Shown in pieces: positions 1 to 64,000 of a stretch of DNA of 64,000 bases. Positions within the stretch are counted from its first letter, which is position 1; each line of letters begins with the position of its first letter. The notes beneath the pieces are model-generated. The model made no database searches and was not told where the DNA came from. It was given only the letters and a program-made list of their open reading frames with translations. The DNA comes from Hyphomicrobiales bacterium (GTDB taxonomy: Bacteria; Pseudomonadota; Alphaproteobacteria; Rhizobiales; Rhizobiaceae): assembly GCA_900468535.1 (NCBI GenBank), contig UBTY01000010.1, positions 71,513-135,512 on the forward strand, given 5' to 3'. A program made the translations under genes and the position numbers.

Positions 1-465
1 CCGCGTGGGGACGTCTCCGAGTTCGGTGCCGCCCGCTTCTTCAAGCGTACCGGCGAGGGCGTCTACGACATGGCGGATCTGGCGCGCGCGACGGAGAAGC
101 TCTCGGACTACGTGACAAACCTTGCCCGCGAGCATGATGCATCCGCCATTCTCGGCCTCGGGTTCTCGAATGGCGCGAACATTCTTGCCAACGTGCTGAT
201 TGAAAAGGGATTGTTCGACGCATCCGCTCTTCTGCATCCGCTTATTCCGTTCAAGCCCAGGGCAAACGAGGCGCTTGCCGGTCGGAAGATACTGATCACC
301 GCCGGCGAGCGTGATCCGATCAGCCCAAAGGCCGTGACCGAGGCTCTTGCCGATTATTTCGAGGCGCAGAAAGCATCGGTCGTGACGGATTGGCATGCGG
401 GCGGGCATGAAATCCGCCCGAACGAAGTGGACGCTGTGCGCAGTCTTTTCCGGGCATATCTCTAG
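1..465 (+). CDS. alpha/beta hydrolase (phospholipase/carboxylesterase type), 3' part
   Basis: The reading frame is open from base 1, so the gene starts outside the window and about 154 C-terminal codons are visible. The fragment holds the three elements of an alpha/beta hydrolase catalytic triad: a nucleophile elbow GFSNG, an acidic residue in GERDP, and a histidine in GGHEI near the C-terminus. The layout (elbow, then LHPLIPF, then GERDP, then GGHE) matches the small cytosolic carboxylesterase/phospholipase family (dienelactone-hydrolase fold). The substrate cannot be told. A hairpin follows the stop codon. Confidence 0.75.
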   Translation, partial: PRGDVSEFGAARFFKRTGEGVYDMADLARATEKLSDYVTNLAREHDASAILGLGFSNGANILANVLIEKGLFDASALLHPLIPFKPRANEALAGRKILITAGERDPISPKAVTEALADYFEAQKASVVTDWHAGGHEIRPNEVDAVRSLFRAYL

Positions 466-475
466 CGACAAGAAA

Positions 476-501
476 GGCCAGTCTCGGCAGCGAGGCTGGC
501 C
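476..501 (+). terminator. hairpin after the hydrolase gene
   Basis: An 11-bp stem (476-486 with 491-501, one G-T type mismatch) with a 4-base loop starts 10 bases after the stop codon at 465. No clear T-run follows, so termination is inferred from position and stem strength. Confidence 0.5.
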
Positions 502-628
502 ATTGTCTGCCGAAACGATCTCGCTGAGGTGAATTTCATCCTATAGTATATCGCCGGTTGTTATTTCAATCATTTATGGTATTTACTTGTCGGCATGACC
601 ATGGGTTTTGCTGGCGGGTTTGCATCGT

Positions 629-2431
629 ATGAACGAAATTGCCGACCTTCGAATGCTGCCCGGCATAATACGCCGCCAGACGCGTGCAATTCTTGTTACG
701 GCGGCTGTGATATTCTTGAGCGCCGTCGTCGTTACCTTCTTGCTGACGCCTCAATATAGCGCGCAGGCGCTGTTGCTCGTCGATACAAGCTCGAAGAACC
801 TGCTTGATCCGGATGCCGATGCTGCGAGTGGGGTTACCGACAATTCGCGCGTCGAGGGCGAGGTTCGCATCGTCCAATCCGATGCGGTTCTGCTCGAAGC
901 CGTTCGCGAGAGCGGGCTCGTCGGAGATGCGGAGTTTCAAGCTGATGCCCAGCTCGGCGGGCGTTTGTTGCGCTGGCTGGGCGCTAGGCAGAGCGTTGCG
1001 GAAGACGGGTCTCATATCGAAGGCAGGGTTCTTGATGCCTTCCGGGAAGCAGTGAGAGTCAGACGCGAGGGATTGACCTATCTCATCGGCGTTTCCGTTA
1101 CCTCCGCGGACCCGGCCAAGGCGGCGAAGCTCGCCAATCTGGTCACCGACGTCTACATGAGGAAGCAGGTCGAGGCGAAGGTCGCCGGCACGATTGCGGC
1201 ACGCAACAGCCTGCAGCATCGGGTGACGGAGGCGCGCGAGCTGCTCTCCGAATATGAAACGAAGCTGGAGGCCTTTTCCGCGGCCCATGGCAGTCTCGCC
1301 GGCGCATCGGCGGACGCCGGCGCAGTGCTGAGACTGACCGGTGTCGCCACCGATGATGCCGGGCCGCGCGTTGCGCCTGATGTCGTCACACAATTCTACA
1401 GCCTTCAGCAATCTGCCGAAATCGCCAGAAACCAGTATCAGACGCTGCTGACGCGACTGCAGGATTTCGAAACGCAGGTAAGCCTGCAGCTTGCCGACAG
1501 CCGGGTCGTTTCGCCTGCACTTCTGCCGATCGAGCCGTCCTACCCGAAGGTGCCGCTCATTCTTGCGGTCATGGCGTTGGTGGCGCTTGCTGCCGGCATC
1601 GGCGCGGGCCTGCTGCGGGAGTTCGTGATCGGCGGCTTCACGGTCGATGACCAGGTGAATGCGGTTCTCGGCCTGCCGCTGGCTTCCGTCGTTCCGCACG
1701 AGCAGGGAAGCGAGCTCGAGCGGCCGCATGGGCGGGGTCTCTCCGATATCATCATTGCCTCTCCGCTGTCGGTGTTTTCCGAATCCATCCGGCGAATTCG
1801 TGTGTCGATCGAGCAGACGCGGACGGGAGCTTTGACCTTCCGGGACGATCGGCAGCAGGAATGCATGGTGCTGATGGTGTCGTCCGCGCAGCATGGCGAC
1901 GGCAAGTCGACGCTCGCCGCTTCGGTGGCGCGCACCTATGCACTGGCCGGAAAGCGTACCCTGCTGATCGACTGCGATCTGCGCAAGCCAAGCATCCATA
2001 AGCACGTGGACCGCGAGCCGACCTCCGCCTTCATCGATCTTCTGCGCGGGGAGCCGGATCCGGGGCTCGCCAACATGGTCCTGACCGATCAGTCGACGAA
2101 CCTCTCGGTCATCATCGGAGCGCGACCGGCTGAATTTCCGACCGACGACCTCCTGATGGGACCGACCATCCGGACGCTGCTTGGCCGCGCGCGTCGGCAT
2201 TTCGACTATATCGTGATCGACACGCCGCCGGTCGAGTCGGCTGTGGATGCGCTTTACCTCGCGCGGCTGAGCGACGCCGTTCTGTTCGTCGTTCGTTGGG
2301 CCAGCACGCCCCAGAGTGCGGCACGCCGGGCCGTCGCCGCGCTCAAGGAGAATGTTCGGGACGGTGCGGCCGTCGTCGCCATCCTGAACGGTCAGGACCG
2401 GCGCAAGCTGTTCGGCTTCCTTGCACGGTAG
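629..2431 (+). CDS. Wzc/ExoP-like polysaccharide co-polymerase and tyrosine autokinase
   Basis: 600 residues from the ATG at 629; a TTG seven codons upstream is less likely. This is an inner-membrane chain-length and export regulator for exopolysaccharide. It has a Wzz-type domain with a first membrane segment at about residues 17-40, a periplasmic, partly coiled stretch, and a second segment at about 308-330. A BY-kinase domain follows, with Walker A GDGKST (about 423), Walker A' LLIDCDLRKP (about 445-454) and Walker B IVIDTPP (about 527). The family normally ends in a tyrosine cluster, the autophosphorylation site. Here the protein ends in RRKLFGFLAR with no tyrosine in the last 40 residues. 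First gene of the polysaccharide locus; an AT-rich region lies just upstream. Confidence 0.85.
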   Translation: MNEIADLRMLPGIIRRQTRAILVTAAVIFLSAVVVTFLLTPQYSAQALLLVDTSSKNLLDPDADAASGVTDNSRVEGEVRIVQSDAVLLEAVRESGLVGDAEFQADAQLGGRLLRWLGARQSVAEDGSHIEGRVLDAFREAVRVRREGLTYLIGVSVTSADPAKAAKLANLVTDVYMRKQVEAKVAGTIAARNSLQHRVTEARELLSEYETKLEAFSAAHGSLAGASADAGAVLRLTGVATDDAGPRVAPDVVTQFYSLQQSAEIARNQYQTLLTRLQDFETQVSLQLADSRVVSPALLPIEPSYPKVPLILAVMALVALAAGIGAGLLREFVIGGFTVDDQVNAVLGLPLASVVPHEQGSELERPHGRGLSDIIIASPLSVFSESIRRIRVSIEQTRTGALTFRDDRQQECMVLMVSSAQHGDGKSTLAASVARTYALAGKRTLLIDCDLRKPSIHKHVDREPTSAFIDLLRGEPDPGLANMVLTDQSTNLSVIIGARPAEFPTDDLLMGPTIRTLLGRARRHFDYIVIDTPPVESAVDALYLARLSDAVLFVVRWASTPQSAARRAVAALKENVRDGAAVVAILNGQDRRKLFGFLAR

Positions 2432-2645
2432 CCGCCGCGGTGTGTGTCGACGGAAAAGCAGCAGGCAGCACGCAATCTTTTCTACAACTTTCGCGTAAGT
2501 ATTGACAAACAGGTTGTTTATGTAAAGGTTTAGTAAAATCATAAATACAACCGTCGATCTAGCTGATGCGGCCAGCTGGAAGCACTCGGTCTGTTGTCTG
2601 AGGAATTTCAAAGGATCCGTTTTACTTGTTTTCGCGAGAGTTCGC
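2432..2645. promoter_or_regulatory. AT-rich gap inside the polysaccharide locus, possible internal promoter
   Basis: A 214-base gap separates the kinase gene from the tightly packed biosynthesis genes. It is much richer in A and T than its neighbours between 2480 and 2560 and contains TTGACA at 2502-2507. The best -10 candidates (2519-2524 and 2531 onward) are badly spaced. It may carry the promoter for the downstream genes; this rests on composition and position only. Confidence 0.3.
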
Positions 2646-3845
2646 ATGGCCGTGGCGAAGCGCATACTTGTTCATGACTATTCAGGACATCCGTTTCAGG
2701 TTCAGCTTTCCCGGTCTCTCGCAAAACGAGGGTACGATATCAGGCACGTTCATTCAGCCAGCTTCCAAACGCCGAAAGGCGATCTGAAGCCGGGCGAGGA
2801 CCCTGCCGACAACATCGAGATCATCGGCCTTTCCCTCGATCGGCCTTTTCGAAAAGACAGCTTCTTCAAGCGGCGATCGCAGGAAATAGAGTTCGGTCGG
2901 CTGGTGGCCGAAGAGATCCGACGCTTCAGGCCCGATATCGTGGTGTCTTCGAATGCGCCGCTGGACACGCAGGCGGTGATCCACAAGGCGGCACGCAGCG
3001 CCGGCGCGCATTTCATCTTCTGGCTTCAGGATATCTATAGCGAGGCAATCACCCGGCTTCTACCGAAGAAGTTTCCATTGATCGGCGAGGCCGTCGCGAG
3101 GCGCTATCGGCGGCTGGAATACGGGCTGTTGCGAGGGAGCGATCATGTGATCGCCATTTCGGAAGATTTCGTGCCGATGCTCGCGGCGCGAGGCGTTTCG
3201 CCGCCGATATCGGTGATCGAAAATTGGGCGCCGCTGGCTGAAATGAATCTGCGTACGATCGGTAAAGAGCCAAAGCGTGCGGCAGGCGAAGTGCGGGCGG
3301 TTTACGCTGGCACGCTTGGCTACAAGCACAATCCCGGCCTGCTCCTTGCCGCTGCGAAGGCGCTGCCGATCACGCTCGATATCTTCTCTGAGGGAACCGC
3401 AGCCTCGGCCTTGCAGCACGCTGCGGCTGACGGCGTCCCCCACCTGCGGGTCCATCCGTGGGTTCCGTTCGCGGAGCTTCCGGGCGTTCTCTCGAATGCG
3501 GATATTCTGATCGCCATGATCGAGGAGGAGGCCGGTGTGTTCTCCGTGCCTTCCAAGGTGCTGACCTATTTCTGCAGTGCGCGCCCGGTGCTCGGATCCA
3601 TACCGAACGGCAATCTGGCGCGTCGTATTATCGAGCGTGAGAAGGCGGGCTTGGTCGTCGACCCAGGTAACGAGGCCGCGTTCATCAGCAACATGCAGAG
3701 GCTTGCCGAGGATGCGGGTCTGCGCGCGGCGCTCGGCGCCAACGGTCGGGCCTATGCGGAGAGGGCCTTCGCGATCGATCGGATCACGGATCGCTTCGAG
3801 GGCATTTTCGACAATCTCGCTTGGAAGGAACTAAGGGCTATCTAG
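2646..3845 (+). CDS. glycosyltransferase family 4 (WcaI/WbuB type)
   Basis: 399 residues with two Rossmann-like halves, as in GT-B transferases. The N-terminal half opens RILVHDYSGHPF; the C-terminal half carries FSVPSKVLTYF followed by ARPVLGS, the sugar-nucleotide binding loop typical of GT4 enzymes of the WcaI/WbuB group, and a C-terminal helix around ANGRAYAERAF. It should transfer a sugar from a nucleotide donor to the lipid-linked repeat unit at the cytoplasmic face. It is the only recognisable glycosyltransferase in the cluster, so other transferases for the repeat unit must lie elsewhere. Donor and linkage cannot be read from the sequence. The next gene starts 19 bases downstream. Confidence 0.8.
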   Translation: MAVAKRILVHDYSGHPFQVQLSRSLAKRGYDIRHVHSASFQTPKGDLKPGEDPADNIEIIGLSLDRPFRKDSFFKRRSQEIEFGRLVAEEIRRFRPDIVVSSNAPLDTQAVIHKAARSAGAHFIFWLQDIYSEAITRLLPKKFPLIGEAVARRYRRLEYGLLRGSDHVIAISEDFVPMLAARGVSPPISVIENWAPLAEMNLRTIGKEPKRAAGEVRAVYAGTLGYKHNPGLLLAAAKALPITLDIFSEGTAASALQHAAADGVPHLRVHPWVPFAELPGVLSNADILIAMIEEEAGVFSVPSKVLTYFCSARPVLGSIPNGNLARRIIEREKAGLVVDPGNEAAFISNMQRLAEDAGLRAALGANGRAYAERAFAIDRITDRFEGIFDNLAWKELRAI

Positions 3846-3864
3846 CGCTGGGGGGCGTTTTGCG

Positions 3865-4833
3865 ATGAAGACTGCGCTTGTTTGTGGTGCCGGAGGGTTC
3901 ATCGGCAGCCATCTCGTTCGGCATCTGAAAGATCAAGGGTTCTGGGTTCGCGGCATCGATCTCAAATATCCCGTCTATGAGCAAACCCACGCCGACGAAT
4001 TTATCCTCGGCGATCTGAGGCAGCAGGCGATCTCAGAGCGTATGATCGATCGCGGGTTCGACGAGGTTTACCAGCTTGCCGCCGACATGGGTGGCGCCGG
4101 GTACATCTTCACCGGCAACCATGATGCCGACATCATGTACAATTCGGCGATCATCAATCTCAACATCGCGAGCGCATGTCTGCGCCACCGTGTCGGGCGT
4201 GTCTTCTACTCGTCATCCGCCTGCATCTATCCTGCCTACAACCAAGATGACCCTGACAATCCTGATTGTGCGGAGGCTTCGGCCTATCCGGCAGCGCCCG
4301 ACAGCGAGTACGGCTGGGAGAAGCTGTTCTCCGAACGTCTGTTCCTGGCCTATGGCAGGAACTATGGAATGCGCAGCCGCATCGCGCGCTACCACAACGT
4401 CTTCGGCCCGCTCGGCACCTGGGATGGCGGCAGGGAGAAGGCGCCAGCCGCCATCTGCAGAAAGGTTGCTGCAGCGCGCGATGGCGGCGAGATCGAGATA
4501 TGGGGTGATGGCCTGCAGACGCGGTCGTTCCTCTACATCGACGAATGCATCGAAGGGTCGATCCGCTTCATGCGCTCGGATTTCGAGGGACCGCTGAACA
4601 TCGGCTCGGACGAGATGGTCAGCATCAACCAACTTGTCGACATGGTTTGCGACATCGCCGGCAAGCGGCTGCACAAGCGCCATATTCCCGGGCCGACCGG
4701 CGTGCGCGGACGCAATTCGGATAACAGGCTGATCGAGGAAAAGATCGGCTGGCGGCCCTCGGCGGGTCTAAGGGTAGGGCTTGAAAAGACCTATGACTGG
4801 ATCGAGCAGCAGTTGATGCGGGATGCCGCATGA
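3865..4833 (+). CDS. GDP-mannose 3,5-epimerase-like SDR sugar epimerase
   Basis: 322-residue extended short-chain dehydrogenase. The NAD-binding GAGGFIG is at residues 8-14. The middle of the protein closely follows plant GDP-mannose 3,5-epimerase: ADMGGAGYI, SSSACIYP at 116-123, SEYGWEK with Tyr149 and Lys153, and GGREKAPAA with Lys192. In the Arabidopsis enzyme the catalytic residues are Cys145, Tyr174, Lys178 and Lys217. Here they are Cys120, Tyr149, Lys153 and Lys192, a constant shift of 25. The predicted reaction turns GDP-D-mannose into GDP-L-galactose and/or GDP-L-gulose, here as donor for the exopolysaccharide. Activity is inferred from residue conservation. A related NAD-dependent epimerase with other specificity is possible but less likely. 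Confidence 0.8.
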   Translation: MKTALVCGAGGFIGSHLVRHLKDQGFWVRGIDLKYPVYEQTHADEFILGDLRQQAISERMIDRGFDEVYQLAADMGGAGYIFTGNHDADIMYNSAIINLNIASACLRHRVGRVFYSSSACIYPAYNQDDPDNPDCAEASAYPAAPDSEYGWEKLFSERLFLAYGRNYGMRSRIARYHNVFGPLGTWDGGREKAPAAICRKVAAARDGGEIEIWGDGLQTRSFLYIDECIEGSIRFMRSDFEGPLNIGSDEMVSINQLVDMVCDIAGKRLHKRHIPGPTGVRGRNSDNRLIEEKIGWRPSAGLRVGLEKTYDWIEQQLMRDAA

Positions 4834-6128
4834 TAGCCAGCTTTCAGCGCTCGGATGCAGCGCGGAGGAGTTACTCGTTCTCGACGTCCGTGAATGCGGG
4901 TCTGCTCATCGCAAGCTTCGTTCTCGGGCAGGGATCGATCTTTGCCGCACAGAGCTGGCTCGTCGCGCGAAACTCGCTCGACCTGCTGGCGCATTTCGGC
5001 GCGCATTTCTCATTTCTCATTCTGGCACTGATGGTTGTCGACTGGGGAACGGCCGTTGTTCTTGCCCGGCGCATTTCGCTGGCAGGGGAAGACGAGCTGC
5101 GGGATGAGGTTAGGCGCTCTTATTGGTCTGCCTGTGGTGTCAGGCTGTGCGCGGCGGTTGCCGTTGCGACCGTCTGCGCCGTCTATGCCTGGAGTTGGGG
5201 AGACGTCTTCTCGCGATGGTACCTACTGGGCGCAGCGCCCGCCCTTACGGTCTGGTCCTTCAATGCCACCGGCATACTGGATGGTATCAAGCTTAGCGGC
5301 ATGAGCGGGCTGACCGCGATGCCTGCCTATCTTGCTTCGGCCGTCGGTCTCGTTCTTTTGGAAGCGTTCAGCCAAACGAATGGGTTGCTCCTTGGGCTCG
5401 CGGCATCGATTGGCTATGCCGTGAGCGTCGCTGCGCAGATGGTGGTGTTACATCGCGTCGGGCTTTTCCCCTCAGCTCCGCTTGGAGATAGGGAGCGCTC
5501 GAAGAGTATTGCGCGTCAGGGCGTTGCGGTTCTGCTTTCCATGCTGCCTGGGCAGGTTTCGTTCCGGTTTCAGATCGTCATCTGTGCCTTGGTGCTGGGG
5601 CCCGCGGTGACGGGCTTGTTCCTCTATGGTCGGCAGGTTGCCGTGGCGGTGTCACAGGTGCTTGAATTCTGCCGACGTGCCAGTTTCGCGCAGCTGGTTG
5701 GCGATGTCAGGCACAGCGAGACGCCTGTCGCAACGGCATTCAGGACGCAGCGCACGGCGACCATGCTGGCAGTTGGCCTAAGCTCCGGACTGCTGCTTGC
5801 AGGCGTATGCGGGATGATCCTGCTGGGCGGGCCACCCGCGCAGGCCTGCCATGTGCTGGCGCTCTTTTCTGTCGGGGTCTTGTCGGGGTCGCTGTCGCAA
5901 ACGGTGGTGCAGGCCGCTCAGGCGCGAGGCGATTACCGGGCCGTTGCGATCGCGGCGAATGCGGCGATGGTCGTCGGCCTCGGCACGACGGCGTTGTTCG
6001 GCACCCTGTTTCATGTTCCTGGGCTCGCCGTGTCTGAGGTGCTTACCCATATCGTCGTGGTTCTTCTGCTTTTGTCGATGACGTTCAGGCGAAAGCTTCC
6101 GTCTTACCGGACGAGGGTGGCAGCATGA
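4830..6128 (+). CDS. polysaccharide flippase (Wzx-like, MATE/MVF superfamily)
   Basis: 432 residues, almost entirely hydrophobic, with about 12 predicted membrane segments. The order (N-terminal segments around residues 27-75, a short positive loop near residue 215 with DRERSKS, then a second half) fits polysaccharide transporters that flip lipid-linked repeat units across the inner membrane. It starts inside the epimerase gene with a 4-base ATGA overlap, so the two are translationally coupled. It is placed between sugar-nucleotide synthesis and a polymerase, as expected for a Wzx/Wzy pathway. Primary sequence in this family is weakly conserved, so the assignment leans on topology and context. 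Confidence 0.75.
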   Translation: MIASFQRSDAARRSYSFSTSVNAGLLIASFVLGQGSIFAAQSWLVARNSLDLLAHFGAHFSFLILALMVVDWGTAVVLARRISLAGEDELRDEVRRSYWSACGVRLCAAVAVATVCAVYAWSWGDVFSRWYLLGAAPALTVWSFNATGILDGIKLSGMSGLTAMPAYLASAVGLVLLEAFSQTNGLLLGLAASIGYAVSVAAQMVVLHRVGLFPSAPLGDRERSKSIARQGVAVLLSMLPGQVSFRFQIVICALVLGPAVTGLFLYGRQVAVAVSQVLEFCRRASFAQLVGDVRHSETPVATAFRTQRTATMLAVGLSSGLLLAGVCGMILLGGPPAQACHVLALFSVGVLSGSLSQTVVQAAQARGDYRAVAIAANAAMVVGLGTTALFGTLFHVPGLAVSEVLTHIVVVLLLLSMTFRRKLPSYRTRVAA

Positions 6129-7450
6129 CACGGCTTTGCGCGGTGCTTCTGCTTTATCTCCTCAACCTGCCGTTCGCCGACAGTCTGTTCGTTGTGCTGC
6201 TCACCCTGCCGATGCTTCTGTTGGTGCTGACCGGCATGATCCGCATGCGCTCGCCGGTGTTTCAGATCGGCGACGTCTTCTGGTTTTGCCTGTTCGTATT
6301 CTTCGTTCTTTCGCCGCTGCAGCGGATGCATGGCGCGATGATTGGCGGCACGACCGCCATCACCTTTTACGCCTACGAACCCTACGAATACGTCGAGGCG
6401 ATGTTGATCGTCCTTCTCTTCTGTGTGCCGTTCCTGGCTGTCAGGATGGAGCGAGACGCACGTCCGGTGGCAAAAGCGGGGCCGCCGTTTCTGGCAACCC
6501 TCCTGCTTTTGAATGCGGCTGCCTTTGGCCTGTTCGTGTTTTCGGAAGGTGGGTTCGAGCGACTGCTGTCGTCGCGCCTGGAACAGGATCCTGCGCAGGC
6601 TTTCGTCGCAAGCATGCTGTTTCTCGGTGTGCAATCGACAACGGCCTGCCTGGTCTGCATTCACATGCGGGCCTTTCCGTCAAGGCTTGCGCCGCTCGGC
6701 GCATTCGCCCTCGTCATCTGCCTGCTTGCGATCTCCCGAAATCCGTTCAATTCACCGCGCTTCATGCTGCTTGCGGTATGGGGGCCGGTCCTGCTGGCGC
6801 TAGTCGGAGGCAGGATTTCCGCGTGGAGATTCTATGCAGCTGCCGTGATCGCGCTGACAGTGCTCTTCCCCGTTCTCAGCGTCACGACCCGATTGGGGCT
6901 TGAGGGGGCGGCGGGCATCTCCGAGATATCGTTTGCGGACAACTTTTTCGATGTTCCCGCGGTCGATGTCTTCGACACGGCCGTTCATGCCGTGCGGTTC
7001 ATGCAGACACACGAGCACATGTGGGGTGCGAAGTCCGTTGCAGTCATCCTGTTCTTCGTGCCGCGCGTTCTCTGGCCCGGCAAGCCGATCGTCGGAGGGC
7101 TCGATATCGGCAATGAGCTGTTCGCCGCCGGAATGTACGGCACACCGAATCTTTCCTTCTTTCTCGGCTGTGATCTCTTCATGGACTTTGGCTTCGTGGG
7201 CGTCGTCTTCGGCGGGATCGTTGTCGCGGCTCTCCTGCAAAGGGGTGTGAAGACCAATGTCGGGCTGTTCGCGGGCCAACCGGTCACGCAATTCGTCATC
7301 GCGTCGTCGCTGCCGATATTGTTGAGAGGTCCCGTCGGAGCCGTCCTGCCGCTGTTCTGCTGTCAGATGTTTGCCGTCGTTGTCTTGTCGCTCCTGACGC
7401 GAAGTCATCGGTCGTTTTCCACGGATGCGCGGGAGGCGCACGCGCTATGA
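6125..7450 (+). CDS. O-antigen/exopolysaccharide polymerase-like membrane protein (Wzy-like)
   Basis: 441 residues with about 10-12 membrane segments and larger loops around residues 70-105 and 255-300, the pattern of Wzy polymerases and O-antigen ligases. Wzy proteins share little sequence, so the call rests on topology, on the 4-base ATGA overlaps at both ends, and on the neighbours (flippase upstream, acetyltransferase downstream). It would polymerise flipped repeat units in the periplasm, with the Wzc-like protein at 629-2431 setting chain length. A ligase role is the main alternative. Confidence 0.65.
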   Translation: MTRLCAVLLLYLLNLPFADSLFVVLLTLPMLLLVLTGMIRMRSPVFQIGDVFWFCLFVFFVLSPLQRMHGAMIGGTTAITFYAYEPYEYVEAMLIVLLFCVPFLAVRMERDARPVAKAGPPFLATLLLLNAAAFGLFVFSEGGFERLLSSRLEQDPAQAFVASMLFLGVQSTTACLVCIHMRAFPSRLAPLGAFALVICLLAISRNPFNSPRFMLLAVWGPVLLALVGGRISAWRFYAAAVIALTVLFPVLSVTTRLGLEGAAGISEISFADNFFDVPAVDVFDTAVHAVRFMQTHEHMWGAKSVAVILFFVPRVLWPGKPIVGGLDIGNELFAAGMYGTPNLSFFLGCDLFMDFGFVGVVFGGIVVAALLQRGVKTNVGLFAGQPVTQFVIASSLPILLRGPVGAVLPLFCCQMFAVVVLSLLTRSHRSFSTDAREAHAL

Positions 7451-8040
7451 TCGAGATGGATCAGGCAAGTCTTGGAATCCTGAATGCGCAACACCATCGC
7501 TCGCGGTTTGGCGGTCCGAGCTTCACGCTTCGTCATCGTCTCCTGAGGGCACTGTGGATTGCAGTCTGGGCGCTTTTCGGCCGCTACACGCCCGCGCCGA
7601 TGCATCGATGGCGGGCCTGTCTGCTCCGGCTGTTCGGGGCGCAATTGGGCGTAAATGCCCGGGTGCATGGATCGGCGATGATCTGGTATCCGCCTAACCT
7701 TTTCATGGGCGACAACGCGTTGATCGGGCAGCGGGTCATCTGCTACGCGATGGCGCCGATCCAGATCGGCCGCAACGCGATCGTCTCTCAAGGCGCGCAT
7801 CTCTGCACGGGCACGCACGACATCGACGACCCGGCCTTTCAGCTCCAGGCTCGGCCGATCATGATCGGTGCCGATGCCTGGGTGGCGGCCGATGCCTTTG
7901 TCGGCCCGGGCGTCGTCATCGAGGACGGTGCCGTTCTCGGTGCGCGTGCGGTTGCCTTCAAGGACCTTCCGGCCTGGACTGTTCATGTCGGCAACCCTGC
8001 GCGGTTTGTTCGAGAGCGAGGACGCTTCACCAGCGCATAG
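7447..8040 (+). CDS. WcaF-like hexapeptide-repeat acetyltransferase
   Basis: 197 residues, left-handed beta-helix O-acetyltransferase of the WcaF/NodL group. The imperfect hexapeptide turns are seen from about residue 60 to 175, for instance GVNARVHG, IGRNAIVSQGAHL and IEDGAVLGARAV. The likely catalytic histidine sits in CTGTHDIDD. These enzymes move an acetyl group from acetyl-CoA to a sugar hydroxyl, so it probably decorates the repeat unit. Its start overlaps the polymerase gene by ATGA. Its last 14 bases overlap the 3' end of the convergent hydrolase gene on the minus strand. Confidence 0.8.
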   Translation: MIEMDQASLGILNAQHHRSRFGGPSFTLRHRLLRALWIAVWALFGRYTPAPMHRWRACLLRLFGAQLGVNARVHGSAMIWYPPNLFMGDNALIGQRVICYAMAPIQIGRNAIVSQGAHLCTGTHDIDDPAFQLQARPIMIGADAWVAADAFVGPGVVIEDGAVLGARAVAFKDLPAWTVHVGNPARFVRERGRFTSA

Positions 8041-9868
8041 CCAGGGTCGCATCGACCCACGCGGCGGCGACCACCGCGTAACCTGCGTCATTCAGGTGCA
8101 GGCCATCGGACCGGAGCGAGCGCGGAACCAACCCTGCCGCGATGTCCGCTTGGTCGCCGGTTGTGATATTTGCGGCCGCGACGAGCGCGGCATGCAGGTC
8201 GACGTAACGCGAGCCGTATCGAACGGCTAGATCAGCATTCAGATCGGCAATCGCCTGCCTGATGTCGGTCCCATCGGCCGCGGAAGGCAGCACCGAACCG
8301 ACGAGGAAGCGATTGCCCGCGACAGCAAAGGCCATCGCGGCAATATCAGAGAGAACAGTCTCCCGGTCGGTTGCGTTGTTGCGACCAGCCCATATCCATT
8401 GCACATCGTGGCGAAGCGCCATGGCGTCTTCAGGTTTGAAAGCTGTGCCGTAGGCCACGGAGATTGCCCCGCCTTCGCCGGTGCGGGTGAAATAGAGCTG
8501 GCCGTTGCTTACCTTGGTGATCACACCCGATGTTTCCAGGATCGTGCCCGCAATGCTGCTCGTGCCGTACAGCGCATCCATGGAGGCGTAGGCGACCTCG
8601 ACCTGAGGATCGTCGTCGCCCGAGGATACCAGAACATTGTCGAGCGACCAGCTGAGAAGGCTGCCGCTGGCGAGAAAGGCAATGGCGGCGCAGTTGATGT
8701 TGCCGAAGGCTCCATTGCCGCTGGTAAAAATCAGCTCGTGATGACCGGCGGTGGAGATTGGCCAGGTCGGGTCGCCCTCTCGTGTCGTTGTCGCCCAACT
8801 GCCGCCGGCAGCCTGCAATCCGCCGATCTGGATCTGGCCGGCGCCGGAGACGAATTCGAGATCGAACGCCACGCGGATTGTCTTGCCCTGAGGGACTGGC
8901 GCTATCTCGAGCTCGCATCCGCGCAATGCGCCGCCATCGTCATTGGCGGTGATAAGCTTGCCAGCCTGCAGAAAGAGAGGCCCCGTGTGGCCGCCCTGAT
9001 TGCGGGAAGACCAGCCGGCCATGCCTTCGTCGAAACGACTGATGACCACGGCCTCGGGGCGATAGGCCGGAATTTCACCCGTGCCGGGTGTCAGCACCAG
9101 TTCGGTTGCGGCAGAGCCGGCCTCGAACTGGCCGGGAAACACGCGGATGGTGATATCGACGGCGCTCCCGGGGATGACGTCGAGAAGATGTGTCGACCGG
9201 ATGTATGGATGCATTGCGACTCCGGTCGCGGATAGGGAATGGCGCGCGCCATCGAGTCCAAATGCGACCGTTGCGATCTCGTTGACGTAGCCGCCGAGAT
9301 CGTCGGCCTGGATGAGTGTGAGACGAAGGCTTGATATCCCCGCCGTGGTACCCGCGATTTTCTGGATGTCGCCGGATACCGTCCAGGCGGAGCCGGAAGC
9401 GGCGGCGTGATTGGTCGCGATGGCGCCGTAAATCTGTCGACCGAAATCTGTGAAAGCGGCATCGGCAGTGCCGTGTATCCTGACGTCGCCGTAAGGCAGG
9501 CCCGTTTCGTCGCTTCCGGTATTGACGAGTTCATGTGTGAGCCCGTTGACGGTGCCGGTTTCAAAGGACTGCATCCAGTCGCGGGTGCGTGGGAAGAGGT
9601 TCTTCGGATTGCTTTCCTTGATTGCGATCAGCAACTCACGTCCGCCCTGTCGCGCGGCGATCTGCGTCGAGGTCTGGCCGCCGATGCCCCGATTGATCAG
9701 CGTGCGGGGAGGGTCAAACAGGTTGGCCGCAAGCGCCGGAAAGCTGCGAGATGGTGTAGACGCGCCAGCGCCTTCCGTCAGGCTGTCGCCGAAAGCGGCG
9801 ATTGAAGTGGGACGTTGGCTATGGGGGCAAAGAGCGCTGTCAGCAGCGAGACCAAAACCGATAAGCAT
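8027..9868 (-). CDS. SGNH/GDSL-type esterase with a ~400-residue insertion
   Basis: 613 residues; the ATG at 9868 has a GGAG seven bases upstream. SGNH hydrolases cleave esters such as O-acetyl groups on sugars. Block I is AFGDSLTEG with Ser29, block II is RGIGGQ with Gly63/Gly64, block III is AGRNN with Gly495 and Asn497, and block V is DGLHLND with Asp588 and His591. All four signature residues are present, but blocks II and III lie some 430 residues apart, against about 40-60 in compact members. The insertion (about residues 80-485) looks beta-rich, with two stretches resembling carbohydrate-binding sandwiches (from about 100 and 245). No clear signal peptide is seen. It lies tail-to-tail with the polysaccharide operon, so an acetyl-esterase for that polymer is a reasonable guess. 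Confidence 0.75.
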   Translation of the reverse strand: MLIGFGLAADSALCPHSQRPTSIAAFGDSLTEGAGASTPSRSFPALAANLFDPPRTLINRGIGGQTSTQIAARQGGRELLIAIKESNPKNLFPRTRDWMQSFETGTVNGLTHELVNTGSDETGLPYGDVRIHGTADAAFTDFGRQIYGAIATNHAAASGSAWTVSGDIQKIAGTTAGISSLRLTLIQADDLGGYVNEIATVAFGLDGARHSLSATGVAMHPYIRSTHLLDVIPGSAVDITIRVFPGQFEAGSAATELVLTPGTGEIPAYRPEAVVISRFDEGMAGWSSRNQGGHTGPLFLQAGKLITANDDGGALRGCELEIAPVPQGKTIRVAFDLEFVSGAGQIQIGGLQAAGGSWATTTREGDPTWPISTAGHHELIFTSGNGAFGNINCAAIAFLASGSLLSWSLDNVLVSSGDDDPQVEVAYASMDALYGTSSIAGTILETSGVITKVSNGQLYFTRTGEGGAISVAYGTAFKPEDAMALRHDVQWIWAGRNNATDRETVLSDIAAMAFAVAGNRFLVGSVLPSAADGTDIRQAIADLNADLAVRYGSRYVDLHAALVAAANITTGDQADIAAGLVPRSLRSDGLHLNDAGYAVVAAAWVDATLAMRW

Positions 9869-10217
9869 GATTTATCTCCAGGGCGAAATGGGCCCTGATC
9901 CTAAATCAGCCGGAGCGAGTGGGGACGGCAACGGACACTGGAGGACAACTACCTCTCCGCGAGGACGCGAAGAGCAGAGTCGACAAGCTGTCGCAGGCTT
10001 CACTTTCTCTTAAGTAATTGCCTTGAGATTAGAGATTCGTTGTTCCATGATGCTTTCGGCGTGAAGAATTTCGTGTCGCGCTTCATGACGATCGATGTAG
10101 ATCGCGTCAGCCATGAACATGAATGTCGTTATCGGTTACGCTTTGCGGCCGCTGAACCCTTATATTGTCGTTGAATGCCGCCTGCGCGCGTGCAGTTGAT
10201 CTGATTGGGACGTTTGC
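9869..10217. other. 349-base gap between divergent genes
   Basis: This separates the minus-strand SGNH hydrolase from the plus-strand acetyltransferase and should contain both promoters. I found no convincing coding frame, RNA gene or strong inverted repeat. Composition becomes AT-richer around 10000-10060. No sigma-factor consensus could be assigned. Confidence 0.5.
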
Positions 10218-11063
10218 ATGAATTCGGAGTTTGCCGTTCGCCCGATGCGACCCGGTGAGTTGGAGCTGGTGCTGGAGTGGGCACGCCAGGAGGGGTGGAA
10301 TCCCGGGCTTGACGATTCACTTGCATTTCACGCGGCAGACCCCTCCGGCTTCTTTGTCGGCGCGCTGGGCGAAGTCCCGGTTGGTTCGATTTCGGTCGTC
10401 AAATATGGCGATGTCTTCGCTTTCGTCGGCCTCTATATGGTCCATCCCGATTTCCGCGGCAAAGGCTATGGAAAGGCGATATGGGATGCCGGCATCGCCT
10501 CTGCCGAGGGGCGCAGCATTGGGCTCGATGGTGTCGTCGCGCAGCAGGAAAACTACCGAAAGGCCGGTTTCGAGGAAGCCTACAAGACCGTTCGCTACGG
10601 CGGCACGATTTCGTCCGTCCCCGCTTCGACGCTGACGGCCGGTATCGTGTCAGACAAGCTCGACGGCTTGCTACGCTACGATGCCGGAATCTTCACCGTG
10701 CCGCGGCCGGACTTTATCTCTTCGTGGTGCACTAGCCGCAAGAGCCGGCGAACGGCTATTGTCCGCAAGAGCGGGAAGATCCGTGGCTACGGAACGATCC
10801 GAAGATGTTATGAAGGCTACAAGATCGGGCCGCTCTTCGCGAGCGATGCCGATGCGGCCGCTTCCGTGCTGGCGGTGCTGGCGAAGGAAGCCGCCGGTGC
10901 CCGCGTTTTCATCGACATTCCTGCAGACAATAAGGATGCCGTCGCGCTTGCGCAGGGCATGGGTCTTGAGCCCGTCTTCGAAACCGCCAGAATGTATCGC
11001 GGGAAAGCGCCTGAAGTGCCGCTGAAGAACGTGTTCGGCGTGACGACGCTGGAACTCGGCTAG
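10218..11063 (+). CDS. GNAT family N-acetyltransferase (two-domain)
   Basis: 281 residues. The N-terminal 140 form a GNAT domain that opens with FAVRPMRPGELE; the acetyl-CoA binding motif A is seen as HPDFRGKGYGKAIWD at about residues 76-90. The C-terminal half (about 150-281) matches the second GNAT-like domain seen in YitH-type proteins, ending in GLEPVFETARMYRG. The substrate is unknown. It stands alone, with a strong hairpin at its 3' end. Confidence 0.8.
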   Translation: MNSEFAVRPMRPGELELVLEWARQEGWNPGLDDSLAFHAADPSGFFVGALGEVPVGSISVVKYGDVFAFVGLYMVHPDFRGKGYGKAIWDAGIASAEGRSIGLDGVVAQQENYRKAGFEEAYKTVRYGGTISSVPASTLTAGIVSDKLDGLLRYDAGIFTVPRPDFISSWCTSRKSRRTAIVRKSGKIRGYGTIRRCYEGYKIGPLFASDADAAASVLAVLAKEAAGARVFIDIPADNKDAVALAQGMGLEPVFETARMYRGKAPEVPLKNVFGVTTLELG

Positions 11064-11095
11064 AGCGTCCTTTGCGTCCTTACAGAGGACGCTCT
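11062..11095. terminator. hairpin terminator at the end of the GNAT gene
   Basis: A perfect 10-bp stem pairs 11062-11071 with 11086-11095 and overlaps the stop codon; it is followed by a short AT-rich stretch. It lies between convergent genes. Confidence 0.6.
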
Positions 11096-11123
11096 ATCTT
11101 ATTGAATCTACTCATCAGGCTTT

Positions 11124-11147
11124 CCGAAAATCGATTCCGATTTTCGG
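11124..11147. repeat. palindrome CCGAAAATCG-N4-CGATTTTCGG
   Basis: A perfect 10-bp inverted repeat (11124-11133 with 11138-11147). It lies in the gap between two convergent genes and may serve as a terminator for the minus-strand transporter. From memory, sequences of this form recur between genes in rhizobial genomes, so it may belong to a dispersed repeat family. Only this copy was noticed in the window. Confidence 0.5.
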
Positions 11148-11176
11148 GCCGATGCCGTAGGCGGTTCTTTCCGATC

Positions 11177-12094
11177 TCAATCCATGGCTGAGGCGGGCGC
11201 TGTCGGTGCGGAGCTCTTGGGACGACCCTTTTCGGCGATTGCAATTCCGCCGAGGGTCAGGACAAGCGCAATCACGTGAAAGAGCTGCAGCTGTTCGCCG
11301 AGAAGCACGACCGAGAGCAGGGTCCCGAAAACCGGCACCAGATTGATGAACAGACCGGCGCGATTGGCGCCGATTGTCTCGACGCCCCTGATGTAAAACA
11401 CCTGCGCCAGCAGGGACGCGAATATCGCGGTATAGAAGGCAATGACCCAGCCGCGCGCGTCAGGCACCTGCACATTGCCTTGCATGCCCTCCCACAAAAG
11501 CAGCGGAACCGCGCTTAGGGCTGCGCCAAGCGCCGGGACCGCCATCAGCGTGCGCCAGTCGAGCGGCGGCTTCCAGCGCAGGAAGATCGTGTAGATGGCA
11601 TAGGCCGCGACGGCAATCAGCATCAGTCCGTCGCCCCTGTTGAGGCCGAGCTGAAGAAGGCTTGCAAGGTCGCCATGCGACGCCGTCAGGGCAACGCCGA
11701 CGAGGGTCATGGCGAAGCCGGTGATCTGGGCGAGGGATACGGCGGTGCGGAAGAACATAAAGTTCAAGAGAAAAATCAGCATCGGAATGCCGGCTTGCTC
11801 GATCGCAACGTTGATAACAGTCGTGTATTTCACCGCCGAGTACAGCATGGCGTTAAACAGCGTATAGCCGACGATGCCATAGAAGAAGAGAAGCGGAAGG
11901 TTTCGCTTCACGATCGGCCAGTCGCGCCTCAGCTGTGGCATCGATATCGCGGCGATCAGGGCGGTGGCGAGAAACCAGCGCAGAAAGGTCAGCATCATCG
12001 GGCTGACATGACCGAGGGCGAGTTTGCCGGCCACGGCATTTCCACCCCAGCAGAGCGCGGCTACGACGAGACAGATATAGGCTGCAAGCTGCAT
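11177..12094 (-). CDS. EamA/DMT family transporter
   Basis: 305 residues from the ATG at 12094, chosen over one 15 codons upstream because only this one has a Shine-Dalgarno (GGAAGAA) at proper spacing. It has ten predicted membrane segments in two EamA repeats (first half ending near LVGVALTASHG, second half near GANRAGLFINLVPVFG). Members export small metabolites such as amino acids or nucleosides across the inner membrane. The substrate is not predictable. Monocistronic and convergent with the GNAT gene. Confidence 0.85.
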   Translation of the reverse strand: MQLAAYICLVVAALCWGGNAVAGKLALGHVSPMMLTFLRWFLATALIAAISMPQLRRDWPIVKRNLPLLFFYGIVGYTLFNAMLYSAVKYTTVINVAIEQAGIPMLIFLLNFMFFRTAVSLAQITGFAMTLVGVALTASHGDLASLLQLGLNRGDGLMLIAVAAYAIYTIFLRWKPPLDWRTLMAVPALGAALSAVPLLLWEGMQGNVQVPDARGWVIAFYTAIFASLLAQVFYIRGVETIGANRAGLFINLVPVFGTLLSVVLLGEQLQLFHVIALVLTLGGIAIAEKGRPKSSAPTAPASAMD

Positions 12095-12291
12095 CGCCGA
12101 TTCTTCCAAATGGGAGGCGGATACTGCCTCGAAGTTCATCGCTAGCCGCGAACTAGCGTGTGCCGGCCTGATTTGTCACGTAAAAAGCCCATTCGGCTGT
12201 CAATACAGGGTCGCTTTCCCAAAAACAAAGTTTTATAGATGCGCGGGTTTATGCAGATGCGGTTCCATCCGCTGTTAACAGGAAGACGTGA

Positions 12292-13587
<1,296 letters not shown>

Positions 13588-13605
13588 GGTTTCGTGTCAT
13601 TACTT

Positions 13606-13630
13606 GTGCGGTTCGCTTGCTGAGCCGCAC
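13606..13630 (+). terminator. hairpin between purA and the next gene
   Basis: A 9-bp stem (13606-13614 with 13622-13630, one G-T pair) lies 18 bases past the purA stop and 18 bases before the next start. There is no T-run, so it may attenuate rather than end transcription. Confidence 0.4.
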
Positions 13631-13647
13631 TTCTAGAGAAAGTACGT

Positions 13648-16161
13648 ATGGCGGATTTTATCGCAGTTATCCGGCGGGCGGTTGACGGCCTGACCGACAA
13701 TACGCCCGAGATGCGGGTCAAGGTCTACGAGCGCGCGCGCGGTGCTGTGCAGCGGCAGCTCGAGAACATGAAGCCGCGTCCGCCGGAAGCAATGCTGCAA
13801 CGGCAGCTTGAAAAGCTTGAAGCCGCAATCCGCGAAGTCGAAGCCGAGCACGCCGTGGCGTTGCCGGCTGACGATGTTGTCGCTGAAGAAGAGGTCCTTG
13901 TCGCGACTGCCGAAGGCGTCGACCAGGAACCGGCTGTTGCCGCCGAACCGGAGCCACAGGCGGAAGAACCGGAAGCGGTGGTTGTAGCCGCTGCGCCTGT
14001 CGAAGAGCCGGAAGCGCCTGTCGAAGAGGCCCCTGCCGAGGAGGCCCCTGCCGAGGAGCCGGTCTATCATGAGCCGGTTTACGCGCAGCCGGTCGAGGCG
14101 GAAGAGCCGGTTGTTTCGAGCGAGCCCGCTTATCCGGCGGAGCCTGTCTACGAAGAGCCGACGCATCACGCAGACGGTGCGCGCTACGAAGAACCGGAAG
14201 AAACCGCGCGCGACGTTGCCGTTGCCCAGCACGATGCCGCCTGGCAATCGCAGGAGCAGCAGCCCGAGCCGGTTTCCGTTCCGGAAGAGGTCGAAGCGTT
14301 CGAGCCCTGGCAGGCAACCCATGAGGAAGAAGCTCCGCTAGAGGCTTACGAGCCTGCGGCGGAGACGCGTGAGGTCGCTCCTGAGCATCATGCCGCCTTC
14401 GAAGAGCATGTTCCGGAGGAGCTTCCGCCTGCTGCCGCACCATATGAGGAAGCGGAAGCGCCTGTTGAGCCCGTATCGCAGCCCGCACGGGATTTCGATC
14501 TCAGCAACCGTCTCGTCGAGCCCGTCTTGGCCTTCGACAAGGAGCCCCAGGCTTTCGTGCAGCATAGCCGCGAGGAGCCTCTTCACGCTGAAGCCGCGGC
14601 ACACTTCGATCCCGTTTGGGCCGAGCATGCAGAAGAAGTGCCGGAACCGCCGTCGAGGTTGGAACCAACGGATTGGGCGCTCGAAGAGCTTCGGCAGTTC
14701 TCCGATACATCACATACTGCGCCGGCGAATGACGCCGCGCGCGCCTTTGACGATCTCGTCGCCGGGCTCGGCAACGCGGCTGCCACCCAGCCTGCGCCTA
14801 CCGGCAACGAAGCGTTTTCATGGGAAGCCGCCGCGTTCGACGATCTTCCTCCGATCGAGAACCAGAAGCCGGCGGCTACCGCGCATTTCGATGATGGCGA
14901 TCTGTTCTCCGAGGTGCATGGCGGTCAAAGCCAGAAGCCCGAGAGCCCAGATGACTCCTGGCAGGAAGCTACACAGCTTCGCGGCTACAACAATCGTGGC
15001 GTCGTTGCGGAAGATGACGATGGCACGGCGCAGAACGACATCGACAGCGTCATCGCTTCGAAGTTCCAGGGCCGCAATCTTCGGATGGAACCGAAGCGTC
15101 GCCGTTTCGGCATCGGCTCGATCATCAGCGTGCTCATTGCGCTTGGTGTCGTGGCTGGAGGAGCGTATGCCGCCTGGACGCATCAGGACGCTTTGACCGA
15201 AATGGTCAAGGGTTTGGTAAGCGCGGCTCCGTCGCAGACAGCCAAGACAGAAACACAGACGACCTCGCAGTCTGACACGTCGACGCCCACGCCGCAGACG
15301 GCCGATGCCGGGGCGACAAAGCCTGCTGAAGCCCAGAAGGAAGTCGCGTCGCTGAACGACGGTTCTTCCGTCAGCAACAAGTTCACGCAGCGCCTGCTCG
15401 CCGACGGCACCGAAGTCGACAATGGCGCTGCCGCTATCCCCAGTGCGCAAGCCGCCGAGGGCAAGTCGGTCGCGCCGCAGAATGTCGCGTCTTCGGACGC
15501 TCCGCCGCCCACGACCGCAACGACACCCGCAGCCACCGGTACGGCGCCTGCCGCTGCTGTAGCAACCGCTCCGGACGCGCAGCAGGCTGCGCCTGTCGGT
15601 TCAAGCGAGAAGATGTTCCTCTATGAAGAGCGCATCGGCCAGAGTTCGCCGACGGCGATCCAGGGTTCTGTTGCCTGGACCGTCAAGCATGAGGCCGGTA
15701 CAGATGGCAAACAGGAAGCCGTCGTGCAGGGAACCGTTACGGTTCCGGAGCGCAACCTGACGGCGCAGGTCAATTTCAAGCGGAACTCCGACCCGTCGCT
15801 GCCGGCAAGCCATATCGTCGAGGTCGTGTTCTCGCTTCCAGCGAACTTCGAAGGCGGCGCGATCGAGAGCGTTCAGCGCATCGCGATGAAGCGGACCGAA
15901 CAGGATCGAGGCGACCCGCTGATCGCGGTGCCGGCGAAGATCACAGACGACTTCCATATGATCGCCCTCAACGACTATCCGGATGCCCGCAAGGCGAACC
16001 TGGATCTGCTTGAGAACCGGGACTGGATCGACATTCCGATCACCTACCGCAACGGCCGCCGTGCCCTGATAACAATGCAGAAGGGTACGACGGGCGCCCA
16101 GGCGTTCACGTCGGCAATCAAGGAATGGGCCGCTTCGGGCGACGTTTCGACCAGCCAGTAA
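13648..16161 (+). CDS. large acidic Pro/Glu/Ala-rich single-pass membrane protein
   Basis: 837 residues; conserved hypothetical type, function unknown. A short helical N-terminus (about 1-68, MADFIAVIRRAVDGL) is followed by about 270 low-complexity residues full of EEP, EAPVEE and AEEP units. A less biased linker leads to one membrane helix at about 488-510 after a basic stop (RMEPKRRRFG). A Thr/Ala/Pro linker follows, then a folded C-terminal domain (about 650-837) that begins KMFLYEERIGQ. This orientation puts the acidic tail in the cytoplasm and the C-terminal domain in the periplasm. Short DNA repeats encode the acidic part, for example a 15-bp unit twice at 14026-14055. It sits downstream of purA, with a strong terminator behind. 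Confidence 0.7.
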   Translation: MADFIAVIRRAVDGLTDNTPEMRVKVYERARGAVQRQLENMKPRPPEAMLQRQLEKLEAAIREVEAEHAVALPADDVVAEEEVLVATAEGVDQEPAVAAEPEPQAEEPEAVVVAAAPVEEPEAPVEEAPAEEAPAEEPVYHEPVYAQPVEAEEPVVSSEPAYPAEPVYEEPTHHADGARYEEPEETARDVAVAQHDAAWQSQEQQPEPVSVPEEVEAFEPWQATHEEEAPLEAYEPAAETREVAPEHHAAFEEHVPEELPPAAAPYEEAEAPVEPVSQPARDFDLSNRLVEPVLAFDKEPQAFVQHSREEPLHAEAAAHFDPVWAEHAEEVPEPPSRLEPTDWALEELRQFSDTSHTAPANDAARAFDDLVAGLGNAAATQPAPTGNEAFSWEAAAFDDLPPIENQKPAATAHFDDGDLFSEVHGGQSQKPESPDDSWQEATQLRGYNNRGVVAEDDDGTAQNDIDSVIASKFQGRNLRMEPKRRRFGIGSIISVLIALGVVAGGAYAAWTHQDALTEMVKGLVSAAPSQTAKTETQTTSQSDTSTPTPQTADAGATKPAEAQKEVASLNDGSSVSNKFTQRLLADGTEVDNGAAAIPSAQAAEGKSVAPQNVASSDAPPPTTATTPAATGTAPAAAVATAPDAQQAAPVGSSEKMFLYEERIGQSSPTAIQGSVAWTVKHEAGTDGKQEAVVQGTVTVPERNLTAQVNFKRNSDPSLPASHIVEVVFSLPANFEGGAIESVQRIAMKRTEQDRGDPLIAVPAKITDDFHMIALNDYPDARKANLDLLENRDWIDIPITYRNGRRALITMQKGTTGAQAFTSAIKEWAASGDVSTSQ

Positions 16162-16181
16162 GGCTTCGGATCGTGAATACA

Positions 16182-16211
16182 AAAAGGGCGGATCTTTCGA
16201 TCCGCCCTTTT
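16182..16211. terminator. bidirectional terminator between the acidic membrane protein and rpoH
   Basis: A perfect 13-bp stem (16182-16194 with 16199-16211) and a 4-base loop; the arms begin with AAAA and end with TTTT, so it works as an intrinsic terminator in both directions for these convergent genes. Confidence 0.9.
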
Positions 16212-16232
16212 GCTTTTCCAGTGCAGTAGTTC

Positions 16233-17141
16233 TTATGCCGTGGCTTCGACGACGCGAACTGCCTTGGCGCGTTCGAGCGCTTCCTTGCGGACGGCGTCCT
16301 GAACCTTCTCGAAGGCACGAACCTCGATCTGGCGCACGCGTTCGCGGCTGATGTCGAACTCGGACGACAGGTCTTCAAGCGTCACCGGATCTTCAGCCAA
16401 ACGGCGGGCTTCGAAGATGCGGCGCTCACGGTCGTTCAGCACGCTCATTGCCTTGGTGAGCATGCGGCGGCGTGTGTCCAGTTCGTCCTGTTCAATCAGG
16501 ACCGCTTCCTGGCTGTCGTGATCGTCCACAAGCCAATCCTGCCACTGTCCAGACTCGCCTTCGGATGCCTTGATCGGGGCATTCAGAGAGGCGTCGCCGG
16601 AAAGGCGGCGGTTCATCGAGACGACCTCCTCCTCGGAGACCTTCAGCTTGGTTGCGATCTCCGAGACGTGCTCCGGCCTCAGGTCACCTTCGTCGATCGC
16701 CTGGAGACGGCCCTTCAGCCGACGCAGGTTGAAGAAGAGGCGCTTCTGATTAGCCGTGGTGCCCATCTTCACGAGCGACCACGAACGCAGGATGTATTCC
16801 TGGATCGATGCCTTGATCCACCACATCGCGTAGGTCGCCAGACGGAAACCACGTTCGGGATCGAATTTCTTGACGGCCTGCATGAGGCCGACGTTACCCT
16901 CGGACACGACTTCGCCGATCGGCAGGCCATAGCCACGATAACCCATGGCGATCTTCGCCACAAGGCGCAGATGGCTTGTTACCAGCCTATGGGCTGCTTC
17001 GCGGTCGCCATGCTCCGAGTAGCGCTTGGCGAGCATGTATTCTTCCTGGGGTTCCAGCATCGGGAACTTGCGGATTTCGTCCAGGTAACGATTGAGACCG
17101 GCTTCACCGGCAGTAATCGACGGCAAACTATTTCGGGCCAT
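16233..17141 (-). CDS. rpoH: RNA polymerase heat-shock sigma factor RpoH (sigma-32)
   Basis: 302 residues; the ATG at 17141 has a strong GGAGGG six bases upstream. It directs RNA polymerase to heat-shock promoters. Region 2 is clear (SHLRLVAKIAMGYRGYG, FRLATYAMWWIKASIQEY), as is the RpoH-specific box NQKRLFFNLRRLK at about residue 130 and region 4 with LEDLSSEFDISRERVRQIE. Rhizobia often carry several rpoH copies; which one this is cannot be settled here. A sigma-32 type promoter lies about 100 bases upstream, suggesting autoregulation. Confidence 0.95.
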   Translation of the reverse strand: MARNSLPSITAGEAGLNRYLDEIRKFPMLEPQEEYMLAKRYSEHGDREAAHRLVTSHLRLVAKIAMGYRGYGLPIGEVVSEGNVGLMQAVKKFDPERGFRLATYAMWWIKASIQEYILRSWSLVKMGTTANQKRLFFNLRRLKGRLQAIDEGDLRPEHVSEIATKLKVSEEEVVSMNRRLSGDASLNAPIKASEGESGQWQDWLVDDHDSQEAVLIEQDELDTRRRMLTKAMSVLNDRERRIFEARRLAEDPVTLEDLSSEFDISRERVRQIEVRAFEKVQDAVRKEALERAKAVRVVEATA

Positions 17142-17248
17142 GATGCACCCTCCTATGGAAAATCCGGCTCCCGATGCGACGCGCTAGGCGTCAAAAAGGC
17201 AAACCGGGACATTGCGGCTCTGATCGAGCCCGCACTAGGTCAATGTAC

Positions 17249-17277
17249 AGATAAGTATGGCGGAACAGCGGTTCAAG
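17249..17277 (-). promoter_or_regulatory. candidate sigma-32 promoter of rpoH
   Basis: Read on the minus strand, CTTGAA (17277-17272) is followed after 16 bases by CTTATCT (17255-17249). This fits the alphaproteobacterial heat-shock consensus CTTG-N17/18-CYTATNT (CTTG plus 18 bases here). It lies in the 160-base gap before rpoH. Confidence 0.5.
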
Positions 17278-17301
17278 ACTTGGACCGCTTTCACGAAGCC
17301 G

Positions 17302-18336
17302 TTACTCGGGAAGCAGGCGCAAAGCTTCGACCAATGCTTCCATGTCATCAGGAAGAGGGGATTCGAAGCGCATGATCTCGCCGCTTCGCGGATGCTCGAA
17401 CTGGAGCATGTAGGCATGCAGAGCCTGGCGACCGAAGGCGTTGACGGCTTTCTTCGCGGCTTCCGGCAAAAGGTTGGCCTTGGTCTTGAAGTGCGCGCCG
17501 TAGACCGTGTCGCCGAGAAGCGGATGGCCGATATGGGCCATGTGGACGCGGATCTGGTGCGTCCGGCCGGTCTCAAGGTGGCATTCCACCAGCGACGCCA
17601 GCGACGTCGCATCCGGGTTCTCATGGAAGCGCTCCAGCACTTCGTAGTGCGTGATCGCCTCATCCGCATCCTGGCTGTCAGCACGCTTGACCGCGCGGCG
17701 CGTACGATCGCCAGTGGCTCTGCCAAGCGGCGCGTCGATCGTGCCGGTCAGGGTGCGCGGTCGGCCCCAGACGATCGCCTGGTAAGCGCGCTCGAGCGGC
17801 ATGGTGCGGCCGTGGTCGGCGAACTGTGCCGACAGGTGGCGGTGAGCGATGTCGTTCTTCGCCACCACCATGATGCCGGTCGTATCCTTGTCGAGGCGAT
17901 GCACGATGCCAGGCCGGCGCACGCCGCCGATGCCTGACAGGCTGTCGCCGCAATGGTGGATCAGCGCATTGACCAATGTGCCGGTCCAGTTTCCGGCTGC
18001 CGGATGCACGACCATTCCGGCCGGCTTCGACAGAACGATGACGTCGTCATCCTCGTAGAGAACATCCAGCGGAATGTCCTCGCCCTTCGGCGTCGGGTCT
18101 TCCGGTGCGGGAAGGGTGATCTCGAAGACGTCGCCGGGACGCACCTTCTTCTGCGGATCTGCAACGACGCCGCCCTTTGCCGAAACCTGTCCGTCCTTGA
18201 TGAGCGCCTTGATCCGGCTGCGCGAGAACTCCTCGCCCAATTGTGCGGTCAGCCATGCGTCGAGCCGGCCTGCGGCGTTCTCATCCGCCGTCAGCACTTT
18301 CATAATGTCCGATGCTTGTTTAAAGGGGTCGCTCAA
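17302..18336 (-). CDS. RluA-family 23S rRNA pseudouridine synthase (RluD-like)
   Basis: 344 residues from a TTG at 18336, preceded by GGAGAAG at good spacing; an in-frame ATG at 18303 is the alternative. The N-terminal S4 RNA-binding domain (about 15-75) contains AGRLDAWL and SRSRIKALIKDG. The catalytic domain has HRLDKDTTGIMVVAKN, in which Asp is the universal catalytic residue, and the later GRTHQIRVHMAHIGHPLLGD. RluD-type enzymes isomerise uridines in helix 69 of 23S rRNA. It is divergent from the 128-residue gene at 18382 with only 45 bases between starts. A pseudouridine synthase next to rpoH is common in this order. Confidence 0.85.
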   Translation of the reverse strand: MSDPFKQASDIMKVLTADENAAGRLDAWLTAQLGEEFSRSRIKALIKDGQVSAKGGVVADPQKKVRPGDVFEITLPAPEDPTPKGEDIPLDVLYEDDDVIVLSKPAGMVVHPAAGNWTGTLVNALIHHCGDSLSGIGGVRRPGIVHRLDKDTTGIMVVAKNDIAHRHLSAQFADHGRTMPLERAYQAIVWGRPRTLTGTIDAPLGRATGDRTRRAVKRADSQDADEAITHYEVLERFHENPDATSLASLVECHLETGRTHQIRVHMAHIGHPLLGDTVYGAHFKTKANLLPEAAKKAVNAFGRQALHAYMLQFEHPRSGEIMRFESPLPDDMEALVEALRLLPE

Positions 18337-18381
18337 GACGCTTCTTCTCCGAATTATTTTACAAGAATGGAACGCCAAAAG

Positions 18382-18768
18382 ATGACGAATATCCAGCCTG
18401 AAGACGAACAGGAAGAAAAGCCGCTCGATCCGGCGATGGAAAGTGTCCGCCGCAAGATGATCCGCCTGCAGATCGTTTCGGGCGTTATCATGTTCGTGAG
18501 CCTTATGGCGGTCTTCGGCGCGGTTGTCTACAAGACGATGCGCGCTCCCGCGAAGGAGCCTGTCGCGGTCTCCAGCAGCGCCGTACCGGCGGATGGACCG
18601 ATCTCGGCTACCGCAAACCTCCCGGCCGGTTTCATCATCCAGTCCTCATCGCTTTCAGGCGGCCAGATCATGTTCTTCGGGTCGACATCGGATGGCGTGA
18701 TGAAGGCGCTGGTGTTCGATATCAAAGCCGGACGCATCGTTGCCGATGTAACGATCAACGGCGGTTGA
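18382..18768 (+). CDS. small single-pass membrane protein, unknown function
   Basis: 128 residues; the ATG at 18382 has GGAA nine bases upstream, while an ATG five codons earlier has none. A charged N-terminus (EDEQEEKPLDPAMESVRRKM) is followed by one membrane helix at about residues 29-50 (IVSGVIMFVSLMAVFGAVVY). The remaining part (about 75-128) probably forms a small periplasmic domain (FIIQSSSLSGGQIMFFG). No named family is recognised. The methyltransferase gene follows after 4 bases, so the two are co-transcribed. Confidence 0.75.
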   Translation: MTNIQPEDEQEEKPLDPAMESVRRKMIRLQIVSGVIMFVSLMAVFGAVVYKTMRAPAKEPVAVSSSAVPADGPISATANLPAGFIIQSSSLSGGQIMFFGSTSDGVMKALVFDIKAGRIVADVTINGG

Positions 18769-18772
18769 GACG

Positions 18773-19594
18773 ATGCCGGCCGCGCCGATAGTGATCGATG
18801 ACGCCGACGATCCCCGCATCGCCGAATTTCGCGATATCAAGGAGCGCGATCTGACGGGAAGGCAGGGCCGGTTCATCGCCGAGGGCACGGTCGTTCTTCG
18901 CATGCTGGCGGCCGCCCACGTCAACGACGGCGATTTCGTCGCGGAGAAGATCCTTCTCCTGCGCAATCGCGCGGACGGCGTTTCGGAGATACTGACGCAG
19001 TTGCCTGATGACGTGCCGGTCTTCATTGCCGAAGCCGAGGTTCTCGATCGCATCGTCGGCTTTCACATGCATCGCGGTGTCCTGGCGCTCGGTCGGAGGC
19101 GTACATCCACGACCTCCTTGATCGACCGGCTGCCTGAGAATGCGCTTGTGCTGGTTGGCGCTGGTATTTCCAACCACGACAATGCGGGTTCGATGTTTCG
19201 CAACGCCGCGGCGTTTCGGGCTGATGGCGTCTTTCTCGACGAGACCTCGTGCGATCCGCTCTATCGCAAGGCGCTGAGGGTTTCCGTGGGTTCCGTGCTC
19301 GGCGTTCCCTACGAGCGGGGAGGCACGGCCGAAGCGCTGTTGGCGCAGCTGGCAGCCCGGGATTTCGCGATCTGGACGCTATCGCCACGCGGGGAGACGG
19401 ATATCCGGTCGATACCGCCGTCCGGCCGCATGGCGCTTGTCGTTGGCACGGAAGGAGAGGGGCTGCCGCAGGAGATACTTTCGCGGTTCCGCAGCGCGCG
19501 AATTCCGCAGTCCGAGGGGCTGGACAGCCTCAATGTGGCAACGGCAACGGGGATCGCGTTGTTCGCAATGTCATCGGCCGCAGGGCGGATCTGA
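18773..19594 (+). CDS. TrmH/SpoU-family RNA methyltransferase
   Basis: 273 residues. The SPOUT knot motifs are all present: motif 1 NHDNAGSMFRNA at about 138-149, motif 2 VVGTEGEGLP at about 223-232, and motif 3 LDSLNVATATGIALF near the C-terminus. The N-terminal part (about 1-110) fits the substrate-binding domain of 2'-O-ribose methyltransferases. It uses SAM to methylate a ribose in rRNA or tRNA; the target base is unknown. It ends exactly where the convergent coiled-coil gene ends, with no bases between. Confidence 0.85.
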   Translation: MPAAPIVIDDADDPRIAEFRDIKERDLTGRQGRFIAEGTVVLRMLAAAHVNDGDFVAEKILLLRNRADGVSEILTQLPDDVPVFIAEAEVLDRIVGFHMHRGVLALGRRRTSTTSLIDRLPENALVLVGAGISNHDNAGSMFRNAAAFRADGVFLDETSCDPLYRKALRVSVGSVLGVPYERGGTAEALLAQLAARDFAIWTLSPRGETDIRSIPPSGRMALVVGTEGEGLPQEILSRFRSARIPQSEGLDSLNVATATGIALFAMSSAAGRI

Positions 19595-20755
19595 TCAGCC
19601 GGGTTCGGAGAGTACGGTCGCCGCGCGTTGTGCGAGGTCGATACGCTCGCCTTCCTGCGGATCGCTTGCCTCAGGCAGAAGATCGCGGATCGGAGACGAC
19701 GCGCCTTCCTGAAGCGCCGTCAGGGCAACCATGTTGGCTGCAACGGATGCTATGTCTTCCCTGATCGCGTCATCCTGCGACGAATCGTTCTTCGCCTTCA
19801 GCAGCCGTTCGGAGACCGCAGCGCTGCGGGAGCGGACTTCTTCGGCCAGTCGGGCGGTGGCGGCAGCAGCATCCAGCGGCACCGCGACGCTTGCTTCCTT
19901 CGGTGCCTTCTCCACCTCAGGCTCGGACAGAACCGGTGCCAGTCCGGCGCTGCGCAGGGCGCGGTTTGCCTTGCGGAGGTCACCGTTGGCGGCCTTCAAC
20001 TGATCCTTCAACTTGGCGATTTCCTGTTGTTTCCGGGCAAGGAGCGCGTCGCGGTCGGCAAGCGCTGTCGTATCGCGTTGCGTCTTATCTTCCAGGCGGA
20101 CGACCATATGTTCCTGGTGCGTCAGTTTCTTCTCTGCGTCCTTCGCGCGCTTCTGGACGAGATCCACGTCCTGGCGCAGCATATCGCGTTCGGTGCGAAG
20201 CGCGTTCGATTTGAAGATCAGGTTTTCCACCTCGGTTTCGCGGGCGGCGATATCGATCTTCAGGTTATCGGCCTGTTCGGTGATCTTGTTCAGCCGGATC
20301 CGCAGCGCATCGAGTTCGCCGTCCTTGGCAGCACTCGCCTGCTCGGCGATATGAAGGCTGGTCTTCAATTGGCTGATATAGTTCTCGTCCTTGCGCAGGT
20401 GCGAGCGAAGGTCTGCCGCCTCGACGCTCATGTCGGCGATCTGGGCCTGAAGTCCGCCGATTTCGGACGCGAACTGGCCGGCGTCGCGGGCTGCCGAGTC
20501 ATGCTTCAATTGCAGCGAGAGGGATTTTTCGCGTTCACGGAGCAGGTCCTGCGCAGTGCGGGCGTTTTCTGCGGCATAGAGGGCGCGGACCATGTCCTTT
20601 TGCGCACGCACTTCCTGTGGGCTGAGCGGCATGGTCGCCCGCATGCGGTTTTCCGTGTACCAGACAACGCGGCGATGGACGGCGGGCGATACCAGGAAGA
20701 CGAGAAACGCCGCGGTCAGAAAGCCCAGTCCGAACAAAAGAGCGTATTCGATCAC
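19595..20755 (-). CDS. membrane-anchored coiled-coil protein, unknown function
   Basis: 386 residues from a GTG start. One membrane helix lies at residues 4-24 (YALLFGLGFLTAAFLVFLVS), followed by a basic stretch (RRVVWYTENRMRA) and a conserved-looking segment with PLSPQEVRAQKD. Residues about 60-270 form a long coiled coil rich in Leu, Gln, Lys and Glu. The C-terminal 100 residues are less ordered. The layout recalls RmuC-like or septum-associated coiled-coil proteins, but no nuclease or other catalytic motif is seen. Its stop abuts the convergent methyltransferase stop. Confidence 0.7.
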   Translation of the reverse strand: MIEYALLFGLGFLTAAFLVFLVSPAVHRRVVWYTENRMRATMPLSPQEVRAQKDMVRALYAAENARTAQDLLREREKSLSLQLKHDSAARDAGQFASEIGGLQAQIADMSVEAADLRSHLRKDENYISQLKTSLHIAEQASAAKDGELDALRIRLNKITEQADNLKIDIAARETEVENLIFKSNALRTERDMLRQDVDLVQKRAKDAEKKLTHQEHMVVRLEDKTQRDTTALADRDALLARKQQEIAKLKDQLKAANGDLRKANRALRSAGLAPVLSEPEVEKAPKEASVAVPLDAAAATARLAEEVRSRSAAVSERLLKAKNDSSQDDAIREDIASVAANMVALTALQEGASSPIRDLLPEASDPQEGERIDLAQRAATVLSEPG

Positions 20756-20872
20756 GACAGGGCCACTGCTTCCGGAAGTTGATTTGCGTCAAGCCAATCA
20801 TTAGGCGCATGGCGCCGATTGGGCAAGTGGCGGAAAGGTGACGGTGAACCGGGGTACACCGTCACGCTTGCC

Positions 20873-21469
20873 TCAGAAGGGGTTCCAGGTCGGGCTCGGG
20901 GTCACCTTGAGGTAGCCGACGTTGAGGCCGAGGCGGGCGCCGACGCCAGTGCGGATCGGCACGACGAGAACGTTGTTGTTCTTGAGAAGCGTCATTCCGA
21001 AGCCGGCGATGACGAAAGCCTGGCCGCTGACGCCGCCGAAGCGGGCGTAGATGGCATCCGTGGAAGGCAGATCGTAGACCAGCATCATGACGCGCGTGCC
21101 CTGGCCACCGTAGTCGATACCGAGCGACGGGCCCTGCCAGTACAGCGGATGCTCGCCTGCGTTCTTGGTGTTGAGCTGGCCTTCGCCGTAGGTCAGGCCG
21201 GCTATGAATGCGCCGGAGCCTTCCTGGCCGAGAATATATCCGTTCGGCAGGCCGTATTTCTGGAAGGCCGCTTCGATGACCTTGGCAAGGCCGCCGCTGG
21301 TGGATCCGAAGAAGGAATGGCCGGCGTCGACGATCTCCTGCATCGTATATTGGCCACTGTTTGCCTCCTGCGCCGAAGCCTGCGTCGCCGACAGCATTGT
21401 CGAGGCGACTGTGAGGGCGAGGATCAGGCGGCCAAGTGCCCGAAATCTTCCGAAGATTGAGGAGTGCAT
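20873..21469 (-). CDS. eipA: DUF1134 / EipA envelope integrity protein
   Basis: 198 residues with a signal peptide (hydrophobic core LILALTVASTMLSATQ, cleavage near AQA/QEAN at about 33). The mature part is the DUF1134 fold: YTMQEIVDAGHSFFGSTSGGLAKV, GSGAFIAGLTYGEG, YWQGPSLGIDYGGQG and VVPIRTGVGARLG. In Brucella and Caulobacter, EipA is a periplasmic beta-barrel-like protein needed for envelope integrity and linked to CtrA control. A CtrA-like box lies 72 bases upstream. It is divergent from chpT. Confidence 0.85.
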   Translation of the reverse strand: MHSSIFGRFRALGRLILALTVASTMLSATQASAQEANSGQYTMQEIVDAGHSFFGSTSGGLAKVIEAAFQKYGLPNGYILGQEGSGAFIAGLTYGEGQLNTKNAGEHPLYWQGPSLGIDYGGQGTRVMMLVYDLPSTDAIYARFGGVSGQAFVIAGFGMTLLKNNNVLVVPIRTGVGARLGLNVGYLKVTPSPTWNPF

Positions 21470-21540
21470 GGTGTCATCCGTTCATCATGGTCGGTCGTTT
21501 GAGCCGTTTCCGGCATTTACTGCATTTTGCGCGGATGGTC

Positions 21541-21555
21541 TTAACAATCGGTTTA
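21541..21555. promoter_or_regulatory. candidate CtrA box upstream of eipA
   Basis: TTAA-N7-TTTA, one mismatch from the CtrA consensus TTAA-N7-TTAA, located 72 bases before the eipA start and about 105 bases before chpT. Confidence 0.5.
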
Positions 21556-21661
21556 CCAAATATGGTGTCATTATGGCGCCCGAGTACGCTCGCAAACTTC
21601 GTGCAATTTAGATGAGGCAAGATCTGCGGCGGAATGATTATACCGCCCTCAGGAGACGATG

Positions 21662-22309
21662 ATGTCGAAAAATCCAAACCTTACCTTGACCGGCCCAGAC
21701 CTGGCCGCGCTTCTCTGCAGCCGCGTTTGCCATGACGTCATCTCTCCCGTAGGAGCGATCAACAACGGCCTCGAGCTTCTCGATGAAGGCGGAGCTGATG
21801 CCGATGCGATGGATCTTATTAGAACAAGTGCGCTCAATGCTTCGGTTCGCCTGAAGTTCGCGCGCCTGGCATTTGGTGCGTCCGGTTCTGTCGGCGCGTC
21901 GATCGACACGGGCGAAGCAGAACGGGCCGCCAAGGATTTTGCAGCCGCAGAAAAGAAGACCGAAGTGACCTGGAACGGGCCACGCGCGATTATCCCGAAG
22001 AACCGCGTGAAGCTGCTGCTGAACCTCTTCCTGATCGCCTACTCGTCGATCCCGCGCGGCGGTTCGCTTGAGATCACGCTCGAGAACCCGGAATTCGACG
22101 CGGTTTTCAAGATCGTCGCCAAGGGCAAGCTCATGCGGCTTCCGCCGAAGTTCGTCGAAATTTCCACCGGCGAAATCGAAGAGGCAATCGATGCGCATTC
22201 GATCCAGCCCTACTACGCCGTCCTCCTCGCCGAGGAATGCGGCATGCGGCTCAGCCACAGCGCCAGCCCGGAAGAGATCGTTTTTGGTGCAGAACTGATC
22301 GCTGCCTGA
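21662..22309 (+). CDS. chpT: ChpT histidine phosphotransferase
   Basis: 215 residues from the ATG at 21662, which sits 6 bases after GGAG; an adjacent ATG at 21659 is only 3 bases away. ChpT passes phosphate from the hybrid kinase CckA to CtrA and CpdR. The phospho-acceptor is His24 in LLCSRVCHDVISPVGAINNGLELL, a hallmark of the family. The C-terminal part is a degenerate Bergerat-like domain (NRVKLLLNLFLIAYSSIPRGG) that lacks ATP-binding motifs, as expected for ChpT. It lies within 2 kb of ctrA, which is suggestive for one phosphorelay. Confidence 0.93.
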   Translation: MSKNPNLTLTGPDLAALLCSRVCHDVISPVGAINNGLELLDEGGADADAMDLIRTSALNASVRLKFARLAFGASGSVGASIDTGEAERAAKDFAAAEKKTEVTWNGPRAIIPKNRVKLLLNLFLIAYSSIPRGGSLEITLENPEFDAVFKIVAKGKLMRLPPKFVEISTGEIEEAIDAHSIQPYYAVLLAEECGMRLSHSASPEEIVFGAELIAA

Positions 22310-22418
22310 TGGCGGAATCGGGACGAACCGCTGATCGAGGTAATAATTCCTTAGCCTAATGTTCCTATCCTGACGGTTGAAATGCCCGCCAGGACAGAAG
22401 CTGGGCTAAGGAGCAGCC

Positions 22419-22781
22419 ATGCAGAGGTTTATGATTACCGACTCTTCGGACGTGGTTCGCAAGGTCGGAAGGCGCATTCTCTCCGAACTGGACTTCCTGG
22501 TCAGCGAGGCCTCCAATGCCAGCGAGGCCCTGTCACGCTGCCAGATGGAGCTGCCCGACTATCTCATTGTCGATTCCGGTATGGACGGCGCGATCGATCT
22601 CATCGTTGCTATCCGAGCCATGGAAGGCGGCAAGGAGGTCAAGATCTATTACTGTGTTATCGAAGCCGACCTGAAGAAGCTGATGATGGGCAAGCGCGCC
22701 GGCGCCACCGACTTCCTCCTGAAGCCGTTCGACCGCAAGATTCTGACCGCCGTTTTCGGCAATCGCGCGATAGCCGCTTAA
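22419..22781 (+). CDS. single-domain response regulator, orphan receiver
   Basis: 120 residues, a lone CheY-like receiver with AAGGAG five bases before the start. The phosphorylatable Asp52 is kept (YLIVDSGMDG), as is the conserved Lys102 (FLLKPFD). The acidic pocket is reduced: after Asp8 the next residue is Ser9 rather than Asp or Glu. The usual Thr/Ser switch position after strand 4 reads YYCVIEA, with no obvious hydroxyl residue. It is not CpdR or DivK by sequence. Being sandwiched between chpT and ctrA suggests a role as a phosphate sink or partner in the CtrA relay, but this is inference. Confidence 0.85.
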   Translation: MQRFMITDSSDVVRKVGRRILSELDFLVSEASNASEALSRCQMELPDYLIVDSGMDGAIDLIVAIRAMEGGKEVKIYYCVIEADLKKLMMGKRAGATDFLLKPFDRKILTAVFGNRAIAA

Positions 22782-22808
22782 CACCGCATACCAATCGCCG
22801 AAGTCTGC

Positions 22809-22834
22809 AAGCCGCCTCCGAGGGCGGCTTTTTT
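22809..22834 (+). terminator. intrinsic terminator after the orphan receiver gene
   Basis: An 8-bp stem (22809-22816 with 22823-22830) is followed by a run of T to 22834, 28 bases past the stop codon. Confidence 0.85.
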
Positions 22835-22859
22835 GCGTGCGAGTAGTCTGAAAAACGAA

Positions 22860-22887
22860 AAAATCCCGCCCAAAAGGGCGGGATTTT
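22860..22887 (-). terminator. intrinsic terminator of ctrA
   Basis: A perfect 12-bp stem (22860-22871 with 22876-22887) and AAAA loop. On the minus strand it ends in a T-run, 24 bases past the ctrA stop. Confidence 0.85.
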
Positions 22888-22910
22888 CATCGGTAAGGGG
22901 TTGGCTAATT

Positions 22911-23612
22911 TCAGGCGGTTTCGGCGTATTCGGCACCATCAGGCTCGCGCAGCACGTAGCCGCGACCCCAGACAGTCTCGATGTAGTTCGCGCCACCGGC
23001 GGCGTTTGCGAGCTTCTTGCGCAGCTTGCAGATGAAGACGTCGATGATCTTCAGTTCCGGCTCGTCCATACCGCCGTAGAGGTGGTTCAGGAACATTTCC
23101 TTGGTGAGGGTCGTGCCCTTGCGGAGCGAAAGCAGCTCCAGCATCTGGTATTCCTTGCCCGTCAGGTGAACGCGCTGGCCGCCGACTTCGACGGTCTTGG
23201 CGTCGAGGTTGACGATCAGTTCGCCGGTCATGATGACCGACTGGGCGTGGCCCTTCGAACGACGGACGATTGCGTGGATGCGGGCGACGAGCTCGTCCTT
23301 GTGGAACGGCTTGGTCATGTAGTCGTCGGCACCGAAGCCGAGACCGCGGACCTTGTCCTCGATACCGGCCATGCCGGAGAGAATCAGGATCGGTGTTTTG
23401 ACCTTGGACAGTCGGAGAGTGCGGAGCACTTCGTATCCGGACATGTCGGGGAGGTTCAAATCGAGAAGGATGATGTCGTAATCATACAACTTCCCGAGAT
23501 CGACGCCTTCCTCACCGAGATCGGTGGTGTAGACATTAAAACTTTCTGACTTGAGCATCAATTCGATGCTCTGCGCTGTCGCGCTGTCATCTTCAATAAG
23601 TAGTACCCGCAT
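22911..23612 (-). CDS. ctrA: cell cycle master response regulator CtrA
   Basis: 233 residues, OmpR/PhoB type. The receiver starts [20 protein letters not shown] with Asp51 as phospho-acceptor ([10 protein letters not shown]) and Lys in MTKPFHKDE. The C-terminal winged helix contains [17 protein letters not shown] and [15 protein letters not shown], near-identical to CtrA of Caulobacter and Brucella. CtrA controls division, flagellar and envelope genes and blocks replication initiation in Caulobacter. The ATG follows AAGGGG. Its 441-base upstream region carries a CtrA half-type site, a TTAA-like box and four GANTC sites, consistent with autoregulation and CcrM control. Confidence 0.97.
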
Positions 23613-23699
23613 TCTTATCCCCTTTACCGCCGCCGAAAGGTGGTCTGGCCCCTACGCGATACCGAATATGTCACTGCGTGATTTGGAACCTGCCACGAA

Positions 23700-23707
23700 A
23701 TGGTTAA
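23700..23707 (-). promoter_or_regulatory. CtrA octamer site upstream of ctrA
   Basis: Read on the minus strand this is TTAACCAT, an exact match to the 8-mer CtrA motif, about 88 bases before the ctrA start codon. Confidence 0.5.
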
Positions 23708-23715
23708 CAAATTCT

Positions 23716-23845
23716 GATTCACTCTGGCAAGAGGGTGAGAATTTATTAAATATTTTGTCCATTCCGCTGTTTTCCAACGAGAATCCGCAAAGCCAACTTC
23801 TCAACTGTTACATTAAGAATGGCCGGTAAGCGATTCATTCGACTC
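23716..23845. promoter_or_regulatory. cluster of four GANTC (CcrM) sites
   Basis: GATTC at 23716-23720, GAATC at 23781-23785, GATTC at 23832-23836 and GACTC at 23841-23845. Four sites in 130 bases is several times the chance rate of about one per 256 bases. Confidence 0.6.
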
Positions 23846-23880
23846 ACCAATGAACAGGTACCGGAAATCGCGTAGTGGTG

Positions 23881-23895
23881 TTTACCGACCCTTAA
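23881..23895. promoter_or_regulatory. candidate CtrA box between ctrA and the fliJ-like gene
   Basis: TTTA-N7-TTAA, one mismatch from the CtrA consensus, 159 bases before the fliJ-like start and about 270 before ctrA. Confidence 0.4.
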
Positions 23896-24053
23896 ATCAT
23901 CGGCACTATCATTAACGATGCCCGTAAACGAAAGGTTACCAACGGTAGGTTTTTGTTAACACCGAAGGAAATTTTTCGAGCAAATCGCGTCAAAGCGGTT
24001 CGCAAGGGGCTGTGTAAGTGGAGCAGGGGTCTCGCATCACTGGAGTAATGCGT

Positions 24054-24404
24054 ATGAAGTCGCGTGAGAGCCTAGTTCGTCTGAAGGAGTTTCAGGTGAA
24101 CGAAAAACGTCGTCAGCTGCAGCAATTGCAGATGATGATGTCTGAATTCGACCGGATGACGAAGGATCTGGAGAGCCAGATCGTCGTCGAAGAGAAGAAA
24201 TCCGGTATTTCGGATCCGAATCATTTCGCCTACCCGACTTTCGCGAAGGCAGCTCGCCAACGCGCCGACAATCTTCAGGTCTCGATCAAGGAGCTGAAGA
24301 TGCAGGAAGAGTCGCTCGAGCAAGCGCTCGAGGAGATGCAGGCGGAATATGCACGTGCGGCCGCGCTGGAAGAGCGCGATGGTGCCGTTCGCGCACGGGC
24401 CTAA
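24054..24404 (+). CDS. FliJ-like flagellar export coiled-coil protein
   Basis: 116 residues from the ATG at 24054, which has GGAG eight bases upstream; earlier GTG and ATG starts lack this. The protein is almost entirely alpha-helical and coiled: KSRESLVRLKEFQVNEKRR at the N-terminus, then long heptad stretches around 17-50 and 70-110. This matches the FliJ-type chaperone of the flagellar type III export apparatus, and a gene so annotated lies divergent from ctrA in many rhizobia. Flagellar genes are typical CtrA targets, so the shared upstream region makes sense. Small coiled coils are easily over-assigned, so the name is moderate in certainty. Confidence 0.65.
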   Translation: MKSRESLVRLKEFQVNEKRRQLQQLQMMMSEFDRMTKDLESQIVVEEKKSGISDPNHFAYPTFAKAARQRADNLQVSIKELKMQEESLEQALEEMQAEYARAAALEERDGAVRARA

Positions 24405-24413
24405 CAAAAAAGG

Positions 24414-24437
24414 CAGGCGCCAGAGTGCTGGCGCCTG
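24414..24437 (-). terminator. intrinsic terminator of the small GNAT gene
   Basis: A perfect 10-bp stem (24414-24423 with 24428-24437). On the minus strand it is followed by a run of six T (24411-24406), so it mainly serves the minus-strand gene at 24513. Confidence 0.75.
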
Positions 24438-24512
24438 GGGTGATGCCTGAAAAAGCCATGCATGATGGGCTGTCGCGTCCGTCATACATGGCTTTTGGCG
24501 TTACTGGTGGCT

Positions 24513-24794
24513 TCAGAGATTGACGACGTCGCGCCATTCTTCGTGCCGTTGAGCCTGGGCCTTGAAGAATGGGCACAGCGGAAAGATCTTCCAGCCGCCG
24601 CGTCTGGCCTCATCGACTGCGTGAGCGGCGAGGGCCTGTCCGACGCCTTTGCCCCTTAATGCATCCGGCACGCCGGTATGATCGATGATGATCAGCTTGG
24701 CATTGGTGCGCGAGAACGTCATCTCAGCCTGATGCCCGTCGAGCTCCGCGACGTAGCGACCGCCAGAGGCATTATCTTCGTTCTTGATTTCCAT
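24513..24794 (-). CDS. small GNAT-fold acetyltransferase (YjdJ/Acetyltransf_CG type)
   Basis: 93 residues, a minimal GNAT fold. It contains YVAELDGHQAEMTF, then IIDHTGVPDALRGKGVGQALAAHAVDEAR (acetyl-CoA binding loop RGKGVG) and a C-terminal KIFPLCPFFKAQ, the hallmark order of the short eukaryote-like GNAT family. AGGAAG precedes the ATG. The substrate is unknown. It is flanked by the ctrA/fliJ-like genes and sciP, but nothing in the sequence ties it to the cell cycle. Confidence 0.85.
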   Translation of the reverse strand: MEIKNEDNASGGRYVAELDGHQAEMTFSRTNAKLIIIDHTGVPDALRGKGVGQALAAHAVDEARRGGWKIFPLCPFFKAQAQRHEEWRDVVNL

Positions 24795-25081
24795 CGATTA
24801 TCTTCCTCGCAGAGATTGCAGGAGGAACTTCGCACGGGACCTTGCGTGCGCCAAGCCGGCACCTGAGGACACACTGTTCGATAAAGGAGAGGGTCGCGGT
24901 CGACGTACGGCGATGTTTTGCCTGCCGCCGGCGGCGTGGACGTCCAAGTGGTCTTTGAAGGACGTGAACACGCGCCGACTCTGGCGAGTCATGATGCCAC
25001 TGTCGGCATCAACGGTTTCGGGCCGCTGTAGCACCGGGGTGCTTTCGGCCCGAAACGAAAATCGTTGCTCGGATGAGCTGT
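24795..25081. other. 287-base gap downstream of sciP
   Basis: No supported gene. It holds the large hairpin at 25016-25055 and an inverted pair of GANTC sites (24977-24981 and 24986-24990). The promoter for the minus-strand GNAT gene should lie in the first 150 bases. Confidence 0.4.
25016..25055 (-). terminator. long hairpin downstream of sciP
   Basis: Outer 9-bp arms (25016-25024 with 25047-25055) enclose an inner 5-bp stem (25031-25035 with 25038-25042). It begins 26 bases past the sciP stop; no T-run is seen. Confidence 0.5.
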
Positions 25082-25357
25082 CTAGTGACGATACTGCTGG
25101 ATACGTGTGGTGCGCAACCCGGCCAAGCCATGGCTGTTGATCGACGACTGCCAGGAGAGAAACTCCTCGACGGTCAGGGTGTAACGTTCGCAGGCTTCTT
25201 CCAAGCTCAACAAGCCACCGCGAACAGCCGCGACAACCTCTGCCTTGCGACGGATTACCCAGCGCCGGGTATTCGGCGGTGGAAGATCCGCAATCGTCAG
25301 CGGGCTGCCATCGGGGCCGATGACATATTTCACTCGGGGACGTATCATTTCGGTCAT
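25082..25357 (-). CDS. sciP: SciP, small CtrA inhibitory protein (DUF1153)
   Basis: 91 residues from the ATG at 25357. It begins MTEMIRPRVKYVIGPDGSP and continues RRWVIRRKAEVVAAVRGGLL, then SLEEACERYTLTVEEFLSWQ and ends LRTTRIQQYRH, near-identical to Caulobacter SciP (DUF1153). SciP is a helix-turn-helix protein that binds CtrA at promoters and blocks its activity in G1. A GANTC site lies 3 bases before the start codon and a CtrA-like box 52 bases upstream. The presence of ChpT, CtrA and SciP within 5 kb is notable. Confidence 0.93.
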   Translation of the reverse strand: MTEMIRPRVKYVIGPDGSPLTIADLPPPNTRRWVIRRKAEVVAAVRGGLLSLEEACERYTLTVEEFLSWQSSINSHGLAGLRTTRIQQYRH

Positions 25358-25408
25358 TGGACTCTCTACACAACTCAAGACCACGGCAGCCACTCTAGCT
25401 TGTCACAT

Positions 25409-25423
25409 TTAAAAATTGCCTAA
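25409..25423 (-). promoter_or_regulatory. candidate CtrA box upstream of sciP
   Basis: On the plus strand TTAA-N7-CTAA, one mismatch from consensus, 52 bases upstream of the sciP start codon. Confidence 0.45.
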
Positions 25424-25497
25424 GCACATCGTAAGACTTTGATAAGAAGTTTAGTTGCTGCTGATGCGAAGCAGTAAGACGGTCCCGGCAACCTCCC

Positions 25498-25515
25498 GTT
25501 ACGTAAATTTGTAAC
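25498..25515. promoter_or_regulatory. 18-bp palindrome GTTAC-N8-GTAAC, possible LuxR-type operator
   Basis: An inverted repeat of lux-box length, 245 bases before the LuxR-type start at 25760. Autoregulation is a guess from size and position. Confidence 0.3.
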
Positions 25516-25759
25516 AAATGCATGGGAGCCATGCGCATTGCGCGTTGGGCATTTGATATTCGTCATCTTATAAGCACCGCAACATAGAATGTAAGCGCCA
25601 GACCCCGTCTCCGTTCTTATCCTCATGTCCGGAATGACTTTAGGCCATCTGCTCCATCCCGCTACCGGGACTGGGGTTGTCGGCTTTTCCGGTTCTCTTG
25701 AAGGCTGCCGCCATACGGCAAGGACATCAGACGACGCCGGCAGCCGTGGGAAAGTTTCG

Positions 25760-26500
25760 ATGGGAAAGCAAGTGCGCGCCGTCTCCGACAGCGCCGACGA
25801 TGCCGTTTTTCTGCGCTCCGATATGTCGGTGCGGGCCATGCCAAGTGCGCCGGACGAGCGCATGGAAGCGATGGCGAAGTCGGGCGGCTTTCAATATTAC
25901 TTGCTTGCTGCCTTTCCCCGTGGCGACCGCGCCAGCTTCGCGGCCAACTGTCTTTCAAGCAACTGGCCAGAGGAGCTTCTGTCCTTCTATGACGGGGCCG
26001 ATCTTTTCTATTATTGTAAGCTTGTGAATAGGATACGGCGATCGATCGTTCCCGTTTTCTGCGATCAGGCGCCGTTCGAAGCCACCGCGGCCAACCAGGA
26101 AAATCCGGCGCTTACGGCGCTTTTTCGCGAGCGCGGACTGAAGAGCACATTCGCATTTTCGCTGCATGACGCCGAGCTGCGGCAGTATATTTTCGCCTTT
26201 TCAGGCGAGCGGCCGAAGATCGGGCGCGAAGAGGCCATGGCGATGGTCTTCCAGAGCATCGAGTTTCTGGAATTGTTCGCAAAGGATCATCCGACCGAAC
26301 AGCCTCCCGAAAGTCTCAGCAGCCGTGAAATCGAGTGTCTTCGGTGGTCAGCGGCAGGCAAGAGCAGCGACGAGATCGCGATTATCCTCAACCTCTCGTC
26401 GCACACGGTTGTCGGCTATCTGAAGAGCGCGATGCGCAAGCTCGACTCGGTCAATCGGATGCAGGCGATTGCCCGAGCGTTCCGCTACCGTCTTCTCTGA
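25760..26500 (+). CDS. LuxR-family transcriptional regulator with autoinducer-binding-like domain
   Basis: 246 residues from the ATG at 25760 (GGGAAAG upstream), the usual LuxR length. The N-terminal part (about 35-165) resembles the autoinducer-binding fold: FQYYLLAAFPRG, NWPEELLSFYDGADLFYYC, and later AFSLHDAELRQYIFAFSGERP. The C-terminal GerE helix-turn-helix is clear: LSSREIECLRWSAAGKSS, then DEIAIILNLSSHTVVGYLKS and MRKLDSVNRMQAIARA. No luxI-type synthase is present nearby, so it is a LuxR solo in this window. Several acyl-homoserine-lactone binding residues are not obviously conserved. Confidence 0.8.
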   Translation: MGKQVRAVSDSADDAVFLRSDMSVRAMPSAPDERMEAMAKSGGFQYYLLAAFPRGDRASFAANCLSSNWPEELLSFYDGADLFYYCKLVNRIRRSIVPVFCDQAPFEATAANQENPALTALFRERGLKSTFAFSLHDAELRQYIFAFSGERPKIGREEAMAMVFQSIEFLELFAKDHPTEQPPESLSSREIECLRWSAAGKSSDEIAIILNLSSHTVVGYLKSAMRKLDSVNRMQAIARAFRYRLL

Positions 26501-26507
26501 AACAATC

Positions 26508-27545
26508 TCAGAGCAGCGCAATGGCGAGCTCTGTTTTGGATTCTCCGAATTCGTAGAGCGCTGTGCCGGTATGGCGCAGGGCAAGCCAATCACCTGCCTC
26601 GAGCCGCGCAAGAGCCGCTACGGATTGCCGGGCAGGGGAGGCCGACGACTGTCCTTCGAGTGCGGCGAGCACTGTCGCTCCGTTCGCTTCGATTGCCGCG
26701 CCATGCCCGGACGAGCTCAGCGTGCGGACGTTCAGCGAAAGAATGTAGAGACCTGCCGAGGGGACGATGAGGCGCTGTCCACTGCCCGAAGGGACCGTTG
26801 TCCCAAGCTGTATGCTCCCCTGCAGAAGGCGAAGGGCGTCGAAGCCCGTCAGGCTGCCTGAGGCGGGTGTTGCCGTGCCTGCAGTTCGCGATGCCGCCGC
26901 TGCGGGTCGCTCGGGAGTCTCGACAATTCCAGTGCCGGAGATTCGCAACGCCGTCTTCCAGCTGCTGCCGTCGCTGCTGACCTTGATCGAGAAATCGTCA
27001 TTGCCCGCCAATCCCAGTTCGGCGCGCCCGGCCCAGCCCGTCTGGAAGAGAATCGTTCCTGTCTCGCCGACCGCAGCCTTGTTGAGTTTCAGCTGATGGC
27101 CATGTCCTTCATGGCTGAAGAGGCTGGCTGGCGACGAGACTGCCAGCCGATTCGTGTTGTCAGGCGCGGCATTCACCCCGATCATGGCCACCGACTGGTC
27201 GCTTCGGAGCGAAATTGCCTGCCATGTAGCGCCGTCGAAGCTGCGGAGGTCGCCGCTCTCGCGGAACAACGCGCACCAGCCGTTTTTGGGGGAGAGATAA
27301 AGCCAGGCCGCGTCCTGGCGCATCGCCAGTTGGCCGTCTTTTCCAGCCCATGCAGCGGTAGCGTCAGGCAGGACGAGGTAGCAATCGCCCTCCGCCGGGG
27401 TGGCGGGCGGCGCGGTCAGTTGCTGATGGATCGTCAGTTGTACGGCGGCGTCGAGGCGCTGCAGCGCTTCGTTATGCGTTACATGCTTTTGTGCCTGCGA
27501 GGGCAGTATGTAGGGCAAGGCAAGGTTGGCTGTCTGATCCGACAT
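26508..27545 (-). CDS. DUF2793 protein with C1q-like C-terminal domain
   Basis: 345 residues from the ATG at 27545 (GGAG seven bases upstream). The N-terminal DUF2793 domain runs MSDQTANLALPYILPSQAQK, then HVTHNEALQRLDAAVQL and GDCYLVLPDATAAWAGKDGQ. DUF2793 is typical of phage and gene-transfer-agent tail or host-specificity proteins in alphaproteobacteria. Residues about 245-345 resemble a C1q/TNF-type jelly roll (VPSAGLYILSLNVR, LEAGDWLALRHTG, C-terminal ELAIALL). No other phage gene is near. It may be a surface or fibre-like protein; a cargo protein of a gene-transfer agent is another possibility. Confidence 0.65.
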   Translation of the reverse strand: MSDQTANLALPYILPSQAQKHVTHNEALQRLDAAVQLTIHQQLTAPPATPAEGDCYLVLPDATAAWAGKDGQLAMRQDAAWLYLSPKNGWCALFRESGDLRSFDGATWQAISLRSDQSVAMIGVNAAPDNTNRLAVSSPASLFSHEGHGHQLKLNKAAVGETGTILFQTGWAGRAELGLAGNDDFSIKVSSDGSSWKTALRISGTGIVETPERPAAAASRTAGTATPASGSLTGFDALRLLQGSIQLGTTVPSGSGQRLIVPSAGLYILSLNVRTLSSSGHGAAIEANGATVLAALEGQSSASPARQSVAALARLEAGDWLALRHTGTALYEFGESKTELAIALL

Positions 27546-27672
27546 CAAGGCGCTCCGTCCTGGCATCGGGGGGAGCCGATGCTGTTTCGTTGCGCTGAAT
27601 CCTAGAGAGTCAGCGGCGGACGGGGAGCAAGGCGCTGTGGAGCTGTTGATTAAGCTTGGTTTTCTCGAAGAA

Positions 27673-28467
27673 TCATGCGCCTGACAGCACCGGCGGACGC
27701 CCGCCCCAGGATATGAAGTTGGGGTTGGCGAAATCGCTATCCTCGGTTTGACCGACCTTGCCGTAGGTGAGCGGTGCGCCGTCGAGCGTTACCGTGGTTC
27801 CGCCAGCCGCGCGCAGGACTGCATCGCCGGCGGCCGTGTCCCACTCCATCGTGCGTGTGAAGCGCGGGTAAACGTCCGCGCCGCCTTCTGCCAGCAGACA
27901 GAATTTCAGCGACGAGCCGATGTTGGTGCAGCGTGAAATGGCATTCTCGGCGAGAAAACGTTCGGTCTGGGGGCTGTTATGCGAACGGCTGGCCAGCGCG
28001 GACCGATCCGACGGCTGTGTCCGAACATTGATGAATGCACGCCGCTCGACGCGAAAGGATGCATCGATGAACATCTTCTCGGCGCGATTGCCTTCGCCGG
28101 AGAAGGCAAGGCTCAAGGCCGGCGCGTAGACAATGCCCGCAACCGGTGCGCCATCGACGATATAAGCGATGTTGACGGTGAACTCGCCACGCCGGTCGAT
28201 GAACTCACGCGTACCGTCGAGAGGGTCGACAAGGAAGAAGGCATGGCCAATCGCGGGGACGATCCCCGCGGCAACCGATTCCTCGGCGATGACGGGTATG
28301 TCCGGAAAATCTTCGTGCAGGTGGCGAAGAATGATGCGCTCCGCTTCCTCGTCGGCGATCGTGACGGGGCTGTCGTCGGCCTTCTTTGCGCTGGCGCAGC
28401 CGCGCGCATAGATTTCCAGGATGGCTTGCCCTGCCTCAAGAGCAGCGCGTTCGAAGGTTTGGAGCAT
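27673..28467 (-). CDS. cysQ: 3'(2'),5'-bisphosphate nucleotidase CysQ-like
   Basis: 264 residues from the ATG at 28467, where the family homology begins. It is an inositol-monophosphatase-fold enzyme that dephosphorylates PAP or PAPS in sulfate assimilation. The Mg-binding motifs are seen: VIAEES, DPLDGTREF, and EWDTAAGDAVLRAAGG. A GTG at 28530 in the same frame has a better ribosome site (AAGGA at six bases) and would add 21 residues, so the start is open. It is monocistronic. Confidence 0.85.
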   Translation of the reverse strand: MLQTFERAALEAGQAILEIYARGCASAKKADDSPVTIADEEAERIILRHLHEDFPDIPVIAEESVAAGIVPAIGHAFFLVDPLDGTREFIDRRGEFTVNIAYIVDGAPVAGIVYAPALSLAFSGEGNRAEKMFIDASFRVERRAFINVRTQPSDRSALASRSHNSPQTERFLAENAISRCTNIGSSLKFCLLAEGGADVYPRFTRTMEWDTAAGDAVLRAAGGTTVTLDGAPLTYGKVGQTEDSDFANPNFISWGGRPPVLSGA

Positions 28468-28863
28468 TTCGCTTTGTGTTCGGTATATTGCTATCGATGC
28501 AGATATAGGTGATTTCACTTCGGATTGCACGCCGCATCCTTAGCGCACATTCGCGTGCATTCTGTCCGCACGAAGCCTGCGATACCTGCTCTCGTGTCCT
28601 TGTAAGCATGCTTCAAAGCGAACCGCAATCTCCGGCAAATGCAATCAAATCCGGCGTTTTCCGGGCAGTGCATGTTAAAAAAATCAACTTATTGAGTTAA
28701 AAAAAGTCATTTTCACCAAAAAGGCAAAGAACTTTGGGGCATTGCGATTTTGCGCTTCCCTTTTGGTTTGAAAGCAGTATGAAATCCTTAATCAAGAGCT
28801 CAATAAGGGTTCTAATAACAAGAGATGCAGGTTGATCTGACCGGCATCCAGGGGAAATGACAT
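28468..28863. other. gap between cysQ and livH, livH leader region
   Basis: No gene. The part from 28670 to 28830 is very AT-rich. A 9-base inverted repeat, CTTATTGAG at 28688-28696 and CTCAATAAG at 28799-28807, brackets the likely livH promoter. The livH ribosome site AGGGGAA is at 28851-28857. Confidence 0.45.
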
Positions 28864-29766
<903 letters not shown>

Positions 29767-29770
29767 CGTC

Positions 29771-31162
29771 ATGGCAAATGTTGGAAACTCCGCTGGCAAG
29801 CCCGCACCCGGACTTGTCCAGACGGGTATTAAAGAAGCTATATTCGCAGGCCTGATCTCGTTCGGCATGTTCGTTCTCTATGTCGGCCTCGGCACGCAGC
29901 AGAACATCAGCAACGAACTGATCGTCGTTCAGCGCTGGGGCCTTCTGGCGATCTTCGTCGCCATCGCCGCAGTCGGCCGGTTTGCCGTCGTCGTCTTCCT
30001 GCGCCCGCATCTCGATGCCCGCAAGCTCGCCAAGGCGCGCAGCGGCGAACTCGATATCTCCGAGAAGAAGGGCTTCTTCCACGCGCACTTCCTGAAGATC
30101 GCGCTGGTGGCGCTGCTGCTCTATCCGATGGTCATCGTCGCGCTTGTGGGCGCACAGGGTTCGCTGAAGTGGGTCGATAACTTCGGCATCCAGATCCTGA
30201 TCTACGTGATGCTGGCCTGGGGTCTGAACATCGTCGTTGGTCTCGCCGGTCTGCTCGACCTGGGTTACGTCGCCTTCTATGCGGTCGGCGCCTATTCCTA
30301 CGCGCTGTTGTCAAGCTATTTCGGCCTGTCCTTCTGGGTTCTGTTGCCGTTGTCGGGCATTCTCGCCGGTCTCTGGGGCATCATTCTCGGCTTCCCGGTC
30401 CTGCGTCTGCGCGGTGACTACCTGGCGATCGTGACGCTGGCATTCGGCGAAATCATCCGCCTCGTGATCATCAACTGGACCGATCTGACAAAGGGCACGT
30501 TCGGCATCTCGAGCATCCCGAAGGCAACGCTTTTCGGCATTCCCTTCGATGCCAGCCCGCACGGCTTCGCCAAGCTGTTCCACCTGCCGATCTCGTCGGC
30601 CTACTACAAGATCTTCCTGTTCTATCTGATCCTGGCGCTCTGCCTGCTGACGGCTTACGTGACGATCCGCCTGCGCCGCATGCCGATCGGCCGTGCGTGG
30701 GAAGCGCTTCGCGAAGACGAGATCGCCTGCCGTTCGCTCGGCATCAACACGGTGACGACCAAGCTCACGGCATTCGCCACGGGTGCAATGTTCGGTGGCT
30801 TCGCCGGCTCCTTCTTCGCCGCTCGCCAGGGCTTCGTATCGCCTGAATCCTTCGTGTTCCTGGAATCGGCCGTCATCCTCGCCATCGTCGTTCTTGGCGG
30901 CATGGGCTCGTTGACCGGCATCGCGATTGCAGCGATCGTCATGATCGGCGGCACGGAAATGCTGCGCGAGATGGAGTTCCTGAAGCTCATCTTCGGGCCC
31001 GACTTCACGCCGGAACTCTACCGCATGCTGCTCTTCGGTCTGGCGATGGTCGTCGTCATGCTGATCAAGCCACGCGGCTTCGTGGGATCGCGTGAGCCGA
31101 CGGCCTTCCTCAAGGAGCGGAAATCCGTTTCCGGCAGCTTCACCAAGGAGGGCCACGGCTGA
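29771..31162 (+). CDS. livM: branched-chain amino acid ABC transporter permease LivM
   Basis: 463 residues. The first 120 hold two extra membrane segments and a charged loop ([18 protein letters not shown]), as in long LivM proteins. The conserved permease core runs from about residue 140: [32 protein letters not shown] is recognisable, as is the EAA-like loop [22 protein letters not shown]. It pairs with LivH. Its TGA overlaps the livG start by one base. Confidence 0.92.
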
Positions 31163-32034
31163 TGAGCCCTCAGGAAAACACCATGACCAGCGATACCCTG
31201 CTCAAGGTCGAGCACCTGTCGATGAAGTTCGGCGGCCTGATGGCGATCAACGACTTCTCGTTCGAAGCCAAGCGCGGCGATATTACCGCGCTGATCGGAC
31301 CGAACGGCGCCGGCAAGACCACCGTCTTCAACTGCATCACCGGCTTCTACAAGCCGACCATGGGCATGATCACCCTGCAGCAGAAGAGCGGCAAGGAATA
31401 CCTGCTTGAGCGTCTGCCCGACTTCCGGATCACCCGCGAAGCCAAGGTTGCCCGTACCTTCCAGAACATCCGGCTGTTCTCCGGCCTGACGGTTCTCGAA
31501 AACCTTCTGGTCGCGCAGCACAACAAGCTGATGCTGGCATCGGGCTACACCATTCTCGGCCTGCTCGGGATCGGCCGCTACAGCGCGGAAGCCAAGAACG
31601 CGATCGAGGTTGCCCGTTACTGGCTGGAGAAGGCCGATCTGATCGATCGCGCTGACGATCCCGCCGGCGACCTGCCATACGGTGCGCAGCGTCGCCTGGA
31701 AATCGCGCGCGCCATGTGCACTGGTCCGGAACTGCTATGCCTCGATGAACCGGCCGCCGGTCTCAATCCGAAGGAATCGCTGACGCTGAACGCGCTCCTG
31801 CGCGGGATCCGTGACGAGGGCACGTCGCTGCTCCTGATCGAACACGACATGTCCGTGGTCATGGAAATTTCCGACCATGTCGTCGTGCTCGAATACGGGC
31901 AGAAGATTTCCGACGGCACGCCTGACCATGTGAAGAACGATCCGAAGGTCATCGCGGCCTATCTCGGTGTCGAAGACGAGGAAGTGGAACAAGTGATCGC
32001 AGACGTCGAGAACCTCGAAGGAGGTACGCACTGA
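31162..32034 (+). CDS. livG: branched-chain amino acid ABC transporter ATPase LivG
   Basis: 290 residues. ABC ATPase with Walker A GPNGAGKTT, the LivG-type insert after the Q-loop, a modified signature PYGAQRRLEIARA, Walker B LLCLDEPAAGL and switch His in LLIEHDMSVV. It powers LivHM with LivF. The ATG at 31162 overlaps the livM stop; an ATG at 31183 with AGGAAA upstream is an equally good start and would remove seven residues. Confidence 0.92.
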   Translation: MSPQENTMTSDTLLKVEHLSMKFGGLMAINDFSFEAKRGDITALIGPNGAGKTTVFNCITGFYKPTMGMITLQQKSGKEYLLERLPDFRITREAKVARTFQNIRLFSGLTVLENLLVAQHNKLMLASGYTILGLLGIGRYSAEAKNAIEVARYWLEKADLIDRADDPAGDLPYGAQRRLEIARAMCTGPELLCLDEPAAGLNPKESLTLNALLRGIRDEGTSLLLIEHDMSVVMEISDHVVVLEYGQKISDGTPDHVKNDPKVIAAYLGVEDEEVEQVIADVENLEGGTH

Positions 32035-32762
32035 TGACCGGTCAGCCACTTCTCAAGGTCCAGGGTGTCGAAACCTACTACGGCAACATCCGCGCGCTTG
32101 CCGGTATCGACGTCGAAGTCAACCAGGGCGAAATCGTCAGCCTGATCGGTGCCAATGGCGCCGGCAAGTCGACACTGATGATGACGATCTGCGGCAGCCC
32201 GCAGGCGCGCAGCGGCTCGGTCGTCTTTGAAGGCCGTGACATCACCAGGATGCCGACCCACGAAATCGCCCGCCTGCGTATCGCGCAGTCGCCTGAGGGA
32301 CGCCGCATTTTCCCGCGTATGAGCGTGATGGAAAATCTGCAGATGGGCGCCGGCCTCGACAACCTGAAATACTTCAAGGAAGACGTGGAGAAGATCTTTG
32401 CGATGTTCCCGCGCCTGAAGGAGCGCCAGACGCAGCGCGGCGGCACGCTTTCGGGCGGTGAGCAGCAGATGCTGTCGATCGGCCGCGCGCTGATGGCGCG
32501 GCCCAAGCTGCTTTTGCTCGACGAACCGTCGCTCGGCCTCGCGCCGCTGATCGTCAAGGGCATCTTCGAGGCGATCAAGAAGCTGAACAAGGACGAGGGA
32601 CTGACTGTGTTCCTCGTCGAGCAGAACGCATTCGCAGCGCTGAAGCTGTCCGACCGGGCCTATGTCATGGTCAACGGCAAGGTGACGATGTCGGGCTCCG
32701 GCCAGGAACTGCTTGCCAATCCCGAGGTTCGCGCCGCCTATCTCGAAGGCGGACGGCATTGA
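32034..32762 (+). CDS. livF: branched-chain amino acid ABC transporter ATPase LivF
   Basis: 242 residues. Walker A GANGAGKST, signature LSGGEQQMLSIGRA, Walker B LLLLDEPSLGL, switch His replaced by Gln in FLVEQNAFAA as is usual for LivF. It starts in a one-base overlap with livG. A ribosome-binding GAGGAG precedes the next small gene 24 bases on. Confidence 0.93.
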   Translation: MTGQPLLKVQGVETYYGNIRALAGIDVEVNQGEIVSLIGANGAGKSTLMMTICGSPQARSGSVVFEGRDITRMPTHEIARLRIAQSPEGRRIFPRMSVMENLQMGAGLDNLKYFKEDVEKIFAMFPRLKERQTQRGGTLSGGEQQMLSIGRALMARPKLLLLDEPSLGLAPLIVKGIFEAIKKLNKDEGLTVFLVEQNAFAALKLSDRAYVMVNGKVTMSGSGQELLANPEVRAAYLEGGRH

Positions 32763-32786
32763 GCATGACGAAGAGGAGACTTTGAT

Positions 32787-33140
32787 ATGCAGGGACTTTT
32801 CTTTGAAGGCGATACCGGCGTTCGTAGCGTCATCCGCCTCGTCGTCGTGCTGATCGGCTTTTGGACTGCATGGCGTGCCGGTCGCGCCGCGGCCGAAGGC
32901 TGGAGCGAATACCCTCTGGTGGTCGCCTATACGCTTCTGCTGGGAGTCGCGATGCAGTTTCTGCATCATGCGCTCTTCGATGGGCCGTTTCTCAGCGCCT
33001 TCTACTACGTCATCGACGTGGTGCTTCTTTTGATCTTCTCGACGGCCGGCTACCGCTATCGCCGCACCAACCAGATGGTCAATAACTACTACTGGCTATA
33101 CGAAAAGACGTCCCCCTTCTCCTGGAAGGCAAAACATTGA
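32787..33140 (+). CDS. DUF6867 small membrane protein
   Basis: 117 residues with about three membrane helices (residues about 15-33, 45-65 and 70-88) and a basic C-terminus ([19 protein letters not shown]). It resembles the DUF6867 family, found beside liv permease genes in alphaproteobacteria. Function is unknown; co-transcription with livHMGF suggests an accessory role in the transporter. GAGGAG lies upstream at good spacing. Confidence 0.7.
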
Positions 33141-33261
33141 CAGCCGGTTGAAACTAGGGACAGACTGCCCCTTGGAGTGGAACAAGTTTCCTGGCGCGGT
33201 AAGGTGGGTACTGCGTTGGGTTCGTGGAACGGAACCCGCTAAAAAAATTGGGAGTAACGGA

Positions 33262-34383
33262 ATGAAAAAGTCTCTCCTGTCGGCTGTAGCTCTGACGGCG
33301 ATGGTCGCCTTCAGCGGCAACGCTTGGGCCGACATTATCGTGGGCGTCGCTGGTCCGCTGACCGGCCCGAACGCCGCTTTCGGTGCGCAGCTCCAGAAGG
33401 GCGCTGAGCAGGCCGCTGCCGACCTCAACGCTGCTGGCGGCATCAACGGCGAGCAGATCAAGGTTGTGCTCGGCGACGACGTCTCCGACCCGAAGCAGGG
33501 CATCTCGGTCGCGAACAAGTTCGCAGCTGACGGCGTCAAGTTCGTTATCGGCCACTTCAACTCGGGCGTTTCGATCCCGGCTTCCGAAGTTTATGCTGAA
33601 AACGGCATCCTCGAAATCACGCCGGCTGCTACCAACCCGCAGTTCACCGAGCGCGGCCTGTGGAACACGTTCCGTACTTGCGGCCGTGACGACCAGCAGG
33701 GCGCTATCGCCGGCAAGTATCTTGCCGACCACTTCAAGGACGCCAAGATCGCTGTCGTTCACGACAAGACGCCTTACGGCCAGGGTCTCGCTGACGAAAC
33801 CAAGAAGGCTCTGAACGCTGCTGGCGTTACGGAAGCTCTCTACGAAGGCATCAACGTTGGCGACAAGGACTTCTCGGCCCTCATCGCCAAGATGAAGGAA
33901 GCCGGCGTTTCGATCATCTACTGGGGTGGTCTCCACACCGAAGCTGGCCTGATCATCCGCCAGGCTGCCGACCAGGGCCTCAAGGCTACGCTGGTCTCCG
34001 GTGACGGTATCGTTTCGAACGAACTGGCATCGATCGCTGGCGACGCAGTTGCCGGTACGCTGAACACCTTCGGCCCTGATCCGACACTGAACCCGGCCAA
34101 CAAGGACCTCGTTGCGAAGTTCAAGGCTGCCGGCTTCAACCCGGAAGCTTACACGCTGTACTCCTACTCTGCGATGCAGGCGATTGCCGGCGCTGCCAAG
34201 GCAGCTGGTTCGACGGACGCAGAAGCCGTTGCAGCCGCAATGAAGGCAAAGGGCCCGTTCCCGACCGCCCTCGGCGATATCTCCTTCGATGAGAAGGGCG
34301 ACCCGAAGCTTCCTGGCTACATCATGTACGAGTGGAAGAAGGGCGAAGACGGCAAGTACAGCTACTTCCCGAAGGCTGACTAA
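33262..34383 (+). CDS. livK: branched-chain amino acid ABC transporter substrate-binding protein
   Basis: 373 residues from the ATG at 33262 (GGAG seven bases upstream). A Sec signal peptide of about 23 residues ends NAWADI. The mature protein is a type I periplasmic binding protein: [24 protein letters not shown] is recognisable, then [18 protein letters not shown] and [16 protein letters not shown]. It delivers Leu/Ile/Val-type amino acids to LivHMGF. Codon use is visibly optimised (GCT, CTG, GTT), as for an abundant protein, and it has its own 121-base upstream gap and terminator. Confidence 0.9.
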
Positions 34384-34407
34384 GCCATATCGCTACATGC
34401 ATAGATC

Positions 34408-34438
34408 GAAGCCCGGCCAACCGCCGGGCTTCTTTTTT
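34408..34438 (+). terminator. intrinsic terminator after livK
   Basis: A perfect 9-bp stem (34408-34416 with 34424-34432) followed by six T, 25 bases past the stop. Confidence 0.93.
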
Positions 34439-34515
34439 GGAAGATGGTGGTTCCTTGGCTTGCGCCTAGCCGTTGCTTATCGCATCGTCCGGCCCTCAAC
34501 ATGCAAGGAGTCGAC

Positions 34516-35487
34516 ATGTCTCGTCCGACGATTCTTCTTACCCGGCGCTGGCCGGCTGCCGTCGAGGCGGTGCTCGCCGAACGTTTCGATGCAACGTTCA
34601 ATGTCGATGATCAGCCCATGACGCCGGAAGCGATCGCCGAGGCACTTCACCGTTACGACGGCGTTTTGCCGACCGTTTCGGACAAGCTGCCGGCCAGGGT
34701 CTTTGCGGGTGGCGACATCAGGACGAAGATCCTCGGCAACTTCGGTGTTGGCTACAATCATATCGACGTTGCGGCTGCAAAGAGCCAGGGCATCGTCGTT
34801 ACCAACACGCCTGGCGTTCTGACCGACTGCACCGCCGATATCGCGATGCTGCTGCTTCTGTCGGTTGCGCGTCGTGCCGGGGAGGGCGAGCGACAGATCC
34901 GGGCCGGCGAATGGCAAGGCTGGTGCCCCACCCACATGATCGGCACGAAGGTAACGGGAAAGACCGTCGGTATCATCGGCTTCGGCCGGATCGGCAAGGC
35001 CTTCGCGCAGCGTTGCCATTTCGGTTTCGGGATGGATGTCGTTTTCTACAATCGCTCGCCGGTGGATCCCGCCGAGGCTAGCCGATATGGCGCCCGTCAG
35101 CTTCTGACCGTCGAGGACGTGCTCGGCACTGCGGATTTTGTCTCGCTTCATTGCCCGGGTGGTGCCGAGAACAGGCATCTTATGAACGCTGAACGCCTTT
35201 CGGCCATGAAGCCGGGCGCATTTCTCATCAACACCGCCCGTGGCGACGTGGTCGACGAGGCTGCATTGGCTGCCGCGTTGAAGAATGGGGTCATCCGGGG
35301 CGCCGGGTTGGATGTCTATGAGGCCGAGCCGCATGTGCCGGAGACGCTGCGCACGTTGGAGAACGTCGTGCTCCTGCCGCATCTCGGCAGCGCCACCGAA
35401 GAAACGCGGACGGCCATGGGCATGAAGGTCGTCGACAACATCACGGCCTTCTTCGACGGCAAGGAACCGCCTGACAGAGTTGCCTGA
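34516..35487 (+). CDS. D-2-hydroxyacid dehydrogenase (glyoxylate/hydroxypyruvate reductase type)
   Basis: 323 residues from the ATG at 34516, five bases after GGAG. An NAD(P)-dependent 2-hydroxyacid dehydrogenase: dinucleotide fold IIGFGRIGKAFAQR, catalytic Arg in NTARGDVVDE, Glu in LDVYEAEP, and His in LPHLGSATEE. The pattern fits GyaR/GhrB-type glyoxylate or hydroxypyruvate reductases. It is convergent with the acyltransferase gene; only six bases separate the two stops. Confidence 0.85.
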   Translation: MSRPTILLTRRWPAAVEAVLAERFDATFNVDDQPMTPEAIAEALHRYDGVLPTVSDKLPARVFAGGDIRTKILGNFGVGYNHIDVAAAKSQGIVVTNTPGVLTDCTADIAMLLLLSVARRAGEGERQIRAGEWQGWCPTHMIGTKVTGKTVGIIGFGRIGKAFAQRCHFGFGMDVVFYNRSPVDPAEASRYGARQLLTVEDVLGTADFVSLHCPGGAENRHLMNAERLSAMKPGAFLINTARGDVVDEAALAAALKNGVIRGAGLDVYEAEPHVPETLRTLENVVLLPHLGSATEETRTAMGMKVVDNITAFFDGKEPPDRVA

Positions 35488-35493
35488 TCCCGT

Positions 35494-36678
35494 CTATCGC
35501 TCCGCGCCGACGGTTCTGCGCTCGCCCGATGGTTTCCGCGGTTTGGCCTCGAGGCCGAAGAGCAGGCGGGCGGGGCCGGGAATGAGATCCACGGCGACGG
35601 CGAAGAGCACGGAGAGGACGAAAGTCGCGGCAGCGACGATGACGAAGCTCGGCATTGCCGGGAGGCCGAGTGGCAGCACGTAGTAAAGCGCGCCGACGAT
35701 CACCGTCTGGTGGATGATGTAGAGCGGGAAAACGAGCCTGTTGACCGTGACCAGCCGCACGTCCGGCTGGTTGAAGTGACGGGCGGCGAAGCCGATCAGG
35801 GTCAGGATCATCGACCAGGCGAGCAGGAAGATCGCGGCCTTGAAGAGTGGGGTTTCATCGGCATAGCTGCCGATTGCCTGTTCGGCCGGAGCAAGCCAGG
35901 CGAACGTATAGAGAAACACCGTCACTGCCAGCGCAACGGCGGCGCTGACAAAGCGCTTGGCAATGATCGTCTCGATCAGGCTACGATGATTGCGGGCGAT
36001 GAGAAAGCCGAGGCCGAACCAGCTTGCCCAAACCGCGAACCAGGCCCCGTCATTGTAGAGCGCATTGGTTTCCTTGGGGTAGAAAGGCGAAAGCGCGAGG
36101 TTCAGCACCAGCGGCAGCAGGAAGAACAGGTAGATTGCTCCTGTCTTCGCGACGCGCTCGAACCAGGCCATGATCGCGTTGCCGGGCCGGCTCAGATAGA
36201 GAAAGATCGGGTAGCAAATCACCGACATGACAAGCAGGTAGGCGACGAACCACATGTGCGCCCAGGTGAAATTGCCGGTGGGATAGCGGCCTTCGGTGAA
36301 ATAGCGGGTTATCCAGAAAGTCAGCAGCGAGCCGTCATAGCCGTCCTCGTACATGCGCTCATACCAGACCTGCGGCACGACGAGCACGGCCATGGCGAAG
36401 AGCAGGGGCACGAGCAGGCGGATAGTACGCTTACGCAGAAAGGCGAGGCTGGAATCCGAGCGGAACGAGAAGGCAGCGCCCATGCCGGAGACGAAGAAGA
36501 GCAGGGCCAGCCGCCAGGCGCGCGGGAATTCCATGATGAGTGACAGGGCAGGGCTGGTGCGATCGCTATGGATCAGCCAGCCCATGTCGGTGAAGAAGGC
36601 GGCCGAGGAGTGATAGAGGATCAGGATCGCGAAGGCGGAAATCCGCAGCCGATCCACATAGTAAAGCCTGTCCTTCAT
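35494..36678 (-). CDS. acyltransferase 3 family membrane protein (OpgC-like)
   Basis: 394 residues with about ten membrane segments. The family N-terminus is clear, LYYVDRLRISAFAILILYH, with the His needed for acyl transfer. A second hallmark is FFVSGMGAAFSFRSDS. Members acylate surface or periplasmic glycans; the arrangement is close to OpgC/MdoC, which adds succinyl groups to periplasmic glucans. The acceptor here is unknown. Confidence 0.8.
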   Translation of the reverse strand: MKDRLYYVDRLRISAFAILILYHSSAAFFTDMGWLIHSDRTSPALSLIMEFPRAWRLALLFFVSGMGAAFSFRSDSSLAFLRKRTIRLLVPLLFAMAVLVVPQVWYERMYEDGYDGSLLTFWITRYFTEGRYPTGNFTWAHMWFVAYLLVMSVICYPIFLYLSRPGNAIMAWFERVAKTGAIYLFFLLPLVLNLALSPFYPKETNALYNDGAWFAVWASWFGLGFLIARNHRSLIETIIAKRFVSAAVALAVTVFLYTFAWLAPAEQAIGSYADETPLFKAAIFLLAWSMILTLIGFAARHFNQPDVRLVTVNRLVFPLYIIHQTVIVGALYYVLPLGLPAMPSFVIVAAATFVLSVLFAVAVDLIPGPARLLFGLEAKPRKPSGERRTVGAER

Positions 36679-36799
36679 GACCTGCCGGATATCATCTTGA
36701 TGCCATGCCCAGCTTGCGGGCGTCTTCTCAAGGATATCGGTGTCTGCTTTCTAAAGTGTGAGCGCCGTCCGCTCAGGCTGCTTCCTGGTCGGAGCGTGT

Positions 36800-37714
36800 T
36801 TACGTTTCATGCAAGACATGGGCTGCCTTGACGGCTGCGGAGGCGCGGTTTTCGACGCCGAGTTTGACGTAGATTTGCTCGAGATGCTTGTTCACCGTCC
36901 TTGCCGACAGTCCCAGGATCTCACCGATATCCCGGTTCGCCTTGCCCTTGGCGATCCAGAGCAGCACTTCGGATTCACGCTGCGTCAACGCGAAACTCTG
37001 ACGCAACGTCTCGTCGTCGGAGCGCCGGTTATTCGCTGTCAGCCGGAAAAGATACTCGTCGGGGCCGATCGCGCCGAGAAAGGCAAGACCGAGAACATCC
37101 TTGCCGCCGTGAGAAACCGAGATGGCGCCGTCGGAGGTGGCGGATGCAGAGCGCTTCTTCATCCATTCCGCGATCCGACCGACCACGACATCAAGGCTGT
37201 CGTCACCGCCGAGCGCCGTGTTGATCAGCCTCGTTGCCTGCGGGGTCGACCAGTGGATCTCACCATCGCCTTTCACGGCAAGCAGGTGACGGCCGGCAGC
37301 ATCGAGCGCCACGCGGGCGCTTTGCGCCGAGCGGGCATTGCGCAGATGCACGCCGATGCGCGCGCGCAGTTCGTCGATGTTGATCGGCTTGGTGAGGTAG
37401 TCGACGCCGCCGGATTCCAGCGCATGCACGACATGCTCCGTTTCGGTCAGTCCGGTCATGAAGATGACAGGGATCTGGCTGATCGCCGGGTTCGCCTTCA
37501 GCCTCCGGCAGGTCTCGAAGCCGTCCATTGAAGGCATGATGGCGTCGAGCAGGATCAGGTCCGGCGTGATCCGCTCGACGATCCCGAGAGCTGCAGTGCC
37601 CGAGGTCGCGATCAGCACCGAGAAGCCCGATTGCTCCAGCGCGTCGGTCAGAAACCCCAGCGCTTCCGGTGAGTCATCCACCAGCAGGACGATATCGCGG
37701 GGGAGTTCAGCCAA
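36800..37714 (-). CDS. response regulator with LuxR-type DNA-binding domain
   Basis: 304 residues from a TTG at 37714 that overlaps the 3' end of the kinase gene by 8 bases, so the two are co-translated. The receiver has Asp57 (LILLDAIMPS) and the acidic pair Asp13/Asp14. A middle linker (about 125-225) resembles a sensor-like domain between receiver and DNA-binding domain. The C-terminal GerE helix-turn-helix reads LTQRESEVLLWIAKGKANRD and ILGLSARTVNKHLEQIYVKL. As the kinase partner, it should bind DNA when phosphorylated; the divergent urtA promoter 3.6 kb away is the best candidate target. Confidence 0.85.
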   Translation of the reverse strand: MAELPRDIVLLVDDSPEALGFLTDALEQSGFSVLIATSGTAALGIVERITPDLILLDAIMPSMDGFETCRRLKANPAISQIPVIFMTGLTETEHVVHALESGGVDYLTKPINIDELRARIGVHLRNARSAQSARVALDAAGRHLLAVKGDGEIHWSTPQATRLINTALGGDDSLDVVVGRIAEWMKKRSASATSDGAISVSHGGKDVLGLAFLGAIGPDEYLFRLTANNRRSDDETLRQSFALTQRESEVLLWIAKGKANRDIGEILGLSARTVNKHLEQIYVKLGVENRASAAVKAAHVLHET

Positions 37715-40700
37715 GGGTCTCTACCTTTTCATCGAAGCGGTGCAGAAAGTTTGCGGCGCCGTCGAGGTCGAAGGCGCCGACATAGGAACGGAGCTCGTCG
37801 GTAAATGGCTGATTTGCCTCCGATTTGGCAAGGTCCGTCAGTTTCGCCTCGATGCCCCTGATATAGCCGATCTCAGCAAGGCGCAGCAGTTCCTGCACAT
37901 GCGCGGCGCCGGGGCTGCGCATTTTCCGTTCCGGCTTTGAAACAGGCGGCGGCGTCGGTTCGGCGTAGGTCCACTTCAGCCCGAGATGAAGCGCGAGTTT
38001 GTCTCGAAGCTGTTTGATATCGACCGGCTTGCCGATCGCGTCGTTGTGGCTGTCGTCGCTGTCGACATGGGCGGCGGCATCCCCGATATTGGCGGAGAGC
38101 ATGAGGATCGGTGCCATCTGACCGGCCTCGCGCAGACGCGAAACCAGCTGCCAGCCATTCATGCCGGGCATCAGGATGTCGACGAGGAAAAGATCCGGCT
38201 TGATGCCTTCTATCAGCGTCAGGCAATCGGTTCCTGACGCCGCCGTCAGCACGACGAAATCCAGCGGCGTCAGGATTTCGCGCATCATTTCGCGATGATC
38301 CTCGTTGTCGTCGACGACGACGATGGTGCGGCGTGGGCCATCGTAGCTGACGATCTTCTTTTCCTGTGGGGGCGGATTGATGCTGCGCAAGACAGCCGAG
38401 AGCATCAGGCGCACCTTGAAGGTCGAGCCCTTGTCCTTTTCGCTCGTGACCGCGATTTCGCCGCCGAGCGTGTTGGTCAAAAGCTGCGTGATCGTCAGGC
38501 CAAGGCCGAGGCCCGGCATGGGGCGGATGCTGTCGGCCTCGCCGCGCTGGAACGGTTCGTAAATGCGGCTCAGATCCTTCTCGGCGATGCCGCGACCGGT
38601 GTCCGAGACGGTGAAGGTGGCGACCTGGCTGCGATAGGCGACGTCGAAGGTGACGGTTCCCTCGTCGGTGAACTTGATGGCGTTCGACAACAGGTTGACG
38701 AGGATCTGGCGCAGGCGCTTTTCGTCGGTGCGGACGAACTGGGGCAGGGCGGGGGCGCGCTGGTGCTGGAAGATCAATCCCTTGGCGAGCGCCTGCGGGC
38801 GGAACATGTCGACGATCTGGTCGAGAAAATCCTGAATGTTGATCTCGTTGGAATAGACCTGCAGGCGGCCGGCCTCGATCTTCGAAATATCCAGGAGGCC
38901 GTCGATCAGGCCGGAGAGGTGCTCGGCCGAGCGGCGAATGACCTTGATCGAGGACTGGCGCGGGGTTGGTATGGTGTCGTCGCGCTCGAGGATCTGGGCA
39001 TAGCCAAGGACAGCGTTGAGCGGGGTGCGCAGTTCGTGGCTGAGTCCGACGACGTAGCGGCTCTTGGCGCGGTTGGCGGCCTCGGCGGTTTCCTTGGCCG
39101 TCTGGAGTGCGGCGTCGGTCTTCTTGTGGGCGGCGATTTCCTTGAGCAGAAGCGTATTCTGGCGCGAGGATTCCTCCTCGGCGACGACGCGGCTGTCATG
39201 TGCCAGCACATAAAACCAGCAGACGACGCCGGCGATGACCGCGAAGACGAAGAAGACGATCAGGATGGTGCGGTTGACCACTTCCGCGGTCTCCGGCGAG
39301 GCGGATGCCACCTGATGGGCGATCATTGCGAGAATGGCGCCGACGGCGGTGAGCGCCAGGATTACGGCGATGCCGTAGCGGCCCAGGCGCGTGGTGAGTT
39401 TCTGAACGACCGTCTCCGGCAGGACGGCCTTGGCGACGGTTCCGACCTGCGCGTTGAAGCGGGCCTTCGGCTTGCACATGTCGTGACAGCGGCTGTCGAG
39501 CGAGCAGCAGAGCGAGCAGATCGGCGCGGCATAGGCGGGACACCAGGCCATGTCCTCGGGTTCGAACGGATGTTCGCAGACGGAGCAGGTGATGTTGGTC
39601 AGGTTCTTCCAGCTCTGGCGCGGCTTGCGGGCCAGATAGAACTTCCCTTTCGTGCCCCAGGCGATCAGCGGCGAGGCGATGAGGGCGACGATGAGGGTGA
39701 TATAGGGGGCAAGCGAGGCGGCAATGTCGCCGAAAGCGCCGAAATGGGCGACGAGGGCGATCGTTGCCGACAATGTCATGGCGCCGAGCCCGACGGGATT
39801 GATGTCATAGAGATGGGCGCGCTTGAATTCGATGCCGGGAGGGGCAAGGCCGAGCGGCTTGTTGATGAAGAGGTCGGCGGAGATGGTGCAGAGCCAGGCC
39901 ATCGATATGATCGAGAAGATGCCGAGCGTTTCCTCAAGCAGCTTGTAGATGCCGAGTTCCATCAAGAGCAGGGCGATCGCAACGTTGAAGACGAGCCAGA
40001 TGACCCGGCCGGGATGACTATGGGTGAGCCGGGAGAAGAAGTTCGACCATGCCAGCGAGCCGGCATAGGCGTTCATGACGTTGATCTTCAGCTGCGAGAC
40101 CATGACGAAGGCTGCCATCAGCAAGAGCGCCGCGTTGTGCCAGGGGATCATGTAGCCGAATGCCGTCAGATACATCTGTGCCGGATCGGCGGCGCGGTCG
40201 GCGGGGACGCCTGAGGCGAAGGTCAGCACGACGAGGAAGGAGCCGGCCAGCAGCTTCGGCGCGCCGATGATGACCCAGCCGGGACCAGCCAGGAAGACGG
40301 CGAGGCGGTGGCGCCACTTGGTCTGTTTTTCCGGCGGCAGGAAGCGCAGGAAGTCGGCCTGTTCGCCGATCTGCGACATCAGAGCGAGGATCACGGCGGA
40401 GGCGGCGCCAAACTCGACGAGATCGAAGGGAGCGACGGTGCCTGGCGGGCCCGAGGCGTGGCGGATACCGGCAAAGGCGCGCCAGAGATCGAATTTCTCC
40501 CAGTCCATCACGGCGATGAAGAGGAAGGGCAGGACATTGAGGACGATCCAGAAGGGCTGCGTCAGCAATTGAAACCGGCTGATCAGACGGACGCCGTGCG
40601 TCACCAGAGGGATGACCATGACGGCGCTGATGATATAGCCGATCCAAAGCGGTATCCCGAGCGTCAGCTCGAGCGCGCCTGACATGATCGAGGCCTCGAT

Positions 40701-41093
40701 CGCGAAAAGCATGAAGGTGAAGCTGGCGTAGATCAGGGAGGTAATCGTCGAGCCGATATAGCCGAAGCTGGCGCCACGGGTCAGCAGGTCGATGTCGACG
40801 CCGTGGCGGATCGCATAGCGGCTGATCGGCAGGCCGATGGCGAGCATCGCGATGGAGGCGACGATGATGGCATAGAAGGCGTTGGTGGTGCCGTAGGACA
40901 GCGTGATCGCGCCGCCGATCGCCTCCAGCGCCAGGAAGGAGATGGCACCGATGGCCGTCTGCGAGATGCGCTGCGAGGAGAACTGCCGGGCGCTCTTGGC
41001 GGTGAACCGCAGCGCATAGTCCTCCAGCGTCTGGTTGGCGACCCAGCGATTATACTCGCGCCTGACCGGAATGATGCGTTGCCGCGCTGCCAT
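37707..41093 (-). CDS. NCS1-transporter-fused hybrid sensor histidine kinase
   Basis: 1128 residues. Residues about 1-500 form a 12-segment NCS1-type permease (family of cytosine, allantoin and hydantoin transporters), beginning NRWVANQTLEDYALRFT, with GASFGYIGSTI and QLKINVMNAYAGSLAWSNFF. A cytoplasmic cluster of eight cysteines follows (about 502-542: CSVC, WCP, ICSLCC, RCHDMC). Next come two more membrane helices (about 567-590 and 600-626), a coiled linker, HisKA with His686 in SHELRTP, an HATPase domain (NLLSNAIKF, DTGRGI, GLGLGLTI), a receiver with Asp972 (LFLVDILMPG), and a C-terminal helical tail. It is convergent with nothing and divergent from urtA across 217 bases. Sensing through a transporter domain is known for CbrA-like kinases; the ligand here is inferred to be a nitrogen compound. 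Confidence 0.88.
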   Translation of the reverse strand: MAARQRIIPVRREYNRWVANQTLEDYALRFTAKSARQFSSQRISQTAIGAISFLALEAIGGAITLSYGTTNAFYAIIVASIAMLAIGLPISRYAIRHGVDIDLLTRGASFGYIGSTITSLIYASFTFMLFAIEASIMSGALELTLGIPLWIGYIISAVMVIPLVTHGVRLISRFQLLTQPFWIVLNVLPFLFIAVMDWEKFDLWRAFAGIRHASGPPGTVAPFDLVEFGAASAVILALMSQIGEQADFLRFLPPEKQTKWRHRLAVFLAGPGWVIIGAPKLLAGSFLVVLTFASGVPADRAADPAQMYLTAFGYMIPWHNAALLLMAAFVMVSQLKINVMNAYAGSLAWSNFFSRLTHSHPGRVIWLVFNVAIALLLMELGIYKLLEETLGIFSIISMAWLCTISADLFINKPLGLAPPGIEFKRAHLYDINPVGLGAMTLSATIALVAHFGAFGDIAASLAPYITLIVALIASPLIAWGTKGKFYLARKPRQSWKNLTNITCSVCEHPFEPEDMAWCPAYAAPICSLCCSLDSRCHDMCKPKARFNAQVGTVAKAVLPETVVQKLTTRLGRYGIAVILALTAVGAILAMIAHQVASASPETAEVVNRTILIVFFVFAVIAGVVCWFYVLAHDSRVVAEEESSRQNTLLLKEIAAHKKTDAALQTAKETAEAANRAKSRYVVGLSHELRTPLNAVLGYAQILERDDTIPTPRQSSIKVIRRSAEHLSGLIDGLLDISKIEAGRLQVYSNEINIQDFLDQIVDMFRPQALAKGLIFQHQRAPALPQFVRTDEKRLRQILVNLLSNAIKFTDEGTVTFDVAYRSQVATFTVSDTGRGIAEKDLSRIYEPFQRGEADSIRPMPGLGLGLTITQLLTNTLGGEIAVTSEKDKGSTFKVRLMLSAVLRSINPPPQEKKIVSYDGPRRTIVVVDDNEDHREMMREILTPLDFVVLTAASGTDCLTLIEGIKPDLFLVDILMPGMNGWQLVSRLREAGQMAPILMLSANIGDAAAHVDSDDSHNDAIGKPVDIKQLRDKLALHLGLKWTYAEPTPPPVSKPERKMRSPGAAHVQELLRLAEIGYIRGIEAKLTDLAKSEANQPFTDELRSYVGAFDLDGAANFLHRFDEKVETLG

Positions 41094-41310
41094 GCCTTGG
41101 TGCCAGCCCCTTTGTTCCCCTTGTCATGCGTTCGTAACATGGAACCACGCGAGGCTTAAGAGTGCGGCGCAGCACAAAACTGCACATTTCGCCCCGTCAC
41201 CTACGTCATATCACGTATACGCTTTCGCAGTGCAGCACCGGATAGTCCCTTAAGCAACAGTTAACTTCCGTTTTCGGCCTGTTGTCTAACAAGAAGAGGG
41301 GATCAACCAG
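41094..41310. promoter_or_regulatory. divergent regulatory region between the sensor kinase and urtA
   Basis: 217 bases. It contains the palindrome at 41202-41217 and, further on, a partly symmetric pair TGCAC (41181-41185) and GTGCA (41232-41236). No sigma-54 signature could be placed for urtA. Confidence 0.45.
41202..41217. promoter_or_regulatory. palindrome TACGT-N6-ACGTA, candidate operator
   Basis: A perfect 5-bp inverted repeat with 11-base centre-to-centre spacing, about one helical turn, located 94 bases before urtA and 109 before the kinase gene. LuxR-type regulators bind such dyads. Confidence 0.4.
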
Positions 41311-42603
41311 ATGAATCTCAAGTCCTATATCACGGGCGCCGCACTCGGCGCCGTCATGTCGGCCACGGCCGCATTCCACGGAGCCGTTGCGGCTGACGAC
41401 ACCATCAAGGTCGGCGTTCTGCATTCGCTGTCCGGCACGATGGCGATCTCCGAAACGACGCTGAAAGACGCCATGCTGATGCTCATCGACGAGCAGAACA
41501 AGAAGGGCGGCCTTCTCGGCAAGAAGCTCGAAGCCGTCGTCGTCGACCCGGCGTCCGACTGGCCGCTGTTTGCCGAAAAGGCACGCGAGCTGATCGAAAA
41601 GGACAAGGTCGCGGCCGTCTTCGGTTGCTGGACGTCGTCGTCGCGCAAGTCGGTCCTGCCGGTCTTCGAAGAGCTCAACTCGATCCTGTTCTACCCGGTT
41701 CAGTATGAAGGCGAAGAGTCCTCGCGCAACATCTTCTACACGGGTGCTGCTCCGAACCAGCAGGCGATCCCGGCTGTCGACTACCTGATGGAGAAGGAAG
41801 GCGTTAAGCGCTTCGTGCTCGAAGGCACCGACTACGTCTATCCGCGCACGACGAACAAGATCCTGGAAGCCTATCTCGAGTCCAAGGGCATTCCGAAGGA
41901 AGACATCGTCATCAACTACACGCCGTTCGGCTTCTCCGACTGGCAGACGGAAGTAAAGAAGATCAAGGAATTCGGCGCTGCCGGCAAGAAGACTGCCGTG
42001 GTCTCCACCATCAACGGTGACGCGAACGTTCCGTTCTACAAGGAACTCGGCAACCAGGGCATCAAGGCAACCGACATCCCGGTTGTTGCCTTCTCGGTCG
42101 GCGAAGAAGAGCTTGCAGGTCTCGACACCAAGCCGCTCGTCGGTCACCTCGCTGCCTGGAACTACTTCGAGTCGGTCGAAAGCCCGGCGAACAAGAAGTT
42201 CATCAAGCAGTGGCACGACTTCACCAAGAACGACAAGCGCGTGACCAACGACCCGATGGAAGCTGCCTATATCGGCTTCAACGCCTGGGTTAAGGCTGTT
42301 CAGGCTGCCGGCACGACCGACACGGACAAGGTTCTCGACACGATCATCGGTACCACGGTTCCGAACCTGTCGGGCGGCTATGCGACCGTCATGCCGAACC
42401 ACCACATCACCAAGCCGGTTCTGATCGGTGAAATCCAGGCGAACGGCCAGTTCGAAATCGTGCAGCAGACCCCGGCAGTTGTCGGCGACGAATGGTCCGA
42501 CTTCCTGCCTGACTCCAAGGACCTGATCTCCGATTGGCGCAAGCCCATGAACTGCGGCAACTTCAACGTTGCCACGGGCAAGTGCGGCGGCAAGGGCTCC
42601 TGA
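41311..42603 (+). CDS. urtA: urea ABC transporter substrate-binding protein UrtA
   Basis: 430 residues with a signal peptide of about 28 (cleavage near GAVA/ADD). The urea-type family signature is seen: KVGVLHSLSGTMAISETTLKD, GCWTSSSRKSVLPVFE, LNSILFYPVQYEGEESS and GAAPNQQAIPAVDYLM. It captures urea in the periplasm for UrtBC. Codon use is optimised, as for an abundant protein. A 193-base gap with a hairpin separates it from urtB, which would allow higher expression of the binding protein. Confidence 0.95.
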   Translation: MNLKSYITGAALGAVMSATAAFHGAVAADDTIKVGVLHSLSGTMAISETTLKDAMLMLIDEQNKKGGLLGKKLEAVVVDPASDWPLFAEKARELIEKDKVAAVFGCWTSSSRKSVLPVFEELNSILFYPVQYEGEESSRNIFYTGAAPNQQAIPAVDYLMEKEGVKRFVLEGTDYVYPRTTNKILEAYLESKGIPKEDIVINYTPFGFSDWQTEVKKIKEFGAAGKKTAVVSTINGDANVPFYKELGNQGIKATDIPVVAFSVGEEELAGLDTKPLVGHLAAWNYFESVESPANKKFIKQWHDFTKNDKRVTNDPMEAAYIGFNAWVKAVQAAGTTDTDKVLDTIIGTTVPNLSGGYATVMPNHHITKPVLIGEIQANGQFEIVQQTPAVVGDEWSDFLPDSKDLISDWRKPMNCGNFNVATGKCGGKGS

Positions 42604-42638
42604 GTGCTGATCACCCCGTCACTCTGACGCCTGAAGAC

Positions 42639-42668
42639 TTCCGCCCGGTCTCTCCTGTCCGGGCGGAA
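42639..42668 (+). terminator. intercistronic hairpin between urtA and urtB
   Basis: A perfect 10-bp stem (42639-42648 with 42659-42668), loop of 10, without T-run. It probably stabilises the urtA message or causes partial termination. Confidence 0.6.
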
Positions 42669-42796
42669 GGTCCATCTCCGGAGCGCAGCCTTGATGCTTC
42701 GGACGGCGCCGGTTCCACCACGGATCGATGCCGACTTAAGGGCTTATTTTTCTCGATTGCGCCGGAAGGCCAACGATAACCGAGGCAAGAAAGCCG

Positions 42797-44416
42797 ATGT
42801 ATCGCGCCATCAAGATTTTGCTTTTGACCCTATGCCTGGCCATGCCGGCCTTTGCGACCGCGCTGAAGGCCCAGGAAGATATTCACCCGCTTATCGACGC
42901 GCTTGGCGTCGGCGATTTCCCCGAGCGCGAAGCCGCGATCAAGGCACTGGTCGCCTCCAAGGATCCGCGCGTCGGCGAGATCCTCAAGCTGCTGAGCGAT
43001 GGCCAGCTTTACGTGAATTCCGAGACCGGCGGTCCGGTGCTGGTGCAGGGCGGCACCGAGGATGAGCCGACCTATGCCGACCCGATTTCCGGCGAGGCCG
43101 TTTCCGACGTCGATCCTGATTACATGTCCAAGGTCAAGATCAACAATTCGCTGCGTACGGTGATTGCCACCGTCACGAGCCAGCTGACGCTCCTGAGCCC
43201 GGATCGTGGTGCGCGGCTTGCTGCAGCTCAGGGACTGCTCAAGGACGCGGATCCGGCAAATCTCGATCTCCTCACCTCGGCGCTGGCTGAAGAAAAGGAC
43301 GCCGAGGTCAAGAATGCGATGGAAGCGGCGCGCGCCGTCATTGTGCTGAAGAGTGATGTCAGCGCCGAAGAGAAGAAGGCCGCGATCGATACGGTCGCTG
43401 CGCGCGGCGGGCGCGATGCGCTGACCATCTTGAATTCCGCGATGGCGACCGCGCCCGAGGAACTGAAGGGCGCTATCCAGACCCATATCAACGCGATCAA
43501 CCGCAGCCTGGCGATTTGGGATGTCGGGCAAAACGTCTGGTACGGGCTGTCACTCGGCTCTGTGCTGCTGCTCGCCGCAATCGGCCTTGCCATCACCTTC
43601 GGCGTCATGGGCGTCATCAACATGGCGCATGGCGAAATGGTGATGATCGGCGCCTACACGACCTACGTCGTGCAGGAGTACATCAGCTCCGCATTTCCGG
43701 AACTTGGAAACTACTCGCTGGCCTTCTCCGTGCCGGCGGCTTTCCTCTTCACCGGCTTCGTCGGTCTTGTCATCGAGCGCGTCGTCATTCGCTATCTCTA
43801 CGGCCGGCCGCTGGAAACGCTGCTCGCCACCTGGGGCGTGTCGCTGATCCTGCAGCAGGCGGTTCGCACGATCTTCGGACCGACGAACCGCGAGGTTCGC
43901 AATCCGAGCTGGATGTCCGGGGCGTTCGAACTCGGCGGTCTCTCGATCACCTGGAACCGCCTCTGGATCATCGTCTTCTCGATGGTGGTGTTCTTTGCGC
44001 TGCTTGCGCTCCTGAAGCGCTCCGCCTTCGGACTGCAGATGCGCGCGGTTACGCAGAACCGCCGCATGGCCTCGTCGATGGGTATCCGCACAGGCTGGGT
44101 CGATGCATTCACCTTCGCGCTCGGCTCAGGCATTGCCGGTATCGCGGGCGTCGCGCTCTCGCAGATTGACAACGTGTCGCCGAACCTTGGCCAGAGCTAC
44201 ATCATCGACAGCTTCATGGTCGTGGTCTTCGGTGGGGTCGGCAATCTCTGGGGCACGCTCGTCGGCGCGCTGTCGCTTGGCGTGCTCAACAAGTTCCTCG
44301 AGCCTTTCGCGGGGGCCGTGCTCGGCAAGATCCTGGTGCTGGTTCTCATCATTCTCTTCATCCAGAAGCGTCCGCGTGGGCTCTTCGCACTCAAAGGAAG
44401 GGCGGTGGAAGCATGA
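42797..44416 (+). CDS. urtB: urea ABC transporter permease UrtB
   Basis: 539 residues. A signal peptide (IKILLLTLCLAMPAFATALKA) and a roughly 210-residue helical periplasmic region with repeated helices (DPRVGEILKLLSDGQL, AEEKDAEVKNAMEAARAVIV) precede the permease domain (about 245-539: VGQNVWYGLSLGSVLLLAAIGLAITFG, VINMAHGEMVMIGAY). The long N-terminal part is normal for proteobacterial UrtB. It forms the channel with UrtC, whose start overlaps by ATGA. Confidence 0.93.
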   Translation: MYRAIKILLLTLCLAMPAFATALKAQEDIHPLIDALGVGDFPEREAAIKALVASKDPRVGEILKLLSDGQLYVNSETGGPVLVQGGTEDEPTYADPISGEAVSDVDPDYMSKVKINNSLRTVIATVTSQLTLLSPDRGARLAAAQGLLKDADPANLDLLTSALAEEKDAEVKNAMEAARAVIVLKSDVSAEEKKAAIDTVAARGGRDALTILNSAMATAPEELKGAIQTHINAINRSLAIWDVGQNVWYGLSLGSVLLLAAIGLAITFGVMGVINMAHGEMVMIGAYTTYVVQEYISSAFPELGNYSLAFSVPAAFLFTGFVGLVIERVVIRYLYGRPLETLLATWGVSLILQQAVRTIFGPTNREVRNPSWMSGAFELGGLSITWNRLWIIVFSMVVFFALLALLKRSAFGLQMRAVTQNRRMASSMGIRTGWVDAFTFALGSGIAGIAGVALSQIDNVSPNLGQSYIIDSFMVVVFGGVGNLWGTLVGALSLGVLNKFLEPFAGAVLGKILVLVLIILFIQKRPRGLFALKGRAVEA

Positions 44417-45576
44417 TTACGGCCTTCCTTCTCCGGTCTCTCGACCGCAAGATCGTCGCTGCGATCGTCATTCTGCTTGCCGTCGCCGTTCTGGTGCCGG
44501 TGCTCAACCTGATGACCGCGCCGACCAATCCGCTGCATGTCCCGACCTACATCATGGCGCTGTTCGGCAAGTATCTGACCTATGCGCTGCTGGCGCTGGC
44601 GCTCGATCTCGTCTGGGGCTTCTGCGGAATCCTTTCGCTCGGCCACGGCGCCTTCTTCGCGCTCGGCGGCTATGCGATGGGCATGTATCTGATGCGCCAG
44701 ATCGGCTCGCGCGGTGTTTATGGCGACCCGATCCTCCCCGATTTCATGGTGTTCCTGAACTGGAAGGAACTGCCGTGGTTCTGGTACGGCTTCGACAAGT
44801 TCTGGTTCGCGGCGCTGATGGTTTTGCTGGTGCCGGGACTGCTGGCCTTCGTCTTCGGCTGGTTCGCCTTCCGCTCGCGCGTCAACGGTGTGTACCTCTC
44901 AATCATCACGCAGGCCATGACCTACGCGCTGCTGCTCGCCTTCTTCCGCAACGACATGGGCTTTGGCGGCAACAACGGCATGACCGACTTCAAGGAAATC
45001 CTCGGCTTCAACGTGCAGGCTGATGGCACACGTGCTGCGCTGTTTGCCGCGACTGCCATCTTCCTTGCCCTGTCGCTTATGATCGCCTCGGCTATCGTCC
45101 GATCGAAATTCGGCAAGGTGCTGGTCGGCGTGCGGGATGCGGAAAGTCGCACGCGCTTCCTCGGCTACCGCGTCGAACACTTCAAGCTCTTCACCTTCGT
45201 CGTCTCCGCGATGATGGCGGGTATTGCAGGCGCGCTCTACGTGCCGCAGGTCGGAATCATCAACCCCGGCGAATTCGCGCCGGCCAACTCGATCGAAGTC
45301 GTCATCTGGACGGCGGTCGGCGGTCGCTCGACGCTGATCGGGCCGATCATCGGGGCCATTCTGGTCAACGGCGGCAAGACGATCTTCACGGGTCTCTTCC
45401 CCGAGTTCTGGCTGTTCGCGCTCGGCGGTCTGTTCGTCCTCGTCACGCTGTTCCTGCCGAAGGGGATCGTCGGGACCATCGGCCAGTATTTCACGCGCCG
45501 GAAGCCGAAGACGGAGGCGACGCCGCCCGCGCTTCAGGAAGAGGGCGTCGATGCAAAAATCCAGCCGGCGGAGTGA
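44413..45576 (+). CDS. urtC: urea ABC transporter permease UrtC
   Basis: 387 residues with about ten membrane segments: ALLALALDLVWGFCGILSLGHGAFFALGGYAMG is recognisable in its core, then the large periplasmic loop DFMVFLNWKELPWFWYGFDK typical of UrtC and the EAA-type loop VLVGVRDAESRTRFLGY. It starts within urtB and is followed by urtD after 6 bases. Confidence 0.94.
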   Translation: MITAFLLRSLDRKIVAAIVILLAVAVLVPVLNLMTAPTNPLHVPTYIMALFGKYLTYALLALALDLVWGFCGILSLGHGAFFALGGYAMGMYLMRQIGSRGVYGDPILPDFMVFLNWKELPWFWYGFDKFWFAALMVLLVPGLLAFVFGWFAFRSRVNGVYLSIITQAMTYALLLAFFRNDMGFGGNNGMTDFKEILGFNVQADGTRAALFAATAIFLALSLMIASAIVRSKFGKVLVGVRDAESRTRFLGYRVEHFKLFTFVVSAMMAGIAGALYVPQVGIINPGEFAPANSIEVVIWTAVGGRSTLIGPIIGAILVNGGKTIFTGLFPEFWLFALGGLFVLVTLFLPKGIVGTIGQYFTRRKPKTEATPPALQEEGVDAKIQPAE

Positions 45577-45582
45577 GCGATC

Positions 45583-46338
45583 ATGATCCCTGACGTCAAG
45601 CCAAACAGCGTTCTCTATCTCAACAACGTCTCGGTTTCCTTCGATGGATTCAAGGCGCTGAACTCGCTGTCGATCGTCATCGAGCCCGGCGAACTTCGGG
45701 CCATCATCGGCCCGAATGGTGCTGGCAAGACGACGATGATGGACATCATCACCGGCAAGACCCGACCGGATGAAGGCGAAGTGTTCTTCAACGGGCAGAC
45801 CGATCTCACCAAGCTCGACGAAGCCGACATCGCCCAGCTCGGGATCGGCCGCAAGTTCCAGAAGCCGACGGTATTCGAAAGCCACACGGTCTGGGACAAC
45901 CTCGAACTCGCCTTGAACCGCAAGCGCGATGTCTTCTCGACGCTGTTCTACCGGCTCTCCGCGGAAGACAAAGCGCGCATCGAGGAGATCCTTGAGACGG
46001 TGCGGCTGACGCATCGGCGCGACGAACTCGCCGCCAACCTCTCGCACGGCCAGAAGCAATGGCTTGAGATCGGCATGCTTCTGGCGCAGGAGCCGAAGCT
46101 GCTGCTGGTCGATGAACCGGTCGCCGGTATGACCGATGCGGAGACGGCGGAGACGGCGATCCTGCTCAAGGAGATCGCCAAGACCCGCTCGGTAGTCGTC
46201 GTCGAGCACGACATGGGCTTCATCCGCGATCTGGGCGTCAAGGTGACGTGCCTTGCCGAAGGTTCGGTGCTGGCCGAGGGATCGATCGATTTCGTGAGCT
46301 CCGATCCGAAGGTGATCGAGAACTATCTGGGGCGCTGA
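45583..46338 (+). CDS. urtD: urea ABC transporter ATPase UrtD
   Basis: 251 residues. Walker A GPNGAGKTT, modified signature LSHGQKQWLEIGM, Walker B LLVDEPVAGM, switch His in VVVEHDMGFI. The GRKFQKPTVFESHTVWDNLELA stretch is typical of UrtD. It drives urea uptake together with UrtE, whose start follows one base after the stop. Confidence 0.94.
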   Translation: MIPDVKPNSVLYLNNVSVSFDGFKALNSLSIVIEPGELRAIIGPNGAGKTTMMDIITGKTRPDEGEVFFNGQTDLTKLDEADIAQLGIGRKFQKPTVFESHTVWDNLELALNRKRDVFSTLFYRLSAEDKARIEEILETVRLTHRRDELAANLSHGQKQWLEIGMLLAQEPKLLLVDEPVAGMTDAETAETAILLKEIAKTRSVVVVEHDMGFIRDLGVKVTCLAEGSVLAEGSIDFVSSDPKVIENYLGR

Positions 46339-46339
46339 G

Positions 46340-47035
46340 ATGCTGACAGTCGAAAATGCAAACCTTCACTATGGCGCGGCACAGGCGTTGCGCGGCATTT
46401 CCATCAAGGCGGAAATGGGCAAGATCACTTGCGTGCTGGGGCGTAACGGCGTGGGCAAGAGTTCTCTTCTCCGCGCCGTTACCGGCCAGCATCCGCTGTC
46501 GGCGGGAACGGTGACGTTCAACGACACCAGGCTCAACGGCCTGCCGCCCTATGCACGCGCCAAGCAGGGCATCGGCTATGTGCCGCAGGGGCGCGAGATT
46601 TTCCCCTTGCTGACGGTCAAGGAAAATCTCGAGACCGGCTTTGCGCCGCTCTCACGCGGTAGCAAGAATATTCCCGATGATATCTTCAGCCTGTTTCCAG
46701 TGTTGCAGACCATGCTTGGACGTCGCGGCGGCGACCTTTCCGGCGGGCAGCAGCAGCAGCTGGCGATCGGCCGGGCGATGGTGACGCGGCCGAAGATCCT
46801 CGTGCTCGACGAGCCGACCGAAGGCATCCAGCCGTCGATCATCAAGGATATCGGCCGGGCGATCCGCTATCTGCGGGATAGCACCGGCATGGCGATCTTG
46901 CTCGTCGAGCAGTATCTCGATTTCTGCCGCGAACTTGCCGACTACGTCTACATCATGGATCGCGGCGAAATCGTGCACGAGGGTCTTGCGGAGACGCTGG
47001 ATACGCCGGAAGCGCGTCGTCATCTGACTGTCTGA
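46340..47035 (+). CDS. urtE: urea ABC transporter ATPase UrtE
   Basis: 231 residues. Walker A GRNGVGKSS, signature LSGGQQQQLAIGRA, Walker B VLDEPTEGIQPSI and a Gln switch in LLVEQYLDF. The N-terminus LTVENANLHYGAAQALRGI is family-typical. Last gene of urtABCDE; a 180-base gap with a sigma-54 type promoter separates it from ureD. Confidence 0.94.
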   Translation: MLTVENANLHYGAAQALRGISIKAEMGKITCVLGRNGVGKSSLLRAVTGQHPLSAGTVTFNDTRLNGLPPYARAKQGIGYVPQGREIFPLLTVKENLETGFAPLSRGSKNIPDDIFSLFPVLQTMLGRRGGDLSGGQQQQLAIGRAMVTRPKILVLDEPTEGIQPSIIKDIGRAIRYLRDSTGMAILLVEQYLDFCRELADYVYIMDRGEIVHEGLAETLDTPEARRHLTV

Positions 47036-47128
47036 TCCGGCGGCTATCTCTTGGGCAGATGCTGTTTTTCTCGGCAGTTTCCGAGCGGGCTTGTTGACGC
47101 GGGTCCGATAGCCGATCGCGTCTCCGCG

Positions 47129-47144
47129 CGGCACGGGAATTGCT
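47129..47144 (+). promoter_or_regulatory. sigma-54 (RpoN) promoter of the urease operon
   Basis: CGGCACG-N4-TTGCT matches the -24/-12 consensus TGGCACG-N4-TTGCW with one mismatch, keeping the essential GG and GC ten bases apart. The expected start of transcription is near 47155, about 60 bases before ureD. A small inverted repeat CTTGC-N5-GCAAG (47143-47157) overlaps that point. Confidence 0.65.
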
Positions 47145-47215
47145 TGCTTTCTGCAAGTTAGTGACTTCAATGAAAACGGCCGGAACCAACCGGCGGTGCA
47201 TTGGGAAGGGACGGA

Positions 47216-48037
47216 ATGACGAACGCGGCGGCAGCCACGAGACCGCAGAGAGCCGAGGGGCGCGGGCATCTGGCTGCGAAGACGCTCGACGGGCGCACGC
47301 GCCTGCAGGAGCTTTATCAGGAGGGAGCGGCCAAGATCCGGCTTCCGGATACGTTCGATTCCTCCATGGAAGCCGTCATCATCAATACGGCAGGCGGGCT
47401 CACCGGTGGCGACCGGATGAACTGGAGCGTCGCGGCGGCGCCCGGTGCCCGTATCGACGTAACCACACAGGCCTGCGAGAAGATCTACAAGGCATCGGCA
47501 GGAACGGCTGACGTCAACACCAGCATTACCGTCGGCGCGAAAGCGCGGGTGGACTGGTTGCCGCAGGAAACCATTCTCTTCGATCGTTCGTCGCTGTTTC
47601 GTCGGCTCGACGTCGATCTTGATAACGATGCCGAATTCCTGGCGGTCGAGGCCATCCTGCTTGGCCGCAAGGCGATGGGGGAGGCGGTGGATACCGGCCT
47701 CTTTCGCGACCGCTGGCGTATTCGCAAGGGCGGCAGGCTTTGCCACGCCGAGGATTTGCAGCTGCGGGGCAATGTCGCTTCACTTGCCGGCGCCGATGCC
47801 GTGCTGTCAGGCAAGGTTGCGTTTGCGACGCTGCTCTATGTCGGACCGCGGGCCGAAGCCTACCTTGCTGCAGTCCGCCCGTTGCTCGAAGGGCATATGG
47901 GCGGCGCCAGCAGTTGGGCCGGCAAGCTCGTCGTGCGCCTTTCGGCTTCCGATGGCTTTGCGCTCAGAAAAATTCTCATCCCGATCATTTCGACCTTGCG
48001 CAATGGGGCGCCGGTACCGAAAGTCTGGAATCTCTAG
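47216..48037 (+). CDS. ureD: urease accessory protein UreD
   Basis: 273 residues from the ATG at 47216, with GGAAGGGA upstream. UreD (UreH) is the scaffold that binds apo-urease and recruits UreF and UreG for nickel insertion. Family stretches: [20 protein letters not shown] is diagnostic, then [11 protein letters not shown] and [12 protein letters not shown]. First gene of the urease operon, behind the sigma-54 type promoter; ureA follows after 20 bases. Confidence 0.95.
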
Positions 48038-48057
48038 TTCAAGCAGATGGATGCACG

Positions 48058-48360
48058 ATGAACCTCACACCGAGAGAAAAAGACAAGCTGTTGATTTCGA
48101 TGGCGGCGATGGTCGCGCGGCGGCGGCTGGAGCGGGGCGTCAAGCTCAACTATCCGGAGGCGATCGCGCTGATTTCCGATTTCGTCGTCGAAGGCGCGCG
48201 TGATGGGCGTCCGGTGGCGGAGCTGATGGAGGCGGGAGCCCATGTCATCGGTCGTGACCAGGTGATGGAAGGCATCGCGGAGATGATCCATGACGTGCAG
48301 GTCGAGGCGACTTTCCCTGACGGCACAAAGCTTGTGACCGTCCACGAACCGATCCGCTGA
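48058..48360 (+). CDS. ureA: urease gamma subunit UreA
   Basis: 100 residues, the full gamma subunit length. It opens [20 protein letters not shown] and contains [20 protein letters not shown] and ends [11 protein letters not shown]. Together with beta and alpha it forms the (ABC)3 urease. A small DUF1272 gene, not ureB, comes next. Confidence 0.97.
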
Positions 48361-48367
48361 GGTCCCG

Positions 48368-48622
48368 ATGCTGGAGCTGCGCCCCAATTGCGAATGCTGC
48401 GACAAGGATCTGCCGCCTGACAGTTCAGAAGCGATGATCTGCACCTTCGAGTGCACGTTCTGCGCCGATTGTGTTGCCGATATCCTCGGTGGTGTCTGCC
48501 CGAACTGTGGCGGCGAACTCGTGCGCCGCCCGGTGCGCCCGGCTGCCAAGCTTGCCAAATATCCCGCGTCGACAAAGCGCGTTCTGAAGGCCGAGGGCTG
48601 CACGCCCATCAAGGCCGCGTGA
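48368..48622 (+). CDS. DUF1272 cysteine-rich zinc-binding protein
   Basis: 84 residues with ten cysteines; the core is [20 protein letters not shown] and VCPNCGG, a zinc-ribbon arrangement of the DUF1272 family. The C-terminus is basic. It lies between ureA and ureB, 7 bases after ureA and 10 before ureB, so it is translated with the urease subunits. Known as a frequent passenger in rhizobial urease operons; function unknown. A metal-handling or protein-interaction role is a guess. Confidence 0.88.
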
Positions 48623-48632
48623 GGAGAAGACC

Positions 48633-48938
48633 ATGATCCCAGGAGAAATCATTGCCGCGAGCGGCGACATCGAGCTGAACGCCGGCGCGCCGACGATAAC
48701 GCTCGACGTCTCGAACACGGGCGATCGCCCGGTGCAGGTCGGCAGCCATTATCATTTCGCGGAAACCAATGCCGGCCTGTCGTTCGATCGGGACAAGGCG
48801 CAGGGTATGCGGCTCGACATCCCGGCCGGCACGGCCGTTCGATTCGAGCCGGGCCAGACGCGTTCGGTGACCCTTATTCCGCTTTCCGGCAAGCGCGAGG
48901 TCTATGGCTTCCGCCAGCTCGTCATGGGCAAGCTCTGA
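48633..48938 (+). CDS. ureB: urease beta subunit UreB
   Basis: 101 residues with AGGAGA upstream. It begins [18 protein letters not shown] and carries [19 protein letters not shown] and [11 protein letters not shown], standard for beta. It forms the structural partner of UreC in the trimer. Confidence 0.97.
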
Positions 48939-48956
48939 GGGATCGGGGAGGAAACG

Positions 48957-49367
48957 ATGCGCGCGAGCTTGTATCTCCTGGCGGCCGGTATCGGCACGTT
49001 CATCGCCTTCGGCGCCAGTGCGGAAGATGTGGATTGCAATAATCCGGTCACGCAGACCGACATGACAGCTTGCGAGCAGGAGCGTCAGGAAACAGCCGAC
49101 AAGGCATTGAACGTGCAATACAAGATCACCCGTGCGGCGCTTGCTGCGGTCGATAAGGATCTCGAGGGCGACATGCGCGGCGCCGAAGAGGCGCTGGTGA
49201 AGGCGCAGCGCGCCTGGGTGAATTTTCGCGATGCGGAGTGCGAGGCGGCCGGCTTCCAGGCGCGCGGCGGCACGATGGAACCGATGCTGGTTGCCGGCTG
49301 CATTGCCGAGCTGACGGACGAGCGCACCAAGCAGCTCAAGGAACTCGCAGAGACGATGGGCAACTGA
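48957..49367 (+). CDS. LprI-like (DUF1311) secreted protein
   Basis: 136 residues with a signal peptide of about 22 (cleavage near ASA/ED). The mature part is the LprI fold: DCNNPVTQTDMTACEQERQE, then LVKAQRAWVNFRDAECEAAG, with four cysteines likely to form two disulfides. Some LprI-like proteins inhibit lysozyme; many are uncharacterised. It sits between ureB and the GT29-like gene, with one base before the next start. Link to urease function is unknown. Confidence 0.85.
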   Translation: MRASLYLLAAGIGTFIAFGASAEDVDCNNPVTQTDMTACEQERQETADKALNVQYKITRAALAAVDKDLEGDMRGAEEALVKAQRAWVNFRDAECEAAGFQARGGTMEPMLVAGCIAELTDERTKQLKELAETMGN

Positions 49368-49368
49368 C

Positions 49369-50007
49369 GTGACTGACAGGATCATGATCGTCGGCAACGG
49401 AGAGATCGGCGCCAAAGCGGCGGCCGCGGTAGCGGATGCCTCTTTCGTTATCCGCTTCAACGAATGCCGGTCCTATGAGGCAAGCGCGGGCCGCACCGAT
49501 GTCGTCGCGGTCTGCAATACGGGACGGCCGGGCAAGGCAATGGTTGCCTCACAGGCGTGGCGCGAACATCCCGCCGTGCGCGAAGCTGCGGCCATCTGGA
49601 GCGTTCGTGATCCGCGGAAGTTCGCCGAGCTGAAGACGCCGCTCGCCGTATCGCATCCTGAACTCGACGATTTCTGCGACGACTACACGAGTCAATTCAA
49701 TGCGTTCTGCGCGGATACTGGCAAGACGCATGTGGTCGTTGATAAAGCGATTCATGAGGCCGTCGACGCTGCACTCGGTGCCTATCACCCAGCGCCCTAC
49801 GTCGTGCCGAGCAGCGGCATGATCGTTATTGCCGAAGTAATGAACAGATTTCCCGAGGCGGCCATCGATCTTGCGGGCTTCGGCCACGCGGGGTGGGAAT
49901 GGCATCCCTTCGCTGCCGAGCGGCAGCTTGTCGATCTTTATGTCGCCGAGGGCCGCGTTACGCGGCTGCCGGCGAACGCATCCGTTTCTTCCTCCCAAGG
50001 AGCCTGA
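49369..50007 (+). CDS. urease operon accessory protein, GT29 (sialyltransferase)-like
   Basis: 212 residues from a GTG one base after the previous stop. A Rossmann-like N-terminus reads IMIVGNGEIG, followed by FVIRFNECRSYEASAGRTDVV and CNTG. This order (VGNG, then V-R-FN, then GRTD and N-TG) resembles the sialyl motifs of family 29 glycosyltransferases. The C-terminal part has PSSGMIVIAEVMNRFPEA and LAGFGHAGWEWHPF, close to the S and VS motif region. Rhizobial genomes carry this gene within urease operons. Whether it transfers a sugar is unknown; a catalytic His is present in the last motif (GHAGWEWH). Confidence 0.7.
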   Translation: MTDRIMIVGNGEIGAKAAAAVADASFVIRFNECRSYEASAGRTDVVAVCNTGRPGKAMVASQAWREHPAVREAAAIWSVRDPRKFAELKTPLAVSHPELDDFCDDYTSQFNAFCADTGKTHVVVDKAIHEAVDAALGAYHPAPYVVPSSGMIVIAEVMNRFPEAAIDLAGFGHAGWEWHPFAAERQLVDLYVAEGRVTRLPANASVSSSQGA

Positions 50008-50010
50008 CAT

Positions 50011-51723
<1,713 letters not shown>

Positions 51724-52064
51724 ACGCGATCGAAGGCCGGTGCGTTCGCACCGGTCTTCCCACCTGAAATATTAAGCTCGATTTCCACCGTTTGTTTGTC
51801 TGCCAGTCGGATGCGCCACAATGAGGCGGGGCGTCCGGTATGATACATGCCCATCGACCGCCGACGGAAATCGGAATGAAAATCAATGTGTTGGGTTTTT
51901 CAGTTTTTTCTTTGATTCAACCCTGAAATCGTAGCGTTTTTGGGCATTTCCCCGGGCCCTTTCAATTTACCAAATTCATTCGAATCTTAACAATTCACTT
52001 AAGAACCCGGCAGGAATTGGCCTCTATCCAATGTGCTTGGCGCTGGGCAAAAAGGTCGATTCGG
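51724..52064. other. 341-base gap after ureC
   Basis: It holds the hairpin at 51732-51759 and an AT-rich stretch (51870-52005) that probably contains the promoter of the GGDEF gene. No gene is seen. Confidence 0.5.
51732..51759 (+). terminator. hairpin after ureC
   Basis: A 13-bp stem with one G-T pair (51732-51744 with 51747-51759), 8 bases past the stop. No T-run. Confidence 0.6.
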
Positions 52065-52904
52065 ATGAAAATTTCTCTCCAGGCAGAGCTTGGCGATTTT
52101 CAGAATCGCGGCACGATTTACACGTTCGCTCTCAAGATGAGCTTTCTCGCGGTGGCGCTGTCGTCGGCCGTCATCGTTCTCGTTCTGCCGGTTGTCGGCT
52201 GGCTGGGGCTGTTGCCGATTCCGCTCGCGCACGCACTGATTTATGGTGTCGTGTTTTCCTGGCTGATCGGCGGTCTGGTTTCCGGCAGCCTGGCGCTTCT
52301 TGCGGGACATGCCATGCATCAGCTCAGCGTTTCGCGGGCGGAATTCGAGCGGCTCAGCCGGACGGATATGCTGTCAGGGCTCCTCAATCGGCGGGCTTTC
52401 ACGGAGGCGCTGAGCTGCGCTGACGAGGGGGCGTGTCTCGCGATCTTCGACGTCGATCGTTTCAAGGCGATCAACGATCGTTTCGGCCATGCATGTGGCG
52501 ATGCCGTTATCGTTGCGGTTTCCGCCACGCTCGCCACTTCCTTCGGCGGCAGCTCGGTCGCGGCACGTCTTGGAGGGGAGGAGTTCGGCGTCATCGTGGC
52601 CGGCAGCCAGCGGGACGAGCGTATTGCCCGGGTGCGCCTGGTCTGCGCCGAACTTGCGGAACATCCGGTGTGCGCCGAGGGCTGCTCGATCGGCATTACT
52701 GTCTCCGCCGGCATTGCAGAATTTGCGCCCGGTCGCAGCAAGGAGGCCGTTTATTCTTCCGCCGACAAGGCGCTTTATCTCGCCAAGGCGCTGGGGCGTA
52801 ACCGCGTGGTTCACGAGGAGGATGGATTGCAGAGCCGCCTTCGGCATCTGGCCGAAAACGCGGCCGCTGAACCCGATTATCCTACGGCAAAGAGCGCAGG
52901 ATAG
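52065..52904 (+). CDS. membrane-bound GGDEF diguanylate cyclase
   Basis: 279 residues from the ATG at 52065. Two membrane segments (about 24-48 and 53-80) are followed by a GGDEF domain (about 97-250): [35 protein letters not shown] and the active site [12 protein letters not shown]. The GGEEF motif is catalytically competent. The inhibitory RxxD site just before it is missing, so product inhibition is unlikely. It separates ureDABC from ureEFG but has its own upstream region; it is probably an unrelated passenger. Confidence 0.85.
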
Positions 52905-52984
52905 TCAGGCGCTTCCGCACTTTGCCGCTTGCATCGCAAGGGGGTATTTTGCATGGTCACAGTCTCAATGAAAATGGACATGTC

Positions 52985-53476
52985 ATGCAGCGCGTTACCT
53001 CTTATCTTCCCGCCGGCACGCCTTCCTCGAACCCAACAGGCAAGGTCGTCCTGCCGCATGATCTGAGGCATCTGCGCCGAAAACTCCTGCATCTCGACAA
53101 TGGCGACATGGTCATGCTCGACCTCAAGGAGCCGGTGCTTTTTGCGAGCGGCGACATGCTGGTGCTCGAGGACGGCGAATTGATCGAAGTCGTCGCGGCC
53201 GATGAAAAGCTCTTCGAGATCAAGCCGAAGGATCGGCTGCATCTGATCGAACTCGCCTGGCATCTCGGCAATCGGCACCTCGGCGCACAGATCGAGGATG
53301 ACCGTATCCTGATCCTTCGCGATCACGTCATTCGTTCGATGCTGGAAGGGCTTGGTGCTGAGGTCAACGAAGTGACGGAACCGTTCCAGCCCGTCCGCGG
53401 TGCCTATCATTCGCATGGCAGCCATTCGCACGGCCACGATCACGGCCATGGTCACCACCATCACTCCCACGACTGA
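52985..53476 (+). CDS. ureE: urease accessory protein UreE, nickel metallochaperone
   Basis: 163 residues from the ATG at 52985. The N-terminal peptide-binding domain has [20 protein letters not shown], the C-terminal domain has [17 protein letters not shown] with the conserved nickel His. The tail (about 141-163) is His-rich: 12 of the last 23 residues are His, expected to store or deliver nickel to UreG. Its stop lies one base before the ureF ATG. Confidence 0.95.
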
Positions 53477-53477
53477 G

Positions 53478-54149
53478 ATGACCGAAGATACCGACCTGCA
53501 GGCCCTGCTTCGGCTGATGGCATGGCTTTCGCCGGCATTTCCCGTCGGCTCCTTCGCCTATTCCGGCGGATTGGAACGTGCCGTCGAGGATGGTCTGGTT
53601 CGCGACGTTGCCTCGCTGAAGGATTGGGTTTCGACGCTGATCACGCGTGGCAGTGTCTGGAACGACGTCGTATTGCTGGCGGCGGCCCATGGTGCTCATG
53701 CGAATGCTGAAGGCCTTGGATCTGTGTGCGAACTGGGTGAGGCGCTTGCGGGTTCGCGCGAGCGTCACCAGGAGACCATGCTGCTCGGCGATGCTTTCCT
53801 GACGTCAGCACGCGCGTGGCCGGATCCGGTTTTCGATCGTTTGCCGCGCAGCGTCGTCTATCCGGTTGCGGTTGGCGCCGTCGCAGGTGCTCATGCTATC
53901 CCGCTTGAGCGCGTCATAGCGGCCTTCGTACATGCTTATCTTTCCCAGGCCGTGTCGGCGGGGATACGCTTGGGCGTTGCCGGGCAAAAGGATGGTGTGG
54001 CGATACTTGCGGGGCTTGAGGCTGATATCGCCGGCCTCGCCAAGCGCGCCGCCGTCGCTTCGCTCGACGACCTGGGCTCAGCGACCATTCAGGCCGATAT
54101 CATGTCGTTGCGCCATGAGACGCAGCAGACCCGGCTCTTCCGGTCGTGA
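53478..54149 (+). CDS. ureF: urease accessory protein UreF
   Basis: 223 residues from the ATG at 53478. All-helical GTPase-activating partner of UreG in the UreDFG activation complex. Family motifs: [21 protein letters not shown] is diagnostic, then [14 protein letters not shown] and [19 protein letters not shown] gap of 82 bases precedes ureG. Confidence 0.95.
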
Positions 54150-54231
54150 CATCGGCCATTGCCATACGTCATTTGCAGGTGGTCGCTCCGCGGACGCCGC
54201 GCTATCATCGATCCCGATTGGAGTTTTCAGC

Positions 54232-54843
54232 ATGAAATCAGGAAATGGACCTTTGCGGGTCGGTATCGGCGGCCCTGTCGGCTCCGGCAAGACGGCGCTG
54301 ACCGAGAAGCTTTGCAAGGCGATGCGCGACGACTACTCGGTCGCCGTTGTTACCAACGACATCTACACGACCGAGGATGCCGAAGCGCTTATGCGGATGC
54401 AGGCGCTTCCATCCGAGCGGATCGTCGGCGTGGAGACGGGGGGGTGCCCGCATACGGCAATCCGCGAGGATGCGACGATCAACCTGCAGGCCATTGCTGG
54501 CCTCAGCGAGCGCATTCCCGATCTTGACGTGGTCTTCATCGAATCCGGCGGCGATAACCTAGCGGCGACCTTCTCTCCGGATCTTGCCGATATCACCATC
54601 TATGTGATTTCCGTCTGCCAGGGCGAAGAAATCCCGCGCAAGGGTGGTCCTGGTATCACCAAGTCCGACCTGCTCGTCATCAACAAGAAGGACCTTGCGC
54701 CCCACGTCGGTGCCGATCTCGAGGTGATGGACCGCGACGCGACGCGCATGCGCCAGGATCGCCCCTTTGTCTTCTCCGATATGAAGCGGGGCGATGGCAT
54801 TGGTTCGATCGTCAGCTTCCTAAAAGAGCATGGCGGTCTTTAA
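54232..54843 (+). CDS. ureG: urease accessory GTPase UreG
   Basis: 203 residues from the ATG at 54232, with GGAG eight bases upstream. SIMIBI GTPase: P-loop GPVGSGKT at 14-21, metal-binding Cys72-Pro-His74, switch region [13 protein letters not shown], and specificity NKKDLAP. It delivers nickel to urease through GTP hydrolysis with UreE and UreDF. It is the last gene of the set; the convergent regulator gene ends 3 bases away. Confidence 0.97.
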
Positions 54844-54846
54844 CCG

Positions 54847-55530
54847 TTAAATCTGCTCCAGCATGTCCATGTTGCTGATTGCGATCGAGCGTCCGCTGAC
54901 GGTGACGCCGGCGGTTCTCAGCGCTGAGAACGCACGCGAGAGCGCCTCGGGAGCAAGTCCGAGCTTGCGAGCCAGCAGGCTCTTCTGGAACGGAAGCCGC
55001 AACGACGCCGCGCCGCCGTTCGGCGTGCAGTGTGTCAGCAGATAGCTTGCGACGCGCTGCGGCGCCGTCTGCATCCGGTCGCTGGCGAGGCAGTCCATCG
55101 TCGACAGCAAGTGCTGCGAGAGGCTGCGCACGATAGCGATGCCGATGCGCGGCTGATCTTCCAGCAGCTCGCGAACCTTCTCGAGATCGAACCGCGCGAG
55201 TATCGCGGGCTCCATCACCTGGGCGCTGTAATTGTAGTCACAGCCGTCCAGAATGAGGCATTCGCCGAAGCTGTCGCCGGGTTCGCAGATACGGATATCG
55301 GCTTCCCGACCTTCGCTTCCGGGCCGGTAAAGGCGTACATAGCCGCTCAGCACGCTGTAGAAATAGTCCGCCGTGTCACCGTCATGGAAGAGGATGTCCT
55401 GGGGTTGGCAACGCACGGCAGTCGCGCACGCAAGCAGTGCCTCCCGTTCGTTCCGGCTCAGGCTCGACACGATCAGGGCTTTGCCAAGCGTCGCTGTCTG
55501 CGCGTTGCTCAGTTTCAAGGCCGTAGTCAT
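54847..55530 (-). CDS. Crp/Fnr family regulator without iron-sulfur cysteines (DNR/FixK-like)
   Basis: 227 residues with GGAG upstream. It has a cyclic-nucleotide-binding-type beta-roll (about 30-130: ILFHDGDTADYFYSVLSGYVRLY, EPGDSFGECLIL), a dimer helix, and a Crp-type HTH with FQKSLLARKLGLAPEALSRAF. The recognition helix keeps E-xx-SR (Glu, Ser, Arg), the residues FNR uses to read TTGAT. There is no N-terminal cysteine cluster as in Fnr/FnrN. It may sense NO/heme (Dnr/NnrR) or be redox-independent (FixK). A perfect FNR box is found 76 bases before its start. Confidence 0.85.
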   Translation of the reverse strand: MTTALKLSNAQTATLGKALIVSSLSRNEREALLACATAVRCQPQDILFHDGDTADYFYSVLSGYVRLYRPGSEGREADIRICEPGDSFGECLILDGCDYNYSAQVMEPAILARFDLEKVRELLEDQPRIGIAIVRSLSQHLLSTMDCLASDRMQTAPQRVASYLLTHCTPNGGAASLRLPFQKSLLARKLGLAPEALSRAFSALRTAGVTVSGRSIAISNMDMLEQI

Positions 55531-55605
55531 CTCTTTCTCCGTTGATGGTCATACAGGCGAACTCCGCCTGCAACCTCAGACTAGCCGAAGACGAGAAGTC
55601 GCAAC

Positions 55606-55619
55606 TTGATATGGATCAA
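55606..55619 (-). promoter_or_regulatory. FNR/FixK box (anaerobox)
   Basis: TTGAT-N4-ATCAA, an exact palindromic match to the FNR/FixK consensus, centred about 82 bases before the Crp/Fnr-type start codon. Confidence 0.75.
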
Positions 55620-55637
55620 TTTCTCGAAGGAAGAAAA

Positions 55638-55660
55638 AAGCCGGGGCGAGGCCCCGGCTT
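55638..55660 (-). terminator. intrinsic terminator of the RND efflux operon
   Basis: A perfect 10-bp stem (55638-55647 with 55651-55660). On the minus strand a T-run follows (complement of A at 55633-55639). It lies 5 bases past the RND stop codon. Confidence 0.85.
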
Positions 55661-55665
55661 GAACG

Positions 55666-58600
55666 TTACTCTGCAGCGAAGGGCGGCAGGCGGACGACGT
55701 TGCCGCCCGACTTGCCGTGCTTTTCAGGTTTCTCGATCGCATCGATGCGCTCGCCGAGCGTGTTGACCGCGTCGGTCAGTTCTTCACGCGACAGCGCCAA
55801 TTCTTCCTGATCCTTCTTGCCGACGAGGCGGCCGAACATCCAGCCGAGCAGGCGGGACAGATCGTCCATGATCAGGAAGAAGGAGGGGACGACCACAAGC
55901 GACAGCACTGTCGAGACGATGATGCCCCCGATGACGGCGATGGCCATCGGCGCACGGAAGGACCCGCCTTCGCCGACGCCCATTGCCGAGGGCAGCATGC
56001 CGGCCGACATGGCGATGGAGGTCATGATGATCGGGCGTGCGCGCTTGCGGCCCGCCTCCACCATGGCTTCGACGCGGGCCATGCCGCGATGGCGCATCTC
56101 GATCGCGAAGTCGACGAGCAGGATCGCGTTCTTCGTGACGATGCCCATCAGCATCAGGATGCCGATCAGGACGGGCATCGACAGCGGATTGTTGGTGACC
56201 AACAGGCCGACCGCGACGCCGCCGATTGCGAGCGGCAACGAGAACAGAATGGTGAAGGGCTGAATCACGTCCTTGAAGAGCAGGATCAGCACTGTCAGCA
56301 CCAGCATCAGGCCCATCAACATGGCGTTGACGAAGCTCTGTTGCATTTCCTTCTGCACCTTGGTATCGCCGCTTTCGACAAGGTGAACCGTCGGCGGGAT
56401 CTTGGCATCGGCCACGATTGCCCGGAAGCGGGCGGACGCGGTATCGAGCGCGACGCCCTGCGGCAGGTCCGATCCGATCGCAACAACGCGGTTGCGGTTG
56501 TTGCGCTTGATCGAGCTGACACCTTCCGAGTAGTCGATGTCGGCGACCGTCGACAGGGGAACGGTGCCGCCGCTTGCGGTCTGGATCTTCAGAGCCCTGA
56601 GAGCCGCGAGGTCCCGACGCATGTCGACCGAGGCCTGAACGCGGATCGGGATCTGGCGATCGTCGAGGTTGATCTTGGCAAGCGATGCATCGATGTCACC
56701 GATCGTCGCAACGCGGATCGTCTCGGAGATCTGCTGCGGTGTGATGCCGAGGCGAGCTGCCTGATCTTTGCGCGGGCGAACCTGCAATTCCGGACGGGGC
56801 AGGGCGCCATCGGCACTGACGTTTGCCAGCGCGGGATCGGCACGCAGTTTCGATTCAAGAATACCAACCGCGTCGCTCAGATCCTTCTCGTTCTTCGACA
56901 GGAAGTTGAACGAGAGGTCGCGTTCGCCACGGTCGTTGAGCTTCAGGATACGGACGTCGGGGATATGGCGGAGCTTCGCGAAGACTTCCCTTTCGATATC
57001 CCACTGCGGCCGCACGCGGCCGTGGAGCTCAACCTTCGGCAGATGCGGGCCGATGACCGGGATCGAGCCCAGCACGTCATTGACGAGCTTTTTCACCAGC
57101 GACTGGTCGAGCTTCTGCAGGGCAAGCGTCACGGTCGCGCGGCGCAGTTCGAGATCGCCCTTCGGCGAGGCGCCGCCCAGCACGAAGACGCTTTCAACGC
57201 CGTTGATGTCCTTGACGTTCCTGTAGACCTCGTCGGTCGTTGCTTCTGTGTCGTCGAGCGTGGCATTCGGCGGCAGTTCGACTGACAGAACGATGCGGGA
57301 TGCATCTTCCGGCGGCAGAAAGCTCCCGGGAACCTGTGCGAGGAGAATCATCGAGCCGACGAGGAAGGCAATCGCCGCGATCAGCGTCGCATAGCGCGTC
57401 CACCAGCGGCTGGTCGTTGCCTTCACAAGGCGGGTGTAGCCACCGAAGAACCAGCCGTCATTGTCGTGGTGGTCCTCCATGCCGTCTTCGGCACGCATGA
57501 GATAGGCGGCCATCATCGGCGTGATGAGACGGGCCACCATCAACGAGAAGAAGACGGAGAAGGCAACGGTCAATCCGAACTGGATGAAGTACTGGCCGGG
57601 GATACCCGGCATGAACGACACCGGTACGAAGACCGCGATGATCGTGAAGGTCGTCGCAATGACGGCGAGACCGATTTCGTCGGCGGCCTCGATCGCGGCG
57701 CGATAGGGCGTCTTGCCCATCTTGATATGGCGGGCAATGTTTTCGATTTCGACGATCGCGTCGTCGACGAGGATCCCGGTCGCCAGAGTCAGGGCAAGGA
57801 AGCTGACGAGGTTCAGCGAGAAGCCCATCAGATCCATGATCCAGAATGTCGGGATCGCGGAAAGGGGGAGGGCGACTGCGGAAATAAGGGTGGCGCGCCA
57901 ATTGCGCAGGAACAGGAAGACGACGACGATCGCCAGCAGTGCGCCTTCGAGCAGCGTGTGCATGGCGGCTTCATAGTTGCCGTAGGTGAAGTAGACGGAG
58001 TCGTCGATGAGCTCGATGTTTACGTTCGGGTTCTCCGCCCGGACGGTTGAGAGGCTCTTCGAGACCGTTTCCGCGACGCTGACTTCGCTGGCACCCTTGG
58101 CACGGAAAACGCCGAAGGTGACGACCGGGGCGGCATTGAAGCGCGAGAAGGACTTCGGCTCTTCGTAGGTATCCTTGATGGCGCCGAGATCGGAAACCTT
58201 GACGAAGCGGCCGTTGGGGAGCGCGATCGTCGTATTGGCAAGCTCGGCTACATTGCGGGCATCACCGAGAACGCGGATCGCCTGCTCGTTGCCGGCAACC
58301 TGGCCGCGGCCGGAACCGAGGTCGACGTTGGTGCCGCGCAGCTGCTGGTTCACGCTGGCGGCGGTGATGCCATAGGCGTTGAGCTTGTCGGGATTGAGTT
58401 CGATGCGCACTTCGCGTTCGGCGCCGCCGTAACGGTCGACGCGGCCGATGCCGGCCTGACCCTGAAGCGAACGCTTGACGGTATCGTCCACGAACCAGGA
58501 GAGCTCTTCCAGCGACATATCAGGCGAGGACACGGCAAAGGTCTGGATTGCCTGGCCTTCGACGTCGATCTTGGAGACGATCGGAACGTCGACGTTCGCC

Positions 58601-58959
58601 GGCAGATCGCCGCGGATACGGTCGATGGCGTCCTTGGTGTCCTGCACCGCCTGTTCGGTCGGTACTTCCATGCGGAACATCACGACCGTCTGGGACTGGC
58701 CGTCGGTTACCGTCGACTGGATCTCATCGATGCCGTTGATACTGGCGACAGCATCCTCGATTTCCTTCGTCACCTGCATTTCGAGTTCGGCAGGGGAGGC
58801 GCCGCTCTGCGTTACGACGACCGAAACGAGCGGAACGTCGATATTCGGAAAGCGGGTGATCGGCAGCTTGTTGAAGGCCTGAATACCGACGAAAAGCAGG
58901 AGTGCGAAGGCCAAAAGCGGCGCGACGGGATTTCGGATTGACCAGGCTGAAAAGTTCAT
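55666..58959 (-). CDS. RND efflux transporter (AcrB/HAE1-type inner-membrane pump)
   Basis: 1097 residues from the ATG at 58959 (AGGGA six bases upstream). 12 membrane helices and two large periplasmic loops, each after the first helix of a half. Family signs: FSAWSIRNPVAPLLAFALLLF is the N-terminal helix, ILVDDAIVEIENIARH holds the proton-relay Asp pair, and GIVTKNAILLVDFA the second-half equivalent. It exports hydrophobic compounds with the adaptor at 58970. The C-terminal tail (about 1040-1097) is cytoplasmic and charged, longer than in AcrB. Substrate unknown. Confidence 0.93.
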   Translation of the reverse strand: MNFSAWSIRNPVAPLLAFALLLFVGIQAFNKLPITRFPNIDVPLVSVVVTQSGASPAELEMQVTKEIEDAVASINGIDEIQSTVTDGQSQTVVMFRMEVPTEQAVQDTKDAIDRIRGDLPANVDVPIVSKIDVEGQAIQTFAVSSPDMSLEELSWFVDDTVKRSLQGQAGIGRVDRYGGAEREVRIELNPDKLNAYGITAASVNQQLRGTNVDLGSGRGQVAGNEQAIRVLGDARNVAELANTTIALPNGRFVKVSDLGAIKDTYEEPKSFSRFNAAPVVTFGVFRAKGASEVSVAETVSKSLSTVRAENPNVNIELIDDSVYFTYGNYEAAMHTLLEGALLAIVVVFLFLRNWRATLISAVALPLSAIPTFWIMDLMGFSLNLVSFLALTLATGILVDDAIVEIENIARHIKMGKTPYRAAIEAADEIGLAVIATTFTIIAVFVPVSFMPGIPGQYFIQFGLTVAFSVFFSLMVARLITPMMAAYLMRAEDGMEDHHDNDGWFFGGYTRLVKATTSRWWTRYATLIAAIAFLVGSMILLAQVPGSFLPPEDASRIVLSVELPPNATLDDTEATTDEVYRNVKDINGVESVFVLGGASPKGDLELRRATVTLALQKLDQSLVKKLVNDVLGSIPVIGPHLPKVELHGRVRPQWDIEREVFAKLRHIPDVRILKLNDRGERDLSFNFLSKNEKDLSDAVGILESKLRADPALANVSADGALPRPELQVRPRKDQAARLGITPQQISETIRVATIGDIDASLAKINLDDRQIPIRVQASVDMRRDLAALRALKIQTASGGTVPLSTVADIDYSEGVSSIKRNNRNRVVAIGSDLPQGVALDTASARFRAIVADAKIPPTVHLVESGDTKVQKEMQQSFVNAMLMGLMLVLTVLILLFKDVIQPFTILFSLPLAIGGVAVGLLVTNNPLSMPVLIGILMLMGIVTKNAILLVDFAIEMRHRGMARVEAMVEAGRKRARPIIMTSIAMSAGMLPSAMGVGEGGSFRAPMAIAVIGGIIVSTVLSLVVVPSFFLIMDDLSRLLGWMFGRLVGKKDQEELALSREELTDAVNTLGERIDAIEKPEKHGKSGGNVVRLPPFAAE

Positions 58960-58969
58960 CGGTCGTCCC

Positions 58970-60160
58970 TTAGTTGGAAGCCGCAGGCTGCTCGCGAACC
59001 GGCGTGATATGGTCGCCGTCGCGGACATAGGCGCCCGCCTTGGCAACGACTTCCTCGCCGTCCTTCAGCCCGTTGGTGATCTCGATATATGCACCATCCT
59101 GAATGCCCGTCTCGACCTTCGCGAATTTCACGACATTGTCCTCCACCTTGCGGGCGGAAGAGCCGTCGGTGCTGGTGAGGACCGCCGAAAGCGGCAGGGA
59201 CACGTTTTCAGTGGTGCGCACGACGATATCGGCGCTGCCGTACATGCCGGAGCGTGCCTTGCTGCTGTCGTCGATCAGGATATGGACGAGACCGAGGCGC
59301 GTGACGGGATCGACGGTCGGGGATACGAGGCGAACCGAGCCGCTGATCTTGTCGCGGCTGCCTGAGAGCGAAAGCGTCGCTTTCTGGCCGGGCTCGATCT
59401 TGACGATGTCGCTCTCGTTAACTTCGGCCACCAACTCGATCTTGTCGTCGCGGATGATGGTGAAGAGGGGCTCGCCGGTTCCGGATGCAATCGCGCCGAC
59501 CTTGGCGTTCTTGGCGGAAACCGTGCCGTCGACAGGCGTCTTGACATCGGTGCGCGCCAGCTTGAGGTTGGCATCGGCAATCTGGCTGTCGGTGACCTTG
59601 ATGTCGGCCACAGCCACCTGGATGGCTTGCTCCGCCGAGGATACGCGTGCGTTGGCAGAGGCCGCGGCAGCATCCGCCTGCTCGACAGTCGCCGTCGAAA
59701 CGGTGCCCTTCTTGCCCATTTCCTGGGCGCGGGCCTGTTGCTGGCGAGCCTGTTCGGCATTGGCCTGCGCTTCGATCAGCTGCGCGCGCAATTGCGCCTG
59801 GCTGGCCTCGTTCTTGGCTCTCGTTGCCTGCAATTGGCTCTTTTCAAGTATGATCGCATCGTCGTTCAGTGTCGCAAGGACGGTTCCGGAACGGACGTGG
59901 TCGCCGACATCCGCGGCGAGCGCGCGAATCGACAATCCTTCGACCTGTGGCTGGAGATAGATCTCTTCGACCGGTTTTACGGTGCCGGTGGCGACGACCC
60001 TGTCCACCAGCGTGCGGGTCGCGGCCTTGGTGACGACGATCGCCGGCAGGTTTTGCTGCGGCTTGGCGACGGTCGCTTCCTGGGCGAACAGGTTCGAGGT
60101 CGCGAAAGCAGCGACGATCATTGTGGAGGCGCGGAGGATGTTAAGCGGCTTGCGTGCCAT
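58970..60160 (-). CDS. RND efflux periplasmic adaptor (membrane fusion protein)
   Basis: 396 residues from the ATG at 60160; a TTG eight codons upstream is less likely. Signal peptide near residue 27 (AFATSNLFAQEA). Lipoyl half-motifs appear at VEGLSIRALAADVGDHVRSG and TPVDGTVSAKNAKVGA, with an alpha-helical hairpin in between (KSQLQATRAKNEASQAQLRA). A beta-barrel domain follows. It connects the RND pump to an outer-membrane channel, none of which is encoded in the window. The pump gene starts 10 bases downstream. Confidence 0.9.
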   Translation of the reverse strand: MARKPLNILRASTMIVAAFATSNLFAQEATVAKPQQNLPAIVVTKAATRTLVDRVVATGTVKPVEEIYLQPQVEGLSIRALAADVGDHVRSGTVLATLNDDAIILEKSQLQATRAKNEASQAQLRAQLIEAQANAEQARQQQARAQEMGKKGTVSTATVEQADAAAASANARVSSAEQAIQVAVADIKVTDSQIADANLKLARTDVKTPVDGTVSAKNAKVGAIASGTGEPLFTIIRDDKIELVAEVNESDIVKIEPGQKATLSLSGSRDKISGSVRLVSPTVDPVTRLGLVHILIDDSSKARSGMYGSADIVVRTTENVSLPLSAVLTSTDGSSARKVEDNVVKFAKVETGIQDGAYIEITNGLKDGEEVVAKAGAYVRDGDHITPVREQPAASN

Positions 60161-60565
60161 GCGTCTTCGTCCAGTTTTTGACAAGGTCAGCCATATCCGC
60201 GCGTTGTCGTCAGCTCGCGAAAAAGCCCGTTCCCGTATTTGTTATTCTCAGAGGTATTCCCGCATCTTCCGCCGGTTCTTACTTAAGAAGTCCCTCGCCC
60301 GGCGAAATCGGATTGTACGTGGTATCGTTTTGTCCAACGCGCAAGTCCGGCGGAAAATAATTCCTCTATCTGCACCAATAATTACTATCGAAACACAGAT
60401 CAATCACCAGACGGTTATGCGTGCATTCCGATAGTTGATCGCGATCCGGTCATGCTTATGACGCACGACAGTTTCCAAATGCGACATAAGAGTACGCTTT
60501 TTCTTTGGCCCACACAAAAAAACGCGCGGAGTGGCCCGCGCGTTCATTTCTCTCAGCAGAGTTGC
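60161..60565. other. 405-base gap upstream of the efflux operon
   Basis: It contains the efflux promoter (unassigned), the terminator at 60521-60544, and a partial FNR-like sequence TTGAT-N4-ATCCG at 60435-60448. No gene, and no divergent regulator, is seen. Confidence 0.4.
60521..60544 (-). terminator. intrinsic terminator of the ABC transporter operon
   Basis: A perfect 9-bp stem (60521-60529 with 60536-60544). On the minus strand it runs into T (complement of the A-run at 60516-60522), 22 bases past the stop of the binding-protein gene. Confidence 0.9.
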
Positions 60566-61537
60566 CTACTTGGCGGCAGCGTCTGTAATGTCGTGCGTCC
60601 AGGCGCCCGATGGTTCCTTAGTGATGATCTTCTGATCGAGCAGCGCCTTGGCGGTGCGGTCGTAGAGCGTCGTGTCGAGCTTGCCTGATCCGTCGCCAAT
60701 CAGCTTGGCAACTTCGCCCATCATACGCTTCTGGTGGTTTTCGTCCTGACCACCGGCATCGACGACGATGCCTGCTGCATCGTCCGGATTCTCGACGGCG
60801 TACTTCCAGCCCTTCATCGAAGCCTTGACGAACTTGGCCATCTTTTCCTTGAAGGCCGGGTCCTTGAGCTTGTCTTCAGAGGCGTAAAGGCCGTCTTCAA
60901 GCAGGTCGTTGCCCATGGCAGTGTAGTTGAAGACAGTCAGTTCTTCCGGCTTGAAGCCGGCATCGATTGCCTGCCAGTACTCGTTATAAGTCATGACGGA
61001 GATGCAATCGGCCTGCTTCTGCAGAAGCGGCTGCACGTCGAAGCTCTGCTTCAGCACAGTCACGCCATCGGCGCCACCTTCGGTCTTCAGACCGAGCTTG
61101 TTCATCCAGGCGAAGAACGGATACTCGTTGCCGAAGAACCATACGCCGAGGGTGTGGCCCTTGAAGTCGGCTTCGGTCTTGATCGGGCCGTCCTTACGGC
61201 AAATCAGCTCCATGCCCGACTTCTGGAAGGGCTGGGCGATGTTGACGAGCGGAACGCCCTTTTCGCGCGCAACCAGGGCACCACCCATCCAGTCGACGAT
61301 GACGTCGGCGCCACCGCCGGCGATCACCTGTTCCGGCGCAATATCAGGACCACCCGGCTTGATCGTGACATCGAGGCCTTCCTCGTCGTAGTAGCCCTTT
61401 TCCTTGGCGACGTAGTAGCCGGCGAACTGCGACTGCGTCACCCACTTGAGCTGCAGCGTCACCTTGTCTGCAGCCATTGCATGGGCTGCCGCGAGCGACA
61501 TCGCGCTCGCCATCATTGCAACAATCAGTTTTTTCAT
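60566..61537 (-). CDS. NMT1/ThiY-type ABC transporter substrate-binding protein
   Basis: 323 residues from the ATG at 61537, with signal peptide (KKLIVAMMASAMSLAAAHAM, cleavage near MAA/DK). The NMT1/THI5-like fold is evident: TLQLKWVTQSQFAGYYVAKE, KGYYDEEGLDVTIKPGG, then GGGADVIVDWMGGALVAREKG. Such proteins bind pyrimidine-type ligands (thiamine precursors, riboflavin-like compounds, possibly pyrimidines). It is the last gene of the operon and follows two permease genes. The ligand is not decided by sequence. Confidence 0.85.
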   Translation of the reverse strand: MKKLIVAMMASAMSLAAAHAMAADKVTLQLKWVTQSQFAGYYVAKEKGYYDEEGLDVTIKPGGPDIAPEQVIAGGGADVIVDWMGGALVAREKGVPLVNIAQPFQKSGMELICRKDGPIKTEADFKGHTLGVWFFGNEYPFFAWMNKLGLKTEGGADGVTVLKQSFDVQPLLQKQADCISVMTYNEYWQAIDAGFKPEELTVFNYTAMGNDLLEDGLYASEDKLKDPAFKEKMAKFVKASMKGWKYAVENPDDAAGIVVDAGGQDENHQKRMMGEVAKLIGDGSGKLDTTLYDRTAKALLDQKIITKEPSGAWTHDITDAAAK

Positions 61538-61593
61538 TTTCTTGTTCCCTCTGTAGTTATGCCCCAATCCCATTCGCGGGAAGAAAGCGACGC

Positions 61594-62721
61594 CTAGCCA
61601 CCACGGATAGACGGATGCCAGAAAGTCACCGCCCGTTCTGCAAGGGCGACGACGCCATAGAAGATCGAACCAACCAGCGCCGCAACGGCGATTTCGGCCC
61701 AGACCATGTCGACATTCATGCGCCCGATCTCCGTGGAGATGCGGAAGCCCATGCCGACGATCGGCGTACCAAAGAACTCCGCGACGATGGCACCGATCAG
61801 CGCCAGCGTCGAGTTGATCTTCAATGCATTGAAAATGAAGGGCATCGCCGCCGGAAGCCGGAGCTTCAGCAGTGTCTGCCAATAGTTGGAGGCGTAGGTC
61901 TGCATCAGGTCACGCTCCATCGGACCGGATGCGGCGAGGCCGGCGACTGTGTTCACCAGCATCGGGAAGAAGGTCATGATGGTAACGACCGCCGCCTTCG
62001 ACTGCCAGTCGAAGCCGAACCACATCACCATGATCGGCGCGACACCGATGATCGGCAGCGCCGACACCATGTTGCCGATCGGCAGCAATCCGCGACGCAG
62101 GAAAGCGACACGATCGGCAAGGATGGCGACGGCAAAGCCTGCACCGCAGCCGATGATGTAACCAGCGAATACTGCCTTGAAGATCGTCTGGCGCACGTCG
62201 TCTGCCAGGATTGGCAGTGAGCCGGCGATCCTGGCGCCTATGGCGCTTGGCGGCGGCAGCAGAACGAACGGAATGCCGGCGCCGCGGGTCAGTGCCTCCC
62301 AGATGATCAGGATCCAGGCACCGAAGATTGCCGGGATCAGCAGCCGCAGGAACGTGCGGCCGGAACTCGAACCAGGCGCGATTGCCGAAAGCTCGGTGAC
62401 GCAGCGCCATGCAAGCAGCCAGCAGGCTGCTATCAGCAGGAAGAAGGATCTGGTGGCCAGACCTTCGTTGCCGGTCACATCAGCAAGCAGCACCCATGCA
62501 GCCCAATGCGCGCCGACCAACAAGACGGCGGCAATGTATGGCTTCGGTAATGGTGCGAAGGAAACGAAGGCGAGGGCGACGATCAGCGCGATCGTCAGGC
62601 CCACCGTCAGCGGTGACACAGGGTCCGGCGCGCCTTCGGCCATGAGCGGCAAGGTGACGATTGCAATCGCGGTCAGCAGCAGGGCAAGAACGCCCTGCCA
62701 GGAAAAGGACATCTTCTTCAT
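61594..62721 (-). CDS. ABC transporter permease (BPD type, long form)
   Basis: 375 residues from the ATG at 62721 (GGGAG six bases upstream). The first 120 residues contain about four extra membrane helices. The BPD permease core (about 150-375) has the EAA loop as YWQTLLKLRLPAAMPFIFNA. It starts with a 4-base ATGA overlap with the upstream permease, so the two are coupled and probably form a heterodimer. Confidence 0.88.
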   Translation of the reverse strand: MKKMSFSWQGVLALLLTAIAIVTLPLMAEGAPDPVSPLTVGLTIALIVALAFVSFAPLPKPYIAAVLLVGAHWAAWVLLADVTGNEGLATRSFFLLIAACWLLAWRCVTELSAIAPGSSSGRTFLRLLIPAIFGAWILIIWEALTRGAGIPFVLLPPPSAIGARIAGSLPILADDVRQTIFKAVFAGYIIGCGAGFAVAILADRVAFLRRGLLPIGNMVSALPIIGVAPIMVMWFGFDWQSKAAVVTIMTFFPMLVNTVAGLAASGPMERDLMQTYASNYWQTLLKLRLPAAMPFIFNALKINSTLALIGAIVAEFFGTPIVGMGFRISTEIGRMNVDMVWAEIAVAALVGSIFYGVVALAERAVTFWHPSIRGG

Positions 62722-63602
62722 GCCGGTCTCCCGCCCATCGAGCGATCGACGATCTTTGCAATAAGACCAACGATCGCGACAAGGCTTGCGGCCAGCACCG
62801 AGCCTGCGACCAGTGCCGCCCATATGTCGATTGTCTGGCTATAATAGGAGCCTGCGAGCAGCTTCGAGCCGATACCGGCGACGGCGCCGGTCGGGAGCTC
62901 GCCGACGATGGCGCCGACAAGGCTTGCTGCGATCGCAACCTTCATCGAGGTGAAAAGGAACGGCACGGAGGCTGGAACCCGCAGCTTCCAGAAGGTTTGC
63001 GCTGAGGTCGCGTTATAGGTTCGCATCAGGTCCAGGAACATGACCTCGGGCGACCGCAGACCCTTCACCATGCCGACCGTGACCGGGAAGAAGGAGAGGT
63101 AGGTCGAGATCAGCGCCTTCGGGATCAGGCCGGTGATGTTGATGGCGCCGAGAACGACGATCACCATCGGCGCAATCGCCAGGATCGGGATGGTCTGCGA
63201 GGCGATCACCCAAGGCATGAGGCTGCGGTCCAGCGCCTTGATATGAACGATACCGACGGCGATCACGATGCCGAGCAACGTGCCGAAGCCGAAGCCGAGC
63301 AACGTCGAGGAGAGCGTGACCCAGCTGTGGTAGACGAGGCTGCGATTGCTCGAAAGCTTCCGCAGGAAAGTGTTCTCGAAGACGTTCTGCACGACCTGAT
63401 GCGGCGCAGGCAGCAATGGTTTCGGCTGCGAGAGCGTCTTTTCGATGAATTCCATGGTACCGGGCGTCTGGTTGGCCCGCTGATCCATGTCGCGCTGGAA
63501 GGAAGCATTCATCAGGACTGCCGCGACGTACCAGACGGCGATCAAGACCATGAGAATGGTAAGGACGGGTACGATTCTATCCTTGAGTGTGTCCGGTTTC
63601 AT
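62718..63602 (-). CDS. ABC transporter permease (BPD type, short form)
   Basis: 294 residues. Membrane segments at about 10-30 and then from about 95; a periplasmic loop (about 31-90) lies between. The EAA loop reads FWKLRVPASVPFLFTSMKVA. It is the second channel subunit. The gene starts in a 4-base overlap with the DUF559 gene. The ATPase subunit is not in the window and is probably further upstream on the minus strand. Confidence 0.9.
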   Translation of the reverse strand: MKPDTLKDRIVPVLTILMVLIAVWYVAAVLMNASFQRDMDQRANQTPGTMEFIEKTLSQPKPLLPAPHQVVQNVFENTFLRKLSSNRSLVYHSWVTLSSTLLGFGFGTLLGIVIAVGIVHIKALDRSLMPWVIASQTIPILAIAPMVIVVLGAINITGLIPKALISTYLSFFPVTVGMVKGLRSPEVMFLDLMRTYNATSAQTFWKLRVPASVPFLFTSMKVAIAASLVGAIVGELPTGAVAGIGSKLLAGSYYSQTIDIWAALVAGSVLAASLVAIVGLIAKIVDRSMGGRPA

Positions 63603-63979
63603 GCCGAGCCCTCCTTCAGAAAGGGCGCGGCCTGGTTCTGGATCTGAATGAAAACGTGGTCGGGGCCATCCAGCACTTGGTCATTATCGAAGCGGAGCAC
63701 TTTGAAGCCTTGACGATGAAGAAAAGCGTCGCGTTCGATGTCGTGTAGGCGACCGTGGTCCGTTTCATGGCTGTCGCCATCGACTTCAATAATAAGCCGG
63801 GCGGAGAGCCACGCAAAATCCGCAATGTAGGGGCCGATCGGTGTTTCCCGCCGGAAGCGCGCACCGTAGGGGCGGAGGTCACGGAGCATGTTCCACATCG
63901 CAGCCTCGGCCTTGGTCAATTCGCGGCGTAGGCGTCTGGCTTGCTCTCTGGTTTTTGGGGTGATGTTTGTGTGTGGCAT
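63599..63979 (-). CDS. DUF559 (Vsr-like endonuclease fold) protein
   Basis: 126 residues, with a strong GGGGAGGGG before the ATG at 63979. The DUF559 family core is visible: REQARRLRRELTKAEAAMW, RFRRETPIGPYIADFAW, LIIEVDGDSHE and GFKVLRFDNDQVL. This is a restriction-endonuclease-like fold related to very short patch repair nucleases; the D in IADF and E-x-D in IEVDGD are the likely metal ligands. Function is mostly unknown. It is translationally coupled to the permease gene, which is unusual. Confidence 0.88.
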   Translation of the reverse strand: MPHTNITPKTREQARRLRRELTKAEAAMWNMLRDLRPYGARFRRETPIGPYIADFAWLSARLIIEVDGDSHETDHGRLHDIERDAFLHRQGFKVLRFDNDQVLDGPDHVFIQIQNQAAPFLKEGSA

Positions 63980-64000
63980 CTAGACCCCTCCCCAACCCCT

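Follow-up and report, generated by a model that had tools for sequence, protein, structure and literature searches.

Organization of the kinase-urt-ure locus

The window, that is, the whole 64-kb stretch of DNA analyzed from a Hyphomicrobiales bacterium genome (G000), contains a hybrid sensor kinase gene (P0001, 37707-41093, minus strand, start at 41093) encoding 1128 residues. It overlaps by 8 bp, on the same strand, the gene of a 304-residue response regulator (36800-37714, TTG start). Divergent from this pair, with 217 bp between the start codons of the kinase (41093) and of urtA (ATG at 41311), the plus strand carries urtA (41311-42603), encoding the urea ABC transporter binding protein, followed by urtB (42797-44416), urtC (44413-45576), urtD (45583-46338), and urtE (46340-47035), which are assigned above cut-off by TIGR03407, TIGR03409, TIGR03408, TIGR03411, and TIGR03410, respectively. 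Further along the same strand are ureD (47201-48037), which returns no NCBIfam match and is named from its position and from a preliminary description of this DNA, and ureC, the urease alpha subunit (50011-51723, TIGR01792 above cut-off). The ORF check returns the ORFs, strands, lengths, 8-base overlap, and 217-base divergence as that description had given them, and Pfam analysis bears out both its domain assignment of the kinase and its LuxR-type partner.

The kinase begins with a transporter-like membrane domain exhibiting an NCS1-like (LeuT) fold (residues 1-490; 39624-41093, minus strand, as for all its segments), followed by an eight-cysteine cluster (residues 503-540; 39474-39587) and a membrane hairpin predicted by the AF2 full-length model (residues 569-640; 39174-39389). 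In this model, helix 569-598 and the start of helix 600-703 form the predicted hairpin, which runs on into the kinase helix. Pfam analysis then reports the HisKA (residues 677-742; 38868-39065, with His686 in the H box), HATPase_c (residues 789-898; 38400-38729), and receiver domains (Response_reg, residues 924-1033; 37995-38324, with Asp972) of a hybrid histidine kinase, and both His686 and Asp972 are invariant in 88 rows. A C-terminal four-helix segment is predicted by the model without any Pfam match (residues 1063-1125; 37719-37907). Pfam gives no SLC5 (SSF), PAS, or STAC hit in the kinase, the last counting only if Pfam includes a STAC model. The regulator comprises a receiver and a GerE domain, making it of the NarL/LuxR type, and its Asp57 is conserved in 63/63 tabulated rows, window included.

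The relatives were compared in 70 diverse loci from across the phylum, made up of 20 of the 23 matched genomes (the window's own, one partial, and one weak being dropped) and 50 of the 71 rows of at least 50% identity (dropping the window's own, 15 mostly of represented genera, one partial, and four already included). A held-out set of 40 loci comes from new genomes, some of which share genera with the first set. The partner regulator was located by BLAST in 67 of the 70 diverse loci.

The NCS1-like input domain and the cysteine module

The N-terminal domain had been labeled an NCS1-type permease, a label that neither Pfam nor NCBIfam gives but that the fold and a bridging profile support. PF02133 (NCS1) gives no match over the gathering score in the full-length kinase, and a PF02133 search of its own genome returns one other gene, the kinase not being among the matches. 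At an E-value of 10, residues 1-546 match no Pfam transporter family, the only hit being RING-like (E 4.8), and the N-terminus matches no NCBIfam transporter family either. Structure prediction of the N-terminal part, a check put forward in the preliminary description, relied on alignments of 87 of 89 dereplicated homologues and identifies the NCS1 proteins Mhp1 and CodB as the nearest solved folds to the first ~490 residues, with 14-18% identity in the Foldseek alignments. The Nramp, ApcT, DUR3, and SLC5 structures share this fold with scores below those of NCS1. A profile built from the sensors alone returns nothing in the PDB at an E-value of 10, and among the matches of a full-length kinase profile the best 60 of 431 are kinases or receivers. 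When 15 sensors are bridged with seven permease relatives, two of which (L209 and L214) match PF02133, the resulting profile has CodB (1.1e-12) and Mhp1 (3.6e-6) as its sole PDB matches. Divergent NCS1 permeases appear to link the kinase N-terminus to NCS1 by sequence.

Besides its fused kinase and the missing PF02133 match, the protein differs from Mhp1 and CodB at the sodium site. The Mhp1 residues S312/T313 on TM8, which we take to belong to the Na2 site, align with K336/I337 instead of a Ser/Thr pair, and position 336 is a lysine in 70/70 diverse and 40/40 held-out relatives. Such a lysine speaks against transport coupled to Na+ and favors either a receptor or a transceptor that works independently of Na+.

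The Cys cluster noted in the preliminary description is real: the C-x2-C-x11-C-x7-C-x2-CC-x5-C-x3-C spacing is identical in 70/70 diverse and 40/40 held-out relatives. The cluster falls in a low-confidence region of the structure model, and is probably a metal site. One may ask whether this module, as a metal, redox, or iron-sulphur center, is the main input, with the transporter-like domain as an anchor. All eight cysteines and their spacing are invariant in the 110 loci, a nickel or redox signal could act as a gate on genes linked to urease, and the module is the more conserved part per residue since 14 of the 89 positions invariant in 78 rows lie within its 38 residues. However, the other 75 fall in the membrane domain, beyond what an anchor would need, and formamidase-linked loci carry the same cluster, making this explanation improbable.

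Gene neighborhood and the predicted operator

A kinase match is found in 100/100 genomes sampled in the genus, two being partial and three having one internal stop. Among the best 80 of 552 relatives, all from Rhizobium, Agrobacterium, Ferirhizobium, or 'Rhizobiales' records, the kinase-regulator pair is divergent from urtA in every case, and since it is kept across rhizobial loci, this arrangement is not due to chance. Phylum-wide, urea (urt/ure) or formamide/short-chain-amide (fmd/ami) genes lie near the kinase in 65 of the 70 diverse loci, and in 34/40 of the held-out ones. The expected linkage of homologues to urea genes thus holds as a dedicated association, but it is not urea-specific, as the formamide context (40/70) is at least as common. 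These 40 relatives adjoin FmdDEF-FmdA, presumably a short-chain amide/formamide system, whereas the window has urtABCDE-ure instead. One example locus encodes FmdA (over NF045496), AmiE (over PRK13286), and a binding protein (over TIGR03407).

Genomes with two examined kinase copies hold one on the urea side and one on the amide side in six cases out of seven (G416, G455, G469, G578, G640, and G969), both copies of G365 being amide-side. As predicted beforehand, the second copy of G740 adjoins fmdD-fmdA. Two receiver-less relatives, L198 and L205, still adjoin fmdA. At L198, the one of the two with neighbors examined, an OmpR-type regulator takes the place of the partner, which suggests that the pathway is tied there to the input module rather than to the output. 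The best tree, a quick one with long-branch warnings, implies five changes of context, of which well-supported branches force two (amide label) to four (urea label). No residue separating urea from amide members was found in an alignment search, and too few independent switches exist for a test of specificity residues to be feasible.

Instead of its substrate, the kinase might sense ammonium, bicarbonate, or low nitrogen, as a common product or a measure of nitrogen status, its fold being a transporter relic. Urea and amide pathways both release ammonia. No residue divides the two groups, and an ammonium-sensing Amt-kinase is known (PMC5764959, available text). Nonetheless, a common signal would not need one copy per pathway, as found in six of the seven two-copy genomes, and few sites occur in G000, where three of the 20 exact TACG-N8-CGTA places fit the full operator motif described below; we consider such general sensing unlikely. 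The preliminary description proposed that the permease part recognizes or transports a product of purine, pyrimidine, or hydantoin degradation and thereby induces urea use, the final part of that pathway. This proposal can draw on the NCS1 proteins of known structure that carry cytosine and hydantoin and on some stand-alone permease relatives near hydantoinase/oxoprolinase (five matches, five loci scanned) or 5-oxoprolinase-type genes. It is nonetheless unsupported and very improbable: the kinase family lies near urea or formamide/amide genes in the proportions given above, neither formamidase nor aliphatic amidase belongs to a purine route, and purine and pyrimidine families are absent from the 25 commonest of the 164 Pfam families matched in a sample of 113 flanking genes (out of 116 picked, 10 near-duplicate loci being set aside).

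Between the divergent genes, 109 bp upstream of the urtA ATG, lies a predicted operator, TACGTCATATCACGTA (41202-41217, no strand assigned), a 16-bp palindrome TACGY-N6-RCGTA of NarL-like 7-2-7 geometry and the sole exact match to this motif in the window. In the rhizobial set, it occurs once in 81/81 kinase-urtA intervals, 106-115 bp upstream of urtA, a position also kept in the 39 of these intervals that are longer than 1 kb. In kinase-less relatives, 0/12 urtA upstream regions have the palindrome, two having a one-mismatch form (these are 12 of 16 UrtA matches, the 12 having at least 68% identity and the four below 45% being left out). Among the 70 diverse loci, TACG-N8-CGTA is found near the kinase in 35, versus 0.15 in shuffles, while the other spacings (4-7 and 9-13) yield one match in all. 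The operator lies near the kinase or the target operon in 40/70 loci and 21/40 held-out ones, and the pattern occurs in 24 of 2000 random 700-bp stretches. Control of urtA, as claimed earlier, is likely in view of this conserved operator-like palindrome travelling with urtA. A comparison of palindromes in urease-linked loci gives no clear winner. With all classes taken together, regulator residues 272/275 are not significantly associated with operator presence (p 0.60). In the A272/K275 group, 1/7 loci carry the operator, but this group represents a single clade. A scan for sigma-70 promoters found none. The sigma-54 box ascribed to the urease operon is present upstream of ureD (47129-47143, one mismatch), but the pattern itself is at chance level (68 matches with up to two mismatches in the window versus 68.1 expected), and a sigma-54 input to this operon is no more than a candidate.

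Comparison with known systems and proposed mechanism

SLC5 proteins exhibit a LeuT-type fold. The SLC5/STAC transceptor kinases CbrA, CrbS, and RpuS likewise fuse an N-terminal transporter domain to a kinase, and CrbS has a LuxR-family partner with its inverted repeat at -52 to -36, according to the available parts of PMC13022988, PMC5715377, and PMC9100948. Here, in contrast, the input is nearest to NCS1, it is separated from the kinase by the eight-Cys module and a predicted membrane hairpin, and urea/amide genes are the predicted targets. Ks-Amt5, an ammonium-sensing protein that combines an ammonium transporter with a histidine kinase, resembles our protein as a transporter module recruited to sense a small nitrogen compound, but its Amt is joined directly to the kinase, and the available text mentions neither an NCS1-like domain nor a Cys cluster (PMC5764959). 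The NarL operator, two heptamers separated by 2 bp in a 16-bp inverted repeat, shares the TAC...GTA ends and a GerE-type regulator with the predicted one, whose core is TACGYCA versus TACCCCT in an engineered NarL site (PMC4549865, in part). GrtK/GrtR was considered and rejected as the same system, GrtK being a 427-residue six-helix kinase with a Fis-type partner (PMC12918730, available part). As the preliminary description had supposed, no published account of such a urea/amide-linked kinase was found in the literature searched; PMC2907700 (in a table) and PMC13296017, in the parts available, print the linkage without analyzing it.

Its neighborhood, with urea or formamide genes beside it in most of the relatives examined, makes a dedicated sensing role likely: we consider it probable that the kinase senses urea (formamide or short-chain amides in other branches) through an NCS1-fold receptor, and that its NarL-type partner would activate urtABCDE. 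What the sequence itself shows is the fusion, the kinase-regulator pair, the divergent urt-ure genes, and the conserved palindrome before urtA. The ligand would occupy a pocket of the LeuT type, flanked by the helices carrying E133, Q334, N338, and N341, and alter the conformation of the input domain. This change may be relayed via the eight-Cys module and the 569-598/600-703 helices to His686, from which the phosphate would pass to Asp972 of the receiver and/or straight to Asp57 of the regulator. Once phosphorylated, the regulator could dimerize on TACGY-N6-RCGTA in the 7-2-7 arrangement, turning on urtA and probably also the kinase-regulator operon. More tentatively, and with somewhat less than even confidence, these proteins may form a new class of transceptors, in which an NCS1-fold domain no longer coupled to sodium, with K336 in its ion site, binds urea itself, or formamide in the amide branch, and signals through an eight-Cys metal module, the context having switched several times under a shared operator code.

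If so, NCS1 would join SLC5 and Amt among the transporter folds that have been turned into kinase inputs. The candidate urea/formamide receptor and its predicted operator are widespread and defined by sequence, so that direct sensing becomes testable, and the natural pairs of urea and amide copies offer material for mapping specificity. Although soil and fertiliser supply much of their nitrogen as urea, the regulation of urea uptake and urease is usually ascribed to general nitrogen control; on this reading, the family would provide a dedicated receptor for urea that changed more than once between amide and urea regulation within one phylum.

Architecture and conservation of the kinase–regulator locus

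The kinase gene (41093-37707, minus strand) and the regulator gene (37714-36800, minus strand) overlap by 8 bp and face urtA across a divergent gap of 217 bp, exactly as in the preliminary description. Pfam assigns HisKA, HATPase_c, and receiver domains to the kinase, and receiver and GerE domains to the regulator, while the divergent operon comprises urtABCDE and then urease genes. Within the genus, each of 100 sampled genomes matches the kinase at E ≤ 1e-200; two of these matches are partial, and three contain a single internal stop. Named genomes yielded 552 relatives, and in the best 80, which all come from rhizobial records, the kinase–regulator pair is divergent from urtA.

The Cys module downstream of the NCS1-like membrane domain, C-x2-C-x11-C-x7-C-x2-CC-x5-C-x3-C, has a single spacing in 70/70 diverse proteins. 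A full-length predicted model (pLDDT 78.7, pTM 0.58) places helices 569-598 and 600-703 between this module and the kinase core; since the cysteines are modelled with low confidence (block means 47-78), no geometry is claimed for the module. Eighty-nine positions, among them E133, Q334, K336, N338, N341, and all eight cysteines, are invariant in both the amide and urea groups; the membrane domain holds 75 of them and the Cys module 14.

The urease operon has further features. A 212-residue protein that matches no Pfam family at E 0.001 is encoded directly before ureC (49369-50007, plus strand), and a GGDEF protein gene (52017-52904, plus strand) separates ureC from the putative ureE. Regarding the sigma-54 promoter previously proposed for this operon, a candidate box, CGGCACGGGAATTGC, exists 58 bp before the ureD start (47129-47143, plus strand), but such patterns occur in the window at chance level.

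The closest known systems are the transporter-fused SLC5-STAC kinases CbrA, CrbS, and RpuS (PMC13022988, PMC5715377, PMC9100948; reviewed in PMC7918813) and the transporter-fused kinase Ks-Amt5 (PMC5764959). Two further papers report a 1131-residue kinase and a 308-residue receiver protein adjoining UrtA in a Dechloromonas table (PMC2907700), and a urt operon accompanied by a kinase–receiver pair and by an fmdA whose number is adjacent (PMC13296017). JGI labels some relatives 'purine-cytosine permease-like' kinases. No paper describing this system was found among the titles and abstracts of open-licence papers.

Genomic context of the relatives

Seventy loci picked from two genome samples were surveyed with BLAST markers for urt, ure, fmdD, fmdA, and amiE. 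The kinase lies by urt in 11, urt and ure in 5, ure alone in 9, fmdD/fmdA/amiE combinations in 40, and none of these in 5. An example FmdA passes NF045496 (formamidase), and an example AmiE passes PRK13286 (aliphatic amidase). Against the purine or pyrimidine link suggested earlier, the 25 Pfam families most frequent in 113 flanking genes include no purine or pyrimidine family.

Six genomes in which two copies were examined (G416, G455, G469, G578, G640, G969) have one kinase by urea genes and the other by amide genes; in G365, both examined copies lie by amide genes. Two kinases, L198 (next to an OmpR-type regulator and a receiver-kinase) and L205, are devoid of a receiver and yet both lie near fmdA; this links the input module with the pathway. 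The amide and urea labels switch 5 times on the best tree, a quick one of 78 N-termini with long-branch warnings; when only its well-supported branches count, the amide label must still change 2 times and the urea label 4 times.

The family member L206 is devoid of urea or amide genes nearby. It adjoins a gene that by eye is ModE-like and two amino-acid-kinase-fold genes resembling, by eye, molybdenum-storage proteins, for which NCBIfam returns only weak kinase-fold matches. The window's own genome encodes a single FmdA_AmdA-family protein (G000:C51:5639-6544, 372-residue frame), away from the kinase locus.

A predicted operator before urtA

A palindrome was first seen as a repeat on reading intergenic DNA. 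In 35/70 loci, TACG-N8-CGTA occurs 700 bp or less from the kinase start, against a mean of 0.15 loci (maximum 1) in 100 shuffled controls, and all other spacings from 4 to 13 together give one occurrence in these 70 loci. By context, the exact site is found near the kinase in 29/40 amide, 3/16 urtA, 0/9 urease-only, and 3/5 other loci, and in 40/70 once sites before urtA or fmdD also count. As background, TACGY-N6-RCGTA occurs in 24 of 2000 stretches of 700 bp drawn at random from other parts of these loci.

In the window, pattern search returns one exact match, the predicted operator at 41202-41217 (strandless). Each kinase–urtA interval of the window and 80 rhizobial loci holds exactly one TACGY-N6-RCGTA site, 106-115 bp before urtA. 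This distance is kept even in the 39 of 81 intervals that exceed 1 kb (L026-L031 and 33 other rhizobial loci), and the site thus travels with urtA rather than with the kinase. Across 76 distinct sequences, the top base reaches a mean frequency of 0.96 at the ten fixed positions of the site versus 0.75 around them, partly by construction as the sequences are anchored on the pattern. The operator was not found within 1500 bp before urtA in 12/12 same-order genomes devoid of the kinase, two of which have a one-mismatch form. The predicted operator has the same form as a NarL 7-2-7 site, of which PMC4549865 gives an engineered example.

Near-palindromes of TACGCC-N4-GGCGYA type or close to it occur in the urease-linked clade (L185, L189, L201, L207), and may represent a variant operator. 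The regulators of this clade carry A272/K275 in L189, L201, and L207, and R272/H275 in L185.

Four predictions were fixed before further sequences were obtained. They were then compared with 40 of 54 planned loci, some from genomes sharing genera with the first set. Urea or amide context is found in 34/40 (at least 80% predicted), the operator in 21/40 (at least 40% predicted), and the Cys spacing in 40/40 proteins. The second kinase copy of genome G740 adjoins fmdD-fmdA, as predicted, but its neighbourhood is devoid of the exact operator.

A transceptor-type reading

Architecture, genomic context, and the conserved palindrome are observed at the sequence level. Urea or a short-chain amide would be the kinase ligand, the Cys module may bind a metal, and a phosphorelay would lead from the kinase to the regulator. 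The latter would contact the predicted operator and probably activate urtA, and the kinase–regulator genes may be autoregulated. Read parsimoniously, these data point to a kinase of the transceptor type for urea and short-chain amides that would act on urtA via its NarL-type partner.
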